Positions 1 to 64,000 of a stretch of 64,000 nucleotides of DNA are shown one piece after another; position 1 is the first letter of the stretch, and the number at the start of each line of letters is the position of its first letter. Location: the NCBI RefSeq assembly GCF_000279145.1, contig NC_018178.1, positions 372,001 to 436,000 of the forward strand, given 5' to 3'. This stretch comes from Melioribacter roseus P3M-2 (GTDB taxonomy: Bacteria; Bacteroidota; Ignavibacteria; Ignavibacteriales; Melioribacteraceae). The notes below the pieces were generated by a model, which was given only the letters and a program-made list of their open reading frames with translations, searched no databases and was not told the origin of the DNA. The position numbers and the translations under genes are program-made.

Positions 1-64
1 CGGTTTCAAGTTTCGTCAGTCCTGTTCCGTTTGCAACCCTTTCTACAATGTCTGCTTTAGTCAT
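1..64 (-). CDS. HU/IHF-family DNA-binding protein (N-terminal fragment)
   Basis: Reading leftward from an ATG at 64 gives MTKADIVERVANGTGLTKLE, the typical N-terminus of HU/IHF histone-like proteins (helix 1 and the start of helix 2). The gene runs off the window, so only about 21 residues are visible. An AAAGGTG Shine-Dalgarno-like stretch lies just upstream of the ATG. Members of this family are about 90-100 residue dimers that bend DNA. HU cannot be told from IHF on this fragment. Confidence 0.8.
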   Translation of the reverse strand, partial: MTKADIVERVANGTGLTKLET

Positions 65-305
65 CTCGGCACCTTTAACGCTATTTTAAATTTTATAGCA
101 CAGAAAAATATTAAATATTCCGATAAATTCCAATAATAAAATGACTTACAGATAGATCAATCGAACAAAATGTTTCATAGTGATACACAAATCTAAATTT
201 AAGTCTGATTTTTCCGCAAAAAGCTGCATTTTTACTCTCTTTTCGCATGGCACGGGAATTGAGAGAGTAGTAATAAACATAATCGGAGAACGAAAGGAGT
301 TCGAA

Positions 306-680
306 ATGACACTGTTGCCAATTATATATACAAGCTTGATTTTCTTTTTCAGTTTGATGGTATTGGTTCTTTTGGTTTCTTATATCACCTTCAAACTGAG
401 AAAGCAAGAGAACCCCGCGATCGTCGAAGAAAGAAATAAAGTAATCCAGAACCAGTACAACTATCCTAATCCGGCGACAGTAAAACCGTATTACCAATAT
501 TATGAAAAACCCCGCAACGAGATCCGTCCGGTCGAAGTGAAAAAGCCGCAACGGAAGTCAAGCTCTTATCGTCGTCATCAAACTACGACCGGTAGAAAAC
601 GAATCGAGATTATCAACGAAAAATATACCGGACAAAGCTCTTCATATAATAGCGTATTCATAAACAACTACGCGGACTAA
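306..680 (+). CDS. Small single-pass membrane protein, RhEIIN-tail family, copy 1
   Basis: A 124-residue protein of unknown function. The ATG at 306 is chosen because AAAGGAG (about 293-299) sits at correct spacing; the same frame is open further upstream without a ribosome site. Residues about 4-29 form one hydrophobic helix, followed at once by KLRKQ, which suggests a cytoplasmic tail. The rest is polar, Pro/Tyr/Arg-rich and probably disordered, ending with RIEIINEKY before a Ser-rich end. The next gene (726-1031) and a distant one (46217-46498) share the plan: N-terminal helix starting with an L-x-x-I-I-[YF] pattern, Lys/Arg stop, low-complexity linker, and an R-[IY]-[EK]-I-I motif near the C-terminus. 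No Pfam family is recognised. Confidence 0.7.
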   Translation: MTLLPIIYTSLIFFFSLMVLVLLVSYITFKLRKQENPAIVEERNKVIQNQYNYPNPATVKPYYQYYEKPRNEIRPVEVKKPQRKSSSYRRHQTTTGRKRIEIINEKYTGQSSSYNSVFINNYAD

Positions 681-725
681 TTCCGAACTACTTTAATTTA
701 AGGAGTAATTTGTATATTTTAGGTT

Positions 726-1031
726 ATGGAATTGATACCTATTATATACAAAATACTCCTGGTAGTATTGTTTCTCTTCCTTTTAAGCATCGGCATATCA
801 TACGTCAAGAACAGGAAAAAGATAAACGGGGAAACTCAAAAGACAACTACTCCCGCAGTCAAAAAAAGTTTCGCTCCAAATACTCCCCCGCAGAAGCCTC
901 GAAAAGAACCCGAGCCGAAAGAAGAAAAATTCTATAAACCTGTGGTTACCAATTCGGGCGTCAAGGGAAAGAACAGCGACAATCCCCGCATCGAAATTAT
1001 CAAAGACTTAAAATCCAAAGGGAAGAAATAG
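726..1031 (+). CDS. Small single-pass membrane protein, RhEIIN-tail family, copy 2
   Basis: A 101-residue protein beginning MELIPIIYKILLVVLFLFLL, a single transmembrane helix ended by KNRKK. A Pro/Lys-rich linker with KEPEPKEEK follows, and the tail reads PRIEIIKDLKSKGKK. It is 45 bp downstream of the previous family member and probably cotranscribed with it. The helix opening (LIPIIY) matches copy 1 closely, as does the RIEII tail, so the two look like tandem paralogues. The tail may be a docking peptide for a conserved cytoplasmic partner; that is inference. Function unknown. Confidence 0.7.
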   Translation: MELIPIIYKILLVVLFLFLLSIGISYVKNRKKINGETQKTTTPAVKKSFAPNTPPQKPRKEPEPKEEKFYKPVVTNSGVKGKNSDNPRIEIIKDLKSKGKK

Positions 1032-1121
1032 TTGAATCCGTCCGGACTTTTATTTATCCAATACAATCAAGAACAAATTTATATTCGAAAATGTTATAAG
1101 GCATATAAAAACGGAGGAATT

Positions 1122-1325
1122 ATGCAGAACAAGGAATTTAAGATTGAAGGTATGAGCTGTCATCATTGCGTTATGGCGGTTAAAAAAGAACTCTCTTCTC
1201 TTGATCTGGAATCGGCGGAAGTAGAAATAGGCAAAGCCGTAGTTTCTTACGACGAATCAAAAGTTACAGAAGAGCAGATTAAAAGCGCAATCGAAGAAGC
1301 CGGTTATAAAGTTGTTGAAAGCTGA
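1122..1325 (+). CDS. CopZ-like copper chaperone (HMA domain)
   Basis: A 67-residue stand-alone heavy-metal-associated domain. GMSCHHC near residues 10-16 is the family's CxxC metal-binding loop (here C-H-H-C), and the protein ends in the usual E-E-A-G-Y-K-V strand. GGAGG at 1113-1117 fixes the ATG at 1122. The copper ATPase starts 2 bp after its stop, so the pair is an operon. Known CopZ proteins carry Cu(I) in the cytoplasm and hand it to the ATPase N-terminal domain. No CueR- or CsoR-type regulator is visible nearby. Confidence 0.88.
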
Positions 1326-1327
1326 AA

Positions 1328-3538
1328 ATGAAAAATTATAAACTCCCCGTGGAAGGGATGACGTGCGCAAGCTGCGTTACACGCGTGGAAAAAATTATAG
1401 GGAAATTCGACGGCGTCAAAAATGTCAACGTCAATCTTGCGACCGAATCGGTTTCTTTCGAAACCGAGAAAGACATCGATATAAATAAAATTGCGGAAGC
1501 CGTTAAAGAATACGGTTACCAACTACGCACCGACGTTCTTCAAAACAAAGAGGACGCCTCCAAAGAAGAGGAAACCGACAGCTATTATTCCGAACTCAAA
1601 AAAGAGTTCTATTTTGCGCTCGCTTTTACAATTCCTGTTTTCATCATCAGCATGTTAATGGGGTATGATTTTTTTCAGACTTTATTTCCACTGACCCAAA
1701 CGCAAATTGAAAAGGTTCTTTTTCTGCTGACCACTCCGGTAATTTTCATTTCGGGTAAACGCTTTTATACGTCGTTCTGGAATAATATAAAACATTTTGC
1801 ATTCGATATGAATTCGCTAGTCGCAATAGGTACGGGAGCCGCTTACGGTTACAGTACGATTGCAATATTATTCCCCGAATTCTTCGACGTTCAGCCGCAC
1901 GTCTATTTCGACACGTCGGTTGTAATCATTACGTTGATTCTTATGGGAAAACTGCTCGAACATTCATCCAAACGAAAAACAAATACGGCTGTCCGCAAAT
2001 TGCTCGAGCTGCAGCCAAAGACGGCAAGGATATTGATTGACGGTCAGGAACAGGAAGTCAATATTTCCGATTTGAAACCGGGAGATATCGTCGTTATACG
2101 TCCGGGAGAAAAAATTCCCGCCGACGGCGTCATTGTAAACGGCGCTTCTTCGGTCGACGAATCGATGATTACAGGCGAAAGCATTCCTGTGGATAAAACG
2201 ACTGGTTCTAAGGTTGTCGGAGGCACAATCAATAAATACGGAACGTTCAATTTTAAAGTTACTCAAACGGGGGAAAAAAGCGTTCTCGGACAAATAATAC
2301 AATTAGTGGAAAACGCTCAGGCGAGCAAACCGCCGATACAAAAACTCGTCGATAAGATTGCCGCTGTGTTTGTGCCGGCGGTAATAATCGCGGCTCTACT
2401 GACATTTTTCGGCTGGTATATTTTTTCGAGCGACCATTCTGTCGGCCGAGCATTGATAAATTTCGTCGCAGTTTTGATCGTTGCCTGTCCGTGCGCGCTC
2501 GGATTGGCAACTCCAACCGCTATTATTGTCGGACTGGGCAAAGGCGCTTCGAATGGTATCTTAATCAAAGACAGCGAAAGCATCGAACTGGCGCATAAAA
2601 TATCTGTAATTATTTTCGACAAAACAGGCACGATTACGGAAGGCAAACCCTCAGTTAAGGATATTGTTACTCTTAATAATTTCGACAAGGATAAACTCCT
2701 TATTTATACTGCGTCGCTCGAAAAGAAATCGGAACATCCGCTTGCAAAAGCAATCACGGATTATTCGACTAACGGCAATCTGTTTGAACCGGAGACATTC
2801 CAAAGTCTTACCGGATTCGGTATAACGGGGATTGTCAACAACAAAACGGTAATAGTGGGAAATCTTAATCTCATGAAAGAATTTTCCGTAGCTACGGACG
2901 AGGCAGAAAAAATCTTCGATGAACTATCGACAAAAGGAAATACTATTATATGCACAGCCATCGAAGGAAAGCTTGCCGGATTTATTATAATCGAAGACAA
3001 AATCAAGCCGGAGGCTCCCGAAGTTATAGCCCGTTTGAAAAAAATGAATATAAAAACGGTCTTACTTACGGGCGACAACAAATCCACTGCGGAAAATATC
3101 GGAGCCGTGGCCGGATTCGACGAGATAAATGCGGAAGTTTTACCCGATCAAAAGGTAGAAACGGTAAAAAAATATCAAAGTATCGGCGAAAGTAAAATAG
3201 TGGCTATGGTCGGCGACGGAATTAACGACGCGCCCGCCCTTGCACAGGCGGATTTAAGCATTGCCATAGGAACGGGCGCCGATGTTGCCATCGAGACGGC
3301 GCAAATAACGCTCACGGGCGGAAAATTAACAGGCGTTATAAAAGCAATCAATCTGTCCAAATCCACGATAAAAACAATTAAACAAAATCTCTTCTGGGCG
3401 TTTATTTACAATACGGTACTGATCCCGCTGGCTGCGCTGGGCATGCTTAATCCGATGATTGCGGCTCTGGCAATGTCTTTCAGTTCCGTATCAGTAGTCA
3501 CGAATTCACTCCGTTTGAAAAACCGCAAATTGGATTAA
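1328..3538 (+). CDS. copA: Copper-exporting P1B-type ATPase
   Basis: A 736-residue inner-membrane pump that exports Cu(I) using ATP. One N-terminal HMA domain (GMTCASC, about residues 10-16) is followed by the membrane domain with the transport motif C387-P388-C389 inside [14 protein letters not shown]. The actuator loop has TGES, the phosphorylation site is D431 in DKTGT, and the nucleotide domain has the SEHPLAK HP motif and [20 protein letters not shown] plus the paired chaperone support Cu(I) rather than Zn/Cd. Length is normal for a one-HMA CopA. It directly follows the CopZ-like gene. Confidence 0.95.
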
Positions 3539-3638
3539 TATACAACCGAAAAAAAATCCAAATTGTCGGAATTGTATTCCAAAAAAAGTTCAAATTCCAT
3601 AACTTAGGTATTTTCATATAATCAATTGAGGAATACTG

Positions 3639-4994
3639 ATGGCAAAAGAAACCAATACAGTCGCTTCCGGGCAAGGCTGGAAATTTTCAAAAGAATTCTG
3701 GCTTGCCAACTTTATGGAATTATGCGAGCGCGCCGCTTACTACGGTTTTTTCATAGTTCTTACTCTCTACCTTACAGACATAGTAGGTTTTACCGACACC
3801 GAAACGGGAATAGTGGCGGGAGTATTTTATGCATTGCTCTATTTTCTGCCTCCTTTCGTGGGAGCCATTTCCGACAAAATCGGATTTAAGAAAGGTTTAA
3901 TTCTCGCTTTTGCTCTCCTTACAATCGGATACTTTTTTTTAGGAGTATTTCACGAAAAAATTCCGGTGCTCTTTTTTCTGTTCATTGTGCTCGTAGGCGG
4001 CTCTTTCATCAAACCATTGATAACCGGCACGGTAGCCAAAACAACCACGGAAGAAAACAGAGCGCGCGGTTACGCGCTTTTCTACTGGGTTGTAAATATC
4101 GGAGCCTTCAGCGGCAAAACTTTTGTGCCTTATGTTAGGCAGGGTATCGGACTCGAATACGTGAATTTTTTCTCTGCGGGGATGGCATTCCTGGCAATGC
4201 TCTTCGCCATCTTCTTTTATAACCAAAACGATAATTCGTATACAACTAAGACAATCGAAGACGTCGTAAAATCGTTAAAAAAGATAATGACTTCTCCAAG
4301 GTTATTGTTATTGATATTAATAGTCAGCGGATTCTGGACTATTCAGCACCAGCTTTACGCTACAATGCCGAAGTATGTAATTAGACTGTTGGGCGAAGAC
4401 GCGCGACCGGAATGGCTTGCAAACGTGAATCCCGCAGTCGTTGTATTGTTTGTAGTGCTCGTTACAAATTTAATGAAAAAACAGAAAGCGGTTACATCGA
4501 TGCTGGTAGGAATGCTTTTGATGCCCTTTTCCGCTCTGGCGATGTCGGGCAGTCAATGGCTGGGAGGAATAACAGGCTCTTCGGTTTCGATTCTGGGCTT
4601 TTTCACGTTGCATCCTCTTACGGTAATGATGATAATCGGAATAGCGATTCAAGGACTGGCTGAATGTTTCATCTCGCCCAGATTTTTGGAATATTTTTCT
4701 CTGCAGGCGCCCAAAGGCGAAGAAGGAGTTTATCTAGGATTCAGCCATTTGCATTCTTTTTTATCGGCTCTGGCCGGATTTACGATGTCGGGTTTTCTGC
4801 TGGACGCTTACTGCCCCGACCCCAATACTCTGCCGGCAGGTTTAAGCGCCGCCGAAAAAGCCGTCTATTATCAGGACGCTCACGTTATCTGGTATTATTT
4901 CGTAGCAATCGGATTTGTTGCGGCAATTGCGCTGTTTGTATTTAAAATTGCAACAGAAAGAATCGACGCAAAGAAAGCCGCCGTCAATCACTGA
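3639..4994 (+). CDS. POT/PTR2-family proton-coupled peptide transporter (MFS)
   Basis: A 451-residue polytopic membrane protein with about 12 hydrophobic segments. The first helix carries E27-L-C-E30-R31 followed by AAYYG, matching the E-x-x-E-R proton-coupling signature of oligopeptide transporters. The MFS loop 2-3 signature appears as GAISDKIGFKKG. The predicted role is uptake of di/tripeptides with protons; substrate is inferred from the family only. GAGGA precedes the ATG. A 100 bp gap separates it from copA, so it probably has its own promoter. Its 3' end overlaps the convergent amidase gene by 11 bp. Confidence 0.82.
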   Translation: MAKETNTVASGQGWKFSKEFWLANFMELCERAAYYGFFIVLTLYLTDIVGFTDTETGIVAGVFYALLYFLPPFVGAISDKIGFKKGLILAFALLTIGYFFLGVFHEKIPVLFFLFIVLVGGSFIKPLITGTVAKTTTEENRARGYALFYWVVNIGAFSGKTFVPYVRQGIGLEYVNFFSAGMAFLAMLFAIFFYNQNDNSYTTKTIEDVVKSLKKIMTSPRLLLLILIVSGFWTIQHQLYATMPKYVIRLLGEDARPEWLANVNPAVVVLFVVLVTNLMKKQKAVTSMLVGMLLMPFSALAMSGSQWLGGITGSSVSILGFFTLHPLTVMMIIGIAIQGLAECFISPRFLEYFSLQAPKGEEGVYLGFSHLHSFLSALAGFTMSGFLLDAYCPDPNTLPAGLSAAEKAVYYQDAHVIWYYFVAIGFVAAIALFVFKIATERIDAKKAAVNH

Positions 4995-6042
4995 AAAAAA
5001 GATATCTTTTTTCGCCGCAATAGATAACTATTTTTTTACGGTAAGGGAACGAATGATTGCCTCTTTTATTTGCGCAAATAATTCTCAAGGGAATTTCGCC
5101 GCAAGGCTCCGTTCGTTCCTTTATCGTTAATACACTGTTCAGAGTGTCGTAATAAAAATTTTTTTTAGATTTATTCAAATAGACCTCGGTCCGTTCTATA
5201 TCGATTCCATATTTATCCGACAGCTTAAACGAAACCGTAACCGTATCGTTTTCATAATTCAGGCTTTCCGGCAAGAAAGTAATCTGAGGAATTCCCGCCA
5301 TAAAATATTTTGCAATACCGCGGAAAATACCCCACGCCTGAATTTTATTGAAAGTATCGTCGTTCAGTCTCAGAATTTCGAGTCTGCTCGTGTGAAATCC
5401 GCATTCAACAAGAACTGCGGGAATTTTTGAATTTCTCAGGACATAAAAACCTTCGCCGGGATAAATAATATAATCGGAATATGTGCCGTCGAATGAGCCG
5501 AGTCCGCCCGGATTCCCCATTACATACGATAAATCTCTCTGGATATATTTTGCGAGGTCGTTGTTGCACGGTTCATATTCGTAATTTCCCCGCCGGGCAT
5601 GATAAAACGTGGAAGTGTAATTTGTATAATTGTCTTCTTCTTTTGAAGACGCATTGTGATGAATACTGACGAACAATTCAGCCACGACGGAATCAGCCAT
5701 TTTAGGTCTCAGCTGCAGAGGCACAGTTATATCTTCCGTTCTCGACATATAAACTTTTGCGCCCGCCATTTCCAGATATTCCTTGAGATAAAGCGCAACT
5801 TTCAGATTAACGTCCGCCTCGATTATTTTTCCGTCCCGGCTTTTGTTTCTTCTGTCTTCTCCGCCGTGTCCCGGGTCTATAAAAATTCTCCTGCCTTCAA
5901 GAAATTCTGTATATCTGTCGATTGTTTTTATTCTAACGGAATCTTCCTTCCAGTCGGGCGGCAATTCGTAAAGCGGGAATTCGCCGGCGGAACATCCCGC
6001 CAGATAAACCGCAATTATCGCTGCGAAAAGGATTTTATACAT
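4984..6042 (-). CDS. N-acetylmuramoyl-L-alanine amidase, lipoprotein (Amidase_3)
   Basis: A 352-residue predicted lipoprotein with lipobox L-A-G-C17 after a short hydrophobic signal. The amidase_3 domain follows: zinc ligands H59 (DPGHGG), E75 (IIEADVN) and H128 (SIHHN), then the general-acid glutamate in VLVECGFHTS. Enzymes of this family cut the MurNAc-L-Ala bond in peptidoglycan. The last 85 or so residues form an extra beta-rich module of unknown role. Its start overlaps the end of the AddA nuclease fragment by 28 bp, suggesting translational coupling. All expected catalytic residues are present. Confidence 0.9.
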   Translation of the reverse strand: MYKILFAAIIAVYLAGCSAGEFPLYELPPDWKEDSVRIKTIDRYTEFLEGRRIFIDPGHGGEDRRNKSRDGKIIEADVNLKVALYLKEYLEMAGAKVYMSRTEDITVPLQLRPKMADSVVAELFVSIHHNASSKEEDNYTNYTSTFYHARRGNYEYEPCNNDLAKYIQRDLSYVMGNPGGLGSFDGTYSDYIIYPGEGFYVLRNSKIPAVLVECGFHTSRLEILRLNDDTFNKIQAWGIFRGIAKYFMAGIPQITFLPESLNYENDTVTVSFKLSDKYGIDIERTEVYLNKSKKNFYYDTLNSVLTIKERTEPCGEIPLRIICANKRGNHSFPYRKKIVIYCGEKRYLFFSD

Positions 6043-6911
6043 TTTTCACCTTTGATAGCATAATGACATTTAATGCAGTGATTCAAGTTCGGTTGATATT
6101 CGGCTTTATTTATCTTTTCGATTGTGCCTCTAATTTCTCCGCCGAATTTTTCAACTTCATCTTTCGTTAATTCTTTAGTTACCGGTATGTCGGGATGTTT
6201 GATAAATACAAGTCTTACGATAAAACGCTCTGCGTTTGCGTAGACTTTACCGAGAATATAAGCATAGAATTTCAACTGCGGCAAATAATTTTCCGCTTTG
6301 GAGTATACATCCGCCTTTCCGACGTTATCGGTTTTATAATCGACGATTATCAATTTATCGTTGTCGATTATCAATTTATCTATAATGCCGTAGAGATAAT
6401 TATTCCCCTCCTGCGTATAAAACTCGGCTTCGTTGAGATATGTTTTAAAACTCTTCAATTCTTTGTATGTGTTCGATGCGTAATATTTTCGGAGATCGGA
6501 GAGTAAATTTTCTTTCATACTATCCGGGACAGTTTCCCTTTCCAACAATTCCGATACGGCTTTTTCGATGTTTTCGTATTCTGTTTCTTTTTCAAGAATC
6601 GCATGAATTATTCTGCCTTTGACGTCTGCGTAACCCGACAATTCATCGTCTTCTCGCGTTTTGAAATCATAATTGAATTCTCTTTCTTTTACAATATCAA
6701 AAGCAAGCGAGTAACCGAGTTCATAAATTAACTGATACTTTACCGGACATTGATTAAATATGGCAATTTTCGTAGCGGAAATGATTTCCTTCTCCGGTTC
6801 GTCTTCGATATCGCCTATCAGGGATTTCTTAACATCATTTTTATCATCAGATTTTTCATAATACTTATCCGTGTAGAACAATTCCCTCTGAACAGGAATG
6901 GTAATTTCCAT
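6015..6911 (-). CDS. AddA-like exonuclease: C-terminal PD-(D/E)XK nuclease part (split by frameshifts)
   Basis: A 298-residue PDDEXK_1-type nuclease domain: H103, D178 in YGIIDKLI, then D191-Y-K193 and the QLKFYAYIL helix that normally follows the active site. C55, C279, C282 and C291 are placed like the iron-sulphur cysteines of AddB/Cas4-type nucleases. It is the missing C-terminus of the helicase gene upstream (6970-9537). The 58 bp between them reads as protein in a third frame (LSDDVKFMDVNSGDNRVYEK), joined through A7 (6974-6980) and A8 (6911-6918) runs. Adding one A to each run would restore a single protein of 1174 residues. The ATG used here is therefore probably an internal Met. Confidence 0.8.
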   Translation of the reverse strand: MEITIPVQRELFYTDKYYEKSDDKNDVKKSLIGDIEDEPEKEIISATKIAIFNQCPVKYQLIYELGYSLAFDIVKEREFNYDFKTREDDELSGYADVKGRIIHAILEKETEYENIEKAVSELLERETVPDSMKENLLSDLRKYYASNTYKELKSFKTYLNEAEFYTQEGNNYLYGIIDKLIIDNDKLIIVDYKTDNVGKADVYSKAENYLPQLKFYAYILGKVYANAERFIVRLVFIKHPDIPVTKELTKDEVEKFGGEIRGTIEKINKAEYQPNLNHCIKCHYAIKGEKCIKSFSQR

Positions 6912-6969
6912 TTTTTTTCGTAAACCCTATTGTCTCCGGAATTCACATCCATAAATTTAACATCGTCGC

Positions 6970-9537
6970 TCAATTTTTTTCATCGACGTTCTCCAAATTC
7001 TCAATCCGGAGTCCTTTGAACAGAAGCTTCATAAAAGTATTTTTTTCGGGCTTATTTTTTGCAAAGGTAATAAACAGATATTTCTCCGCTCTGGTCAGCG
7101 CCACATAAAACAATCTTTTCATTTCCGCCAGTTCTTTCTTTCGTACAATCAAATTGTAAATCGCATCGATCGGATTCGATTCCTTTTCTCGAGTAAAATC
7201 ATTATCCGGATAAACTTTTGATACAATGCCGAAATGTTTGTCTATTCCGAGTCCGCTTTTTCCGCCCGCTGTTTCGTTAGCCCCAAAAATAAACACGGCT
7301 TTATATTCAAGTCCCTTTGCCTGATGTATAGTAAGCAAATTAACGGCATTTTGATTTTTCGAGATAGCAGCCTGGCTTTCGTCTTCATAATTTTCGATAT
7401 AGTCGCGCAGCGCTTCTCTGAAATCGTAAAGATTGGCAAAGTTTTTCGTTGTGAAATTCCTGGCGATTGCCAAAAGTTTATTCAGGTTAGCCAGTTGTTG
7501 TTCCGCGTCCCGTTTGGACGAAATAACGGCCCAATAACCCGTATCGACAAGTATTCTCCTGATGAGCGCATACGGTTTTTCATAAGCAGCCAGTTTAATG
7601 TGTTCTGACAACTGTTTCGCAGTATGTTTATATTTTTCTTCCGTCACTGCGGAGTTTTTCAATTTTTCATAAAACGTATCGCCTTCCGCCATCGATATTT
7701 CTAGAAGTTCGGAATCCGAAATCGTATAGAAAGGCGAACGTAAAATTCCGACCAGAGCAGCATCGTTTCTGTTGTTAATCAGAAACGACAAATAGTTGAA
7801 AACGTCCCCCACCACCTGCTGTTGATAAAATCCTCTTCCTCCCACGATCGAATAGGGAATGTTCCTTTCAATAAATACGCGTTCTATTTTGTCGAAAAGT
7901 TTTCTCTTCCTGCAAAGGATACCGATGTCGCCGGGATTTAAATTTTCTTCTTCTATTAATTGATAAATTTTGTCCGCCACGAGCATTTCTTCGCTTATTT
8001 CAGCGCCGTCGGCGACGAGGAGTTCCACCCGTCCTTCCTCATTTTCGGATTTTGCGCAGACCAGTTCATTGTAATCGACTTCATTGAACAAATTTCTGAG
8101 ATCTTCGCTTTCGACGTCAAACAGATTTTTGAATAATTTGTTTACAAACAAAACAATTGGCGGAGACAATCTGAAACTGTGTGGCAAAGTAAGTATGGCT
8201 CCTTCCTCTCCTTTCGACTCGATGTCTTTTCTTGTTTTGTTGAACACTTCGAGTTCGGCGTTCCTGAACATATAAATGCTTTGTTTTTCGTCGCCTACGA
8301 CGAACAAGTTTCCGTGCTTCAGATAATCGAGTATCGGCATAAAGATATTATATTGCAGTTCGTTCGTATCCTGGTATTCGTCAATCATTATGTATTTGTA
8401 GCGCGTTTTGAGATATTCAATAGCCGAATCCAGTTTCACCACCTTCTCCGTAAGCAGTAAAATATCCTCGAAGTCGACGTAACCTTTGGCTTTTTTCTTT
8501 GCGTTGTAAGACTCGATAACTTTTCCACTTACACGTATAAACGCCTTGCCCAATTCAATTAATTTCTTTATAGCATCGTCTTTCCATTCGGCGTCAATTA
8601 CAGCATTAAAATCGGCGAAAAAATTTTGAATAATATCAATTTCGTATTGAACTTCATCCCGCTCTTTGCTGAGATAACCCCTCTTTGCCAAGCTCTCTTT
8701 ATCGCTTAATGTGATAAATTCTCTCAGTTTTTTCAGATCCGCCAACCGCTCTGGTAAATTCTCTATCGTTAATTCCCGATTGACAATTACATCCACAGAC
8801 GATATTAAGCCGGACGAAGGATTTACTTCCCGGACTTTTTCGTTGACGGTTTTTACAGCGTTTAACAACCGGGGCAGCTCTTTAGCAAAAATTAATTCCA
8901 GCACATGCTCGTATCGCCGTTTCAAAGTTTCCAGGATATCATCGCCGGATCTTGCGTAAAACTCGCAGAGAGTATCGAGCGTTTTTCTGTTTGAAACCGC
9001 CTGTTTAATATTTTTAATCAGTTGATGCTTTCCGCCGAAGAACCTGACGAGGAATTTTAAGTTCTCGGATTCTTCGGGCGTTTCAATCAGATTTTTCAAA
9101 GTATCGTCGATACTGATTTCGAGCAGATCTTCGGCTTCGGATTGTTCGACGGGAATGAAATTCGCATCGAGATTCGCTTCGGGGGCGAATTCATGCAATA
9201 TATTCAAACAGAACGAATGGATAGTTGAGATATTGGCGTTTACTAATTGTCTCCTGATAGATTCGATAGCTCTCCTTTTGGAAAAATCGGTTTCGTTGTT
9301 AATTCTCTCTTCAATTTCGAGAGCTATTCTTTTTTGAAGTTCGCCCGCCGCCTTGTCGGTAAAAGTAATTGCGACAATGTTTTCAATATCGATATTATTG
9401 TCGCGGGATTCGTTCAGGAGAATATCCACGTACCGCCTGGCGAAGACAAATGTTTTTCCGGCTCCGGCGTTTGCCGTCAATAATATGTCTTTGTCGTACC
9501 TTAGCGCTTTATCCTGATATGGCGTTAACTTTTTCAT
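6970..9537 (-). CDS. addA: AddA/RecB-like UvrD-family helicase (helicase part of split gene)
   Basis: An 855-residue SF1 DNA helicase. Walker A is ANAGAGKT (residues 22-29); Walker B is IDEYQDTN; motif III includes VGDEKQSIYMFR; motif VI is YVALTRAEKYLF near the end. RecB/AddA enzymes process double-strand breaks for recombination. The reading frame stops 30 residues after motif VI, just past an A7 run, and the nuclease domain continues in another frame downstream (6015-6911). The start overlaps the kinase stop by ATGA. No addB is visible next door, so this may be the AddA-like enzyme that works alone or with a distant partner. Confidence 0.88.
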   Translation of the reverse strand: MKKLTPYQDKALRYDKDILLTANAGAGKTFVFARRYVDILLNESRDNNIDIENIVAITFTDKAAGELQKRIALEIEERINNETDFSKRRAIESIRRQLVNANISTIHSFCLNILHEFAPEANLDANFIPVEQSEAEDLLEISIDDTLKNLIETPEESENLKFLVRFFGGKHQLIKNIKQAVSNRKTLDTLCEFYARSGDDILETLKRRYEHVLELIFAKELPRLLNAVKTVNEKVREVNPSSGLISSVDVIVNRELTIENLPERLADLKKLREFITLSDKESLAKRGYLSKERDEVQYEIDIIQNFFADFNAVIDAEWKDDAIKKLIELGKAFIRVSGKVIESYNAKKKAKGYVDFEDILLLTEKVVKLDSAIEYLKTRYKYIMIDEYQDTNELQYNIFMPILDYLKHGNLFVVGDEKQSIYMFRNAELEVFNKTRKDIESKGEEGAILTLPHSFRLSPPIVLFVNKLFKNLFDVESEDLRNLFNEVDYNELVCAKSENEEGRVELLVADGAEISEEMLVADKIYQLIEEENLNPGDIGILCRKRKLFDKIERVFIERNIPYSIVGGRGFYQQQVVGDVFNYLSFLINNRNDAALVGILRSPFYTISDSELLEISMAEGDTFYEKLKNSAVTEEKYKHTAKQLSEHIKLAAYEKPYALIRRILVDTGYWAVISSKRDAEQQLANLNKLLAIARNFTTKNFANLYDFREALRDYIENYEDESQAAISKNQNAVNLLTIHQAKGLEYKAVFIFGANETAGGKSGLGIDKHFGIVSKVYPDNDFTREKESNPIDAIYNLIVRKKELAEMKRLFYVALTRAEKYLFITFAKNKPEKNTFMKLLFKGLRIENLENVDEKN

Positions 9538-12500
9538 GTTTTTATTTTAGGTAATTTTATTTTAAATACGGCGCCTTCTTTCGAAGTTTCCGCCAACTCG
9601 ATTTCACCGCCAATGCTTTCGATAAAACGGCGGGAAAGCTTTAGCCCCAATCCCATCCCCTGCTTTTTCGTAGTAAACTTTTCCTCGAATATTTTGTCTT
9701 TGAATTCTTCTTTTATTCCCTCGCCGTCGTCTTTAACAGTTACTTCGAAATAATCATCAAATTCTTTTATGTCAACATAAATATTTTTTGCGTTTGCCTG
9801 AACCGAATTACGGAACAGATTCACAAAAGTTCTCGTGAAGTGTTGTTCGTCTCCTTCCACGATAATCCGTCCGGACGGTTTACCGAACTCAATGTCGATT
9901 TTTTCCGACTGGAACAAGTCGATCACCGATTCGATTATTTTGGTCAGGTCGATTTTTGTAATATTTAGTTTGGGCATTCTTGCAAAGTTGGAAAATTCCG
10001 AAGCGATGTTAGTAAGCAGTTCTATTTGATTTATAACCGTATTTGTAACTTTATCGAAGATTGCGTCGAACTTGGGAGATTTGTCCCTATAAGCGGCGAT
10101 CAGTTGTTGAACGGATAATTTAATAGGCGTCAAAGGATTTTTTATTTCGTGAGCCACCTGTCTGGCCATTTCTTTCCATGCCGTTTCCCTTTCCATCATT
10201 GCTAGCTCCTCCTGATTTTCTTTCAGGCGCTGAACCATCATATTAAATCCTTTTGTCAACTCGCCGATTTCACCCGTATACTTCCCTTCTATTTTAATGC
10301 TGAGATCGCCTCCGGACAATGATTTTGTTGCGCTCGTAAGTTTAATTATCGGCTGCGATATTTGATTTGCAAGCAGCGTGCTCAGCAAAACGAGCAAGAT
10401 CGAACTTAGCGACAGTATACCGAACATGAAAACGTCGAGTTCGATGTCCGATAAAGGTAAAGAGATATAATTGAAGAAATCGTTTATTTCAAGAATGTAC
10501 TCGCCGCCGCCGGCTGCAATTTTTGTATAGAGCGCAGAGTAGGGAATCCCTTCAAAAACACCGCTCAGGTAAATAATGTTCTTATTCCTCCCTTCGATAT
10601 CCGAAAATGCCTTATAGTTAATCAGATCGGGCATTAACCCGGTCATATAATAATATGGCTGTGTGGAATAAAAATATTTGTTTTTTTGAAAGACCGTAAA
10701 GTCGACCGACAAATCGAGTGCCGCCTTCTCGAACAGAGCTTCGCTTTTAATCAGTCCCGGATAATTTTCAAGATAATTTTTTATCTGGGTCGAATATTCT
10801 TCGAGTCTTTTCTTAATCAATTCATCGTTCTTTGTCTCGATCAAATTTTTGATATATACGCTCGTAATCAGCATCGGCACAACCGATACCACAATGAAGC
10901 CGGCGATCAGACGCGCTTTATAACTTTCGAAGAGCCTAATTGTTCTTTTATAATTCAAAACGGAGAGGATGAGAATTATAATAAAGATAATGAACACGTG
11001 AATAAAAAAGACTTTGAAAAAGTCGGATAATTTCCAAGAAATATTTTTTTCTTCTTTACCCACTCCGACAATCAATCCAGATATTTCGGTAATGTAAAAG
11101 AGGTATTCTTCTCCGTCGATACCGGCAACCGCCCACTCTTCCCGGGGATTAGCTTCGAAATTTTCTTTCAGCTCATCAATGAAATCGTCGTCTAATTTTA
11201 TTTTGTCCGACGAGGATTTGAATATATCCCCGTTCAAATAAAAGACTACCAACCTGTTAGGATCGATGACATCGGAAATAAGAATGCGTTTTTTAAGAAT
11301 AAATTCCGGCATCGAGGCAAAATCGAGATTTACACGGTTATAGACCACGCCCGCTTCGGCATACCCGACTATGGATTTGTCTTTCGTTAAAGGAACAATG
11401 CCCCTGATTATTCTGAATTCTCCGAATATGCTCGGGGATTGCATCAACATAACTGTGTCGGTTTGAATCAAAACGTCAGGCAAAAGCGATTCGAGATTTT
11501 TATTCGTTAAATAACCTCCTGCAGGCTTTCCGTCGTCATAATAGAAGCGGATGAAGGACTGAACATTTTCGTTATAAAGAAGACTTCTGTTCCAGGCAAG
11601 AAAAGCTTTGGCATTCGCCTTTTTGCCGAATTCGTTAATAATTTCTTCGTCCCCGGTCAATTGATTTAACGTCTGCATTACCATGAACGAGTAGATATTT
11701 TCATCGTTGCGCGTAAGCTCGAGGGACGTTGTCTTCAGGGATTCTCTTTCGAGTTCGGAATTATAATACGTCAACAAATTTACTACCAAAACCGAAGCTG
11801 CCAAGGAATACAACATAAATCGCGTTGTATGCCCCGGGTTGTTTTTCAATATTACATACGCAGTAATTACAAAAAGAAGAATGTATGAGATCCTGATTTG
11901 AGGCGTGCCCTGAGGATTAGTCTGAAAGTAATCGAATAAAAATCCCGCCAGCTGCAAAAAAAGGAATAAACCCGCCAATAGTTTGTAAAGATCTTTTTTA
12001 ATATTCCCAGGATATAAACGATAGAGCGACAGCAATAACACAAACGAAAAGAGAACCGCCGAAAAGCCGAGCGTCAGAATATTGAGGTTCATTACGAGTA
12101 TATGAGGCTCGGGTATTAAATTAAACTCCCTGAAATATCTTATCGAGGAATCGAAAACAACGCTTCTTATCGATGCGCCGACGCCTCTCAGCGTAAGGAG
12201 AAACAACGCCGTAAACACAAAAAGAGCGACAATAAACGATAATCGGCTTTTAGGCGCTCCCTCGTCGTTGCGATAATATTCCTCAAAGTATTTGTGACCG
12301 ATTACAATTATTACGGTTCCCGCAATGGCTGTTATAAGAAATTCCGCCGGCGATCTCACGAGTCCGAATGCAAAAGGAGATGAGAAATTCGAAGGGTCGG
12401 TCAATGCATTATGAAAATATGCCGAGGGAATACCGAGCAGATAAATTAATATCCTGCCGCCTCCCACAGCCAAAGTCCAGAAGACAAATCTTGTAATCCG

Positions 12501-13262
12501 GTTCGAACGCCTGACATAAACGTATAAAATAAGCGCGCTTACAAAAAAGCAAAGCGCAATCAAAAGAGATTGGACGGTGGATATTGTCCGCTTCAGATTA
12601 TTTATTTCGTTGTCGAGCGAAGGATTTTCGATAATTATTTTGCATAATGAATTTCCGTCTTTCGATTTGAAAATAAACGACCTGTATCTGCCGTCCTTTA
12701 CTGATACGTCAGTATTCTTATAGTCGATTGTAATATTCGTACCCGCTTCGATCGACAGCGAGTCGGAAAACGACACTCTGCTTTCTTCTCCGTACAAATC
12801 GTACTTTTGCTCGAATATTTCCGCAGTCTGTATGAAATATCTATTGTTATTATAAACGATCGTGTCGGCGTAGACCAGATAAACGCGCAGCCCTTCGTCA
12901 AAGAAATAAGGGAGTTTCAAATTGCCGCATTCCGGCTTTTCAATATCGGCTTCTTTATTCCAGTATATTAAACTGTCTTCTTTAAAAATAAAGACAAAAT
13001 AATTTTCGGTGAAAGAATTGTCTTCCGGGAGCCTCGGCATTTTTATTTTGATTTTTTCATTAAAAGAAGCGAGGCGGGATATTTTATTATCAAGGGCGTC
13101 AGCTACAAGAGTTTCCGTTTCTTTTAATTTTTCTTCAAGGCGGACGCTCCACATTTTCTTATCGACTAATACGGGAGCCGCAAAAGCCGAAATAAGCAGC
13201 AATAGCAGCAGAGCGCTAAGAGAAATCCACTTTAGATTTGATTTTTTGAAAATGCCCTTCAT
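9534..13262 (-). CDS. Large NtrY-like membrane sensor histidine kinase
   Basis: About 1242 residues, far larger than usual NtrY proteins (700-750). It has an N-terminal helix, a periplasmic region of about 190 residues, a block of 6-8 helices (residues about 230-500), another extracytoplasmic region, more helices and a HAMP-like segment. The dimerisation/phosphoacceptor helix has H1041 in VAHEIKNPLTPIKLS, and a HATPase domain with GMGLGLKLSRRF ends the protein. The E-x-A-W-K-E-M-A-R sequence before the His is typical of NtrY. The ATG at 13262 is preferred; a TTG at 13271 overlapping the previous stop is possible. No response regulator is adjacent. Confidence 0.85.
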   Translation of the reverse strand: MKGIFKKSNLKWISLSALLLLLLISAFAAPVLVDKKMWSVRLEEKLKETETLVADALDNKISRLASFNEKIKIKMPRLPEDNSFTENYFVFIFKEDSLIYWNKEADIEKPECGNLKLPYFFDEGLRVYLVYADTIVYNNNRYFIQTAEIFEQKYDLYGEESRVSFSDSLSIEAGTNITIDYKNTDVSVKDGRYRSFIFKSKDGNSLCKIIIENPSLDNEINNLKRTISTVQSLLIALCFFVSALILYVYVRRSNRITRFVFWTLAVGGGRILIYLLGIPSAYFHNALTDPSNFSSPFAFGLVRSPAEFLITAIAGTVIIVIGHKYFEEYYRNDEGAPKSRLSFIVALFVFTALFLLTLRGVGASIRSVVFDSSIRYFREFNLIPEPHILVMNLNILTLGFSAVLFSFVLLLSLYRLYPGNIKKDLYKLLAGLFLFLQLAGFLFDYFQTNPQGTPQIRISYILLFVITAYVILKNNPGHTTRFMLYSLAASVLVVNLLTYYNSELERESLKTTSLELTRNDENIYSFMVMQTLNQLTGDEEIINEFGKKANAKAFLAWNRSLLYNENVQSFIRFYYDDGKPAGGYLTNKNLESLLPDVLIQTDTVMLMQSPSIFGEFRIIRGIVPLTKDKSIVGYAEAGVVYNRVNLDFASMPEFILKKRILISDVIDPNRLVVFYLNGDIFKSSSDKIKLDDDFIDELKENFEANPREEWAVAGIDGEEYLFYITEISGLIVGVGKEEKNISWKLSDFFKVFFIHVFIIFIIILILSVLNYKRTIRLFESYKARLIAGFIVVSVVPMLITSVYIKNLIETKNDELIKKRLEEYSTQIKNYLENYPGLIKSEALFEKAALDLSVDFTVFQKNKYFYSTQPYYYMTGLMPDLINYKAFSDIEGRNKNIIYLSGVFEGIPYSALYTKIAAGGGEYILEINDFFNYISLPLSDIELDVFMFGILSLSSILLVLLSTLLANQISQPIIKLTSATKSLSGGDLSIKIEGKYTGEIGELTKGFNMMVQRLKENQEELAMMERETAWKEMARQVAHEIKNPLTPIKLSVQQLIAAYRDKSPKFDAIFDKVTNTVINQIELLTNIASEFSNFARMPKLNITKIDLTKIIESVIDLFQSEKIDIEFGKPSGRIIVEGDEQHFTRTFVNLFRNSVQANAKNIYVDIKEFDDYFEVTVKDDGEGIKEEFKDKIFEEKFTTKKQGMGLGLKLSRRFIESIGGEIELAETSKEGAVFKIKLPKIKT

Positions 13263-13267
13263 AAAGG

Positions 13268-13678
13268 TCAATTAATAGTTATCTGTGAAATGCGCCATTC
13301 GTCTCCGTATTTCTGAAGCGATATAAAAACCATGGCGCTTTTTCTGATTCCCCGGTAACTTGTTCTAAGAGCGCCCGACGCAAACGGATTCGTAGTGTCT
13401 ATAACAAGGTTATCGATCTTAAATGAAATCGGCCGGTATATACTGAAAAAATCTTTCAAAACGTAATAAGCCTGATTGGCGCTGAAATATCCGCTCTTGC
13501 CGTTGAAAAGACTGATAAAAGTTTTGTCCGCAAAATAATTCGAGAATCGGTCAATTGAGCCTGCAGGCAGACCTTCTTCGATATTGGCAAAAATTCTGTT
13601 GATATCGGCGTCCCGGTTTTGGGGCAAAACCGTCGCCGTCATAAAAAATAATATTGCGGTATGGAACAGTAGTTTCAA
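13268..13678 (-). CDS. DUF4783-family secreted NTF2-like protein
   Basis: A 136-residue protein with an N-terminal signal peptide (hydrophobic residues about 4-18, cleavage likely near LPQN). The body shows the DUF4783 pattern: ISLFNGKSGYFSANQAYYVL in the middle and W-R-I-S-Q-I near the end, the NTF2-like fold seen in Bacteroidetes-type genomes. Function of the family is unknown; it is exported to the periplasm. The kinase gene follows immediately, so the two are probably cotranscribed. It may be a ligand-binding partner of that kinase, which is only inference from position. Confidence 0.75.
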   Translation of the reverse strand: MKLLFHTAILFFMTATVLPQNRDADINRIFANIEEGLPAGSIDRFSNYFADKTFISLFNGKSGYFSANQAYYVLKDFFSIYRPISFKIDNLVIDTTNPFASGALRTSYRGIRKSAMVFISLQKYGDEWRISQITIN

Positions 13679-13816
13679 GGGTCTTCCAAGTTTTGTGAAA
13701 TATCAAATCACATTGCAAAATATACCAAAAGAAAATAAAAAACACGGGCGATAATTTACCCGCGGCTCTCTACGCCCTCTCTAAAAAGCCTGGGAAATTA
13801 CAGCCCGTTTAAATAA

Positions 13817-14638
13817 CTACCGTCCTTTTCTTTGAAGGGAAAGATTCTTTCGATCGATAGATTTCCTGTTTATTTTCAATTGTCTGTTTCCTTCAACGGT
13901 TTGATATGCCCAGTCAAAAATCATTCTGTCGCCTGCAATGGCGCTTATTCTCACTTTCGCATATCTGTTATCCCACGTCCATATTACATACGTATGACCG
14001 GGTATTGCTTCTACATATTTAATATTTTCGCCGTCGTTAATCGGTACCCATCCGTCAGTCGGAGCAAAGCTTACGTCATAGATGTCATATGTAGGTCCCA
14101 TATCCTGAATGTCGGTATCCTCCCATACGTTCAGGTAATAAATTCCTTCATATTTTTCGAAAAAGAAGTCGGCTCCTTCGCCGTCATACGGAACTACCGA
14201 GTAATCGCTGAAATCGTATCCCGAATTCGATGGCGATACGTGCAAATCGAATAACGCCCTGTCGAAACCTTCGGGGCGTGGAGTGTCGTAAACAACGTCG
14301 TAGCTCAGCTCGCTTTCATTGTTGTTATAATCGAATGCGGTAACGGCATAGTAATATGTTACGCCGTTGCGGGCGCCGTAGTCCACAAAATAATTGTCGT
14401 AAGTCGTACCGATCAATTCGTACGTTCCGTCATACGAATAGCTAAAATAGACGTTGTAGCCGGCAAGGTCGGGTTCCTTGTTGCGCTGCCAATAGATATC
14501 CACCCTGTTATCTCCAGTGATTGTATTGATATTACGGGGCGGCATCGGCGGTATCGAATCGTATTCCCAGTCGTTAACATTATGACATCCGGCTGCGAAA
14601 ATTATCGCCGCTACAATCAATATCATCTTTTTCATCAC
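13817..14638 (-). CDS. Fibronectin type III domain lipoprotein
   Basis: A 273-residue predicted lipoprotein with a lipobox ending A-A-G-C18. Residues about 30-120 form one fibronectin type III domain (P-P-R-N-I start, W-x-R-N core, DLAGYNVYFS, and G-V-T-Y-Y-Y-A-V-T-A-F-D). The remaining 150 residues are beta-rich, acidic and aromatic, with no recognised domain. Proteins of this build are common surface or periplasmic lipoproteins in the FCB group. It stands alone between a 138 bp gap and the strong pyrC terminator. Ligand unknown. Confidence 0.75.
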   Translation of the reverse strand: MMKKMILIVAAIIFAAGCHNVNDWEYDSIPPMPPRNINTITGDNRVDIYWQRNKEPDLAGYNVYFSYSYDGTYELIGTTYDNYFVDYGARNGVTYYYAVTAFDYNNNESELSYDVVYDTPRPEGFDRALFDLHVSPSNSGYDFSDYSVVPYDGEGADFFFEKYEGIYYLNVWEDTDIQDMGPTYDIYDVSFAPTDGWVPINDGENIKYVEAIPGHTYVIWTWDNRYAKVRISAIAGDRMIFDWAYQTVEGNRQLKINRKSIDRKNLSLQRKGR

Positions 14639-14685
14639 ATCCTCCGGTTTTGAGTCGGTTGATGCAATATGAATGCCAGAATAAA

Positions 14686-14724
14686 AAAAGAGGGATTTCG
14701 CTCAATTCACGAAATCCCTCTTTT
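14686..14724 (-). terminator. Intrinsic terminator after pyrC
   Basis: A perfect 15 bp stem: AAAAGAGGGATTTCG at 14686-14700 and its complement at 14710-14724, with a 9-nt loop. Read on the minus strand it is followed by a run of seven T, the layout of a strong intrinsic terminator ending the pyr operon. Confidence 0.92.
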
Positions 14725-14768
14725 CGATTGTTTTCAAAAATGGACACCTGTGAACAAATTACAGGATA

Positions 14769-16058
14769 TCAGATATCGATAAATTTATCTTCGTAATACA
14801 TTTTGCGTTTGTTGATTACCGCTACGGCTTTTCCAGTAAGCAACTTTTTGTCGAACGGAGAATTTTTCGATTTCGATTTGAATTTGGAAACATCGACTGT
14901 CCAGATCAAATCCGGGTCGATAATTGTAAGATTGGCTTTTTCGCCGGTTTTGAATTTAGGCACGGGCAGGTTGAGAATTTTTCTCGGATTAATCGACAAT
15001 TTTTCGACAAGTTGTTCCATCGTAATCCGTTTCTTGTGCACCAATTCGCTTATAGCCAGTCCCAATTCGGTTTCGAGACCGAGGATGCCGTTCGGCGCGT
15101 AAATAAATTCCATCTCTTTTTCTTCGATCGAATGCGGAGCGTGGTCGCTTGCAATACAGTCAATTGTGCCGTCTTTCAAACCTTCGATTATCGCTTCGAC
15201 GTCTTCTGCAGATCTCAGCGGAGGGCTCATCTTGAAATTCGTATCATAAGTTTTAAGCGATTCGTCTGTAAGAGTAAAATGGTGCGGAGTAACTTCGGCG
15301 GTTACGTTGATATTTCTTTCTTTTGCCCAGCGCACCAGTTCGACCGCTTTTTTAGTGCTGATATGAGCTATGTGGACTTTACCGCCGGTATATTCAGCCA
15401 TCAGAATATCCCGGATGACAATAATATCTTCGGATACCGAAGGCAGCGGCGGAAGCCCGAGTATAGTGGATGTTATGCCTTCGTTCATTGCTCCGTCGGC
15501 AAGCGTTTCGTCTTCGCAATGCTCGATAATCGGTACGTCGAACATTTTCGAATACTCGAGAGCGTTTTTGAGTACCGAGGCCGTTTTAATCGCCACGCCG
15601 TCGTCCGAGAATCCGACAGCGCCGGCTTCATATAGCTCGAACATAGGCGAAATTGCTTCGCCCTGTCTCTTCTTTGTGGCTGCCGCAATCGGATAGACTT
15701 CCACAAGGTGGTCTTTCGATTTCTCTTTGATATAACGGACGATCTCGGCGCTGTCGATATCCGGAGTAGTATTCGGCATGCATGCAATTTCAGTAAAACC
15801 GCCGGCGGCGGCGGCGTTCGAGCCCGTTTCAATCGTCTCTTCGTCTTCCCTGCCCGGCTCCCTCAAATGAACGTGCATATCGAACAATCCCGGGACGCAA
15901 TATTTACCTGCAAATTCATAAACCGTCGATTTCTCGTAATCCTCTTCCGTCATTCCGCCAACTTTACTTATAATACCGTCTTCGATAAGAAGGTCTTTCT
16001 TTTCGTTCAATTTTTGTTCCGGATTCAAAAGCGTTACATCTTTAAGTATAATTTTCAT
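14769..16058 (-). CDS. pyrC: Dihydroorotase
   Basis: A 429-residue class I (PyrC type, about 45 kDa) dihydroorotase that closes carbamoyl-aspartate to dihydroorotate in pyrimidine synthesis. Metal ligands are H62-V-H64 in FDMHVHLREPG, with further sites in EHCED, VHIAHIS and the catalytic D in SDHAPHS. It is 12 bp downstream of pyrB and 700 bp from pyrR in the same direction. In other bacteria this type can bind PyrB in a complex. Length is normal and no key residue is missing. Confidence 0.95.
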   Translation of the reverse strand: MKIILKDVTLLNPEQKLNEKKDLLIEDGIISKVGGMTEEDYEKSTVYEFAGKYCVPGLFDMHVHLREPGREDEETIETGSNAAAAGGFTEIACMPNTTPDIDSAEIVRYIKEKSKDHLVEVYPIAAATKKRQGEAISPMFELYEAGAVGFSDDGVAIKTASVLKNALEYSKMFDVPIIEHCEDETLADGAMNEGITSTILGLPPLPSVSEDIIVIRDILMAEYTGGKVHIAHISTKKAVELVRWAKERNINVTAEVTPHHFTLTDESLKTYDTNFKMSPPLRSAEDVEAIIEGLKDGTIDCIASDHAPHSIEEKEMEFIYAPNGILGLETELGLAISELVHKKRITMEQLVEKLSINPRKILNLPVPKFKTGEKANLTIIDPDLIWTVDVSKFKSKSKNSPFDKKLLTGKAVAVINKRKMYYEDKFIDI

Positions 16059-16070
16059 TATTCACCTGAA

Positions 16071-16991
16071 TTAATTCATTGTTCCGAGTAAATAGAGTAC
16101 CGCCATTCGCACTGCAACTCCGTTGGTTACCTGGTCCAGAATGATTTGATAGGGACCGTCGGCAACTTCGGAAGAAAGCTCCACGCCCCGATTAATAGGA
16201 CCGGGATGGAGTATCAAAATATTCTTGTTATTTTTTTCCAATCTTTCGGAAGTAATACCGAAAAAGTTATGGTATTCTCTCACGGAAGGAATTCTGCTGC
16301 CTGCGTCGCGTTCGAGCTGAATTCTCAATACGTTGAGAACGTCGTTGTTTTTAATCGCCTCGTCGATATTTTTGCAAACTTTAACGCCGAGGTCTTCAAT
16401 ACCGAAGGGAATCATCGTCGAGGGACCGCATACGGACACATTTGCGCCCATTGTTTTCAATCCGAAAATATTCGACATTGCCACGCGGCTGTGAGCTATA
16501 TCGCCGACAATACAAACGTTCAAGCCTTTCAATGTTCCGAACTTTTCTCTTATCGAATACATATCGAGCAAAGCCTGCGTAGGATGCTCGTGAAGCCCGT
16601 CGCCGGCGTTGATAATATTGGCTTTCGAAATTCTGGTAAGAAAATACGGAACGCCGGCTGATTGATGCCTTACCACAATCATATCGACTTTCATCGCTTC
16701 GATATTGCGCACGGTATCCTTGAAACTTTCTCCCTTTTTGGCGCTGCTTGTGGAAGTCGAAAAATTTACGGTGTCCGCGGAGAGGCGTTTCTGAGCCAGC
16801 TCAAATGATATTCGCGTTCTGGTTGAATTCTCGTAAAAAAGATTAACGATAGTCTTACCCTGGAGTGTGGGCACTTTTTTTATCGGGCGTTCCAATACTT
16901 CCCGAAAGGTGGTTGCCGTATCGAGAATCAACTGGATATCTTCTTTCGGAACGCCGTACAATCCGAGCAGGTGTCTGCTTGATAATGACAT
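16071..16991 (-). CDS. pyrB: Aspartate carbamoyltransferase catalytic subunit
   Basis: A 306-residue enzyme making carbamoyl-aspartate. The carbamoyl-phosphate site is NSTRTRISFE, followed by HPTQALLDMYSI and HPGPINRGVE near the C-terminus, all expected ATCase motifs. There is no regulatory pyrI in the window, so this is the unregulated (class B/C) arrangement in which control lies at the operon through PyrR. It sits 7 bp after pyrR and 12 bp before pyrC. Confidence 0.95.
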   Translation of the reverse strand: MSLSSRHLLGLYGVPKEDIQLILDTATTFREVLERPIKKVPTLQGKTIVNLFYENSTRTRISFELAQKRLSADTVNFSTSTSSAKKGESFKDTVRNIEAMKVDMIVVRHQSAGVPYFLTRISKANIINAGDGLHEHPTQALLDMYSIREKFGTLKGLNVCIVGDIAHSRVAMSNIFGLKTMGANVSVCGPSTMIPFGIEDLGVKVCKNIDEAIKNNDVLNVLRIQLERDAGSRIPSVREYHNFFGITSERLEKNNKNILILHPGPINRGVELSSEVADGPYQIILDQVTNGVAVRMAVLYLLGTMN

Positions 16992-16998
16992 AAATTAC

Positions 16999-17550
16999 TC
17001 ACTCTTTGTTGTTGGGAGCATTAACTAAATAGATTGAATCTTCGCCGTCAATTTCTTTCAGTTTAACTTTTATTTCTTCGTTAATCGACGTGGGAATATT
17101 TTTTCCGACGAAATCGGCTTTTATCGGCATTTCCCTGTGACCGCGGTCGACAAGGACGCACAATTGAATTGTATTGGGTCTGCCGAGGTCCATAATGGCA
17201 TCCAAAGCCGCGCGGGCAGTTCGACCCGTGTAAAGAACGTCGTCGATAAGGATAACGTCTTTTTCGTTTATATCGAAGGTAATATTTGTAACGGATACTT
17301 CGGGCTGTTTCAAACGCGTACGAAAATCGTCTCTGTAGAGCGTGACGTCGAGAACGCCGAAGGGAGGTTCGTAGTTGTCGATTTCTTTTATTTTATTTTT
17401 GATCCTTTCGGCTATAAATTCGCCTCTGGTTCGCATGCCGATCAAAACGATATTTTTCGAACCTTTATTCTTTTCGATTATTTCGTGCGCAAGACGCGTG
17501 ATGGTTCTGCGCAGCCCTTCTTCGTCGACTATTTTTGCTTTTATGTCCAT
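16999..17550 (-). CDS. pyrR: Bifunctional pyr operon regulator / uracil phosphoribosyltransferase
   Basis: A 183-residue PyrR. The PRPP loop is VILIDDVLYTGRTARAALD, and GMRTRGEFIAERI near residues 40-52 is typical of PyrR rather than Upp. PyrR binds hairpins in pyr mRNA when UMP is high and thereby reduces expression. It is first in pyrR-pyrB-pyrC. The leader upstream contains a candidate binding hairpin (17626-17645) and a terminator-like hairpin that also covers the GAGGA ribosome site (17553-17585), so autoregulation is likely. Confidence 0.94.
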   Translation of the reverse strand: MDIKAKIVDEEGLRRTITRLAHEIIEKNKGSKNIVLIGMRTRGEFIAERIKNKIKEIDNYEPPFGVLDVTLYRDDFRTRLKQPEVSVTNITFDINEKDVILIDDVLYTGRTARAALDAIMDLGRPNTIQLCVLVDRGHREMPIKADFVGKNIPTSINEEIKVKLKEIDGEDSIYLVNAPNNKE

Positions 17551-17552
17551 AT

Positions 17553-17585
17553 AAAAAAAATCCTCGTTGACTTTCGTCGCCGAGG
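17553..17585 (-). promoter_or_regulatory. Terminator-like / SD-masking hairpin in pyrR leader
   Basis: On the minus strand CCTCG pairs with CGAGG (plus 17581-17585 and 17562-17566), enclosing GAC-GAAA-GTC with a GNRA-type loop, and eight T follow (17553-17560). This is the form of an intrinsic terminator. The 3' arm also contains the GAGGA ribosome site of pyrR, so it could act on transcription, translation or both. I did not find a convincing antiterminator partner. Confidence 0.6.
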
Positions 17586-17625
17586 TCCTCTGTTTGGTTA
17601 ATAAGTGTTTTCGGGTTTCATTCCT

Positions 17626-17645
17626 TTTTATCTCGCCGGATAAAA
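17626..17645 (-). promoter_or_regulatory. PyrR-binding RNA hairpin
   Basis: On the minus strand UUUUAUC and GAUAAAA form a perfect 7 bp stem closing the hexaloop CGGCGA. This fits the conserved CNGNGA hexaloop of PyrR binding loops known from pyr attenuators. It lies about 76 nt upstream of the pyrR start and about 40 nt upstream of the terminator-like hairpin, the expected order for PyrR control. Confidence 0.7.
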
Positions 17646-17720
17646 TTAAAGGATTATTTTAGAAGCAAACTTAATACAATTGGGACAAAAAGTAAACCGA
17701 AAGATCGGATTTTGTCCGTA

Positions 17721-18176
17721 TTATTTTTCGGATTCCGTAATAATTTCGAAAATGTAGTTTTCCGAGCCCATTAAATCCTTAATCGTCAGGCGTTCGGTGA
17801 CCGTATCGATAGAATCCTGGATAATTTTCCAGAGCGAACGGAGAGAGCAATCGATGGAATTAGTGCAAAAATCGGCGGCGCCGGAATGCGACTGGCAAAA
17901 CGAGTCGTCATAGAGCCGTCCGCCCAAAGATTCGAGCACTTCTTTAACCTTAATTTCTTCCGGGGGACGAGCCAATGTATATCCGCCCGTCTGTCCCCGT
18001 TCGGCAACAAGAAACCCTCCGAGTCGCAACAAACGCAAAATTTTACCGACGTTGTGATGTGAAATCTTTTCGGCGCCCGCTATTTCGGGAATAGTCAAAG
18101 ATTTACCGGCGCGGTAAAATTTTGCAATTCGAAGCAATAACCTGAGACCGTATTCTTCTTGTGAACTGAATTTCAA
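17721..18176 (-). CDS. Rrf2-family Fe-S-responsive regulator (SUF operon)
   Basis: A 151-residue Rrf2 protein. The winged helix covers residues about 1-70 (start MKFSSQEEYGLRLLLRI, wing ERGQTGGYTLARP). The cysteine cluster is C94, C104, C110 (spacing x9, x5), close to IscR's three cysteines that bind a 2Fe-2S cluster. It is the last gene of the suf operon, and a perfect palindrome on the sufB promoter is its likely operator. This points to feedback control of Fe-S assembly. IscR and SufR-like roles cannot be separated by sequence alone. Confidence 0.88.
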   Translation of the reverse strand: MKFSSQEEYGLRLLLRIAKFYRAGKSLTIPEIAGAEKISHHNVGKILRLLRLGGFLVAERGQTGGYTLARPPEEIKVKEVLESLGGRLYDDSFCQSHSGAADFCTNSIDCSLRSLWKIIQDSIDTVTERLTIKDLMGSENYIFEIITESEK

Positions 18177-18187
18177 ATCATCCCTCC

Positions 18188-18718
18188 TTATGCAAGAGGT
18201 ATTTTAGAGCCGCATGATTTGGCGTTTACAAGTTTATCGTATTTTTCTTTCGGTATCGAAGGACCATTGTTCGAGCAATGCTGCTCGAAAACTTTAGTCA
18301 ATTCTTCGGCAATTTCCTCGGCATATCTGCCTTCGATACGATGGCGCGGCAGGAAGTAAATTACTTTGCCGTTTTTAATCAAAGCCATCGAAGGAGAAGA
18401 AGGCGGATAATCGTCCAAAATATTTTCCCGGATAAAATCGACTGCGTCTCTGTCCTGCCCCGCAAATGCTGTTACAAATTTATCGGGGATTACCGAATGC
18501 TGAAGCGCCAGAGTAGCCGCAGGGCGCGCGCTGCCGGCGGCGCATCCGCAAACGGAATTTATTACCAGAAAAATCGTTTTATCCTGATTTCCGGAGAAAA
18601 CCTCTTTCGCTTTTTCCGGAGTAAGCAGTTCTTCGAAGCCGACGTAAGTAAGTTCGTCCCTCATCGGTTGAACCGCTTCGGGATCGTAAATAGGCGGCTT
18701 TTGATTTATATTAAACAT
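18188..18718 (-). CDS. BrxA/BrxB-family bacilliredoxin with Cys-rich tail
   Basis: A 176-residue thioredoxin-fold protein with the bacilliredoxin active site C57-G-C59 (SVCGCAAGSARP). Bacilliredoxins remove bacillithiol from oxidised protein cysteines. The Firmicutes proteins are about 144 residues; here a tail of about 30 residues adds two cysteines (EQHCSNNG and KSCGSK). It lies inside the suf operon, between sufT and the Rrf2 gene. The bacillithiol gene bshA is present at 52053-53180, so the substrate system exists in this genome. Confidence 0.88.
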   Translation of the reverse strand: MFNINQKPPIYDPEAVQPMRDELTYVGFEELLTPEKAKEVFSGNQDKTIFLVINSVCGCAAGSARPAATLALQHSVIPDKFVTAFAGQDRDAVDFIRENILDDYPPSSPSMALIKNGKVIYFLPRHRIEGRYAEEIAEELTKVFEQHCSNNGPSIPKEKYDKLVNAKSCGSKIPLA

Positions 18719-18738
18719 AACTTTCCTTTCTTTTTTGA

Positions 18739-19053
18739 TTATAGAAATCCGAGTTCTAGTTTGGCTTCCTCGCTCATTTTATCCATACTCCACGGCGGCT
18801 CCCAAACCAGATCGAGATAAACGTCTTTGACGCCTTTGACTTTCTTTACTTTTTCTTTTACTTCGATCGGAAGACTTTCCGCCACAGGGCAATTCGGCGA
18901 AGTGAGCGTCATCTTGATATAAGCGTTGCCTTCGTCGTCAACGCGCAAATCGTAAATCAAACCCAGTTCCCAGATATCTACCGGAATTTCCGGGTCGTAA
19001 CATGTCTTAAGAACGGCAATAATTTCCTGCTCCAATTTTCCTTTGTCTGTCAT
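18739..19053 (-). CDS. sufT: SufT / MIP18-type (DUF59) Fe-S assembly factor
   Basis: A 104-residue DUF59 domain protein. Visible signature: CYDPEIPVDIWELGLIYD, then LTSPNCPVAESLP with the conserved Cys, and a W-E-P-P-W end. Stand-alone SufT helps mature Fe-S proteins. It follows sufS by 3 bp in the suf operon, as in many Gram-positive and FCB genomes. Start ATG at 19053 has normal context. Confidence 0.9.
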   Translation of the reverse strand: MTDKGKLEQEIIAVLKTCYDPEIPVDIWELGLIYDLRVDDEGNAYIKMTLTSPNCPVAESLPIEVKEKVKKVKGVKDVYLDLVWEPPWSMDKMSEEAKLELGFL

Positions 19054-19056
19054 AGT

Positions 19057-20307
19057 TTACTCGAATATTTTTTTGACTTTCAATAAACCTTCGTAAAGTT
19101 TATCGATTTCTTCTTTAGTATTGTAAAACGAGAACGAAGCCCGCGCCGTAGCCGGCACGCCGAACCGTTTCATTATCGGCTGAGTGCAGTGATGTCCCGT
19201 TCTGATTGCAATTCCGTCGGTGTCGATAATCGTACCGATATCGTAAGGATGAATTCCGTCGATGACGAACGAAATTACCGAAGCTTTTTCGCCTGCATTG
19301 CCGATTATCTTCAGACCGTCGATTTCCGAAAGGCGTTCGGTGGCATATTTCAAAAGCATATCCTCGTAGTCCGACAGTTCCGCACGGTCGAATTGATTGA
19401 CATAATCGATTGCCGCGCCGAGTCCGATACCGCCTGCAATATTGGGAGTGCCCGCTTCGAATTTTTTGGGAATATCCTCGAATGTGGTTTTTTCGAACGT
19501 CACCGTTCTGATCATATCGCCGCCGCCCTGATACGGAGGCATCATTTCAAGAAATTCAGCCTTGCCGTAGAGAACTCCGATGCCCGTAGGTCCGAAAACT
19601 TTATGACCCGAGAAGGCATAAAAATCGGCGTCGAGTTCCTGGACGTCCACTTTCAAATGCGACATTGCCTGAGCGCCGTCGACCAGTACGGGAATGTTTT
19701 TCGAATGCGCAATCTCTACGATTTTTTTTATCGGGTTTATCGTGCCGAGCGTATTTGAAATGTGAACCACGGAGACCAAGCGCGTTTTATCGGATATCAT
19801 GCTTTCGAACGCTTCCAGGTCTAACTCGCCCGCGTCATTAATCGGAATGACTTTCAAATTTATTTTCTTGCGGTCTCTTATTAACTGCCACGGAACAATG
19901 TTCGAATGGTGTTCCATATTGGAGACAATAACTTCGTCCCCTTCGGAAAAATATTTCGAACGGCAAAGACTCGAAGCCACCAAATTTATAGCTTCGGTAG
20001 TGCCCCTTACGAAAATTATTTCCGAGGCGCTAATTGCGTTTATAAATTCCTTGACCTTCAGACGCGCGTTCTCGTATTGCTCGGTCGCCAGCTCGCTCAG
20101 AAAATAAAGACCCCTGTGTATATTGGCGTTGTCGTAAGTGTAATAATTCGTAAGAGCGTCGATAACGCTTTGAGGTTTTTGAGTAGTAGCCGCGTTGTCG
20201 AGATAGACAAGAGGCTTGTCGTTAACGAGTCTTTTCAAGATCGGAAAATCATTCCGGACTTCGTCGACGTCAAACTTTTTTTTAACGAGCTTATCTGTTT
20301 TTTGCAC
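19057..20307 (-). CDS. sufS: Cysteine desulfurase (group II)
   Basis: A 416-residue PLP enzyme that takes sulphur from cysteine for Fe-S assembly. The PLP lysine is in YAFSGHKVFGPTGIG; the active Cys is in RTGHHCTQP; the cofactor-site His is in NMEHHSNIVPW. It lacks the extended Cys loop of NifS/IscS types, fitting SufS. Position between sufD and sufT is normal. No SufE or SufU is visible in this operon, so its activator must lie elsewhere or be absent. Confidence 0.94.
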   Translation of the reverse strand: MQKTDKLVKKKFDVDEVRNDFPILKRLVNDKPLVYLDNAATTQKPQSVIDALTNYYTYDNANIHRGLYFLSELATEQYENARLKVKEFINAISASEIIFVRGTTEAINLVASSLCRSKYFSEGDEVIVSNMEHHSNIVPWQLIRDRKKINLKVIPINDAGELDLEAFESMISDKTRLVSVVHISNTLGTINPIKKIVEIAHSKNIPVLVDGAQAMSHLKVDVQELDADFYAFSGHKVFGPTGIGVLYGKAEFLEMMPPYQGGGDMIRTVTFEKTTFEDIPKKFEAGTPNIAGGIGLGAAIDYVNQFDRAELSDYEDMLLKYATERLSEIDGLKIIGNAGEKASVISFVIDGIHPYDIGTIIDTDGIAIRTGHHCTQPIMKRFGVPATARASFSFYNTKEEIDKLYEGLLKVKKIFE

Positions 20308-20334
20308 TGTACACCCGATTAAATTAGAATATTG

Positions 20335-21678
20335 TTAAAAAGAGACTTCCTGTCTGTGCAACTCCTCGAAAATCAAATGGTTTATTTGTTCTTTGAGTTC
20401 GACTATTTTAATTTCGTCGATTACGTCGGCGGCAAAAGCTCTTATAAGAATCGACTTTGCGAGATCTGAGGGGACTCCTCTCGAACGGATATAAAATTCG
20501 GCTTCCTCGTCCAAATGTCCCACCGTGGCGCCGTGAGTACATTTAACGTCGTCTGCAAATATTTCCAATTGCGGTTTGGCGTCCACACGAGCGTCTGCCG
20601 AGAGCAGAACGGTTTTATTCTGCTGATATGCGTTTGTTTTCTGAGCGTCCTGTCTGACGATTATCTTGCCGTTGAAAACGCCTCGCGCACTGTCGTCGAG
20701 AATTCCTTTATACAACTCGTTGCTCATCGAATTCGGTTTTGCGTGGTCTACGAACGTATGGTTGTCGATATGCTGATTTTCTTTTCCCAGATAAAACCCG
20801 TAATAATGCGTTTCGATATTTTCGCCGTCGAGTTTCGAGTTGATGTCATTGCGTATAAGTCTTCCGCCGAAATTCAGATTGTAATGATTCAATACGCTCC
20901 CGTCTTTTTGAATTGCCTGCAGCTTCTCGATATGATAAGACGACGGATTCTCTCTCTGAATTTTATAAACGTCTATCAAACTGTCTTCTTCGAGCATTAT
21001 TTCGGTAATTCCGTCGGTAAAGTAAGACTCTTTCGAACCGCCGTAGTAATTGAATATAACAGACGCGCGCGAGTTTTTGCCCGCTACGATCAAATTCCTC
21101 GGAGCGATCAAAAGATTTTCTTCCGGATCGCCGTTGATAAAAAGCGCCTGCAAAGGCTTGCTCAATTCGCTGTTTTCTTTCAGAACGACAACCACGCCGT
21201 CCTGCATGTAAACGCCGTTGAGCGCGTGAAAAAGATTATCTTCGGAAGAAATTTTTCCGAGATAATTCCCGGCAATTTCCCCGTGCGATTCGATAAAACC
21301 GTTCAGGTTGCCGATTATAATTTTATCGCCGTCTTCGGAAATATCGGACAATTCCGCCGAGTATCTGCCGTTTACAAACGTTATAAGATTATAATCGAAT
21401 CCGCCGAAGACTAACTTTTTGATTTCGTCTTTTGTATAGCCGGTTTTTCTTTCCGACGGCAACGGATTGAATTTATTTTTTCTGGCAAACGAAACGTCGG
21501 TATATTTCCATTCCTCATTCTTGTTGGTGGGAAAATCGAACTCGGAAAATTTAGCCAAAGACGTCTCGCGCATTTTTTTCAGCAATTCGTGGTTATGACC
21601 GTTCATCTGCTTTTCAAACAATTCGAAGTTCTTCAGGTACCAGTCTTTTATATTTTCGTTTTTTGTTAATTCTTTCAT
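20335..21678 (-). CDS. sufD: SUF scaffold complex subunit SufD
   Basis: A 447-residue SufD with the usual parallel beta-helix core. The C-terminal region has KCTHGATVGHLDEEAEFYIRS, containing the His conserved in SufD, and the family end ArgGly-x-Pro. SufD forms the SufBC2D scaffold with SufB and SufC. It is 19 bp downstream of sufC. The N-terminal helices (KNEEWKYTD) are also typical. Confidence 0.93.
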   Translation of the reverse strand: MKELTKNENIKDWYLKNFELFEKQMNGHNHELLKKMRETSLAKFSEFDFPTNKNEEWKYTDVSFARKNKFNPLPSERKTGYTKDEIKKLVFGGFDYNLITFVNGRYSAELSDISEDGDKIIIGNLNGFIESHGEIAGNYLGKISSEDNLFHALNGVYMQDGVVVVLKENSELSKPLQALFINGDPEENLLIAPRNLIVAGKNSRASVIFNYYGGSKESYFTDGITEIMLEEDSLIDVYKIQRENPSSYHIEKLQAIQKDGSVLNHYNLNFGGRLIRNDINSKLDGENIETHYYGFYLGKENQHIDNHTFVDHAKPNSMSNELYKGILDDSARGVFNGKIIVRQDAQKTNAYQQNKTVLLSADARVDAKPQLEIFADDVKCTHGATVGHLDEEAEFYIRSRGVPSDLAKSILIRAFAADVIDEIKIVELKEQINHLIFEELHRQEVSF

Positions 21679-21697
21679 TAAAATTCAACTCCTTCGA

Positions 21698-22462
21698 TTA
21701 ATTGGATTCGAGTTCGACTTCTTCGGGTTTGATCCAGTCGTAGCCTTTTTCTTCGAGCAACAGAGCGAGTTCTTTTCCGCCCGACTTAATAATCTTCCCT
21801 TTATAAAGAACGTGCACGTAGTCCGGAACGATATAGTCAAGAAGCCTTTGATAGTGAGTAACCACAATTACGGCGTTTTTGTCGTTATGAAAAACATTTA
21901 CGCCGTTCGAAACAATTTTAAGAGCGTCGATGTCGAGCCCGGAATCGGTTTCGTCGAGAACGGCAAGTTTGGGATCGAGCATCAGGAGCTGAAATATTTC
22001 GTTGCGTTTTTTTTCGCCGCCGGAAAATCCGACATTTACAGAACGACCGATTAAATTTTCGTCCATACCGAGAATTTTCGATTTCTCTTTCATCAAATCG
22101 AGAAATTCCTTAGGCGTAAGTTCGGGCAATCCCATATGCTTTCTTTTTTCATTGATTGCCGTTTTGAGAAATGTTGCGTTCGAAACGCCCGGAATTTCTA
22201 TCGGGTATTGAAAAGCGAGAAATACGCCTTCTTTGGCTCTTTCGTCGGGTTCCATTTCGAGCAGATTTTTGCCTTCGAAAATTATTTCGCCTTCCGTAAC
22301 CTCGTAATTGGGATTGCCGGCCAGAATATTGGCAAGCGTGCTTTTACCCGAGCCGTTTGGTCCCATTATCGCATGAACTTCGCCGGCTTTGATTTCGAGA
22401 TCGATTCCTCTCAGAATTTCTTTTCCTTCAACTGTAGCGTGTAAGTTTTTAATTGTTAGCAT
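21698..22462 (-). CDS. sufC: SUF complex ATPase SufC
   Basis: A 254-residue ABC-type ATPase. Walker A is GPNGSGKST (34-42), the signature is FSGGEKKRNEI, and Walker B reads AVLDETDSGLDIDALK, the SufC version. It powers conformational change in SufBC2D and does not transport. It is 39 bp downstream of sufB. Confidence 0.95.
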   Translation of the reverse strand: MLTIKNLHATVEGKEILRGIDLEIKAGEVHAIMGPNGSGKSTLANILAGNPNYEVTEGEIIFEGKNLLEMEPDERAKEGVFLAFQYPIEIPGVSNATFLKTAINEKRKHMGLPELTPKEFLDLMKEKSKILGMDENLIGRSVNVGFSGGEKKRNEIFQLLMLDPKLAVLDETDSGLDIDALKIVSNGVNVFHNDKNAVIVVTHYQRLLDYIVPDYVHVLYKGKIIKSGGKELALLLEEKGYDWIKPEEVELESN

Positions 22463-22501
22463 TTTATATCCTTTGTTTCCTGTTTACGTTAAATACTGAT
22501 T

Positions 22502-23989
22502 TTATCCTACGCTGCCTTCCAATGAAATGGCGAGCAGTTTTTGAGCTTCGACTGCAAATTCCATCGGCAACTCGTTAAACACTTCTTTACAGAAACCGTT
22601 TACAATCATATTGATTGCGTCTTCGGTTGGAATACCTCTCTGATTGAGATAAAAAATCTGGTCTTCGCCCACTTTGGAAGTCGTGGCTTCGTGTTCAACG
22701 CGCGCCGTGTCGTTTTCAACTTCGATATACGGGAATGTATGCGCGCCGCACCGGTCGCCCATCAGCATCGAATCGCATTGCGTAAAATTGCGGGCATTGG
22801 TCGCTTTCTTTCCTACTTTCACCAAACCTCTGTAAGAGTTGTTGCTTCTTCCCGCCGATATACCTTTCGAAATGATAGTGCTGCGCGTATTTTTACCAAG
22901 ATGAATCATCTTGGTGCCGGTGTCCGCCTGTTGAAAATTATTCGTTACGGCGACAGAATAAAATTCGCCTATCGAGTTGTCGCCCTGGAGAATACATCCG
23001 GGATATTTCCACGTAATAGCAGAACCGGTTTCAACCTGAGTCCACGAAATTTTCGAGTTTACGCCGCGGCAGGCTCCCCGCTTTGTAACGAAATTGTAGA
23101 TGCCGCCCTTGCCTTGTTTATCGCCGGGATACCAGTTTTGAACCGTCGAGTATTTGATTTCTGCATTGTCGAGCGCGACCAGCTCTACGACTGCGGCGTG
23201 TAATTGATTGTCGTCCCTGATAGGAGCCGTGCATCCTTCGAGATAACTTACGTACGAATCTTCGTCCGCTATTATCAAAGTGCGTTCGAACTGACCCGTC
23301 TCCTGAGCGTTGATTCTGAAATAAGTCGACAATTCCATAGGACATCGCACGCCTTTCGGAATATAGACAAACGAACCGTCGCTGAAAACAGCCGAGTTAA
23401 GCGCCGCATAAAAATTGTCCGTATAAGGAACCACCGAGCCGAGATATTTTTTTACCAGGTCGGGATGCTCTCTGATGGCTTCCGAAATTGAGCAAAAAAT
23501 TATTCCTTTTTCTTTCAGGGTTTCTTTGAAAGTAGTGGCTACCGAAACCGAGTCGAAAACCGCATCGACGGCCACGCCTGCAAGCGCCTTTTGCTCTTCG
23601 AGCGGAATTCCGAGTTTTTCGAATGTCTTGATCAGTTCAGGGTCGACTTCGTCCAGACTGTTTAATTGCGGTTTTTTCTTGGGCGCCGCGTAATAGCTTA
23701 TATCCTGAAAGTCAACTGGCTCGTATTTGACGTTTGCCCATTTCGGTTCTTCCATTTTAAGCCAGTAACGATACGCTTTGAGGCGCCATTCGGTCATCCA
23801 TTCGGGCTCGCCCTTTTTTTCGGAAATCATCCGAATTACATCCTCGTTCAGACCTTTCGGAGCGACTTCCGATTCTATTTCGGATACAAATCCCCACTTA
23901 TATTCTTCATTAGTAAGATCTTCGATTATCTTCATATCTTCCGACAATTCTTCACCCGATTCGAGATTCTTTTTTTCCTCATTGCTCAT
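22502..23989 (-). CDS. sufB: SUF scaffold complex subunit SufB
   Basis: A 495-residue SufB, first gene of the suf operon. Recognisable stretches are [39 protein letters not shown] with the conserved Cys used as sulphur acceptor, and [15 protein letters not shown] near the C-terminus. SufB hosts nascent Fe-S cluster assembly. Its start is 40 bp from the proposed Rrf2 operator and promoter (24029-24058). Confidence 0.95.
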
Positions 23990-24028
23990 AAATTTTGCCT
24001 TTATTATTAAAAAATTATTCCAAACTTA

Positions 24029-24058
24029 TTGAATCTTGATAAAATTGTCAAGATTCAA
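24029..24058 (-). promoter_or_regulatory. Palindromic operator over the sufB promoter
   Basis: A perfect inverted repeat: TTGAATCTTGA (24029-24039), 8-nt spacer, TCAAGATTCAA (24048-24058). On the minus strand it contains a consensus -35 TTGACA, with a -10-like TAAGTT 17 bp downstream, about 40 bp before sufB. A protein bound here would block the promoter. The Rrf2 regulator at the operon end is the natural candidate. Confidence 0.7.
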
Positions 24059-24155
24059 CTATAAGAACATCCCTACCCTTATACAAGTTCATAAATTTGC
24101 CCGAAAAGATTTATTTTTAGCGGATGAATTTTTAATCGAAAAAAATGGTGTTAAA

Positions 24156-24677
24156 ATGAGGGAGCGAATCGAAATTATCGAAGGCGATATAACAAAACTC
24201 CGGGTAGACGCCATAGTAAACGCGGCAAACAGGAGTTTACTGGGAGGCGGAGGAGTCGACGGCGCAATTCACCGCGCCGCCGGTCCCGGACTGCTGGAAG
24301 AATGCAAAACCCTGGGCGGATGCGAAACCGGACAAGCCAAGATTACTAAGGGCTACAATCTGCCGGCTAAATTCGTAATTCACACAGTCGGACCGGTTTG
24401 GTCGGGCGGCAATCGAAACGAAGACAAACTCCTGAGCGACTGTTATCGGAATTCTTTAAAACTGGCGGCGGAAAATAAAGTACGGACAATTGCATTCCCG
24501 TCGATCAGCACAGGCGCGTACCGATTTCCGTTCGAAAGAGCCGCAAGAATAGCCGTTCAAACGACGCTCGATTTTTTGAGTAAAAATCCGATGCCGGAAA
24601 AAGTGATATTTTGCTGTTTCGGCAGAGAGGCTTACGATACATATTTGAAAATATTCGACGAATTATACAAGGAATAA
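24156..24677 (+). CDS. Macrodomain protein, O-acetyl-ADP-ribose deacetylase type
   Basis: A 173-residue MacroD-like macrodomain. Motifs: [20 protein letters not shown], the [10 protein letters not shown] loop, and [11 protein letters not shown] contacting the ADP-ribose phosphates. Such enzymes hydrolyse O-acetyl-ADP-ribose and mono-ADP-ribosyl glutamate. The ATG at 24156 matches the family N-terminus; the frame is open about 40 codons upstream but that part is unlike the family and overlaps the suf operator. The 3' end overlaps the convergent EamA gene by 15 bp. Confidence 0.9.
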
Positions 24678-25538
24678 AAGAGCGACTCCGGATACGGCAA
24701 TAAACGCTCCGAGCGTCGAGAGAGGCGGTATCCGTTCTTTATAATAGTACCTAACCATCGGCAGCATAATAATCGGAGGAGTTGCCATCAGTGTGGAAGC
24801 GATTCCGACCTGAGTATACGAAATTGCAATCAAACTGAACGTAATTCCGAGATAAGGACCGATTACAGAACCTGTAAGCATATAAAGCAGAGCCTTTTTA
24901 TCGCCGGCAAATTTATAAAACGGATTGGGGTTCCTGTTGACTATAACGAACACCGGATAGATAAAAACAATCGAAACGGCAATACGCACGGAAGCAGCCA
25001 CAAAACCGTTGACGTCGGCTTCGTTGAACGCAAGTTTGGCAAAAATCAATCCGCCCGCCTGACCTACGGCGCCCATAAACGCATAGAATATTCCCCTGTA
25101 GTCGGGTTTGACTTTATTGTCCTTTCGCTGAAGCACAACTATTGCAATGCCGACGATAGTTATTATCATACCCAGTATTTGCAAAGGCAGAATAACTTCG
25201 CCCAGAAAGATATACGCCAGAATTGCCGAGAGCGCCGGCACAAGAGCCATTATAAGCATACTGATTCGCGCTCCGATGTATTGAAACGCTTTGAACAAAA
25301 AAGTATCCCCTATTACCAGTCCGATAAAACCGCTCATACCGAGGTTGAAAATTTGAGCGGGGCTCATCGTCGCGTCGAATCCGGAAATGAGAATCGTAAC
25401 GATCAACAACAGAAAAGCGATTACGAGGCGCGAAATATTTACGTGAAACGATCCCACGCGCACCGAGGCTTCCGTAAAGGCAATCGAAGTGCCCGACCAT
25501 AACAACGCCGTCATAAGAGCCGCCAATTCACCCAGCAT
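24663..25538 (-). CDS. EamA/DMT-family transporter
   Basis: A 291-residue integral membrane protein with about 10 helices arranged as two EamA repeats (each about 140 residues, with conserved G-x-x-x-A and P near helix 4). DMT members export or import metabolites such as amino acids; the substrate cannot be read here. It overlaps the upstream glycosyltransferase stop by 11 bp, so the two genes are translated together, although a functional link is not evident. Confidence 0.85.
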
Positions 25539-26559
25539 TTTTATCCTCCCGGCTAATGGATTCGAATTTTTTGCTTAAAAGCTCCCATACGTAATCCGTT
25601 TGAAGGGCTTCCATCGCGCGCCTTTCGTCCTCGTCGGTATAACTTTCGAGCGCGAGCGGCGATTTGATATTCAAATTGATATCGCCGTAAGCGCCCCAAT
25701 CGACAGGATCGGACGACGCCAGGAGAGCCACTACAGGCGTTCCGGCCGCAACGGCTACATTCATCGGACCGGTGCAGTTCGAAAAGAAGAGAGTCGATTT
25801 CTTAATTACCGCCGCAAGTTTTCCGATCGTATTTGTGGCTTTGCAAATTACGGCTCCGCTCCCGATTTCACCCGCTACGAATTTTACAAGGTCTTCTTCC
25901 CCTTTCCCCCATGTCAAGAGTACGTTCCCGTTATATTTATTTACAAAACGTTTTCCGATTTCGGCAAATCGATCGGGCAGCCAGGCTCTCACCGGACGGC
26001 TCGCGCCGGGATGAATGCAAAGAACAGGCTTGTCTTTTTCAAACGATTCGTCGAAAATTTTCTCTGCAAATTCTTCCTCTTCCCTCGATATTGCCACAAT
26101 CGGTTTGTCGGTAATATTCTTGCAACCGGCGGCTTTGACGATATCGAGATTTCGATGAATTTCGTGATAGCGTCCTTTGGGATGAGGAATAAAATCGGTA
26201 TAAAGATTTTTCATTTTTTCTGGACCGCTGCCCGCTCTTCTGGCAGCGCCGCTCAAATAAGCAATCAAAGCCGCGCGTTCGGAAGTCCATCTCAAATTCA
26301 ATGCAAAATCGAATTTACGTCTTCGCAATTTGAAAACCGTGGATATCTGCTTCGTCAGCGAATCTTTCACTTTATTTCTGTCGGTGTCTACAATTATATG
26401 CTCGTCGACTATGAAGCCCGGCGGGAGTATCTGAGTCATCAATTTATTCGTCAAAAGCGTAATCTTCGAATCGGGATAACTTTCCCTTACGGAACGGATA
26501 GCCGGGGTCGAAGCAATCAAATCGCCCAGAGCTCCCCATTTGATTATCAGTATATTCAC
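25528..26559 (-). CDS. Glycosyltransferase family 9 (heptosyltransferase-like), second of pair
   Basis: A 343-residue GT-B enzyme. N-terminal IKWGALGDLIASTPAIRSVR is the GT9 acceptor-side motif; the C-terminal half has CIHPGASRPVRAWLPDRF and FFSNCTGPMNVAVAAGTPVVAL, the nucleotide-sugar region. GT9 enzymes add heptose or related sugars to LPS inner core. It overlaps the preceding GT9 gene by ATGA. The two proteins are clearly diverged, so each probably adds a different residue. Confidence 0.88.
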   Translation of the reverse strand: MNILIIKWGALGDLIASTPAIRSVRESYPDSKITLLTNKLMTQILPPGFIVDEHIIVDTDRNKVKDSLTKQISTVFKLRRRKFDFALNLRWTSERAALIAYLSGAARRAGSGPEKMKNLYTDFIPHPKGRYHEIHRNLDIVKAAGCKNITDKPIVAISREEEEFAEKIFDESFEKDKPVLCIHPGASRPVRAWLPDRFAEIGKRFVNKYNGNVLLTWGKGEEDLVKFVAGEIGSGAVICKATNTIGKLAAVIKKSTLFFSNCTGPMNVAVAAGTPVVALLASSDPVDWGAYGDINLNIKSPLALESYTDEDERRAMEALQTDYVWELLSKKFESISREDKNAG

Positions 26560-27575
26560 CGTTTGCCTCCGACCAAATCGACTGTTTTTTTGAAAACCGT
26601 TTCGACATCAATACCGCCAAGATAAGATTTTTCCCCGTCTTTAATTCTTTTGCCGACGATAAAAGCGTGATTTACGCCGTCGTAAAAATTCCAGTAATCG
26701 AGATTGTCTTCGGGTAAAAGAGCGAGTATTTTTACACCCAAAGCCGCGCCGAGATGCCGGGTACCAGTGTCGTTATCGATCAACAATTTCGATTTTTTAA
26801 TCAGCGCCGCGCTCTTCGTAACGCTGCCGGATTTATAAACAACGAGATTTTTTTCGTTAAAATTTTCAGAAATAATATTGCAATATTCCTCGTCCTGAGG
26901 TCCGGCAAGGAGTAATATTTTCTTGTTGCACTCCGCCAAAAGCTTTTCGATCAATTCGATATAATTATCGAGCTGCCATACTTTGCTTTTTTCGCTTGCG
27001 CCGGGATGGACTGTAATGAATTCTCCGTCTTCAAGACCGTTTTCATCGATAAACTTTTCCGCCCATAAAACATCTTCGTCAGGAACGCAAAACTCCGTTG
27101 TGTTCGATTTAACCCTCTTGTTGCCGTGTTCAACAATCCGGTTATAGTAATCGATATATTTAATCGAATCTTCGTTGACGTCGATCTTTTTGTTTAAAAG
27201 AAACGAGAAAGTTTGTTTTTTGGGAGCGATCCTGAGTATGGCGCCGGAGAAATAAGCCCACAGAGCCAGCCTGTCGCCCGGATGGAGAGCTATAAAAACG
27301 TCCGGCTTTTCTTTTCTGAGTTTCAAGATGAAATCGATGCCTCGCTTTAACGCCCGTAATCCTTTTTTATGTTTCAATTCAGTGTCGAACGGAATTATCC
27401 TGTCGATATACGGAAAATTTTCGAATGCCTTCCGGTATTCTTTTCTGACGATTAAAATCAATTCCGAGCTGGGATATTCTTCTTTAAGGAATCTTAATGC
27501 GGGAGTCGACACAATTAAATCGCCGAGGAATTTCGTATTGACGACCATTATTTTGAGAGGGCGATTCATCGGCAT
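26556..27575 (-). CDS. Glycosyltransferase family 9 (heptosyltransferase-like), first of pair
   Basis: A 339-residue GT9 protein: KFLGDLIVSTPALRFLKEEY near the N-terminus, then TVHPGASEKSKVWQLDNY and LIDNDTGTRHLGAALGVKI. It is expected to act on the cytoplasmic face in LPS core building. Start ATG 27575 or 27569 are both possible. A 10 bp hairpin lies between the enolase stop and this start and may affect translation. It begins a three-gene unit with the next GT9 and the EamA gene. Confidence 0.88.
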   Translation of the reverse strand: MPMNRPLKIMVVNTKFLGDLIVSTPALRFLKEEYPSSELILIVRKEYRKAFENFPYIDRIIPFDTELKHKKGLRALKRGIDFILKLRKEKPDVFIALHPGDRLALWAYFSGAILRIAPKKQTFSFLLNKKIDVNEDSIKYIDYYNRIVEHGNKRVKSNTTEFCVPDEDVLWAEKFIDENGLEDGEFITVHPGASEKSKVWQLDNYIELIEKLLAECNKKILLLAGPQDEEYCNIISENFNEKNLVVYKSGSVTKSAALIKKSKLLIDNDTGTRHLGAALGVKILALLPEDNLDYWNFYDGVNHAFIVGKRIKDGEKSYLGGIDVETVFKKTVDLVGGKR

Positions 27576-27582
27576 AAATGGC

Positions 27583-27613
27583 GGGACCGCTCCCTTCGAA
27601 CGAGAGCAGTCCC
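27583..27613 (-). promoter_or_regulatory. Stable hairpin between eno and glycosyltransferase genes
   Basis: GGGACTGCTC and GAGCGGTCCC (minus strand) pair over 10 bp with one G-U, 11-nt loop. It ends 7 nt before the GT9 start and contains the only SD-like purines (GGGAG). There is no T-run after it, so a processing, weak-stop or translation-control role is more likely than a classical terminator. Confidence 0.5.
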
Positions 27614-27623
27614 TGCAAATAAA

Positions 27624-28937
<1,314 letters not shown>

Positions 28938-29056
28938 TTAATGGATAATATGGTTACAAAAATAATTAAAACCGGAGTCTAAATTCAATTTCTTTGAAAA
29001 GGGAGGCGATTATATTTATATTTATTAGCAAAAAAATCGGATATTTCTAAAAAAAT

Positions 29057-29130
29057 GCGCCCGTAGCTCAATCGGATAGAGCACGTGACTTCGGATCACG
29101 GGGTTGAGGGTTCGAGTCCTTCCGGGCGTA
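29057..29130 (+). tRNA. tRNA-Arg (anticodon TCG)
   Basis: Cloverleaf: acceptor GCGCCCG / CGGGCGT (G1-U72 wobble), D arm GCTC..GAGC, anticodon stem CGTGA/TCACG with loop CTTCGGA giving TCG, T loop TTCGAGT, discriminator A at 29130. CCA is not encoded. It marks the left edge of an AT-richer accessory stretch. Confidence 0.95.
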
Positions 29131-29350
29131 CTAAGTTTTTAAATTACATTTCCGATAAGTTACTTATGAAATCTCATCTTTTAATAAATATTCATGGACA
29201 ATATTTATAAAAAAATTGCTCTCAATAGTCTTGAACAAATTTTTATTAAATTCATTTAACGAAATCTGAAGAAGATTAGTATAATTATTTCACTTATTAC
29301 TGTAAGCAATAATTATTATTACACAATAAATAAAATCCAAACCATGTCAA

Positions 29351-29692
29351 TTAAAAACCCTTCCAGGCCCAACGATATATAAACCCTTCTTTATTAATCC
29401 AAAACATTCTATAAGCTGTATATCCATATGTTTGAGGATTAATATATGTGCTATAACTCCTAGCAGAGCCCCAAATATAATTATCATATATTGTTGCATT
29501 TCCACTTATATATGTAGAATAAATTAATATTCTTCCACCATAACCATCGTCAAAAACTTCCTGAGGTGGTCTCCAAGAGGCTATCAAATCGGAGTAGTGA
29601 TGATACATCCAAGAATTCATAACTTCATTGATACGTGCTGCACAGCCTGAAATAAAGAAAATAATAAATGAAATAACGATTATTTTTTTCAT
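29351..29692 (-). CDS. Small lipoprotein of unknown function
   Basis: A 113-residue protein with signal MKKIIVISFIIFFISGC; the lipobox is I-S-G-C. GGGAGG precedes the ATG well. The mature part has W-x-x-P-x-x-V-x-D-D-G-x-G-G-x-I-L-I-Y-S, a pattern seen in small outer-membrane lipoproteins that pair conserved W-G/R-P with a G-G-x-I-x-x-Y strand, and is rich in Tyr and Trp. Composition is more AT-rich than the flanking core genes. It is monocistronic, next to the IS-disrupted gene. No function can be assigned. Confidence 0.7.
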   Translation of the reverse strand: MKKIIVISFIIFFISGCAARINEVMNSWMYHHYSDLIASWRPPQEVFDDGYGGRILIYSTYISGNATIYDNYIWGSARSYSTYINPQTYGYTAYRMFWINKEGFIYRWAWKGF

Positions 29693-29780
29693 ATTAACCT
29701 CCCTTTTTAGTGGTTATTAAGGGATATATAAAAAATCGCAGTTCAAATTCTTTTAATTTGCTTTTAAATTAAGTCTGCAA

Positions 29781-29817
29781 TTAATTTCTCTGTTCAATGT
29801 TCTTAACAATAAGAAGA
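29781..29817 (-). pseudogene. Possible 3' remnant of the IS-disrupted gene
   Basis: Immediately outside the left IS end, the minus strand can be read as LLIVKNIEQRN followed by a stop at 29781. It could be the C-terminus of the GIY-YIG-like gene whose 5' part lies beyond the IS (31099-31323). The frame join cannot be proved because the target duplication is unclear. Confidence 0.3.
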
Positions 29818-29857
29818 TGATCTTTCCCCCAAAAAGTATACAATAAGTTAAGCAACT
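29818..29857. repeat. IS left terminal inverted repeat
   Basis: Begins TGATCTTTCCCCCA at 29818. It matches the right end at about 26 of 40 positions, with conserved blocks at the tip (14 nt, one mismatch) and at the inner end (AAGCAACT). Confidence 0.8.
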
Positions 29858-30720
29858 CTTTCTTTAATTTCTTCCTTATTTTTTTCTTCGAATTCAACCG
29901 GAGATAAATAACCCAAAGCTGAATGTAATCTCTGCCTGTTGTAAAATATTTCAATGTATCTAAATATACTTTGCCTGGCTTCGTCACGCGTTTCATATTT
30001 CTCAAAATTCACCAATTCGGTTTTCAATGTATGAAAAAACGATTCCGTAATTGCATTGTCATAACAATTGCCGCTCGAACTCATCGATTGTTTCATCTGA
30101 TAGCTTTTCAATTGTTCTCTGAATGATTTGCTCGTATACTGACTGCCTCTGTCACTGTGAAAAATTAACCCCGCCGGTGGATTTCTATGAATTACGGCAA
30201 TCCTTAAAGCTCTATTTATTATTTCAGCGCTCAATCTCTGACTTACCGACCATCCCACTATCTTTCTTGAGTAAATATCCATTATCACTGCCAAATACAA
30301 CCAGCCTTCTGATGTCCACAAATATGTTATATCGCTCGTCCAGACCTTATCTTTCTCTTCCGAACGAAAATTGCCTTTTACCAAATTTTCGCTCACCTCC
30401 GCTTTTCGATTCTGACGCGTCGTTGATTTGTATCTCTTCTTCATCTTGGCTCGTATATTGTGTAGCCTCATCAACCTTGCCACTTTCTTCCTGTTTACAA
30501 TTATTCCATTCCTTCTGATCGACGCCGTTATCCTTGGCGATCCATACCTGCCATCGCTTCTATTGTAATGAAATCTTATTATCTCTAATAATTTCCGATC
30601 TTCTATCTCTCTACTACTTAATTTCCTTTTTAGCCAATTATAATACCCGGAGCGGCTGACCCGTAATACCCGGCACATTAACTCTAAAGGATAATTCCTT
30701 CGGTTCTCTTTTATGAACAT
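29848..30720 (-). CDS. IS3-family transposase OrfB (DDE integrase)
   Basis: A 290-residue rve-type integrase. The N-terminal HTH_21 region has SGYYNWLKRK. The DDE triad is D in WTSDITYL, D in FHSDRGSQYTS, and E in NAITESFFHTLK, followed by the LHSALGYLSPVEFE end. The ATG at 30720 lies 3 bp after the orfA stop, but the same frame is open upstream through a T8 run inside orfA. A -1 slip there would give the usual fused OrfAB transposase. Confidence 0.93.
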   Translation of the reverse strand: MFIKENRRNYPLELMCRVLRVSRSGYYNWLKRKLSSREIEDRKLLEIIRFHYNRSDGRYGSPRITASIRRNGIIVNRKKVARLMRLHNIRAKMKKRYKSTTRQNRKAEVSENLVKGNFRSEEKDKVWTSDITYLWTSEGWLYLAVIMDIYSRKIVGWSVSQRLSAEIINRALRIAVIHRNPPAGLIFHSDRGSQYTSKSFREQLKSYQMKQSMSSSGNCYDNAITESFFHTLKTELVNFEKYETRDEARQSIFRYIEIFYNRQRLHSALGYLSPVEFEEKNKEEIKERVA

Positions 30721-30725
30721 ATATT

Positions 30726-31022
30726 TTACTCCGTATCCTTTGAAAAAAAAGATATGGCTTTTTTTAATATGTCTCTTTCCATTTTTACTCGCTTGAGCTC
30801 CCTCTCAAGTCGTCTTATTTCTTCATCTTCCGGTTTTAATTTCCCTTTTCCCGGAAATGCATTATTCTTGTCTTCGAGATATTTCTTCTTCCATTTATGA
30901 ATCGAGTTCTCGCTTATGCCCAAGTCTCTGGATACTTCTGCCACCGACATTCCTTCTTCGGTTACCATTTTGACTGCCGATAGCTTAAACTCTTTGTCGT
31001 AGGTTCTTCTTGTTTGTCCCAT
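30726..31022 (-). CDS. IS3-family transposase OrfA (helix-turn-helix)
   Basis: A 98-residue HTH_Tnp_1 protein: YDKEFKLSAVKMV, AEVSRDLGISENSIHKWKKK as the recognition helix region, then a leucine-zipper-like coiled coil (LERELKRVKMERDILKKA). AGGAGAAC precedes the ATG. Near its end the minus strand reads CTTTTTTTTC, a slippery run placed where IS3 elements make a -1 frameshift. Confidence 0.92.
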   Translation of the reverse strand: MGQTRRTYDKEFKLSAVKMVTEEGMSVAEVSRDLGISENSIHKWKKKYLEDKNNAFPGKGKLKPEDEEIRRLERELKRVKMERDILKKAISFFSKDTE

Positions 31023-31058
31023 CTTAGTGTTCTCCTATATTTGTTTTAATTTAAATAT

Positions 31059-31098
31059 AGTTGCTTTTCTGTCTGTCTACAAGATGGGGGCAAGATCA
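31059..31098. repeat. IS right terminal inverted repeat
   Basis: Read on the minus strand from 31098 it begins TGATCTTGCCCCCA and ends AAAGCAACT, the partner of the repeat at 29818-29857. Confidence 0.8.
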
Positions 31099-31323
31099 AT
31101 GTATGTGGCTGAATAGTAAATTACACCCTTACAATGTTGCTTCCAGCAATTTTCTCTTTCATGATTCAATACTCGTTTCTTTACGTCGTGTGATTCACCT
31201 ACATCCAGAACTGTCCATGTTTCACCTGATTTACACATATCACATAGACTCCTGATCTTGATTCAAGATTATTTGGATCTGTCCACGCTCCTTCGAACTG
31301 ATATCCCTATTTTCAAATGACAT
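31099..31323 (-). pseudogene. GIY-YIG-like gene fragment, frameshifted and cut by the IS
   Basis: From ATG 31323 (after AAAGGAGAAGG) the protein runs MSFENR, then needs a +1 base near 31305 to read GYQFEGAWTDPNNLESRSG followed by VYVICVN. Another shift near 31225 gives WTVLDVGESHDVKKRVLNHE and then CWKQHCKGVIYYSATY, ending at the IS boundary. GVY and DVGES with the R-x-x-x-H helix resemble the GIY-YIG nuclease fold. Two frame lesions plus the IS make this a dead gene. The frameshifts show it may have been decaying before the IS arrived. Confidence 0.72.
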
Positions 31324-31365
31324 TACCTTCTCCTTTCCCAAAAATTTTTAACTTTTCATAACTAT

Positions 31366-31668
31366 TTATATTTCACCAGGAGATGGAAAACCTTCATACC
31401 CCGCATACATAACGAAGCTGACATAGTTAATATATGGGACTATTCCACCTCGATTTGCATACAACATAAACCTAGTCTGACGTAAAGATTTTTTATTGAG
31501 GCAGGATATTAGTCTATCATTTTTGATTTCACCAAGATAGTGACCGTCAGGGGAGTAGACTTCATTTCCATAAAACTTGGCAACATGTCTCCCGTCATGT
31601 GTCCACAAAGCATCGCCATCTCTATATCCAAAAAATTCTCCACCCCACGTCCAAAGTGGTTTCATCAT
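31366..31668 (-). CDS. 4-fold beta-flower domain protein
   Basis: A 100-residue soluble protein with four short repeated strands typical of the beta-flower family: GGEFFGYRDGDALWTHDGRH, VAKFYGNEVYSPDGHYLGEI, and then KNDRLISC. AAGGAG lies 5 nt upstream of ATG 31668 (ATG 31665 is also possible). The family has no known function and appears in scattered accessory contexts. It follows the disrupted GIY-YIG-like gene's promoter side, in the same direction. A possible promoter is at 31952-31980. Confidence 0.7.
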   Translation of the reverse strand: MMKPLWTWGGEFFGYRDGDALWTHDGRHVAKFYGNEVYSPDGHYLGEIKNDRLISCLNKKSLRQTRFMLYANRGGIVPYINYVSFVMYAGYEGFPSPGEI

Positions 31669-31742
31669 TGAATCTCCTTATGCCCAAATATTACTTATAC
31701 TGAATTGATAATATATTAAAGGAACTATATCCCGCGTGCACC

Positions 31743-31759
31743 TGCCTGACGGTAGGCAA
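31743..31759. repeat. Short GC-rich palindrome in intergenic region
   Basis: TGCCT and AGGCA flank GACGGT, forming a small GC-rich hairpin in otherwise AT-rich DNA. This kind of palindromic unit is often dispersed in intergenic DNA of related genomes; only one copy is seen here. Confidence 0.4.
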
Positions 31760-31830
31760 GGCTACAGTATATCATTCCGATTATTTCGTTTTACTTCAAA
31801 AAACACAATATTTTAAATAGGGTCTGCATA

Positions 31831-31893
31831 ATATTATTCCCCAACCGTATCAGTCTAACGAACCGCTGTAACGCTGATATGGGGAAAAATTAT
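31831..31893. repeat. 63-bp imperfect inverted repeat
   Basis: The left arm (31831-31853: ATATTATTCCCC then ATCAG) pairs with the right arm (31874-31893: CTGAT then GGGGAAAAATTAT), with a small bulge and a 20-nt loop. It could fold as a long hairpin in the leader of the beta-flower gene, or be a relic of a small mobile element. The 31669-32208 gap has no gene; it holds this repeat, the palindrome at 31743, a promoter-like site and a tRNA relic. Confidence 0.5.
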
Positions 31894-31951
31894 TTCGGTC
31901 AGTTAGTTTGTATTTGCCCATCGGGCCCTCGTTGTCTTACATCTTAAACTG

Positions 31952-31980
31952 AAAATAAATTTATTCAAACATATTGTCAA
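31952..31980 (-). promoter_or_regulatory. Sigma-70-like promoter facing the beta-flower gene
   Basis: Minus strand: TTGACA (31975-31980), 17 bp spacer, TATTTT (31952-31957), with an A/T-rich stretch upstream. The same arrangement with identical hexamers occurs at 34162-34190. The leader to the gene start would be about 280 nt and include the 63-bp inverted repeat. Confidence 0.45.
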
Positions 31981-32020
31981 TAAAAATTTCTCCGAAGTAT
32001 CTGCAAGTTATGCCTCGATT

Positions 32021-32070
32021 GTCAAATGAGAATAGAGCGCGTGATTGGGAGACGCGGGGTTGGGAAGGTT
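32021..32070 (+). pseudogene. Degenerate tRNA fragment
   Basis: The stretch reads like D arm to T arm of a tRNA: ATAGAGC, then CGTGATTGGGAG with partial stem GACGCG, then GGGGTTGGGAAGGTT. It resembles tRNA-Arg at 29057 (ATAGAGCaCGTGA ... CGGGGTTG) but the acceptor stem is missing and the T arm is broken. Arg- or Pro-type origin cannot be decided. It may be a relic of an integration event at a tRNA gene. Confidence 0.5.
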
Positions 32071-32208
32071 AAGTTTGGTTTTTTTTGTTTATCAGACCGT
32101 ATATTGATTTGTCTTATAATAACTGTTTCCTGCAGAGTTGACGGCGATTTTCGTTTCGAAATCCGCTCTACCGGAATATGAAATATCCGATTATTGAGAA
32201 CCGTGATT

Positions 32209-32532
32209 TTAATCTATTCCGGACAGACTCGATGCCTTTTGCTGCGGCGCGTTTGTTTTTATTTTTGTCAGTATCTCTTGTTTGTTTTTTCTTTCTTCTT
32301 CGATATCATAATCGTTTTGAAGACCAAGCCAGAATTTTGCTATCGTGCCGAAATACGATGATAATCTCAACGCCGTATCGGCGGTAATTCTCCTTTTACC
32401 TTTAATTATCTGTGATATACGAGTCTGCGGTATAACTGTATCTTTTGCTAATTTGTAAGCGGTAATTTTAAGAGGACGCAAAAACTCCTCGAGTAAAATC
32501 TCTCCCGGATGTATATTCTCTAATCTTTCCAT
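32209..32532 (-). CDS. higA: HigA-family antitoxin (XRE helix-turn-helix)
   Basis: A 107-residue HigA protein: IHPGEILLEEFLRPLKITAY, the VIPQTRISQIIKGKRRITAD recognition region and FWLGLQNDYDIEEE near the end. GGGAGG precedes the ATG. In intact modules HigB toxin lies just upstream. Here only HigB's C-terminal half remains (32549-32689), so this antitoxin is an orphan. It may still bind its operator or neutralise a toxin encoded elsewhere. Confidence 0.9.
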   Translation of the reverse strand: MERLENIHPGEILLEEFLRPLKITAYKLAKDTVIPQTRISQIIKGKRRITADTALRLSSYFGTIAKFWLGLQNDYDIEEERKNKQEILTKIKTNAPQQKASSLSGID

Positions 32533-32548
32533 TTTTATCCTCCCATTT

Positions 32549-32689
32549 TTAATGATAATCTACTATCTTAACATCGCGCGCATTATTGTCAATCCATCTG
32601 AATACAATTCTCCATCGGTCGTTAATTCTAATACTATAAAAATCGGAACCCTGTAATTTTTCTACTGGCGGGTTATTGTAATTTTGCGT
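32549..32689 (-). pseudogene. HigB toxin, truncated (C-terminal half)
   Basis: The frame upstream of higA reads NNPPVEKLQGSDFYSIRIND and then WRIVFRW, ending VKIVDYH at the stop, 17 bp before the higA start. This is the C-terminal part of a RelE-superfamily HigB, with the conserved Y-S-I-R-I-N-D and W-R-I. About 45 N-terminal residues are gone, replaced by unrelated AT-rich DNA with a stop at 32690. It should be inactive as an mRNA interferase. Confidence 0.8.
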
Positions 32690-33021
32690 TTACATTAAAA
32701 GCATAAGACTAACCGCCGTAAATCCTTTTATTCCGCTCACAACTAAAGAATGAAATACAGCAAAAACCCGCCGGTCGAGTAATTATTACCTTCGCACGTT
32801 TTTAAAGTAAACGAATCAATTCTTGGCAATTTGTTCGAAAACGCCCATTTTTGCCATACCATACTCTATGGTAAGTTGAAACCAATTCTACGTAAACTTA
32901 TTGTCAATAAATTTTTTCAGATGAATGCGCTATAACGCATATCCTTATAACCGAGAATAGCGTGCAAACGTCGATCGCCTGCCGGGGAATTCATTTTGCA
33001 AATCAGAGCGTTTCCTTTAAA
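32690..33021. other. Non-coding stretch with two small hairpins
   Basis: No convincing gene. It contains a perfect hairpin TACCATA-CTC-TATGGTA (32857-32873) and ATGCG-CTATAA-CGCAT (about 32926-32941). A TTGACA-type motif occurs on the minus strand at about 32902-32907 without a clear -10. It looks like degraded accessory DNA. Confidence 0.5.
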
Positions 33022-33252
33022 TCATACGTTAAGCAGCAAAAGTATTAACAGTATCGAAGAAACGGATGAAGCTACCGTTCTTATTCTATTCCAGCGGTTC
33101 CAACGCGCTTCAAAATTATTTCGAGCGTCTTTACATGCCGCTTCGTCTTCCGTATCGGCATTTATCGATTGCAGTTTATTATTTAAAGGCACATTGATTA
33201 TTATTGTCGGGGCGTGAACTCCCGCTAAAAAAATAATAAAAGAGGACAGCAT
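33022..33252 (-). pseudogene. DUF1772/anthrone-oxygenase-like membrane protein, C-terminal remnant
   Basis: A 76-residue frame with two hydrophobic helices and the DUF1772 core: INVPLNNKLQ, then FEARWNRWNRIRTVAS. Full-length relatives are about 140-160 residues with four helices; here the first two helices are missing and the frame upstream is closed by a stop. It could in principle be expressed as a short protein, but a truncated gene is more likely. Neighbouring genes show similar decay. Confidence 0.6.
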
Positions 33253-33448
33253 AATTATTATAATAATCAATCTTTTTCCTGGACAACGGAGTTACATCCG
33301 GCATTTGCCCCTTCAACATCAACGACGAACCGAATAGTGTATTGTGTCTGTTCCGTGCGAATCCTTACCTTAAAGCGTAATTTACAATTCCGTTTGTCCT
33401 GAAGTTAATCTATCATAATCAATTACCCGTAGTTTAGCGGAAAACAAT

Positions 33449-34063
33449 TCATACGTTTAGAGCCATTACCGTTTCCCTGTATGCTGCGACGACTAACAAT
33501 AGAACTCCGAGGCATAAACAAAAAATCTCGGTTCCGGACAATCTGATTTCCCGCCAATTTTTTATTTTTATGCCTTTCCATTCCCGCAAAGTATAATCGT
33601 AAATACCGATTCCGGCGGTAGCGGATATGGCAAGAACGTATGCAGTCATTTCAATGCCGCCGATGCTCATGCCTAGAGCGGCGCCGTCTAATGCATTAAA
33701 CTGTCTTAAATCGGAAGCTGCAAAAGAATTTGTGCCGGATACAAGTCCGCTAGTAACTGCCAAAAGAACATTGACAAAATAGCCGGCAGGCATTCCGTAC
33801 ATGCGCTGCAGATTTGAAAGCGCGCAGATCGAAAAAACCACGCCCAGATTAAAAAGAAGCGTTAGCGCAAACTCTTCCCAAAAAGAATTTGCCGACGCCG
33901 TCAAAGAGCCGACGGCAAATTGCGGACTTCCGCGCATAAAGCCTTCGGGTAATAAATAATATCCGGCAAGAAAAGAAATCATATGGAGTAATGAATGGAG
34001 TCCGAACAACCACAAAAACCGTTTTAGAACGTTTTCCCTTATTTCTCCGCGTTGCCCCTGCAT
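33449..34063 (-). CDS. Polytopic membrane protein, possibly SpoIIM/DUF95-like
   Basis: A 204-residue protein with five or six hydrophobic helices. The stretch GIEMTAYVLAISATAGIGIY and the preceding long Gly/Asn-containing helices loosely resemble the SpoIIM family pattern (N-x-x-L-G, then G-x-x-E-x-x-A). That match is weak. GGAGG precedes ATG 34063 and a promoter-like site lies at 34162-34190. Within an otherwise decaying stretch this gene appears intact. Function unknown. Confidence 0.6.
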   Translation of the reverse strand: MQGQRGEIRENVLKRFLWLFGLHSLLHMISFLAGYYLLPEGFMRGSPQFAVGSLTASANSFWEEFALTLLFNLGVVFSICALSNLQRMYGMPAGYFVNVLLAVTSGLVSGTNSFAASDLRQFNALDGAALGMSIGGIEMTAYVLAISATAGIGIYDYTLREWKGIKIKNWREIRLSGTEIFCLCLGVLLLVVAAYRETVMALNV

Positions 34064-34161
34064 AATTTTACCTCCGTAAAAAACGCTCGGGGATTAATTT
34101 CTTTATTTACTTCCCGTTCTGCGGCGCTCAATTTGTCCTCTGCTATTTATAACATTAATAA

Positions 34162-34190
34162 AAAATAAAAGCGGGCAGTATATTTGTCAA
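34162..34190 (-). promoter_or_regulatory. Sigma-70-like promoter of the membrane-protein gene
   Basis: Minus strand TTGACA (34185-34190), 17 bp, TATTTT (34162-34167), about 100 bp before ATG 34063. Hexamers and spacing equal those at 31952-31980, and AATTTTTTATTGACAA is shared as a short repeat. Confidence 0.5.
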
Positions 34191-34306
34191 TAAAAAATTT
34201 CCGGCGCCCGGTTACGGATTCTTTTGATAGACCTTTTATGTTAATTCGCATTTATATTTGTCATTTTTTGCGCAAGGCGATATATTTCGAAGTGGAATTT
34301 GGAAAT

Positions 34307-34381
34307 GCCCCCGTAGCTCAGCGTGGATAGAGCAGCGGTTTCCTAAACCGCGTGTCGGAGGTTCGAGTCCTCTCGGGGGTA
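34307..34381 (+). tRNA. tRNA-Arg (anticodon CCT)
   Basis: Acceptor GCCCCCG / CGGGGGT, D arm GCTC..GAGC, anticodon stem GCGGT/ACCGC with loop TTCCTAA giving CCT, T arm GGAGG-TTCGAGT-CCTCT, discriminator A at 34381, no encoded CCA. It closes the accessory stretch that starts after the other tRNA-Arg. Confidence 0.95.
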
Positions 34382-34402
34382 CAAAACTTATTCGAGGGAA
34401 AC

Positions 34403-34693
34403 GTGAAAAAATTATTGACCGCTCTGATTTTCGCCCTGGTGGATATAGTCTGCTTTCTTCAGGGCTCCGTAATCCTTGTATACGCCCTCCTTCACGTAAA
34501 ATACAAAGTGGAAATAGCGCGCGCCGAGGGATTCACTTCCGTCGAGCTCAATAATCTGCCCGTCGCCATCGGCGGATACTATTACTATCCCGAATCGTAT
34601 ATTAAAATAGCTATGATCGGAATCGGACTGATTGTAACGGGCGTTTTAATGCGAAGCTGGCGCAAAAATTATATCGAACCGCAAAATCTCTAA
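34403..34693 (+). CDS. Small two-helix membrane protein
   Basis: A 96-residue protein starting at GTG 34403, with GAGGGAA just upstream. One hydrophobic helix spans residues about 5-30 and another about 68-86, with a polar loop containing AIGGYYYYPESY and a basic C-terminal tail. No family recognised. It follows the tRNA by 21 bp and overlaps the convergent mgtE stop by 4 bp, so it may be expressed from the tRNA promoter. Confidence 0.6.
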   Translation: MKKLLTALIFALVDIVCFLQGSVILVYALLHVKYKVEIARAEGFTSVELNNLPVAIGGYYYYPESYIKIAMIGIGLIVTGVLMRSWRKNYIEPQNL

Positions 34694-36072
34694 GGCAAAA
34701 GCGTCCCGCTTAACATTATGTGCGCTACGGTAAAATAAATTACGATTCCCGTTACGTCCACCAGAGTTGCGACAAACGGAGCAGACGACGTCGCCGGATC
34801 GAATCCCAGTTTTTTCATTATAAAAGGAAGCATGGCTCCCATTAAGCTTCCCCAGGTAACTACTCCTATTAAAGAGCCCGCCACAGTTAAACTCAGTAAA
34901 AACCAATGCGCACCATATACTTCTCCAATCGCCTGCCATACTGTTATTCTTAAAAACCCGATGAACGCCAAAATTAAACCCAATATTAATCCGGCGAATA
35001 ATTCACGTCTAAAAACATAGAGCCAATCTTTCAAAGAAATTTCGTTCAGAGCCAGAGCGCGTATAATTAAAGTAGAAGCCTGCGAACCCGAGTTGCCGCC
35101 ACTCGAAATTATCAGAGGTACAAAGATCGCAAGCACAACCGCCTGAGCTATGTAATGTTCGAAAAATCCCATTGCCGTTGCGGTAAACATCTCGCTAATA
35201 AAAAGAATGCTGAGCCATCCCGCCCGTTTTTTAATCATTTTCATCACCGGCGTATCGGGATACGGCTCTTCGAGCGCCTCGACAGCCGCGCTCTTATGAA
35301 TGTCTTCTGTGGTCTCTTCTTCGGCAACGTCGAGCACGTCGTCTACCGTGACGATTCCCACCAGTACGCCCGACGAGTCGGTAACCGGCAGAGCGATTCT
35401 GTCGTACTTCTTAAAAACTTCGATTGCAGTTTCCTGATCGTCGTTTACTTTCAGCGAAACATAATTTCCGTCCATCAATTCCGACACTTTAGTATCGAGC
35501 GGCGCCAGCAGAAAATCCCGAATCTTTATATCGTCGATTAATTTTCCTTTGTCGTCCACTACATATAAAATGTTCAATGTTTCTTTGTCGTGTCCGTATT
35601 TTCTGATATAATCGAGCGTTTCCTGAACCGTCCAATTCTCGCGGATAGCGATATAGTCGGGAGTCATTAAACGCCCGACGCTGTCTTCCGGATAGCCGAG
35701 CAACTGCTGGGCTATTTTTCGTTCTTCGGGCGTCAGGTAGCTGATCATCTGCTTGACGACGTTCGGCGGCATCTCTTCGAATAATGCCGTACGGTCGTCG
35801 GGCGACATTTCGTTGAGAAGTTCGGCTATCTTTTCCTGACTGAGTGATTTGATTAAATCACTTTGAGTGTCGTAATCGAGATATTCGAACACATCGGCGG
35901 CAAGCTCCTTCGGAAGAAGCCTGAATATCAAAGCCCGTTCGTCTTCTTCCAGATTTAGAATTAAATCCGCTATATCGGTAGGATCCCAATCTATTAGAAT
36001 GTCCTTGAGTTCCGAAAAATTTCTTTTTTGAATTAATTCTTTGATTTCGGGATTGACAAGCATAGTAAGCAT
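34690..36072 (-). CDS. mgtE: Magnesium transporter MgtE
   Basis: A 460-residue MgtE. The N-domain (residues about 20-130) has the helical repeats with LLPKELAADVFEYL and EEMPPNVVKQMI, two CBS domains follow (about 140-255), and five C-terminal helices include SSGGNSGSQASTLIIRALAL, the pore-lining P-x-x-x-x-x-G-N-x-G-x-Q family pattern. The cytoplasmic domains gate the Mg2+ channel. GGAGGTGA supports ATG 36072 over the second ATG at 36063. No Mg riboswitch was recognised upstream. Confidence 0.95.
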   Translation of the reverse strand: MLTMLVNPEIKELIQKRNFSELKDILIDWDPTDIADLILNLEEDERALIFRLLPKELAADVFEYLDYDTQSDLIKSLSQEKIAELLNEMSPDDRTALFEEMPPNVVKQMISYLTPEERKIAQQLLGYPEDSVGRLMTPDYIAIRENWTVQETLDYIRKYGHDKETLNILYVVDDKGKLIDDIKIRDFLLAPLDTKVSELMDGNYVSLKVNDDQETAIEVFKKYDRIALPVTDSSGVLVGIVTVDDVLDVAEEETTEDIHKSAAVEALEEPYPDTPVMKMIKKRAGWLSILFISEMFTATAMGFFEHYIAQAVVLAIFVPLIISSGGNSGSQASTLIIRALALNEISLKDWLYVFRRELFAGLILGLILAFIGFLRITVWQAIGEVYGAHWFLLSLTVAGSLIGVVTWGSLMGAMLPFIMKKLGFDPATSSAPFVATLVDVTGIVIYFTVAHIMLSGTLLP

Positions 36073-36161
36073 AAGTCACCTCCATTGAGTGGCGAGGTAC
36101 TGAATTGATTAAAATCGGCAGGTCAAAATAATACTTTAATGTTAAAAATCACACTCTAAAT

Positions 36162-37742
36162 TCAATGTTTCTTAAATTCCGCTATAATTTTATTTATCTC
36201 GTCCTCGGAGATGCCGCTGCCGAACCGTTTGTTTGATTCTTTTTTCGTAAAAGAAGAATTGAAAGAGCCGACAGGCGGATTGCCCGCACGCGCTCTCAAG
36301 CGTTCTTCGATAATATTCGTAAATCCGGAGGCTCCCGCTTCCGTCCTTCTAACTCCGGTTCCTTCCAACGAATCGACCGCGTTGCCTTTGTTAACCGGAT
36401 TGGTTTCGAACGCCAGAGTTTTAATATTCATCAAATGAGAAGCCGTAACGTTTTCCGAAATAATCGAACCTCCCCACGTGCCGGGCCCTAACGTCATCGA
36501 TGGCGTTAATCCCGTCGTGTATCCAACTGCGCCCACAGACGAAGGCGTATTAACTACTATACGAAACGCGGGTTTTTCCAACGCAAATTTCAATATGATT
36601 TCCCTGTCGTTCGAATGGATTGCCATAGTGTGACCGACGCCTCCGAATTCGAGCAGTTCTATCGAACGGTGACATCCTTCGAGCCATCCGTCGACCGTAT
36701 AAAACGCCAGTATGGGCGAGAGTTTTTCGATCGAAAGCGGTTCGTCTTTACCGACTTTCGTACATTCGGCAATCAATACCGTCGTGTCCGGAGGGACTTC
36801 GAAACCCGCGTACGAAGCTATCCACGGAGCTGGTTTGCCCACAATATCGGCGTTCAGTTTTGCGCCTTTGGCGACTCGTTCTTCCAGAAGTTTCTTTTCT
36901 TCGGGATTTAAGAAATAACACCCGAGTTTTTTCGCTTCTTCGATCACTTTTTCTTTAATAGGACGGTCGACAATCATCGCCTGTTCCGAAGAACACAATA
37001 CTCCGTTGTCGAAAGTCGTGCCGTAGACGATATCCGCCACGGCTTTTTTAATATCGGCGGTTCTTTCTATAAAAGCCGGAACGTTGCCCGAGCCTACGCC
37101 GTAAGCCGGTTTTCCCGCGCTGTACGCGGCGCGCACCATCGGAGTGCTGCCCGTAGCAAGTATAACGGCAATGTTCTTATCGTGCATCAATGCGTTCGTG
37201 CCTTCGAGCGTGGGAATAGTCAACGTCTGGATTAAACCCGCCGGAGCGCCCGCTTTTTCGGCGGCTTCGGATAAGACATTCATTGCTTCGGCTGTCGATT
37301 TAACGGCTTTCGGATGAGGACTGGCTACAATTCCGTTCCTGCATTTCAACGATATAATCGCTTTGAACATTGCGGTCGACGTCGGATTGGTCGACGGAAT
37401 CAAAGCCGCCACGACTCCCATCGGCTCGGCTATTTTAACCACTTTGCCGTTGCTTCTTATATCGATTATACCGACGGTTTTGAGGTCTTTAATCGAATTA
37501 TAAACATCCCTCGTGGCAAACTGATTTTTAATAATCTTGTCCGATACTTTGCCGAAACCCGTTTCCTCGTGAGCCATACGCGCAAGTCTTTCGGCTTCCC
37601 TGAATCCGGCTTCGCTCATCGCTTCGACTATTTTGTCCACCTGCTTTTGATTGAAATGCTTGAATTCCATCTGAGCTTCTTTTGCGCGAGCGGCTAAATT
37701 GCGAGCCAGTTGTATCGACTGAAGGTCTTTATCGAAGTCCAT
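36162..37742 (-). CDS. CoA-acylating acetaldehyde dehydrogenase
   Basis: A 526-residue ALDH-superfamily enzyme converting acetyl-CoA and acetaldehyde with NAD(H). The catalytic Cys is C250 in FDNGVLCSSEQ; PSTNPTSTAMFKAI and the GSTPMV nucleotide region match the EutE/PduP/AdhE-N group. The ATG at 37742 fits the family start; a TTG at 37793 gives an unlikely 17-residue extension. The C-terminal 50 residues are longer than EutE. No alcohol dehydrogenase domain, microcompartment shell gene or encapsulation peptide is evident, so a role in fermentative redox balance is inferred. Confidence 0.88.
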   Translation of the reverse strand: MDFDKDLQSIQLARNLAARAKEAQMEFKHFNQKQVDKIVEAMSEAGFREAERLARMAHEETGFGKVSDKIIKNQFATRDVYNSIKDLKTVGIIDIRSNGKVVKIAEPMGVVAALIPSTNPTSTAMFKAIISLKCRNGIVASPHPKAVKSTAEAMNVLSEAAEKAGAPAGLIQTLTIPTLEGTNALMHDKNIAVILATGSTPMVRAAYSAGKPAYGVGSGNVPAFIERTADIKKAVADIVYGTTFDNGVLCSSEQAMIVDRPIKEKVIEEAKKLGCYFLNPEEKKLLEERVAKGAKLNADIVGKPAPWIASYAGFEVPPDTTVLIAECTKVGKDEPLSIEKLSPILAFYTVDGWLEGCHRSIELLEFGGVGHTMAIHSNDREIILKFALEKPAFRIVVNTPSSVGAVGYTTGLTPSMTLGPGTWGGSIISENVTASHLMNIKTLAFETNPVNKGNAVDSLEGTGVRRTEAGASGFTNIIEERLRARAGNPPVGSFNSSFTKKESNKRFGSGISEDEINKIIAEFKKH

Positions 37743-37798
37743 TTGCTTTCCGAATTTTTCCTCAAATATAAGGACTCCCTTTTCAAAGGTCAATTAAA

Positions 37799-38551
37799 TT
37801 ACCCGTTCATTATTTCTTTCAGTTTTTGATAACCCGATTTACTTACGGGAATCTTTGCGCCGTCTTTAAGGATTGCCCTGTAGGATTCTTTTTCGAAGAG
37901 TTCGAGCTGCTTGACGGCGTCGAGCCGCGTTATGTAGGAACGGTGCAGACGGATAAAATTTTCCGGGTCCAAATTCTTTTCGAACCACTTCATGGTTTTC
38001 TGCTTGAGGAAATTTCCCCTTGCCGTATGCAGCATTACATAGTCGTCCTGCGCTTCTATATAATTGATTTCGTCGACGGAAATAATAAGAATATTATTGT
38101 TGTGTTTTACGACCACTCTTTCGAGCCGCTCGCCCTTTTCCCTGTCGGTTTCTTTCAGTTTATTCAGTTTGTCCCGGAGATCCGATTTATTGCCGATCGA
38201 TAATTTTGCTTTGTCGAGCGCGTCTTTGAACCTTTCTTCCGAAAACGGTTTCAACAGATAATCGATTGCGTTTACTTCGAAGGCTTTGATGGCGTATTGA
38301 TCGAATGCCGTAGTAAAGATGATAGCCGGAGGTTCGTCGATCAATTCGAGCATTTCGAAACCCGTTATTTTAGGCATTTGAACGTCGAGGAAAATCAGGT
38401 CGGGTTTAATTTCGTTAATCAACTTTATCGCTTCGAATCCGTTCGAACATTCGCCGGCAATTTCGAATTCGTCGTACTCCGAGAGATACCGGGACACAAC
38501 TTCGCGGGCGAGCTTTTCGTCGTCTACAATCAGCGTTTTTATCTTTTTCAT
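37799..38551 (-). CDS. LytTR-family response regulator
   Basis: A 250-residue regulator. Receiver domain: acidic D10-D11, phosphoacceptor D56 in LIFLDVQMP, K near 105. The LytTR DNA-binding domain covers about 150-250 (INYIEAQDDYVMLHT, FIRLHRSYI). It overlaps the upstream kinase stop by 4 bp, so they form a cognate pair. It probably controls envelope genes, including this operon, judged from the LiaF-like genes in front. Confidence 0.93.
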   Translation of the reverse strand: MKKIKTLIVDDEKLAREVVSRYLSEYDEFEIAGECSNGFEAIKLINEIKPDLIFLDVQMPKITGFEMLELIDEPPAIIFTTAFDQYAIKAFEVNAIDYLLKPFSEERFKDALDKAKLSIGNKSDLRDKLNKLKETDREKGERLERVVVKHNNNILIISVDEINYIEAQDDYVMLHTARGNFLKQKTMKWFEKNLDPENFIRLHRSYITRLDAVKQLELFEKESYRAILKDGAKIPVSKSGYQKLKEIMNG

Positions 38552-39600
38552 TTTTTCTCCGGTATGTAAATATTTACCCTGAAAATTCCGTCGCTTTTAT
38601 CCGTGGAAATCAAATTCTCGTTGTCGTAAAAGAGTTTGAGACGGTTTTTAATATTCTTCAAACCGATGCCTTCGCCTTTGCGGGGAACGGCTTCAGGATC
38701 GTAATTGTTTTCCAGACTAATTTTGAGGAATCCGTTTTCTCTTTTGCATTTGAGTTTAATGGTTACTTTTTCGACTCTCTCGTACACTCCGTGTTTGATT
38801 GCGTTTTCGAACAGAGGCTGAAGCAGCATGGCGGGAACTTCGCCTCCGCGGCAATCCTCGTCGCATTCTTCTACGTAATCGAATTTGTCTCCGAATCTTA
38901 CTTTTTCGATGTCGAGATAGAGCCGCGAATTTTCGAGCTCTTCTTTCAGGGAATTTGTCCGATTTTCATTACGCGATAATGTGCCTCTTAAAAAAGAAGA
39001 GAGTTTAATCGTCATTTCCCGCGCTTTTTCCGGATCGCTCAACGTCAGAGAAGCGACTGAATTGAGACTGTTGAAAATAAAGTGGGGATTGATTTGATAT
39101 TTAAGGGACTTCAATTCGGTCTCTTTTACAAGCGTCCTCAGCTCGGCTTCTTTCAATACTTTGTCGTGAAAATTGTTGTAGTAGATAATAACGTAATCGA
39201 CCGCGATAATAATGATGTAGAACATAATTCCCGCAATGGCGCGCCATATCAGACTTTCGTCCAGCATTGTCAAATATTCCGGGTCGTCGATAATGTTCGA
39301 CAGTATAAAATAAGAAGCGGCGAGCCAGAATGTCGTAATTATCGCCGCCGAAGCTATATGATTAAGTATAATCTTGTAAGCGGGATAATTGTCGAGCGAA
39401 TTGAAATTTACCATATACCAGAAACTGAGTCCCAGGAATGAATAGAGCCCGTTAAATACAATGCCGTCGGCAATCGAATAATCGAAAGGAGCGTCCACAA
39501 TAAAAATAAGAATTAACGATTGCGCCGCGGCTATGAATATCCACAGCAGGGAATAGATTAAAAGGAGTTTTTTATTTTTGATAAACGGATTAATCATCAT
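38548..39600 (-). CDS. LytS-like sensor histidine kinase (His_kinase family)
   Basis: A 350-residue kinase with four N-terminal helices, then a short coiled coil and the His_kinase domain (YQINPHFIFNSLNSVASL with the phosphoacceptor His) and a HATPase end with GEGIGLKNIKNRL. It has no sensor domain beyond the membrane helices. It is 9 bp downstream of a LiaF-like gene and overlaps the LytTR gene. Confidence 0.92.
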   Translation of the reverse strand: MMINPFIKNKKLLLIYSLLWIFIAAAQSLILIFIVDAPFDYSIADGIVFNGLYSFLGLSFWYMVNFNSLDNYPAYKIILNHIASAAIITTFWLAASYFILSNIIDDPEYLTMLDESLIWRAIAGIMFYIIIIAVDYVIIYYNNFHDKVLKEAELRTLVKETELKSLKYQINPHFIFNSLNSVASLTLSDPEKAREMTIKLSSFLRGTLSRNENRTNSLKEELENSRLYLDIEKVRFGDKFDYVEECDEDCRGGEVPAMLLQPLFENAIKHGVYERVEKVTIKLKCKRENGFLKISLENNYDPEAVPRKGEGIGLKNIKNRLKLFYDNENLISTDKSDGIFRVNIYIPEKK

Positions 39601-39609
39601 GGTTAACCG

Positions 39610-40359
39610 TCACGAGTAATGGACTTCGCAGCCGCCGAAGATAACCGAGCCTTTCAAAATCAGAAGACCTTCCTGATTCTCTTCCGTTCCCGGCATTACA
39701 TAACGTTTATCGTCGAATCCGCCGAAGACGGACGTAATATTCGAAATCACTTTCCAGTTTTTAGGCACAAAGAGCGTGCATCCGCCCATAATGCAGCTAA
39801 TATCGAGCGTAACCGCGCCTTCGGCGAGTTTTGAATTGTCGAAATTGATCTGGATACTTCCCATAATAACGTTGATTTTTCCGCCGCTGAAATTTTCCGA
39901 ACGGATCAGTTTGCTTGAGCTAGTAAGTATGCAATCCTCGTTTATAAAATCCGTATTTTCCGTATAGACAAAATTTTCCGGTTCCGTTCCGGTTTCCGGC
40001 GGTTCCTCTTCCAACTCTACCCTTTTTACGTGACGACCGTTTCTTTTCAGAATAATAAAGAGTCCTATAATAATTATTATTACCGGCCAGAAATCACGGA
40101 ATCTCAATATAAAGAAAGGATTCACAATTTTGCCGGCTATTCCGAAAATACCTATTACAAGGAAGACGATTCCGACAACGCTGTTTTTCGATTTCGAAAG
40201 AACCGTTATACCGATAATCAGAAAGAGCATATGCCACGAAAAGATAATGTGCCGGAACGAGAAGTCGATCATAAAAACGTTGTCGATTAAAAGCAAAGCT
40301 CCCGCAACAATCAGAAGTATACCGAGCCAGTTAGTCTTTGATGCTTTTGAATTATCCAT
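39610..40359 (-). CDS. LiaF-like membrane protein (LiaF_TM + C-terminal domain), copy A
   Basis: A 249-residue protein with four N-terminal helices (about residues 10-105, LiaF-TMD type, W-x-x-x-L-I-V-A-G-A-L-L-L-I-D-N start) and a cytoplasmic beta-rich domain. That domain has repeated G-G blocks (IMGSIQINF, IMGGCTLFVP, VFGGFDDKRY, VIFGGCEVHY), like the LiaF C-terminal/DUF2154 domain. LiaF proteins in Firmicutes inhibit an envelope-stress kinase. It is cotranscribed with copy B and the LytS/LytTR pair. Confidence 0.85.
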   Translation of the reverse strand: MDNSKASKTNWLGILLIVAGALLLIDNVFMIDFSFRHIIFSWHMLFLIIGITVLSKSKNSVVGIVFLVIGIFGIAGKIVNPFFILRFRDFWPVIIIIIGLFIILKRNGRHVKRVELEEEPPETGTEPENFVYTENTDFINEDCILTSSSKLIRSENFSGGKINVIMGSIQINFDNSKLAEGAVTLDISCIMGGCTLFVPKNWKVISNITSVFGGFDDKRYVMPGTEENQEGLLILKGSVIFGGCEVHYS

Positions 40360-40368
40360 TACTTCTCC

Positions 40369-41064
40369 TTAGTTTTTAATTTCGCCGCCGCCGAAGATAA
40401 TTATCCCTTTGATGTAGAGAATTTTGTCCTCGTCGAAATCCGAATCGGGTATCTTTTTTCTGGAATCCGAAAAGCCGCCGAAAATCGGCAGGACGTCGAC
40501 GACGATTTTCCAGCCCGGCGGCACAATCAAAGTGGCGCCTCCGAATATGATTGTTATGTCGAGAGTGTTGTCGCCTTCGGCTAGTTTGCAGTTGGTTAAA
40601 TTAATTTCCGAACCTCCGAAAATCGATACGATATTGCCGCCTCTGAAATTATCTATGTAATAATTCTTGCTGCTGCCTCCGAATACGGAGACTTCTTCAA
40701 TGGTTCCGGATTCTTCTTCCGATTTGACGCCGCCCTGCTCGGATTTATGAGGACGATGCTTCTTTCCGAAATGATAATTGGATTTTCCTCCCTGCCTGAA
40801 TAAAATATAAACGCCCAGAAGAATGAGCAGCAGGGGCCACAACTCCGGCGCTATTTTGAACAATCCGATGCCTATAAATATTAGTCCCGCCGTTTTGCTG
40901 CGAGTAAGGAAAAAGATCATAAGTCCGAACAGTATGAACAAATATTCCCACGAGTAGATGAATTCCGGCAGCGTCATTATTCCGTAATTGTCGAGCAGGA
41001 ATAAAATTCCCAGAACCATCAGAATGAATCCCGTCAGAATTCTTGTTGTCATATGACTTTGCAT
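40369..41064 (-). CDS. LiaF-like membrane protein, copy B
   Basis: A 231-residue paralogue of the next gene with the same plan: four helices, a His/Lys/Glu-rich linker, then a beta domain with FGGSSKNYYI, IFGGSEINL, IFGGATLIVP, PIFGGFSD and IIFGGGEIKN. ATG 41064 is chosen for its ACGGAG site; an ATG further upstream lacks one. It is the first gene of the four-gene LiaF-LiaF-LytS-LytTR operon; 9 bp separates it from copy A. Confidence 0.85.
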   Translation of the reverse strand: MQSHMTTRILTGFILMVLGILFLLDNYGIMTLPEFIYSWEYLFILFGLMIFFLTRSKTAGLIFIGIGLFKIAPELWPLLLILLGVYILFRQGGKSNYHFGKKHRPHKSEQGGVKSEEESGTIEEVSVFGGSSKNYYIDNFRGGNIVSIFGGSEINLTNCKLAEGDNTLDITIIFGGATLIVPPGWKIVVDVLPIFGGFSDSRKKIPDSDFDEDKILYIKGIIIFGGGEIKN

Positions 41065-41186
41065 TTTTGCTCCGTTTATAAATTCCACATGCAAATTAAT
41101 AAATTGAAATCGCCCGGAAACAACAAATCGGCGAATTGCGGATTTTTATCGGTAAAACAATTTTGTTTATACTGCCGCTGAAAGGA

Positions 41187-41654
41187 TCAAATAATTTCGT
41201 ACGGCTCCCGGATAACTTCCGGATTAACAATCTTAAATTTATCCGTAATTGAATCGAGCAGATTTTCCCTCACTACCAATATCAACATCGCTGAGCCCGA
41301 AGATTCCAGCGCATAATTCAATGCGGGGGCAAGTCCTTCTCCTTCCGATTCGAGTTTGCCGATTTCATCGAAGATTAGAGCGTCGTAATTTTGTTTTACC
41401 GCTTCGATTAATTTTCCGTTTGCCCACCGGAAGGCGTTTCGGCTGAAACGAAATTTACCTACGGTAAGCGCGTCTTCCTCTCCTGCGGGTTCCAGCGAAA
41501 AAACCGTTCTGCTATTTATGTGATAGAGGAACCGTTTTCCTTCGATAACCGGTTGAAGAACGCCATCGATACCGGACAGTACTGCGGCCCATTTGAAAAG
41601 CGCGGTTGTTTTGCCCGAATTAATAGGCCCGGAAATAATTTTTATACTGGACAT
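41187..41654 (-). CDS. THEP1-like NTPase (NTPase_1)
   Basis: A 155-residue P-loop protein: Walker A GPINSGKTT near residues 8-16 and Walker B ALIFDEIGKLE, as in nucleoside-triphosphatase THEP1. True THEP1 substrates are NTPs; in vivo roles are unclear. The start lies 35 bp inside the end of the upstream membrane-protein gene, an overlap that suggests coupled translation and joint function. Confidence 0.75.
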   Translation of the reverse strand: MSSIKIISGPINSGKTTALFKWAAVLSGIDGVLQPVIEGKRFLYHINSRTVFSLEPAGEEDALTVGKFRFSRNAFRWANGKLIEAVKQNYDALIFDEIGKLESEGEGLAPALNYALESSGSAMLILVVRENLLDSITDKFKIVNPEVIREPYEII

Positions 41655-42714
41655 TTTCCGTGTTCATTGTAAGGAGAAGAAAGAACGAAAGCGAAAAGAA
41701 AAAGATCAGTCGTTCGATTCCGAGGTACCTTCTGGAGACCGACCAGCTGTTGTTTATAATGGCGCGAAAACTCGGGAAAAGGTCGGTTATACTGTTGATT
41801 TCCGAAGCGTGCCGGAATTTTTCCTCTTCGATAAACCTTTTGAATTTGCCGATAACTATCGGCGAAATTATACTGAACCAGATGAAAGAAATGGTAAACG
41901 AACGGAGCAGCATAAATACAACGCCCCAGAAACGATTATAATTATTCAGATAGTAAGAGAAGACCAGCAAGAAAAGACAAAATACTATAAATAAAATGCC
42001 GGACGGTCGCTGCCACCACCTTTTTACTTTTTTCTCGCTCGTAAGAAAATTGTCCGACGTTATCAGATGAAAAATATAATAAGCTTTGTAGTTATCGTAA
42101 GTGCGTCTTACCCATTTGGGAATATTGGCGGCTTTCAATCCGACGGTAATTCCGGCAATCAGATGCGCCCCGACATAGAGCGTAATAATCATCATACTTA
42201 AACTGAAGCCCGAACTGGTGTCGAATTGATAAAACTGCAGGACGATATAATCCGCAAATTCGTTGAGCGACTCCCAGAACGTAAAACCGAAGAGAAGCGT
42301 AAGCATGAAAAGACGCTGGGAAGCCGAATACAAGAGCGTAATAACGCCGAGTAAAAACGTCGCGGTTCTGTGCGACTTGACGTAAGTATACAAATAATAA
42401 CCGAGAAAAGCCTGCACTGCAATTGCAAAATAGGAATTCAGCGGGCTGTAGGGACTGACGACGGCTTTTACTAAAGCAGCCAGGAGAGCCGATTTCAAAA
42501 TTATCTTTTTGTCTTCTGAATAATAAGCCAGAAGCGAAATGAATATTACCGCCGCCACGCTGAGGAAAAGTCCGGTCAACGGAATTTTGAGAATGTGCAA
42601 AATGCCGCCGAAAGCCGCTTCGCTGAACGCCCACAGAGCGGTTATTCTTTTAAGATCGATTTTAACTTCGTCCGGCTTGGGAGAATTAAATAAATCTTCG
42701 GTAATGAATCTCAA
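41620..42714 (-). CDS. Polytopic membrane protein, ECF-transporter-like (unassigned)
   Basis: A 364-residue protein with 9-10 helices. The N-terminal half (AFGGILHILKIPLTGLFLS, VVSPYSPLNSYFAI, Q-A-F-L-G) resembles ECF S-components. The C-terminal half has long helices with charged ends, somewhat like an ECF T-component. This is a resemblance by eye, not a family match. The overlapping NTPase downstream and CMD protein upstream (ATGA overlap) make a tight three-gene set. Substrate unknown. Confidence 0.55.
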   Translation of the reverse strand: MRFITEDLFNSPKPDEVKIDLKRITALWAFSEAAFGGILHILKIPLTGLFLSVAAVIFISLLAYYSEDKKIILKSALLAALVKAVVSPYSPLNSYFAIAVQAFLGYYLYTYVKSHRTATFLLGVITLLYSASQRLFMLTLLFGFTFWESLNEFADYIVLQFYQFDTSSGFSLSMMIITLYVGAHLIAGITVGLKAANIPKWVRRTYDNYKAYYIFHLITSDNFLTSEKKVKRWWQRPSGILFIVFCLFLLVFSYYLNNYNRFWGVVFMLLRSFTISFIWFSIISPIVIGKFKRFIEEEKFRHASEINSITDLFPSFRAIINNSWSVSRRYLGIERLIFFFSLSFFLLLTMNTENVQYKNYFRAY

Positions 42715-43040
42715 TTATTTCTTTCCCTTTTTTTGTCGAGAATATCGTCGATCCAACTCATTACAGCCATCGAAGCCGGAAACCCGATTGTGGGAATTGC
42801 CAGAAGCGCCACCTGTCTTATTTCCTCGTTTTTGATTTTTGCTTTGACGGCTTTTCGCACCTGCGCGTGAACGGCGCCTTCCATCATTGCGCCGGCTGAA
42901 AGCGCCAGTTTAACGAGTATTCTCGTCTTCTCGTCGAGCGGCCCCGCTTCGTGAACCGCGCCTCCCAGTTTTTCGTATGCCACCGCTACCTGGGGATATT
43001 CTTTCAAGAATCGTTCAAATCTCTTGGGTAATTTTCCCAT
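42711..43040 (-). CDS. Carboxymuconolactone decarboxylase-like (CMD/AhpD fold) protein
   Basis: A 109-residue all-helical CMD-family protein (DEKTRILVKLALSAGAMMEG then VHAQVRKAVKA). The CxxC of AhpD peroxidases is absent; E and H in the MMEGAVHAQ segment occupy the active-site area. A peroxidase role is therefore unlikely. It precedes the ECF-like membrane gene with an ATGA overlap. Function not assigned. Confidence 0.8.
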   Translation of the reverse strand: MGKLPKRFERFLKEYPQVAVAYEKLGGAVHEAGPLDEKTRILVKLALSAGAMMEGAVHAQVRKAVKAKIKNEEIRQVALLAIPTIGFPASMAVMSWIDDILDKKRERNN

Positions 43041-43162
43041 CTCCCGCCCTGATTGATTTTCTTTTTATAAAGCTCAATGAGCTTTGACGAAATTATTATA
43101 GAGTTGAAAATATAATTTTGTATTTTTACAAACAACAAAAATTTTTTCAGGGTGAAACAAAA

Positions 43163-44140
43163 GTGAAAGTATTGGTCACAGGCGGAGCCGGATATATCGG
43201 TTCTCACTTCGTCAAATATCTAGTAAAAAATAATTTTTCGCCGGTCGTGCTCGACAGTCTCGTAAGAGGTCACCGCGAGGCGGTTGGCGATTCTGTCCCG
43301 TTCGAAAATGCGGATTTGCTCGACTACGACTCGCTCGAAAAAGTAATCTACAAACACAAGCCCGAAGCTATCGTACATTTTGCCGCATTCGCATATGTGG
43401 GAGAATCGGTCGAAAATCCCGAACTCTACTATACCAATAATGTGGTGGGAAGTTTTAATTTGATAAAAGCGGCGGTAAAAAACAATATTAAAAAGTTTGT
43501 CTTTTCTTCCACCTGCTCGATATACGGCAATCCGCTAAACGTGCCTATTTCGGAATCGGAACCGGCAAAACCGATTAATCCGTACGCAAACACCAAACTT
43601 GTAATCGAAATGATGTTGAAGGACTTCGAATACAAGTACGGTTTGAAACACGTTTGTTTGAGATATTTTAACGCGGCGGGAGCCGACCCCGAAGGAGAAA
43701 TCGGGGAAAGTCATTCGCCCGAGACTCATTTAATTCCGATTGTGCTCGAAGCCGCTTTGGGCAAACGCGAAAAAGTTTTTGTATTCGGAAACGATTACGA
43801 CACTCAAGACGGAACGTGCATACGGGATTATATACACGTCGTCGACCTTGCCGACGCGCATCTGAAAGCCCTCCTTTATCTGGATAAAGAAAATTCGACG
43901 TCGGAAATTATCAATCTCGGCACAGGCGCGGGTAATTCCGTTCTGGAAATAATAAAGAGAGCCGAAGAAATTACAGGCAAAAAAATAAATTACGAAATTA
44001 CCGGTCGACGCCCCGGCGACCCAGCAGTTTTAGTAGCCGACAACAAAAAAGCGCGGAAACTTCTCGACTGGAAACCGGAATTAAAAATCGAAGAGATCCT
44101 TTCGACCGCATGGAAATGGCATTCTAATCCCAGATACTGA
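43163..44140 (+). CDS. galE: UDP-glucose 4-epimerase
   Basis: A 325-residue extended SDR enzyme converting UDP-Glc and UDP-Gal. NAD site GGAGYIGSH, catalytic SSTCSIYG and YANTK, and the substrate region RYFNAAGADPEGEIGE. The start is GTG 43163 with AGGGTG 8 nt upstream; the upstream ATG-less extension is not family-like. It heads a nucleotide-sugar operon with rfbC and ugd. Confidence 0.94.
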   Translation: MKVLVTGGAGYIGSHFVKYLVKNNFSPVVLDSLVRGHREAVGDSVPFENADLLDYDSLEKVIYKHKPEAIVHFAAFAYVGESVENPELYYTNNVVGSFNLIKAAVKNNIKKFVFSSTCSIYGNPLNVPISESEPAKPINPYANTKLVIEMMLKDFEYKYGLKHVCLRYFNAAGADPEGEIGESHSPETHLIPIVLEAALGKREKVFVFGNDYDTQDGTCIRDYIHVVDLADAHLKALLYLDKENSTSEIINLGTGAGNSVLEIIKRAEEITGKKINYEITGRRPGDPAVLVADNKKARKLLDWKPELKIEEILSTAWKWHSNPRY

Positions 44141-44143
44141 TTA

Positions 44144-44710
44144 ATGATTTTCGAAAAAGTACATATCGACGGACTTTTAATAGTAAAACCCGACGTTTAC
44201 GAAGACCAACGCGGTTTCTTTTTTGAATTGTTCAACAAATTCAAATATGAAGAGGCGGGCATTAAATTCGACTTTGTCCAGGATAATATATCGAAATCGG
44301 TAAAAAACACGATCCGCGGACTCCATTATCAGATCGGCGAATTTGCTCAGGGCAAACTCTGCACGGTTTTAAAAGGCAGGGTACTCGATGTGGCTGTCGA
44401 CATTCGTTACGGATCGCCGACGTACGGCAAATATTTCTCCTACGAACTCGACGACGTTAAAAAAGAACAGCTCTGGATTCCGCCCGGATTTGCTCACGGT
44501 TTTTCCGTTTTGTCGGACGAAGCAGTATTCATGTATAAATGCACCGCGCGTTACAGCAGAGAACACGAGCGCGCAATTTTGTTTAACGACTCGGATTTAA
44601 ATATCGACTGGCGAATTAACCATCCGGTTGTATCGGATAAAGATTTGAAAGCCAAACAATTCAAAGACATAGAACACGATTTCATATTCAAACGGGAGGG
44701 CAATCAATGA
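44144..44710 (+). CDS. rfbC: dTDP-4-dehydrorhamnose 3,5-epimerase
   Basis: A 188-residue cupin enzyme in dTDP-L-rhamnose synthesis. Signature: YEDQRGFFFELFN, IRGLHYQ with the catalytic His, KGRVLDVAVDIR and PPGFAHGF. It lies 3 bp after galE and overlaps ugd by 4 bp. rfbD is further along at 54126-55028; rfbA and rfbB are not in the window. Confidence 0.94.
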   Translation: MIFEKVHIDGLLIVKPDVYEDQRGFFFELFNKFKYEEAGIKFDFVQDNISKSVKNTIRGLHYQIGEFAQGKLCTVLKGRVLDVAVDIRYGSPTYGKYFSYELDDVKKEQLWIPPGFAHGFSVLSDEAVFMYKCTARYSREHERAILFNDSDLNIDWRINHPVVSDKDLKAKQFKDIEHDFIFKREGNQ

Positions 44711-46035
44711 AATTAGCCGTAATCGGTACCGGATATGTAGGTTTGGTAAGCGGAACCTGTTTTGCAGAAATGGGCAATACGGTCATCTGCGTGGACAACA
44801 ATCCGGATAAACTCGAAAAACTGAACAAACGGATTGTCCCGATTTACGAACCGGGACTCGAAATTTTATTCCAGAGAAATATCGACAAAAAGAGGCTTTC
44901 CTTTACGTCCGATTTACGCCGCGCGGTTGAAGAATCGGAAATAATCTTTTTGTGTCTGCCCACGCCGCAGGGCGAGGACGGTTCGGCGGATTTGAAGTAT
45001 GTATTCGGCGTCGCCGAAGAAATCGGCAAGATACTGCAAAGTTTACCGAATAACGAATTCAAAATAATCGTCAACAAGAGCACCGTTCCTGTCGGAACTT
45101 CCACGGCAGTCCGACAAATAATAGAAAAATACAATATCGAAAATTTCGAAGTTGTTTCGAATCCCGAATTTTTGAGGGAAGGATTTGCCGTCGACGATTT
45201 TATGAAACCCGACAGAATAGTCGTCGGAGCGAGGAATCCGAAAGCGTTTGAAAAGATGAGAATTCTCTACGAGCCGTTTGTGCGCCAGGGCAATCCGATT
45301 TTCGAAATGGATCCCGAAAGCGCCGAAGTGACGAAATACGCTTCGAATTCGTATCTGGCAATGAGAATTACGTTCATGAACGAGCTGGCAAATTTTTGCG
45401 AAAAAGCCGGAGCAAATGTGGAAATGGTTCGCAAAGCAATGGGCTCCGACAGCAGGATCGGAAAACGTTTTCTGTTTCCGGGAATCGGCTACGGCGGCTC
45501 CTGCTTTCCCAAAGACGTAAATGCATTGATTAAAACGTCGGAAGAATTCGGCTCGCCGATGAAAATTCTCAAAGTCGTCGACGAGGTAAACAAAAACCAG
45601 AAACAACTCCTGGTTAAAAAAGTTAAAGAGCATTTCAACGGAAATATCGAAGGTAAAAAGTTTGCGGTATGGGGACTCTCCTTCAAACCGAATACAGACG
45701 ATATGAGGGAAGCTCCTTCGATAGTAATCATAAATCAATTACTCGACTCGAATGCAAAAGTGGTAGCTTACGACCCGGCGGCAATGGAAAACGCTCGTTT
45801 CTATTTAGGCGACAAACCCGAGTACGCTCAGGACCAATATTCCGCCCTGCCGGACGCAGACGCTCTTTTGATATTGACCGAATGGAACGAATTCAGGAAT
45901 CCCGATTTCGACAAGATAAAAAGTTTGCTGAAAAACAAATTGATTTTCGACGGCAGAAATATCTTCGACCCCGCAAAGATGAAAGAGCTCGGCTTTACAT
46001 ACTACAGCATCGGGCGCAAACCCGTAAACAATTGA
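44707..46035 (+). CDS. ugd: UDP-glucose 6-dehydrogenase
   Basis: A 442-residue enzyme oxidising UDP-Glc to UDP-GlcA. Rossmann motif GTGYVGLVSGTCFAEMG, STVPVGT, catalytic Cys in GYGGSCFPKD, and the C-terminal KPNTDDMREAPS. UDP-GlcA would feed surface polysaccharide. It ends the operon and is followed by an intrinsic terminator. Confidence 0.95.
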   Translation: MKLAVIGTGYVGLVSGTCFAEMGNTVICVDNNPDKLEKLNKRIVPIYEPGLEILFQRNIDKKRLSFTSDLRRAVEESEIIFLCLPTPQGEDGSADLKYVFGVAEEIGKILQSLPNNEFKIIVNKSTVPVGTSTAVRQIIEKYNIENFEVVSNPEFLREGFAVDDFMKPDRIVVGARNPKAFEKMRILYEPFVRQGNPIFEMDPESAEVTKYASNSYLAMRITFMNELANFCEKAGANVEMVRKAMGSDSRIGKRFLFPGIGYGGSCFPKDVNALIKTSEEFGSPMKILKVVDEVNKNQKQLLVKKVKEHFNGNIEGKKFAVWGLSFKPNTDDMREAPSIVIINQLLDSNAKVVAYDPAAMENARFYLGDKPEYAQDQYSALPDADALLILTEWNEFRNPDFDKIKSLLKNKLIFDGRNIFDPAKMKELGFTYYSIGRKPVNN

Positions 46036-46057
46036 ATTTCACCATTCTGTTAAAAAT

Positions 46058-46087
46058 GCCCGTCGCACCGGCGGGCGTTTTTATTTT
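46058..46087 (+). terminator. Intrinsic terminator after ugd
   Basis: GCCCGTCG and CGGCGGGC pair over 8 bp (one G-T) around CAC at 46058-46076, then GTTTTTATTTT. A standard rho-independent terminator. Confidence 0.88.
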
Positions 46088-46216
46088 AAAGAATCGAAAT
46101 GATAACGCGTATCATAACGGGACATTATATCTTTAAAACGTTCCGTTTTTTATTAATTACCCCTAAAATCGAGGCACGCTTTATGCGATAATAAAGAAAA
46201 GAAATATTTAAACTCC

Positions 46217-46498
46217 ATGAAATTAAACGAAATCATTTTTCATATTCTTGCTATCTCATTTGCGCTGGCGCTAATTATAATTCTTTTTTCTTATACCATT
46301 ACCAAAATACGAAAGAAGAATCAACCGCCTGTAAATCGAATCAGCCGGACGCCCCCCATTATCACTCCGAAGACGCATATTATTCTACCGCGTAAAATCA
46401 AAGTGGTAAAGCAATACGATTTTAAGAAAGAGATGGAAAGCCATCAGATAAAAACGCGCCGTTATAAAATTATAAACGAGGAAATCCATAAAAGATAA
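46217..46498 (+). CDS. Small single-pass membrane protein, RhEIIN-tail family, copy 3
   Basis: A 93-residue protein: N-terminal helix (IIFHILAISFALALIIILFS), stop KIRKKNQ, a Pro/Ile-rich linker, and a tail RRYKIINEEIHKR. It follows the plan of the two proteins at 306-680 and 726-1031, about 45 kb away. It sits 10 bp before the DUF3052 gene and about 180 bp after ugd. Function unknown; the shared tail is the main clue. Confidence 0.65.
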   Translation: MKLNEIIFHILAISFALALIIILFSYTITKIRKKNQPPVNRISRTPPIITPKTHIILPRKIKVVKQYDFKKEMESHQIKTRRYKIINEEIHKR

Positions 46499-46507
46499 TT
46501 CAGACAG

Positions 46508-46972
46508 ATGACGGGAAAGAAAAACAATCCGTATTACAGAAAACTCCGCCTTAAAGATAATCAAAAGTTATTATTGATAAATCCGCCGGAAGAATTCGCG
46601 CGACTGATGTCTTCATTCAATCCCGACACAAAAGCGCGCAAAGGGATTCTTTTCGATATAATTTTTCTTTTTACGGAAACAAAGGATATCTTTAAAAAAG
46701 AACTGCCGGCGGCAATAAAAAAATTGAGCAATCAAGGAATATTGTGGACGGGATTTCCCAAAAAATCTTCGGGCATTCCCACCGACCTTAACCGCGATTC
46801 ATGTTATGAAATTTTGCAGGAAACGGGTTTGCAAATATTGACATTAGTTTCCGTAGACGTAAACTGGTCGGCTTTCGGGCTACGGGCGGGCGCAAAGCAT
46901 CAAAAGAAGGAAACCGGAAATCGGAATACATCGACGCCGAAAAGCGATCGGTTATTATCCCCGACGATTTAA
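46508..46972 (+). CDS. DUF3052-family protein, N-terminal part of a frameshifted fusion
   Basis: A 154-codon frame whose first 124 residues match DUF3052 (NPYYRKLRLKDNQKLLLIN, GILWTGFPKKSSGIPTDL, VSVDVNWSAFGLR). The last 30 residues are Ser/Thr/Lys-rich noise. The adjacent frame from about 46885 continues KASKEGNRKSEYIDAEKR and then the YdeI/OmpD-associated domain, so a single base is missing near the GGGCGGGCG run at 46883-46891. The intact protein would have about 214 residues. DUF3052-YdeI fusions are known as bacteriocin-protection-like proteins of uncertain function. Confidence 0.72.
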   Translation: MTGKKNNPYYRKLRLKDNQKLLLINPPEEFARLMSSFNPDTKARKGILFDIIFLFTETKDIFKKELPAAIKKLSNQGILWTGFPKKSSGIPTDLNRDSCYEILQETGLQILTLVSVDVNWSAFGLRAGAKHQKKETGNRNTSTPKSDRLLSPTI

Positions 46973-47151
46973 AGAAGGTTTTTAAGACGAATAAAAAAGC
47001 TTACGATTTTTTCGAAACGCTCTCGTTTACGAACAGAAAAGAATACGTTCTTTGGATAACCGGCGCGAAAAAAATCGAGACCAGGGAAAAACGGATTAAT
47101 CTGGCAATCGAATATTTGCTCGAAGGTAAAAAAAATCCGCACAAAAAATAA
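46864..47151 (+). pseudogene. YdeI/OmpD-associated domain, C-terminal part of the frameshifted fusion
   Basis: In the second frame the DNA reads RSVIIPDDLKKVFKTNKKAY, FFETLSFTNRKEYVLWITGA, then KKIETREKRINLAIEYLLEG to a stop at 47151. This is the usual YdeI C-terminal domain (F-x-x-L-S/T-x-x-x-R-K-E-Y-V-x-W-I). It has no start codon of its own and continues the DUF3052 gene. Confidence 0.75.
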
Positions 47152-47153
47152 AA

Positions 47154-47179
47154 GCAGCCGCCCCGGACGAAGCGGCTGC
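47154..47179 (-). terminator. Intrinsic terminator between convergent genes
   Basis: GCAGCCGC (47154-47161) pairs perfectly with GCGGCTGC (47172-47179). On the minus strand TTTTATTTTTT follows, ending the SDR-like gene; it may also stop the plus-strand transcript. Confidence 0.85.
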
Positions 47180-47185
47180 CGAAAA

Positions 47186-48886
47186 TCAGGCTTTCATTCG
47201 TTCGCCTTTTTCTTCCTTACTGAAAATCCATCCGACAACTTTCCCGATGTCGATTTTACCGAAATCGTTCCAGTATTTTTTGGTTCTCACGTGCATCGAA
47301 CTCGTGTCGTCTTCGGGAATCGATCCGGCTTCCGACATTATAGTACCGATCCTGTCGATCCAGGTTTCCATATTTTTCTCTCTCAAGTCCACCCAGCCGT
47401 CGTGCGCCCACATATCGATATTTTCGGGAGTAATGTTCAGTTCGTTTTCGCCTCTGAACGGAGGAATTTTTATCGTATTTCCCCGCAGAAGGGACTTGCC
47501 GTCTGGCAGAAGTATCGGAATGCCGATCGAAATTATTTCGTTTCTCAGATTGTCGTTATCTTTAATAAATTCAAATAATTTCTCCGACAGTTGAGCCGGC
47601 GTAAATTCCGGTATTTTTTTCATTTCGCCCGCTACATGTCTCAGTAGATTTATTTCGTGCAAAAGTTTCGAAAGACGGGGCGGACCGAGCAATTCAAACG
47701 CTACGCTCTCTTTATTATGAATATTTTCGAGTTCTTCGAGTTTCTCGACAGCCGAATGCTGCAAGAATCCGGCTCTGTAAGTCGGCTCGAGCGTCGCATT
47801 GTCGAGCGCGTTGATAATGTCGTGACCCGTATTACCGCCTTTAATTTCGTAAATCAGATCGTCGGCAATTTCTTCGGGAGTAACATATTCCATTTGTCCC
47901 TGCGTGGTAATAGCTTCGAACTCGCCCCTCGAAAAAGTGCCGTTCTCGCCCGTATCGATATAAACGGATTTCAACGATTCGCCCGTTGACTTGAATTTTA
48001 TATCGGGTTTCAAATTCAATTTCCCTTCCAGTCTAAAGGCGTCGTTCATACTTACTTCCTGGATTTCGATCGGTTTGCCTCCTTTTCTGATTTCGCCGAA
48101 CTCTATTTTTTTCCATGCAATTGCAGCTGTCGGTTTAATTTCTTTTGTAATCGGACCTTGCGGCGTTCTTCCCATTAAAAAGAGCAGTAAAGTATGAGCG
48201 CCGGCGACGGCCGATTTGCTCAATAGAACTCGGGAGGGTTTTTCTTCGCTGTGAGTGTAAGGAATGTTTAACCCCATGCCTCCGGTGCCGCTGGTGCCGA
48301 TTTTAAAATAAATTTTCGTGCCCGCCCTGCTCATAGCGTTATAAAGGATTTGCACGTGGCGGATAATTTGAGGAACATACTCGGTGCAAAAGAGTTTTTC
48401 CATTTCGCTTTTAAGAATTTCGGCGTCGGAGCCTTCGTTCATCAATCTTTTAATCCGGTAGTAAGTAGAATAAACGTCCTGATAAGCTATAGCGGTCGCC
48501 GAATTAACGCAGTCAATAACTATATCGGGCTTGTATTCCATAATGAGCTTATAAGCAGCCGAAGCCTCCAATATCGAATCGCTCAGTTCCTCCATTATAT
48601 CATACATCATTATACGGCGCGTTTCAGGATTTTCGAGCAGTTCCAAACGGTTCTTATCCTTAAATTCATGTCTGACGAAAATATTGCCCCACCAGGGAAT
48701 AAAATAATCTTCGGGCAGTCCGGGAAATTCTTTTTTCAATTTTTCAACATGTCCGAGAGCTTCTTCTTTTTTGAGCGAAGTGACAATAATTCTTTTCGGT
48801 TTTTCGCTAACGAGTTTACGTGTGACTGCATTGCCGACCAAACCCCATGCCCCCAGAACCAGAACTGTTTTGTTTTGAATATCCAT
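47186..48886 (-). CDS. Large SDR-like Rossmann protein of unknown substrate
   Basis: A 566-residue protein. The N-terminus is a dinucleotide site (VLVLGAWGLVGNAVTRKLV), followed by an extended-SDR-like core with TSGTGGMGLNIPYTHSEEKP. The second half (about 300 residues) has no recognised domain and includes W-A-H-D-G-W-V-D-L-R. Twice the size of ordinary SDRs. It is monocistronic with its own terminator. A nucleotide-binding oxidoreductase is likely, but reaction and pathway are unknown. Confidence 0.65.
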   Translation of the reverse strand: MDIQNKTVLVLGAWGLVGNAVTRKLVSEKPKRIIVTSLKKEEALGHVEKLKKEFPGLPEDYFIPWWGNIFVRHEFKDKNRLELLENPETRRIMMYDIMEELSDSILEASAAYKLIMEYKPDIVIDCVNSATAIAYQDVYSTYYRIKRLMNEGSDAEILKSEMEKLFCTEYVPQIIRHVQILYNAMSRAGTKIYFKIGTSGTGGMGLNIPYTHSEEKPSRVLLSKSAVAGAHTLLLFLMGRTPQGPITKEIKPTAAIAWKKIEFGEIRKGGKPIEIQEVSMNDAFRLEGKLNLKPDIKFKSTGESLKSVYIDTGENGTFSRGEFEAITTQGQMEYVTPEEIADDLIYEIKGGNTGHDIINALDNATLEPTYRAGFLQHSAVEKLEELENIHNKESVAFELLGPPRLSKLLHEINLLRHVAGEMKKIPEFTPAQLSEKLFEFIKDNDNLRNEIISIGIPILLPDGKSLLRGNTIKIPPFRGENELNITPENIDMWAHDGWVDLREKNMETWIDRIGTIMSEAGSIPEDDTSSMHVRTKKYWNDFGKIDIGKVVGWIFSKEEKGERMKA

Positions 48887-49030
48887 GATAACTCCGATTT
48901 TATTTTTAATGATAAATTAAGGTTACTTTTATCCGATTTCAAGAAAATTAGTAGTAAAAGGAGCCGGTTCGTTGATAAAGGGGTAGGCGTTTCTTAAATT
49001 TGTACCAGTAAAAACTCAATTGGATAATAA

Positions 49031-49504
49031 ATGAAAGTCTCGGAAATATTGCAGCCCGACAAAATCATACCCTCGTTAAAAGGCAGATCAAAGACCGCAG
49101 TAATCAATGAGCTTGTGGATTTATTTAAGGACGACGAACGCGTCAAAGACCTCGAAGGAGTGCGGGAATCGGTTCACGAACGGGAAAAGATTATGTCGAC
49201 GGGCGTCGGAAAAGGTTTTGCAATACCGCACGCCAAGTCAAACGGCGTCAATGACATCATCGCCGCTTTCGGCAAACTCGACGAACCGATCGATTTCCAG
49301 GCTCTCGACGGTCAACCGGTTAACCTGGTATTCTTATTGGTCGGCAAAGAAAATCTCGTGGGTCCGCACATCAAACTCCTCAGCAGAATTTCAAGAATGA
49401 TGAACAACGAGGAATTCAGAGAAAATCTTTCAAAGGCTCGTACTGCCGAAGAAATTTACAATCTCTTCGTCGAAGAAGAGAAACAATATTTCGAAATTAA
49501 CTAA
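49031..49504 (+). CDS. PTS EIIA (PtsN-like) protein
   Basis: A 157-residue PTS_EIIA type-2 domain with the phospho-His in GVGKGFAIPHAKSNGV. No EIIB/EIIC components are adjacent, which points to a regulatory PtsN (EIIA-Ntr) or a HPr-linked sensor rather than sugar uptake. It lies 17 bp before hisS and is probably cotranscribed. Confidence 0.88.
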   Translation: MKVSEILQPDKIIPSLKGRSKTAVINELVDLFKDDERVKDLEGVRESVHEREKIMSTGVGKGFAIPHAKSNGVNDIIAAFGKLDEPIDFQALDGQPVNLVFLLVGKENLVGPHIKLLSRISRMMNNEEFRENLSKARTAEEIYNLFVEEEKQYFEIN

Positions 49505-49521
49505 TACCGGATTTCTCCTTA

Positions 49522-50784
49522 ATGATTAAAGCAATTACAGGCACAAAAGATATCCTTCCGGGCGATATACCCAAATGGCGGTATATCGAAAATCTTGTCC
49601 GCTCAATATTAGAAGAATTTAATTATAACGAAATCAGAACTCCGATTTTCGAAGAGACGCGTCTCTTTGCGCGCGGCATCGGCGAGGAAACTGATATCGT
49701 CAGCAAAGAAATGTACACTTTCGAAGACCGCGGCGGTATGAGCTTAACGCTTAAACCTGAAATGACGGCGGCGGTTGTCAGAGCTTTGATAGAGCATTCG
49801 CTCCATAAAAAATCGCAGCTCAACAAACTCTTTTATATCTCCCCGATGTTCCGACAGGAAAGACCCCAGGCGGGAAGACTGCGACAGTTTCATCAATTCG
49901 GCGCCGAGGCCATCGGCAGCAACGACCCTTACCTCGACGCCGAAATGATTGTAATTGCTCACGACATACTAAAAGAAATCGGTCTGAAAAATTTAACCGT
50001 TGTAATCAATACCCTCGGAATTCCTTCCGAAAGAGAATCGTACAAAAACGAATTGAAAAATTATCTTAAGAATCATTACGACCGGCTTTCCAGCGAAAGC
50101 AAAAGAAGATACGAAACGAACATCCTGAGAATCTTCGACAGCAAAGAGGAACAGGACATCGAAATAATGAAAAATGCGCCTCTGTTAATCGATTCTCTCG
50201 GTAAAGAAAGCATAGAACATTTCGATATAGTTAAAAATGCGCTCGACAAACTCGGCGTTAAATACGAAATCGAACCGAAGCTCGTAAGAGGATTGGATTA
50301 TTATACGCACACCACATTCGAAATCGTAAGCGGCAGCGTTGGCTCGCAAAGCGCTTTGTGCGGCGGAGGCCGTTATAACGGTTTGGTGGCGCAGCTCGGA
50401 GGAGACGATCTACCCGGCGTCGGGTTCGCCGCAGGAATCGAACGGATTTTACTCGCATGCGAAAACGAAAATATACTCAATGTTCCCGATGACAAGATCG
50501 ACGTTTATGTGGCGCTGCTCGACAAAAATTTAAATGAAGATTCTTTCATTCTTACCACACGCCTACGACAAAAAGGCTTAAAAGCCGAGCGAGACTATTT
50601 ATCGAGAAGCGTCAAAGCGCAAATGCGCGAGGCAAATAAATTAAACGCCTCCTATGTGCTCTTCTTCGGCGGCGAGGAATATAAAGACAAAAAAGCCGTT
50701 TTGAAAAATATGGAGTCGGGCGAACAAACCGACATTTCGATTGACGATATCGAATCAGTCGTTGAAAAAATAAAAAGAGGATAA
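49522..50784 (+). CDS. hisS: Histidyl-tRNA synthetase
   Basis: A 420-residue class II synthetase: motif 2 FRQERPQAGRLRQFHQFGAE, histidine loop LVRGLDYYTHTTFEI, motif 3 GVGFAAGIERIL, C-terminal anticodon-binding domain. Charges tRNA-His with histidine. Length and motifs are standard. Confidence 0.96.
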   Translation: MIKAITGTKDILPGDIPKWRYIENLVRSILEEFNYNEIRTPIFEETRLFARGIGEETDIVSKEMYTFEDRGGMSLTLKPEMTAAVVRALIEHSLHKKSQLNKLFYISPMFRQERPQAGRLRQFHQFGAEAIGSNDPYLDAEMIVIAHDILKEIGLKNLTVVINTLGIPSERESYKNELKNYLKNHYDRLSSESKRRYETNILRIFDSKEEQDIEIMKNAPLLIDSLGKESIEHFDIVKNALDKLGVKYEIEPKLVRGLDYYTHTTFEIVSGSVGSQSALCGGGRYNGLVAQLGGDDLPGVGFAAGIERILLACENENILNVPDDKIDVYVALLDKNLNEDSFILTTRLRQKGLKAERDYLSRSVKAQMREANKLNASYVLFFGGEEYKDKKAVLKNMESGEQTDISIDDIESVVEKIKRG

Positions 50785-50785
50785 T

Positions 50786-51298
50786 ATGCCTCTGCGAAAA
50801 GTGGACGATCCGCCCAAAATTCCCAAAACCCGAAAAAAGAAAGCCGAATCCGTATTAAAAGCCATCCCGGCGCCCAAACCCGACAAAGTAGAATATATTT
50901 GCAAACTTTACTTCAAATACGATAAAACGGAGAAGAAACAATATCTTATTATCCGCGTCGAGACGGCGGCTTATTTTACCAGTTTTAAGTACGAAATAAC
51001 TTACGACCTGATCGAAAAAGAGAACGATATTTACATTATAATAACGGGGCTCAAAGCCCGGATGGACCTCGTTCCCGAAGTAGGTCCTGCGTCGTGCGAA
51101 TTAAGAAAGGATATAGTCGAAGGCAATATCAAAATTAATCTGGCCAAACAAGACGGCGCAATCAACGGAGCCGAATGCAAGCTGGATTTTAACAACAGAA
51201 AAATCGAACTGATAAAAGAATTTATGCCCCCCAAAAAGAACAACCGCGTCTTTTCCAAATTCGAAGTGGATAACGATAATTTTAGTTTTGCCGACTAA
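50786..51298 (+). CDS. Conserved-looking hypothetical protein between hisS and rlmB
   Basis: A 170-residue cytoplasmic protein starting one base after the hisS stop. The first 35 residues are basic and Pro-rich (disordered); the rest alternates beta strands (EYICKLYFKYD, YLIIRVETAAYF, IYIIITGLKARMDL) and looks like one beta-sandwich domain. No family recognised. Position suggests a link to translation or RNA modification, as inference only. Confidence 0.6.
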   Translation: MPLRKVDDPPKIPKTRKKKAESVLKAIPAPKPDKVEYICKLYFKYDKTEKKQYLIIRVETAAYFTSFKYEITYDLIEKENDIYIIITGLKARMDLVPEVGPASCELRKDIVEGNIKINLAKQDGAINGAECKLDFNNRKIELIKEFMPPKKNNRVFSKFEVDNDNFSFAD

Positions 51299-51312
51299 TA
51301 AGGAATTATAAA

Positions 51313-52056
51313 TTGGAAATAATTTACGGCAGGAAACCCGTTCTCGAAGCAATTAACGCCGGCGAAGACATTGAAGTAATATACGTGGCATACGGTCAGC
51401 GCGGCGAAGCAATCAGCCGGATATTTACGGCGGCAAAAAAAAATAATCTTAAAATCACACAGCTTTCTTCGAAAAAATTCAAACAGTTAGCCGGCAACCT
51501 CAACGCGCAGGGCGTCATAGCGATTAAAAGCGTCTATAAATTTCTCGACTATCGCGAATTGATCGACAATTCCATGAAAAGCCAGGAGCCGTTGATTTTA
51601 ATCCTCGACACGTTGCAGGACACGCATAACCTCGGCGCGGTATTGAGAACCGCAGAATGCGCAGGCGTGGACGGCGTAATACTGACGTCGAACAACAGCG
51701 CTCCGGTAAACGAGACGGTAGCAAAAATTTCAGCCGGAGCTTTATCGCACTTGAAAATTTCGAGAGTGGCAAATCTGATGCAGCCGATTAAATACCTGAA
51801 AGAAAAAGGGTTCTGGATTGTGGGAGCTCATCTAACGGAGAAATCAGTAAACTACGACACAATTGATTATTCCGGTCCGATTGCATTGATTATGGGCAAC
51901 GAAGAAAAAGGGATACGGCGCCTCGTAGCCGAAGAATGCGATTTCATCGTAAAAATTCCGATGAAAGGAAAAATCGATTCCTTAAACGTGTCGGTTGCAA
52001 CGGGCGTAATCCTTTTCGAAATTAACCGCCAGCGCTCTACAAAACAACCGGATTAG
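51313..52056 (+). CDS. rlmB: 23S rRNA (guanosine-2'-O-)-methyltransferase RlmB-type (SpoU)
   Basis: A 247-residue SPOUT enzyme. N-terminal substrate-binding domain (IIYGRKPVLEAI), then LDTLQDTHNLGAVLRTAECA, IMGNEEKGIRRLV and KIPMKGKIDSLNVSVATGV, the three SpoU motifs forming the knotted SAM site. The start is TTG 51313, supported by AAGGA upstream and by alignment with the family N-terminus; no ATG fits. The 3' end overlaps bshA by 4 bp, convergent. Confidence 0.9.
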   Translation: MEIIYGRKPVLEAINAGEDIEVIYVAYGQRGEAISRIFTAAKKNNLKITQLSSKKFKQLAGNLNAQGVIAIKSVYKFLDYRELIDNSMKSQEPLILILDTLQDTHNLGAVLRTAECAGVDGVILTSNNSAPVNETVAKISAGALSHLKISRVANLMQPIKYLKEKGFWIVGAHLTEKSVNYDTIDYSGPIALIMGNEEKGIRRLVAEECDFIVKIPMKGKIDSLNVSVATGVILFEINRQRSTKQPD

Positions 52057-53180
52057 GAATTCAATACTTTTTCGTAATATTCAATATATTTCGGCACAAT
52101 CAAATCTTTATCGAAATGTTGCACCGCTCTGTTTCTCGAATTTGTCGAAAATGTTTTATACTTCTTTTCGTTGGTGAGCAAATCGAGAACATATTTAGCC
52201 ATTCTTTCCACGTCTCCAATTTCAGCTATATAACCGGTTTCGTTATGCAAGATTAATTCCGGCAAGCCGCCTACAGACGAACTAACGACGGGCAGACCGC
52301 ACGCCATCGCTTCCAGAGCAGAGAGACCGAAACTCTCGGATTGAGAAGGCATCAAAAAGATATCCGCCGCGTTCAAAATTTCAGGCAGGGCGTCCTGCTT
52401 ACCCAGGAAAATCACTTCTTTATGAAGGTTCAACTCCCTCGACAATCTTTCGCATTCCGAACGCTCCGGACCGTCGCCCACGAGCAACAATCGCGTCGGT
52501 ATCTGTTTGTTTACTATATCGAGTATCCGGATAGTGTCGGTAACACGTTTGACGGCCCTGAAATTGGAAGTGTGCACCAATACTTTTTCGCCGTTAGGCG
52601 CAATGTGTTTTCTGTACTCACTGCCGTCCATCGGCCGATATTTATTGATATCAATGAAATTATAGATCACCTCGATATCTTTTTCAATATTAAAATTCGT
52701 CAATGTTTTTTCTTTGAGAAATCGCGAAACCGCAGTTACGCCGTCGCTCTCTTCAATGCTGAATTTAACAAGCGGCATGAAAGAAGGCTCCAATCCCATC
52801 AAAGTAATATCAGTGCCGTGCAGGGTTGTGATGAATTTAATATCTCCGTTCGATTTTTTTCTTATCTGCTTTGCAAGGTAGGCGCTTACCGCGTGAGGGA
52901 TTGCGTAATGAACGTGCATTAAATCGAGATTTTCATACTCGATTACCTCGAGCATTTTACTCGTCAACGAAATGCCGTAGAGCGAATGCTCGAAAAGCGG
53001 ATAGTTTGCCATTTCGACTTCGTGGTAAAATATATTTTCGACAAAACGGTTCAAGCGATGAGGTATTGCATAACTAATAAAATGAACCTGATGCCCTTTA
53101 GCCGCAAGAGCAAGCCCCAATTCCGTGGCTACTACGCCGCTCCCCCCGTATGTGGGATAGCATGTTATTCCGATTTTCAT
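52053..53180 (-). CDS. bshA: N-acetyl-alpha-D-glucosaminyl L-malate synthase (bacillithiol)
   Basis: A 375-residue GT4 glycosyltransferase, first enzyme of bacillithiol synthesis (UDP-GlcNAc + malate). BshA hallmarks: GITCYPTYGGSGVVATELG, MHVHYAIPHAVSAYLA, TTLHGTDITLMG, and the nucleotide-sugar E-x7-E region QSESFGLSALEAMACGLPVV. It fits the bacilliredoxin encoded in the suf operon. bshB and bshC are not in the window. Confidence 0.92.
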   Translation of the reverse strand: MKIGITCYPTYGGSGVVATELGLALAAKGHQVHFISYAIPHRLNRFVENIFYHEVEMANYPLFEHSLYGISLTSKMLEVIEYENLDLMHVHYAIPHAVSAYLAKQIRKKSNGDIKFITTLHGTDITLMGLEPSFMPLVKFSIEESDGVTAVSRFLKEKTLTNFNIEKDIEVIYNFIDINKYRPMDGSEYRKHIAPNGEKVLVHTSNFRAVKRVTDTIRILDIVNKQIPTRLLLVGDGPERSECERLSRELNLHKEVIFLGKQDALPEILNAADIFLMPSQSESFGLSALEAMACGLPVVSSSVGGLPELILHNETGYIAEIGDVERMAKYVLDLLTNEKKYKTFSTNSRNRAVQHFDKDLIVPKYIEYYEKVLNS

Positions 53181-53265
53181 AATTTTTCTTCTGATTTTTT
53201 GTAACTTTTAGCCATTCAACAAATTCATGAATTAAACTGTTCACAATATATTAATTTTTAGCGAT

Positions 53266-54129
53266 ATGGATATTGCACTGATAGGACACTCGATAATCGA
53301 TTACGTCTCAGCACGGGGAAAAGAATCCGTTCGACCGGGCGGAATCTATTATTCGGCGCTTGGAATGCTTTCCCAAAAGAAAGACGGGGACAATATTTTT
53401 TTAATTACGGGCGTGGACAAGAATCGATTTTCACTCTTTAATTCCCTCTACGGAAGACTGCGCACGGACTTCGTTTTCAATTTACCCGATATGCCTTCGG
53501 TTCTTTTGATTACCGAAAAAGAAGGCGAACGGGAGGAAATTTATAGAAATTTGTCGCGGGAATTAATTCTTCCGGACGTCGATTGGAACCGTTTCGACGG
53601 CATTTTGATTAATATGATCACCGGTTTTGATATCGACCGTAATCGACTTGCCGAGATAAGAAGAAATTTTGAAGGACTCATTTATTTCGACGTTCATACG
53701 CTGGCGCGCGGTGTCGACGTCGGGAACAGACGCTTGTTCAGAACCATACCCGAAATCGATAAATGGCTGTCGAACGTCGACATTCTACAATGCAACGAGA
53801 ACGAATTGAAAACGGTTTATGATTACAACGACCGTAAAGAAGCCGCCGAAGAAATAATGAAGCACGGAGTCAAACTTGTTCTCATCACAAGAGGAAATTC
53901 GGGCTCGGAACTTTACTATAAATCTGAAGACAGGACGGAAGCGATTGAGCTTAAAGCAGAAAACGTCGAAGAAGTAAATAAAATCGGGTGCGGCGACGTC
54001 TTTGGGTCGGTCTTCTTTTATTCATATCTTTCGACCCGGGATTTGAAATATTCTCTTAATAAAGCCAATTATTTTGCGGGTTTAACCGCGGCGGGAAAAA
54101 TCGAAAATATAATTAAATCGAAATTATGA
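53266..54129 (+). CDS. PfkB-family carbohydrate kinase
   Basis: A 287-residue ribokinase-fold protein: RPGGIYYSALGM in the N-terminal substrate region and KIGCGDVFGSVFFYSYLS at the C-terminus with the catalytic Asp (usual motif D-T/V-x-G-A-G-D, here with C in place of A). Substrate unknown. It overlaps rfbD by 4 bp, so sugar metabolism for surface polysaccharide is plausible. Confidence 0.82.
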   Translation: MDIALIGHSIIDYVSARGKESVRPGGIYYSALGMLSQKKDGDNIFLITGVDKNRFSLFNSLYGRLRTDFVFNLPDMPSVLLITEKEGEREEIYRNLSRELILPDVDWNRFDGILINMITGFDIDRNRLAEIRRNFEGLIYFDVHTLARGVDVGNRRLFRTIPEIDKWLSNVDILQCNENELKTVYDYNDRKEAAEEIMKHGVKLVLITRGNSGSELYYKSEDRTEAIELKAENVEEVNKIGCGDVFGSVFFYSYLSTRDLKYSLNKANYFAGLTAAGKIENIIKSKL

Positions 54130-55028
54130 TTAAAACAAGAATATTGGTCATAGGGTCAAACGGAATGCTGGGTCAGCGTCTTGCGCAATATTACGCTTCG
54201 AGACGAGATAAATTCGAACTTTTGTGCGCTTCGATCGAAAAAGAATCCGCGATAAAATCCGTTCCTTATAAAACCGTCGACATTACGGATAAAAACAGCG
54301 TAAAGAAAATCATACTCGATTTCTTTCCCGACTTCGTCATTAACGCAGCCGCTTATACGAACGTGGACAAAGCCGAAACCGAGCGCGAAGAGGCATGGAA
54401 ATTAAACGTTACGGGCGTAGAAAACCTGGCGTTTTATTCGTGGACTATCGACGCTCATCTTATACACATTTCCACGGATTATATTTTCGACGGCAAAAAC
54501 GGACCTTATATAGAAACCGATCGTCCGTGCCCGATAAGTTATTACGGCAGAACAAAGCTCGCTGCCGAAAATTCTATCCGCGCAAACGGAGTAAGATATA
54601 CTATTCTTAGAACAAACGTGCTCTATGGTCCTGCAAAAGGAGGCAAACCCGATTTTGTCAAATGGGTTATAAATTCTTTGAAAGAAAATAAAGTCATCAA
54701 CATCGTAACGGATCAATTCAACAATCCGACTTTTACCGACGATCTGGCTAACGCCATCGCAAAAACAATAGAATTCAGAAAGGAAGGAATTTATAATATC
54801 GGGGGTAAAGAAATACTCTCGCGTTACGAATTCACGCAGAGAATAGCGGACTATTTTAAGCTCGACAAAAAATTGATTCGACCGATACTAACGAAAGATT
54901 TAAATCAGCCGGCGCCCCGCCCTCTGAAATCGGGTTTGATTATTCTCAAAGCCTCGACGGAATTGGGATATCAACCGCATTCAATAGAAGAAACTTTTGC
55001 CATCATTAAATCGGATTTGGATTTATAG
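54126..55028 (+). CDS. rfbD: dTDP-4-dehydrorhamnose reductase
   Basis: A 300-residue SDR of dTDP-L-rhamnose synthesis. NADPH motif GSNGMLGQRL, INAAAYTNVDKAE, HISTDYIFDG, and YGRTKLAAE with the catalytic Tyr and Lys. It follows the PfkB gene with an ATGA overlap. With rfbC at 44144 the pathway's last two steps are encoded here but 10 kb apart. Confidence 0.93.
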   Translation: MIKTRILVIGSNGMLGQRLAQYYASRRDKFELLCASIEKESAIKSVPYKTVDITDKNSVKKIILDFFPDFVINAAAYTNVDKAETEREEAWKLNVTGVENLAFYSWTIDAHLIHISTDYIFDGKNGPYIETDRPCPISYYGRTKLAAENSIRANGVRYTILRTNVLYGPAKGGKPDFVKWVINSLKENKVINIVTDQFNNPTFTDDLANAIAKTIEFRKEGIYNIGGKEILSRYEFTQRIADYFKLDKKLIRPILTKDLNQPAPRPLKSGLIILKASTELGYQPHSIEETFAIIKSDLDL

Positions 55029-55096
55029 CGCATCCATTTTCTCTTTAAAATTTATACTTTCTTTATTAATTTTACGTTCAAATGAAGGGGGCTACA

Positions 55097-57634
55097 ATGA
55101 AAGCAAAAGTTTCGTTTTTAATTTTATTTTTGATCCCGCTTCTTTTATCGGCTCAAAATTTCAGTTTGCAGAGTTACAAGGAATTTTTGAACTCAAATCT
55201 TAATATGTCGCCGGACAAACTCTACTCTCTTTATGACGCCGGTAAATTCAACGGATCGATCGGCTACAACATCGACGGAGCAAAATATTTCGATTCGATA
55301 AAAATAAAATACGAACTTACAGAAGACGAAATTGAGCTGCTTAAAAAAAACGGTTTTGTAGTAACCGAAAGAATAAGCGGAGCCGACTTCCTTCATATTT
55401 ATCTCGACCTGTATAAAAATGATATTCCGGCAATTGTAACTACGGACGCTATCTTAAATGCGTTTCACCTTTCTTACGACGTAATCCTGAAGGAAGTCGA
55501 GATCGAATCGATAATTCCCAAACTCAAAGTTTTGTTAAAAGGGATGCACGAGGCTTTGCCTCAGTTGGAATCGAAGTACGGCTCTATTCCTGAACTCGTT
55601 CCTATGTTGAAAGACGCGGAAGTTTATACTGCTACGGCTCTAAAATTACTGGGAGAAAATTACGAACTGCTTTATCAGGACAATAAAAAGACTCTGGATG
55701 AATTATCCGGACTGATAGATAATCTTAGCGCCGCCGGTTATCCTCTCTTTTCTTCACAGGAAAGAAAAATCGATTTTTCGCAGTTTAAAGTGAGAGGTCA
55801 TTACGAGGATACGTACTATCCGGAATTAGCTTCGTACTTTAAGACTATGATCTGGCTCGGCAGAACCGAGCTCTATCTTATTCCTCCGGAAGAGGCGGCA
55901 GACAATGTTGCAAAAGAAAACGTACAGAGACAGATAATCGACGCTTTTTTAATTTCCGAACTGGTCGAAACTGCGGGAGTTTATAACGAATACGCATCTA
56001 TTGATAATTTATTGAAAGCGTTCGTCGGCGAGCAGGATAACGTCACGCTGGAAGAATTAAGGGAAGTCTTTAACGAAGCGCAGGTTCAATCGGCTGTCGA
56101 TTTACTCGACACAAACAAAGTAAATGAATTTCAGAATATTCTTGCGACCAAACCTTACGCCGATCAAAAAATACTTTCTCAAATATTGATGAGCGATCCG
56201 ATGTCGCCCGAGCAGATAAAACCGGCTTCAGCTTTTCTGCTTTTCGGGCAGAGGTTTGTAATCGATTCATATATAACGAACAATGTTACATACGACAGGA
56301 TTTTGTACAACAATGAAAAGATCCGCAGGATGCTCCCTTCGCTGCTCGACGTTATGTTTGCGCTCGGAAATTCAGCGGCTGCACAATTGCTTAAAGACGA
56401 ATTGGAACAGTATCATTACTCCGCCAACATAGCTTCATTGCGTTATTTGATCGATTCTTACACGAACGAATTCTGGAACGCTTCGATTTATAATTCGTGG
56501 CTGAATTCTATTCGAAGCTTGAACCCGCCTGAAGACAGGTCGGGTTTTCCCGAATTTATGCAGACGGCGGCTTGGTGGCAGCAAAAGTTGAACACACAAC
56601 TTTCGGCATGGACGGAACTCCGTCACGATAATCTGCTCTACGCAAAACAATCGTATTCAGGCGGGGTGGTTTGCTCGTTTCCGCACGGCTACGTTGAGCC
56701 GTTTCCGCAATTCTATGAAAGGATGAAAACGCTTGCGGAAAATACTTATGCCAAACTCGAAAACATTGACGGCGAAAATCAGTCTTTGAAAAATTATTTT
56801 TCGTTTTTCGGCAACGTAATGGATACACTGAAAACTATAGCCGAGAAAGAATTGAATTCGTCGCCGTTAAATGAGAATGAGATCAGATTCCTCAAAAATC
56901 TGCTGTACGAAAATATGGTGGGCTGCGCTCCGGTATTTAACGGCTGGTATTATCACCTGATTTACAAAAGCCCGTACGGCAGCCGCGACGAAGCTCCCGA
57001 TTTAATCGCCGCCGACTACCACACAAGTCCGACAGACGAATTGGGAAATGTTGTAGGCTGGGTAAAACACGCAGGCACGGGCAGACGAAATTTAATGATT
57101 GTTGCGGCAGAACACCCAAACGAAGGATTGACCGTTTTTGCAGGTCCCGTTAATTCATATTACGAATACGTTACCAACGGTTTTTATCGAATCGGCGACT
57201 CGGAATGGGAGGAAGAATATCTGGATAAAGCGCAAAGACCCGAATGGACAAACGTTTACCTTGCCGACTCCGAAGGAAGAAAAATGCCTTCGGGCGCGCA
57301 ATTGATAACAAGCGTTGAAAGGTATGAATATGAAAACGCTATAATTCCTTCGGACATTTATGCGCAGAACTTCCCCAATCCGTTCAATATAAGCACCATA
57401 ATAAATTTTTCCGTTCCCTCTTCGATGACAGGTTCGCGCGTAAAATTGAATATATACAACATTAACGGAGAACTTATTAAGACGCTTGTCGACGAAGAAT
57501 TGCAAGCAGGAAATTATTCGACGCAATGGAACGGTACGAATCAAAGCGGAAACGTTGTTTCCAGCGGTATTTATCTCTACGAAGTCCGCGTCGGTAATTT
57601 AAGTAAAATCGGCAAAATGAATTTATTGAAATAA
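55097..57634 (+). CDS. Secreted DUF3160 protein with type IX secretion sorting domain
   Basis: An 845-residue exported protein. ATG 55097 has AGGGGG at 6 nt; an in-frame ATG at 55082 is the alternative. A signal peptide (FLILFLIPLLLSAQ) is followed by the DUF3160 domain (about residues 60-700: TTDAILNAFHLSYDVILKEV, W-L-G-R-T-E-L-Y). The last 80 residues form a Por/T9SS type A sorting domain: YAQNFPNPFNISTIINFSVP, then L-N-I-Y-N-I-N-G-E-L-I, ending G-K-M-N-L-L-K. So it should reach the cell surface. DUF3160 function is unknown. Confidence 0.88.
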   Translation: MKAKVSFLILFLIPLLLSAQNFSLQSYKEFLNSNLNMSPDKLYSLYDAGKFNGSIGYNIDGAKYFDSIKIKYELTEDEIELLKKNGFVVTERISGADFLHIYLDLYKNDIPAIVTTDAILNAFHLSYDVILKEVEIESIIPKLKVLLKGMHEALPQLESKYGSIPELVPMLKDAEVYTATALKLLGENYELLYQDNKKTLDELSGLIDNLSAAGYPLFSSQERKIDFSQFKVRGHYEDTYYPELASYFKTMIWLGRTELYLIPPEEAADNVAKENVQRQIIDAFLISELVETAGVYNEYASIDNLLKAFVGEQDNVTLEELREVFNEAQVQSAVDLLDTNKVNEFQNILATKPYADQKILSQILMSDPMSPEQIKPASAFLLFGQRFVIDSYITNNVTYDRILYNNEKIRRMLPSLLDVMFALGNSAAAQLLKDELEQYHYSANIASLRYLIDSYTNEFWNASIYNSWLNSIRSLNPPEDRSGFPEFMQTAAWWQQKLNTQLSAWTELRHDNLLYAKQSYSGGVVCSFPHGYVEPFPQFYERMKTLAENTYAKLENIDGENQSLKNYFSFFGNVMDTLKTIAEKELNSSPLNENEIRFLKNLLYENMVGCAPVFNGWYYHLIYKSPYGSRDEAPDLIAADYHTSPTDELGNVVGWVKHAGTGRRNLMIVAAEHPNEGLTVFAGPVNSYYEYVTNGFYRIGDSEWEEEYLDKAQRPEWTNVYLADSEGRKMPSGAQLITSVERYEYENAIIPSDIYAQNFPNPFNISTIINFSVPSSMTGSRVKLNIYNINGELIKTLVDEELQAGNYSTQWNGTNQSGNVVSSGIYLYEVRVGNLSKIGKMNLLK

Positions 57635-57690
57635 TATATCGCTTTGAATATCTATTAATGTTATGATTCATATCATAGAATTGTAAAATA

Positions 57691-57719
57691 AAATTTCTTA
57701 ATTTTATGACAAGAAATTT
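57691..57719. repeat. AT-rich inverted repeat downstream of the DUF3160 gene
   Basis: AAATTTCTT and AAGAAATTT form a perfect 9 bp inverted repeat with an 11-nt spacer, 57 bp after the DUF3160 stop and 15 bp before a small frame. It has no GC stem, so a terminator role is doubtful; it may be an operator. Confidence 0.4.
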
Positions 57720-57733
57720 AAATTTTGAGATAT

Positions 57734-57907
57734 ATGGAATTCCAAAACTGGTCGATAGACAAAGGGGATTATAAAAGAGATAAAACAGCCACGTGGACTT
57801 ATCAAAAAAAACTCATTAGAAAGCGGCGAATAAAAAAGATATTATTGTTAATTCTTTATATAACAATCCTCACATTTGCGACATACATGGTGGTAGAAGG
57901 TTTATGA
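57734..57907 (+). CDS. Possible small C-tail-anchored membrane protein
   Basis: A 57-residue frame: polar N-terminus ([17 protein letters not shown]), strongly basic patch [11 protein letters not shown], and one C-terminal helix [18 protein letters not shown]. It overlaps the convergent lptB stop by 6 bp. The ribosome site is poor, so reality is uncertain; the amphipathic, positive-inside layout argues for a true small membrane protein. Confidence 0.45.
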
Positions 57908-58645
57908 GTAGCGGTCGAGTCTGAATTTCTCGCCGAGGTAGAGTTTACGGACTTCCTCGTCTTCAGCCAATTCGCGCGCTGTGCCTTCTTTGAATATTTT
58001 CCCGTTAATCAAAATATATGCGCGGTCTACAATACTCAACGTTTCATGAACATTATGGTCGGTAATTAAAATGCCGATGCCTTTATGTTTTAGATTGGCG
58101 ACTATATTCATAATATCTTCGACGGCAATCGGGTCTACTCCGGCAAAAGGTTCGTCGAGTAATATAAATTTCGGATTCGTAGCCAAAGCTCTTGCGATTT
58201 CCGTCCTTCTTCTTTCGCCTCCGCTTAATTGAAACCCCATATTTTTACGGACATGTTTGATTCCGAGTTCGTCCAGTAATGATTCGAGCCTCTCTTCCCT
58301 CTCGGATTTACTAATATCGATCATTTGAAGAATCGCCATTATATTATCCTCGACGCTCAATCTTCTGAAGACCGAGGCTTCCTGCGGCAGATAGCCGATT
58401 CCCATTTTAGCTCTTTTGTACATCGGCTCTTCGGTAATTTCATTGTTATCGACAAATACTCTTCCGCCGTTTGGTTTAATCATTCCGACGACCATATAGA
58501 AAGTAGTAGTTTTACCCGCGCCGTTCGGTCCCAAAAGTCCGACTACTTCGCCCTGCTCGACCGATATCGAAACTCCGTTTACTACCGTTCTTTTTTTATA
58601 AATTTTCTTAAGTTTTTCGCCGCTTAATTTCATTTTATTTTCCAT
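57902..58645 (-). CDS. lptB: LPS export ABC transporter ATPase LptB
   Basis: A 247-residue ABC ATPase: Walker A GPNGAGKT (39-46), LptB-specific [18 protein letters not shown], signature [15 protein letters not shown], Walker [17 protein letters not shown]. It drives LPS extraction with LptFG (not in the window). Last gene of the kds-lpt operon. Confidence 0.95.
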
Positions 58646-58650
58646 ATCTT

Positions 58651-60000
58651 TCAGTTTCTTATGAACTCTTCTTTTACCGGTCTGTTCTTAATGAGAATAA
58701 AATCGGGCAGAGTAAAATCGAGCTCTTTTTCCGTAACAAGATTTTCCGGATAATATTCGCTCGCCGGTTTACCGAATAGTTTCACTTTGTCGACTTTATT
58801 GTTTTCGAAATAAATCTCCGCATTTTGCGCGCTCGATTTTATCAAACCGTTCGGCTTATCTTCTTCGTAAAGGTAATAAATACTGAGCATATTTCCAGAT
58901 ACAACCGTTTTAATCAGTTTGCCGTCTTCAAAAAACATTTCGAATTCCGCGCCGGAAATCTGGTCGTACCTTTTAGGGTATTCGGGATTTTGAGTAACAA
59001 TAAGAGCGTTTAACGTCGTACCGGCGTCGGATTTTATTGTCATTCGTTCAAGTTTATTATCATTTGTAATAATATCGATAGTGTCGCCGAGAATTTGCGC
59101 GTTTTCGTTCCAAATTACGGGAGGCGTTTGATCGTTCGGCAATTTGTATGTGTGAATTCTGTTTACATTCCTGTAAAAAACCGCATAATTATTGACCGAT
59201 GCAAATTCTCCCTTTAGCATTCTTACCGAGTCGGCGCAGATCAAACGATTTGAGGAATCCGAAAAGGATTCCATAATTCCCGCCTTGACAAACAAAGTGT
59301 CCGTTTCGCCGGAATCGAGCGTATCGATTCTCATCAGAAAAGCATTCCCGGTTACTTTCGAATAATCGTTTTTGTTTTCCAGATAGTCGCCTTTAATCAG
59401 CATACCGTTTTTCAAATCGTCGACGCTTACGTTTGCGAAAGCGAATGTGGTATTTTCGCTTTTGTAATTGATCAAACTGTCAGCCCGAATAATCAATGCG
59501 GTATCGATCGCCGTTACGTTGCCGGCTGCGACCGCTTTATCCGCGTCGTCGTAATAATAAAAACGATCTGCTTTTAATGTGGAGACCGAGTCGCGTATGA
59601 CCACATTGCCGTAGAAAAAAGCTCTTTTTTCGTCGTAGTAATAATAACCGTTATCGGCGGTCAGTCTTATATGCCCGTCGGTATAATCGATTCCGTTATT
59701 CGAAAAACTTATTCTCGCGTCGTCATAATAAAATCCGCGTGTGGTTTTTATTATTATACTATCCTGCATTGCTATAACATTGCCGATTAATTCCGCCCTG
59801 TTTTTGGCAGTATATTGAATTGCCGTATCGCATTTTATTACAACGTCGTCCTGGTACATTACGACGTTTCCGCGCACCTCGCGTATTGTTTCACCGTTGA
59901 TTCTTTTACCGATCAGGCTGTCGCCTTCGACGCGTAGCATTTTGCCCTGTCCGAATAATACAACAGCCGTAAACAATATAATAAAGAATGTTTTCTTCAC
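58651..60000 (-). CDS. LptA/OstA-like periplasmic LPS-transport protein
   Basis: A 449-residue exported protein with a short signal (ends LFGQG) and many repeats of the OstA beta-jellyroll unit ([70 protein letters not shown]). Length is over twice that of E. coli LptA, normal for the FCB OstA-like form. It would form the periplasmic bridge between LptC and LptD. It sits 5 bp before lptB. Confidence 0.86.
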
Positions 60001-60003
60001 CGA

Positions 60004-60237
60004 TTATTCCCCGTTGTTCAATGTTGCCGAATAAGTAATCTTGAATATCACGTAATTAGTCATCTGCTGATCGGAAAGGAATCCGTAGCCTTCAATAATC
60101 TCGTCCTTCGATTTTATGGATACGAATTTATCGGTAAGAATCTTCCTGTCGGAATTTCTCCACATTAATTCGCTGGTTTTCAGAACCGTACCGCTGTCGT
60201 TGACAGCGACCACGCTGTCGTAGGCAAACATATCCAT
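60004..60237 (-). CDS. LptC, C-terminal part (frameshifted gene)
   Basis: A 77-residue frame: MDMFAYDSVVAVNDSGTVLK, TSELMWRNSDRKILTDKFV, then G-Y-G-F. This is the second half of LptC. The DNA just upstream continues in the same frame as KKTTTLTSLRGKVDDRT, joining the lipoprotein half through the A6 run at 60282-60287. One missing A in that run explains the split; the ATG used here is an internal Met. The full protein would have 177 residues. Confidence 0.75.
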   Translation of the reverse strand: MDMFAYDSVVAVNDSGTVLKTSELMWRNSDRKILTDKFVSIKSKDEIIEGYGFLSDQQMTNYVIFKITYSATLNNGE

Positions 60238-60536
60238 GGTTCTGTCGTCGACTTTGCCTCGAAGAGAAGTAAGCGTGGTCGTTTTTTATTTTCGTCATAA
60301 AAATCGATTTTCACTCCGTCGAGCAGAGTTACTCTTTTTTCGTCATATTTTCGCAGATGGTCGGCGTATAAAATAGCTTTCAACACCCCGTCGTTGCTGA
60401 ATATAATTTTAGAATTCCAGCTTTCGTGAGCAGGAATTTCACCTTCGGCTGGAGTGTCGGAGACAACCGGTTTTACGTTGTCGCCGGAGCAAGCCGAAAT
60501 TATTACAACCGATATAATCAGAAAAAACAACCTCAT
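60180..60536 (-). CDS. lptC: LptC, N-terminal lipoprotein part (frameshifted gene)
   Basis: 118 codons, of which the first 85 are LptC: lipobox I-S-A-C16, then WNSKIIFSNDGVLKAILYAD, VTLLDGVKIDFYDENKK. After the A6 run at 60282-60287 the frame yields unrelated sequence to a stop at 60180. LptC receives LPS from LptFG and passes it to LptA. Its start overlaps the kdsD stop by ATGA. Confidence 0.78.
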   Translation of the reverse strand: MRLFFLIISVVIISACSGDNVKPVVSDTPAEGEIPAHESWNSKIIFSNDGVLKAILYADHLRKYDEKRVTLLDGVKIDFYDENKKRPRLLLFEAKSTTEPWICLPTTAWSLSTTAVRF

Positions 60537-61510
60537 CTTCTTTGAAGTCCGAGTTTTACGAGGTCATGCAGGTGAACAATTCCGACGGGGATTCCGAAAT
60601 CGTCAATTACAATTAACGAAGTGATATTATATTTTTCCATTTCCTGCAATGCAAACGAAGCCAGCAGATCGGGTTTTATGGTTTTGGGATTTACGGTCAT
60701 AACGTCGGAGGCTTTAAGGTCTTTCAGGTCGAGCGTTTTTTCCAGAAGGCGTCTCAGATCGCCGTCGGTAATTATTCCGGTTAATAATCCGTTATCGTCG
60801 ACAACGCACGTAGTGCCGAGACGTTTAGAAGTAATTTCGTAGATCGTATCCTTGAGAGGCGTCTCCTCGTTAACCACCGGCACGTCTTTCCCTTTAATCA
60901 TTATTTCTTCGATGCGCAACGAAAGACGTTTGCCGAGACTGCCGGCGGGATGGAGCAGCGCAAAATCCTCGGGAGTAAAACCCCTCATTTCCAAAAGCGC
61001 GATTGCAAGAGCGTCGCCCATTGCCAGCGAGGCGGTAGTCGACGCAGTCGGAACCAGATCGTGAGGACAGGCTTCCTGCTCGACGGAAACATTCAAACAA
61101 ACGTCGCATTCCCTGCCCAGCTTCGAATCTCTTACTCCGAGCATTCCGATTATCTTAACGTCGATTCTTTTGAACATCGGAATCAGATTCAATAATTCTT
61201 CAGTATTTCCGCTCTTGGAAATCATAATGACGACGTCGTCTTTTCTTACCATGCCGAGGTCGCCGTGAAGCGCGTCGGTCGGATGCATAAATATTGCCGC
61301 AGTTCCGGTTGAATTCATAGTGGCTACTATCTTCCTGGCAATCAATCCCGACTTCCCCATTCCGGTAAAGACGACTCTTCCTTTAGAAGAGAGTATTATT
61401 TTAACGGCTTTTACGAACGAATCGTCGATGCTTTTTTCCAGTCCAAGAACCGCATTGCCCTCTATTTTAATTACTTCTCTGCCTTTGGCTATAATTTGCT
61501 CTTCAGACAC
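60533..61510 (-). CDS. kdsD: D-arabinose-5-phosphate isomerase
   Basis: A 325-residue enzyme: SIS domain (TGMGKSGLIARKIVATMNST, SKSGNTEELL, LVPTASTTASLAMGDALA) followed by two CBS domains. It makes arabinose 5-phosphate from ribulose 5-phosphate for KDO. Position between KDO and lpt genes is the classical one. Confidence 0.94.
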   Translation of the reverse strand: MSEEQIIAKGREVIKIEGNAVLGLEKSIDDSFVKAVKIILSSKGRVVFTGMGKSGLIARKIVATMNSTGTAAIFMHPTDALHGDLGMVRKDDVVIMISKSGNTEELLNLIPMFKRIDVKIIGMLGVRDSKLGRECDVCLNVSVEQEACPHDLVPTASTTASLAMGDALAIALLEMRGFTPEDFALLHPAGSLGKRLSLRIEEIMIKGKDVPVVNEETPLKDTIYEITSKRLGTTCVVDDNGLLTGIITDGDLRRLLEKTLDLKDLKASDVMTVNPKTIKPDLLASFALQEMEKYNITSLIVIDDFGIPVGIVHLHDLVKLGLQRR

Positions 61511-61513
61511 TTA

Positions 61514-62272
61514 CTACCTCTTTTTTGTTTTCAATAAAGAAAATAAGCTGAACAAACTTTTTCTTTTCGGTTTTTCTTTTAATTCAAGGTCAATATCAAG
61601 CCTTCTAATATATTTATTGTAGAAATATAATCCTCTTATAAAATCCGCGTCCTCAAATTTATTTAAGTTCGTAAACAGATAATTCGGATTACCTACAATT
61701 TCCGGCGATTGGATATTTTTAGAACGCGTTAATTCATTGAAGAAATTGGAAAGCGGGATTAAATAATTTATTCCCGTCGCGTATTCGTAAAGCCAAATTC
61801 TTTTGAGCGCCGGAGCTATTGCAAGCGTATATTTATTTTTTACCGCTTCTATTTCTCTTACTTCGGAGTTGTCGAAAGGAGCTTTCATGCCCGGCTCCCA
61901 TTTTGCAAATGTTTCGACGTTCAGAAGTTTGCCCGGAGAGTCGTTGCTTTGATCTTTAGAAATCTCGATCTCGAAAACATCGTCTTCAAAAGAAGAGACG
62001 GCTAAATATACTTCCATGTTTTCATATTTGATTTTACCCGTCGAAATCGGAGTGGTTGCATACGTATCCGCTGTATTATTAACGGTACAACTTTCGGGCG
62101 CAAGAATTAATTTATATGAATCCTGAACCGGATCGTCCGACAGCGGTTGCCTTCGTAAAACAAAAGCATTCTTAATTTTATCCCGTATTGATTTATATCC
62201 GGGTTTGTTTTCGGGCAGAATTGCATAAATCCATTGCTTTTCGAGTGCGTCGATTTTTCTTTCAGAATTCAT
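61514..62272 (-). CDS. Unknown protein within the KDO/Lpt operon
   Basis: A 252-residue protein with no signal peptide, no helices long enough for a membrane and no known family. It is acidic/aromatic in the middle (DVFEIEISKDQ, FAKWEPGMKAP, LYEYATGINYLIPL) and ends in a basic tail (KEKPKRKSLFSLFSL then KTKKR). ATG 62272 overlaps the kdsC stop by 11 bp, so it is translated with kdsC; the longer frame upstream lies inside kdsC. A role in KDO or LPS assembly is possible by position only. Confidence 0.6.
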   Translation of the reverse strand: MNSERKIDALEKQWIYAILPENKPGYKSIRDKIKNAFVLRRQPLSDDPVQDSYKLILAPESCTVNNTADTYATTPISTGKIKYENMEVYLAVSSFEDDVFEIEISKDQSNDSPGKLLNVETFAKWEPGMKAPFDNSEVREIEAVKNKYTLAIAPALKRIWLYEYATGINYLIPLSNFFNELTRSKNIQSPEIVGNPNYLFTNLNKFEDADFIRGLYFYNKYIRRLDIDLELKEKPKRKSLFSLFSLLKTKKR

Positions 62273-62738
62273 CTTTTCCGTCCAGATAATCCAAAATTTC
62301 GATAAAAATATCTTCAGCATTACCGCCGTTTAGAATAAAGTCGACAACTCTTTTGACCTCTCTGCGCGCTGTGCGAGGAGCCGCCGATAGACCGCATAAA
62401 TTCAACAGCGGTATGTCGAGTATGTCGTCGCCGACATAAAAAGTATTTTCACAATCGACATTCAATTTCTTAAACAACAGTTTAGCGGCCGATACTTTAT
62501 CGATGCTACCGAAAGCCACATAACAATTTTCGATTTCGTTCAATTTTTCGACTAGTTCGTCTTTCTGTCTGGCGGTAATTACCGCCAAGAAAAGATTCCT
62601 TCTTTTGAATTCCCTTGAGTATTTTGCGATCGTTTCAATCAGCTTTTCGGTATCGTCTTCATTGTGAATAAGAACGCCGTCGAGGTCAAACACAAACAGT
62701 CTAATGTTGCTCAGTTTCTCTTTTATATTAATGTTCAC
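62262..62738 (-). CDS. kdsC: KDO 8-phosphate phosphatase (HAD family)
   Basis: A 158-residue C0-type HAD phosphatase: nucleophile and general acid in FVFDLDGVLI, T/S motif in AVITAR, K in motif III, and VGDDILDIPLLNLCG. It releases KDO from KDO-8-phosphate. It overlaps kdsA by 11 bp. The context makes KdsC clear among HAD enzymes. Confidence 0.92.
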   Translation of the reverse strand: MNINIKEKLSNIRLFVFDLDGVLIHNEDDTEKLIETIAKYSREFKRRNLFLAVITARQKDELVEKLNEIENCYVAFGSIDKVSAAKLLFKKLNVDCENTFYVGDDILDIPLLNLCGLSAAPRTARREVKRVVDFILNGGNAEDIFIEILDYLDGKDEF

Positions 62739-63543
62739 TTTTCACAATCTCGTCAATTTTCATAATCAGAGCGAGCAATTCTTCGAGTTCATTCAGCGGT
62801 AACTGACTGCCCGCATCGCTCAAGGCTTTCGAAGGGTCGGGATGGACTTCAAGAAAGAGTCCGTCGATACCGACGGCCGCCGCGGCTTTCGCTAGAGTCT
62901 TAATGAATCGTGGTTGACCGCCGCTTATTCCTCCCGCGCTCGGAATTTGAACGGCGTGCGTAGCGTCCATAATTACGGGATAGCCGGTTTCCTTCATAAT
63001 TTCGAGCCCTCTCATATCGACAACGAGATTATGATATCCGAAAGTAGTTCCTCTTTCCGTCAGTAATATTTTATTGTTGCCCGTCGATTCGATTTTCTCG
63101 ACTACAAACTTCATGTCTTCGGGCGCAAGGAACTGTCCTTTTTTTACGTTGACGGCTTTGCCGGTTTTACCGGCGGCTATCAATAATTCGGTTTGTCTGC
63201 AGAGGAAAGCGGGAATCTGAAGTACGTCTGCAACTTCTGCCGCTTTTTGAATTTCCCGTTCTGTGTGAACGTCGGTTAAAACGGGCAATTCGAAATCTTC
63301 TTTCACTTCCTTGAGTATTGCAAACGCTTCTTCTACCGGAAGTCCGGTAAAGGAATTGAGGCTTGTGCGGTTTGCTTTTTTATAACTCGATTTGAAAATG
63401 TAGGGGATGCCTAATCTCGAAGTAATCTTTTTTATTTCCTCCGCCGTACGAAATGTGATATCCCTGTTTTCGATAACGCAGGGTCCGGCTATAAGGACAA
63501 ACCTCCTGCCGTCTCCTATTTCTAAGTCATTAATTTTTACCAT
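62728..63543 (-). CDS. kdsA: 2-dehydro-3-deoxyphosphooctonate aldolase (KDO-8-P synthase)
   Basis: A 271-residue DAHP/KDO8P synthase: LIAGPCVIENRDI, FKSSYKKANRTS, TDVHTE, LLTERGTTFGYHNLVVDMRG, MDATHAVQIP. It condenses arabinose-5-P with PEP. It has N in the helix where metal-dependent forms have Cys only if absent; I did not resolve metal class. It is 2 bp after ruvB. Confidence 0.95.
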   Translation of the reverse strand: MVKINDLEIGDGRRFVLIAGPCVIENRDITFRTAEEIKKITSRLGIPYIFKSSYKKANRTSLNSFTGLPVEEAFAILKEVKEDFELPVLTDVHTEREIQKAAEVADVLQIPAFLCRQTELLIAAGKTGKAVNVKKGQFLAPEDMKFVVEKIESTGNNKILLTERGTTFGYHNLVVDMRGLEIMKETGYPVIMDATHAVQIPSAGGISGGQPRFIKTLAKAAAAVGIDGLFLEVHPDPSKALSDAGSQLPLNELEELLALIMKIDEIVKSEH

Positions 63544-63545
63544 AC

Positions 63546-64000
63546 TTAAAATAAAGTTTGTTGATTGTTCTGAATTCCGCGTTTGCGATTAAAACGAGCG
63601 TATGCCAGGTCTGTGGCTTCTCTGCCGCGGGGAGTTCTTTGAATAAAACCCTGTTGAATTAAAAACGGTTCATAGACTTCTTCGATTGTGCCGGCGTCTT
63701 CGTTTACGGCAACAGCTATAGTATTCAAGCCGACGGGACCGCCGTTGAATTTTTCGATAATCGTAAGAATAATTTCCTTATCCATTTCGTCGAGACCGTC
63801 TTCGTCAACTTCGAGCGCAGTCAAAGCTTTGCGCGCAATATCGACGTCGATAATCTTTTTGTTTTCGTAATCGGCAAAGTCTCGAGTTCTTCGAAGAAGT
63901 CTGTTTGCAATTCTCGGAGTTCCTCTCGAACGTTTGGAAATTTCTTCGGCTGCGAGGTCTTCAATCTCGATATTCAACAACCGCGCCGAGCGGTTGATTA
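63546..64000 (-). CDS. ruvB: Holliday junction helicase RuvB (C-terminal part, cut by window end)
   Basis: The frame is open to the window edge: RSARLLNIEIEDLAAEEISK, RSRGTPRIANRLLRRTRDFA, then the winged helix GPVGLNTIAVAVNEDAGTIE, EPFLIQQGFIQRTPRGREAT. These are the sensor 2 (GTPRIANRLLRR) and DNA-binding parts of RuvB. The AAA+ core lies outside. An internal TTG at 63980 is not the real start. It precedes kdsA directly. Confidence 0.94.
   Translation of the reverse strand, partial: INRSARLLNIEIEDLAAEEISKRSRGTPRIANRLLRRTRDFADYENKKIIDVDIARKALTALEVDEDGLDEMDKEIILTIIEKFNGGPVGLNTIAVAVNEDAGTIEEVYEPFLIQQGFIQRTPRGREATDLAYARFNRKRGIQNNQQTLF

Follow-up and report, generated by a model that had tools for sequence, protein, structure and literature searches.

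The closest precedent in design for the proteins described here is the PEP-CTERM/EpsH (exosortase) regulon with PrsK/PrsR. In the available part of its description (PMC1569441), PEP-CTERM genes form mostly single-gene operons with a common sigma-54 site, an activator motif lies within a limited range further upstream, and the regulon is tied to exopolysaccharide and to a predicted NtrC-type activator; the family we report is alike on each of these points. The products and the motif differ. By the same partial text, PEP-CTERM members are secreted and carry a C-terminal sorting signal, whereas the family here is small and N-terminally anchored, and the activator motif is TTTACA there and TGTNTCA-N3-TGANACA here (PMC1569441). 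That part of the source reports the PEP-CTERM cis-site for Proteobacteria only (PMC1569441). Pfam and NCBIfam scans of our three proteins matched no PEP sorting signal, and their C-termini were read directly.

A second point of comparison is PgaD, described in the accessible part of PMC8461298 as a small inner-membrane subunit of the PNAG synthase PgaCD. PgaD binds its synthase and c-di-GMP. The likeness lies in a small membrane protein that accompanies a GT2 synthase: in our genome the MELIPILS protein is encoded directly after a GT2 gene, in a TPR/GT2/deacetylase-like cluster. Unlike PgaD, the MELIPILS protein has no NCBIfam match and the three proteins under study have none above cut-off; the model, which covers the first of them, shows a single helix and a long tail of low confidence, and none of the three is encoded beside a synthase. 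By eye, the list of open reading frames (ORFs) holds no GT2 gene next to any of the three, and the MELIPILS relative alone is so placed. None of the family genes read adjoins synthase genes; their tie to them is shared regulation.

E. coli YqjD, ElaB and YgaM offer a third comparison. They are membrane-anchored, ribosome-associated proteins, anchored by their C-terminal tails and controlled by RpoS. Our proteins are likewise small, paralogous, membrane-anchored and under an alternative sigma factor; they differ in that the first protein has its confident helix, in the model, at residues 3-34 only, and we know of no R-phi-x-phi-phi-N motif in the E. coli proteins. The small membrane protein KPN_two_small (NF033853) resembles our second protein weakly and in the helix alone (19.9 bits against a cut-off of 33, over residues 10-33).

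The window, that is the whole 64,000-base stretch of DNA analysed, is G000:C1:372001-436000 of the 3,300,414-base Melioribacter roseus genome. Three plus-strand ORFs at 306-680, 726-1031 and 46217-46498 lie where the first-pass annotation had placed them, and all begin with L-x-x-I-I-[YF]. The first encodes the 124-residue leading member of a tandem pair, with a helix at residues 3-34, a basic linker, the motif RIEIIN (residues 99-104; 600-617, plus strand) and a C-terminal NNYAD. The second, of 101 residues, carries RIEIIK at residues 88-93 (987-1004, plus strand); its gene lacks a sigma-54 core of its own and is presumably carried on the first gene's transcript. The third, of 93 residues and encoded by a single gene, carries RYKIIN at residues 82-87 (46460-46477, plus strand). 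All three motifs were read from the sequence. For the first protein we favour the start at 306 over a longer ORF from 180, since a near relative in the same genus has its start at that point and the promoter is situated between the two positions.

In all three proteins the helix ends in SY...K/R, and in an alignment of five sequences S25, Y26, K30 and R32 of the first do not vary. An AlphaFold2 model of that protein, made from the same number of input sequences, has a mean pLDDT of 59, with the helix at residues 3-34 as its only confident element (block means of 84, 95 and 88 there, below 60 elsewhere). Pfam and NCBIfam scans gave no match above cut-off for any of the three, in line with the earlier claim of an undescribed family. 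A PDB sequence search yielded a single match at E 0.8 and no relative. As sole query in its own genome, the second protein recovered itself and weak matches at E 0.12 (the MELIPILS protein) and 0.39. A limited literature search found no paper on this protein family, nor one joining Ignavibacteria, RpoN and exopolysaccharide. After the third gene, a 154-residue ORF at 46508-47150 (plus strand) by eye continues in another frame, and is perhaps a broken gene or one of two that overlap; the near relative has no ORF of at least 80 residues at this place.

Searches beyond the window make it well supported, as far as sequence comparison goes, that the three proteins belong to a real, previously unnamed family spread over the order Ignavibacteriales, to which NCBI assigns M. 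roseus. Its plan is an N-terminal membrane helix, M[ET]L-x-PIIY...SY-x-x-K, then a basic linker, then the motif R-[ILMVFY]-x-[IVL]-[ILVM]-[NKDT]. As a single query, P0002 found a near relative at E 1e-37 and a distant one at E 2e-6; against 96 genomes of the order its matches were weak and patterned, many starting from residue 1 and some forming pairs about 600 bases apart. An N-terminal profile of 37 residues was built from 23 sequences, the three window proteins included, and retrieves those three from the whole genome at E 8e-17, 8e-15 and 4e-13. It matches all 79 genomes of the organism's own family at E<=1; significance is not universal, with best E-values above 0.03 in genus g19, in G048 and in some others.

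To describe the family we read 77 matches, drawn from 40 fetched loci with their neighbourhoods, the window and eight further loci. They comprise 73 family members (69 non-identical) and four MELIPILS-type proteins. The motif occurs in 60 of the 69 non-identical members against 1.29 expected when each tail is shuffled, and its strict pattern in 10 of 13 members found later (0.18 expected). Some of the nine members without it have related residues by eye, such as KFTVLN in L031, NIQVLN in L036 and MEILN in L058. Against one close relative, 28-30 of 33 helix residues and 7-9 of 9 motif residues are identical in the three window proteins, while linker identity is 38/67, 32/55 and 35/48.

These results bear on most of what the first-pass annotation had proposed. 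Its observation that linkers diverge while helix and motif are kept agrees with the identities above, and profile searches found many further members in Ignavibacteriales genomes; neither an absence of relatives nor freely varying tails, its two named grounds for refutation, turned up. The tandem arrangement recurs as well, with at least two matches in 27 sources including the window, 20 of the 27 being chosen as pairs. Its picture of a C-terminal RhEIIN tail stands in one half: the motif is present in all three proteins and is family-wide, but it is not terminal in most members. From motif to C-terminus there are 20 residues in the first protein, 8 in the second and 6 in the third, and 6-68 across the family (median 43).

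Many members have a further conserved C-terminal segment, which by eye is [FY]Y[SA]D, LGDDILxKYxD... or NFYL. Proteins of the first-of-pair kind end in or near [FY]Y[SA]D, those of the second-of-pair kind have LGDDILxKYxDxxDxxFTL close to the end, and those of the single-gene kind carry R[YF]xIVNxE...NFYL, all by eye. Residues 2-6 are neutral or acidic in 69 of 69 members, and the net charge after residue 28 is positive in 68 of 69 (median +12). By the positive-inside rule, these charges would place the tail inside the cytoplasm and the N-terminus outside.

The family appears to be largely confined to its order. A 50-sequence profile matched 57 of 294 sampled genomes of the class at E<=0.001, namely 55 of 59 within the order and 2 of 235 outside it, the latter at E 6e-4 and 1e-3; in five of the 55 there is no clear match apart from one that is, or could be, the MELIPILS protein. 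The same profile also matches helix-only ORFs of 35-36 residues with an SY-x-AYK helix end in four genomes from two families, at L133 5477 (minus strand), L134 4168 (plus), L135 4521 (minus) and L136 4366 (minus), positions being counted along the strand named. They have no sigma-54 core within 80 bp and are possibly minimal relatives of the family.

The strongest feature is one that the first-pass annotation lacked: a predicted sigma-54 promoter, shared across the family, with a palindrome upstream of it. In the window the promoter sequence TGGCACGGGAATTG occupies 248-261 (plus strand), 44 bp before the start codon at 306, and is the window's only exact match to TGGCACNNNNNTTG. In a scan of 250 bp upstream, most first-of-pair and single genes proved to have one -24/-12 sequence in common, in almost the same position. 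Under a strict definition, TGG[CT]A[CT]N5TTG within 75 bp upstream, the core stands before 30 of the 42 first-of-pair or single entries; among second members 1 of 24 has it, and among the remaining ORFs at these loci 3 of 440. Among the 12 misses, L041 has a miscalled start and its site is present at 29 bp, and four have a near-match with one or two departures (the third window gene, L054, L071 and L073). For the other seven of the 42 (L051, L061, L064, L065, L066, L067 and the MELIPILS protein of L072) nothing core-like appears within 250-300 bp upstream; at L051 the core lies before the second gene instead.

The third window gene is preceded by a sigma-54-like site, AGGCACGCTTTATGCG, at 46172-46187 (plus strand), which keeps GG-N10-GC and has two departures from the strict core; its counterpart in the near relative has TGGCACACTAAGTGCG. 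We also picked by hand, from many profile matches and on protein matches alone, 14 more long-ORF loci in f2 and f3, two further families of the order. Thirteen hold a family member, and the strict core precedes 13 of 13; the fourteenth (L148) is MELIPILS-type and lacks it. RpoN itself is present in 76 of the 79 own-family genomes.

Across the whole genome the promoter pattern says little by itself. TGGCAYN5TTG occurs 26 times against 50 in a reversed control and TGGTAYN5TTG 32 times against 18, and many sites of the strict pattern fall within genes. Since the TGGCAY form is not enriched, many of these sites are chance occurrences and the pattern alone proves nothing. Within the window, a core TGGCATTCATATTG lies at 14665-14678 (minus strand), 26 bp before a lipoprotein-like ORF at 13817-14638 (minus strand), and has no palindrome.

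Above the promoter sites, GTCTCA and GTATCA are conspicuous; they are the arms of the palindrome TGTNTCA-N3-TGANACA. The pair has a perfect copy, TGTTTCATAGTGATACA, at 171-187 (plus strand), a predicted activator site that lies 60 bp before the sigma-54 site. We examined the upstream regions of 81 entries, 68 from the earlier loci (one of them MELIPILS-type) and 13 from f2 and f3. A slightly relaxed pattern found a promoter site in 48 of the 81, the remainder being mostly second-of-pair genes. The palindrome occurs with at most two mismatches before 22 of the 35 f1 sites, where shuffled sequence gives 0.59, and before 7 of the 13 from f2 and f3, where it gives 0.16; these counts are favoured by construction because the consensus came from the same 48 sequences.

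Spacing played no part in deriving that consensus. Palindrome-promoter distances fall at 47-51 bp (8 cases), 57-62 bp (27, against 0.7 expected), 66-70 bp (7) and 76-82 bp (1), which accounts for 43 of 48, with five elsewhere. The distances thus step by about one helical turn. Upstream of the third window gene there is a candidate weak palindrome, CGTATCATAACGGGACA, at 46108-46124 (plus strand), with three mismatches and a distance of 47 bp to the sigma-54-like site; in the near relative a two-mismatch palindrome lies at 66 bp. Genome-wide, a palindrome with at most one mismatch occurs at five places (two per strand in the control). Two have a strict core 60 bp further on, those of the pair and of a thioester-domain gene; the other three, one of them at 43143-43159 of the window, have none.

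Which genes share this arrangement was read at 56 of the 58 strict-pattern sites in the genome (26 of 26 TGGCAY, 30 of 32 TGGTAY). A palindrome with at most two mismatches precedes four of the 56, at 60 or 69 bp. One is the window pair, with no mismatch at 60 bp. Another stands before a 489-residue protein with thioester domain PF08341 (one mismatch, 60 bp), a third before the gene of a KaiC-like ATPase, after which a 1052-residue TPR protein is encoded (two mismatches, 69 bp), and the fourth before a GT2 gene followed by the 143-residue MELIPILS protein and a 634-residue protein (two mismatches, 69 bp). The last two operons belong to a Pga-like exopolysaccharide system. In G031 both of their counterparts, and in G003 the GT2 gene, likewise follow palindrome and promoter, there 76-78 bp apart. 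It is thus well supported, at the level of DNA sequence, that regulation is shared by the family, an exopolysaccharide system and the thioester-domain protein.

The polysaccharide cluster is best described as Pga-like, not Pga: the GT2 has PgaC/IcaA as its best NCBIfam match at 209.8 bits, well under the cut-off of 422.3, the TPR protein matches PrsT and PgaA weakly, and the large protein after the MELIPILS protein has a polysaccharide deacetylase match in G031 and none in this genome. The cluster (L150 3212-14108 in the own genome, and L072) opens with the KaiC-like ATPase gene (PF06745); a KaiC-like ATPase is an unusual companion for an export system. Several gene names used here were assigned by eye, namely HU, CopA, GuaB, Dps, Hsp20, FlgB, FliL, PtsN, HisZ and rpmH. 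A fifth site in this genome, with three mismatches at 69 bp, lies at L084 around 1501 (G000:C1:1321083), 167 bp before an rpmH-like ORF; between core and ORF there is by eye a G+C-rich inverted repeat followed by T's, and the stretch is perhaps a small RNA.

The MELIPILS protein may link the family to this cluster by more than regulation. The family helix profile aligns with the MELIPILS-group alignment over 36 columns with a probability of 96, and very little beyond the order matches the helix profile, so that we read the likeness as likely homology; a hydrophobic helix is a weak ground for such a claim, and the helix-only ORFs of 35-36 residues match the profile too. The MELIPILS protein is found in 86 of the 96 genomes of the order. 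In 44 own-family genomes searched for both, 38 have both, four have neither (G048 and the congeneric G066, G087 and G093), two have members only (G046 and G081) and none has the MELIPILS protein only, a table that scores a best E>0.01 as absent and G077 (best E 4e-5) as present, does not correct for shared ancestry, and comes from a MELIPILS search that left out eight own-family genomes with best E>0.03 (G099, G108, G109, G113, G114, G116, G125 and G130). This is modest evidence of co-absence. The tie looks looser in f3, where G003, G017, G021, G027 and G030 have a MELIPILS gene without a clear other member, and G025 and G036 have neither. A Fisher test of co-occurrence over 59 genomes was withdrawn, because in five f3 genomes the counted member is (G003, G017, G030) or may be (G021, G027) the MELIPILS protein itself.

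Combining these observations, we lean, at roughly even confidence, towards seeing the three proteins as membrane adaptors, paralogous to one another, that belong to a sigma-54-dependent attachment and exopolysaccharide regulon. The available part of PMC3162934 holds that sigma-54 mainly controls the cell exterior, with which this reading agrees.

Other readings place the proteins in different circuits. They could be small membrane proteins with a regulatory part in envelope stress or signalling, modulating a kinase or the activator itself by Psp-like logic; we think this unlikely. Small sigma-54-dependent membrane proteins are known from the Psp system, and two f2 genomes have a member preceded by a histidine kinase, an NtrC-type regulator (Sigma54_activat) and an M54 peptidase (L138 1583-5069 and L143 5097-8603, with Pfam matches for all three genes in L138 and for the regulator in L143). 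That neighbourhood was seen at these two loci only, however, the window proteins have no Pfam or NCBIfam match to a Psp family, and the most similar regulator in this genome does not track the family. That regulator, at G000:C1:1023587-1024936, was taken as a candidate activator because, of 13 regulators compared out of 15 strong matches, it is the closest to the f2 regulator beside a member, and because a TPR protein resembling the one of the polysaccharide operon is encoded nearby. We rejected it as the activator: matches at E<=1e-140 occur in the member-less G048, G066, G087 and G093 and are missing from many member-bearing genomes (there are matches in 40 of 96 genomes). Its NCBIfam score as PrsR, 408.5 bits, falls short of the cut-off of 502.6. 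At L143, a cytochrome c552 nitrite reductase pair follows the kinase-regulator-peptidase row.

Rather improbable, in our judgement, is that the proteins tether ribosomes or the nucleoid to the membrane, as stress-sigma-induced paralogs of the YqjD/ElaB/YgaM kind whose basic cytosolic part binds ribosomes or DNA. Several short paralogs with a strongly basic post-helix part under an alternative sigma factor would suit such a role, as would the HU gene found near members in 25 of the 40 fetched loci. Yet the helix is N-terminal rather than C-terminal, charge alone leaves the hydrophobic motif and the end segment unexplained, and the palindrome precedes exopolysaccharide and thioester-domain genes, not Dps or Hsp20. 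A general sigma-54 stress regulon was discarded, the best palindromes at the Dps and Hsp20 sites having four mismatches at 3 bp and three at 168 bp. Elsewhere, at L210 4284-6434, a Dps-like gene with a sigma-54 core stands opposite a divergent gene matching Sigma54_activat, which suggests a local sigma-54 switch for Dps.

We consider it very unlikely that the proteins simply belong to the copper-export or HU locus adjoining the pair. Besides HU, CopA lies near members in 16 and GuaB in 14 of the 40 loci, and the HU/member arrangement is seen again in f2 and f3. The pair nevertheless stays in L048, L049, L050 and L062, where the neighbouring ORFs read hold no CopA, and the promoter before it is of the type seen in the exopolysaccharide regulon. 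Other members, the third protein among them, are located elsewhere: relatives of the third sit before PtsN-like and HisZ-like genes, and a further member group adjoins LOG-like and macro-domain-like genes.

A role as flagellar accessory proteins, raised by FlgB-like and FliL-like genes behind sigma-54 cores in this genome, retains a minute probability and was rejected on two grounds. The promoters do not agree, as sigma-54 sites before the FlgB, FliL and FlhA genes, like those before Dps and Hsp20, have no palindrome. Nor does the distribution: G026, G033, G038, G040, G042 and G091 (98-100% completeness) have strong members and no FlhA match, whereas the g19 and G048 genomes have FlhA and no significant member. 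That unrelated low-complexity membrane proteins resemble one another by chance, given how common hydrophobic helices and basic linkers are, has virtually no probability left in the face of the profile E-values, the motif counts against shuffles, the common promoter and palindrome, and the order-restricted distribution.

Returning to membrane adaptors of an attachment and exopolysaccharide regulon, a mechanism can be outlined in which activator binding at the palindrome, cytosolic orientation, adaptor role and common membrane partner are all predictions. An NtrC-type activator would sense a surface or envelope cue and turn these genes on together. Each protein would insert as one helix, its N-terminus outside and its basic disordered part inside. 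The shared helix face PIIY...SY..K may bind a membrane partner that all of them share, with the polysaccharide synthase or another membrane protein of its machinery as the likeliest candidate, while the linker would act as a tether and the R-phi-x-phi-phi-N motif and C-terminal segment would dock cytosolic partners. On this view the dedicated subunit would be the small protein whose gene immediately follows that of the synthase, with the family as its stand-alone relatives. A more far-reaching form of this idea, which we offer as speculation with a low chance of being right, is that these are interchangeable single-helix subunits with one docking face for a polysaccharide synthase or export machine and differing cytosolic docking peptides, so that one synthase could be wired to several cytosolic inputs, all under a dedicated sigma-54 activator.

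An unnamed, order-wide family now has a promoter and a predicted activator site to its name, together with a set of genes arranged alike, and the question of its function is narrowed to a short list of testable interactions. It would be a second case, after PEP-CTERM, in which a sigma-54 plus activator-site signature distinguishes a group of paralogs with ties to exopolysaccharide. According to the available part of PMC3534657, a wooden surface bearing a microbial mat was the source of M. roseus. Since the DNA switch before their genes is of the kind found at genes for a slime-like surface sugar and a surface adhesin, these proteins probably have a part in how such bacteria attach and build mats.
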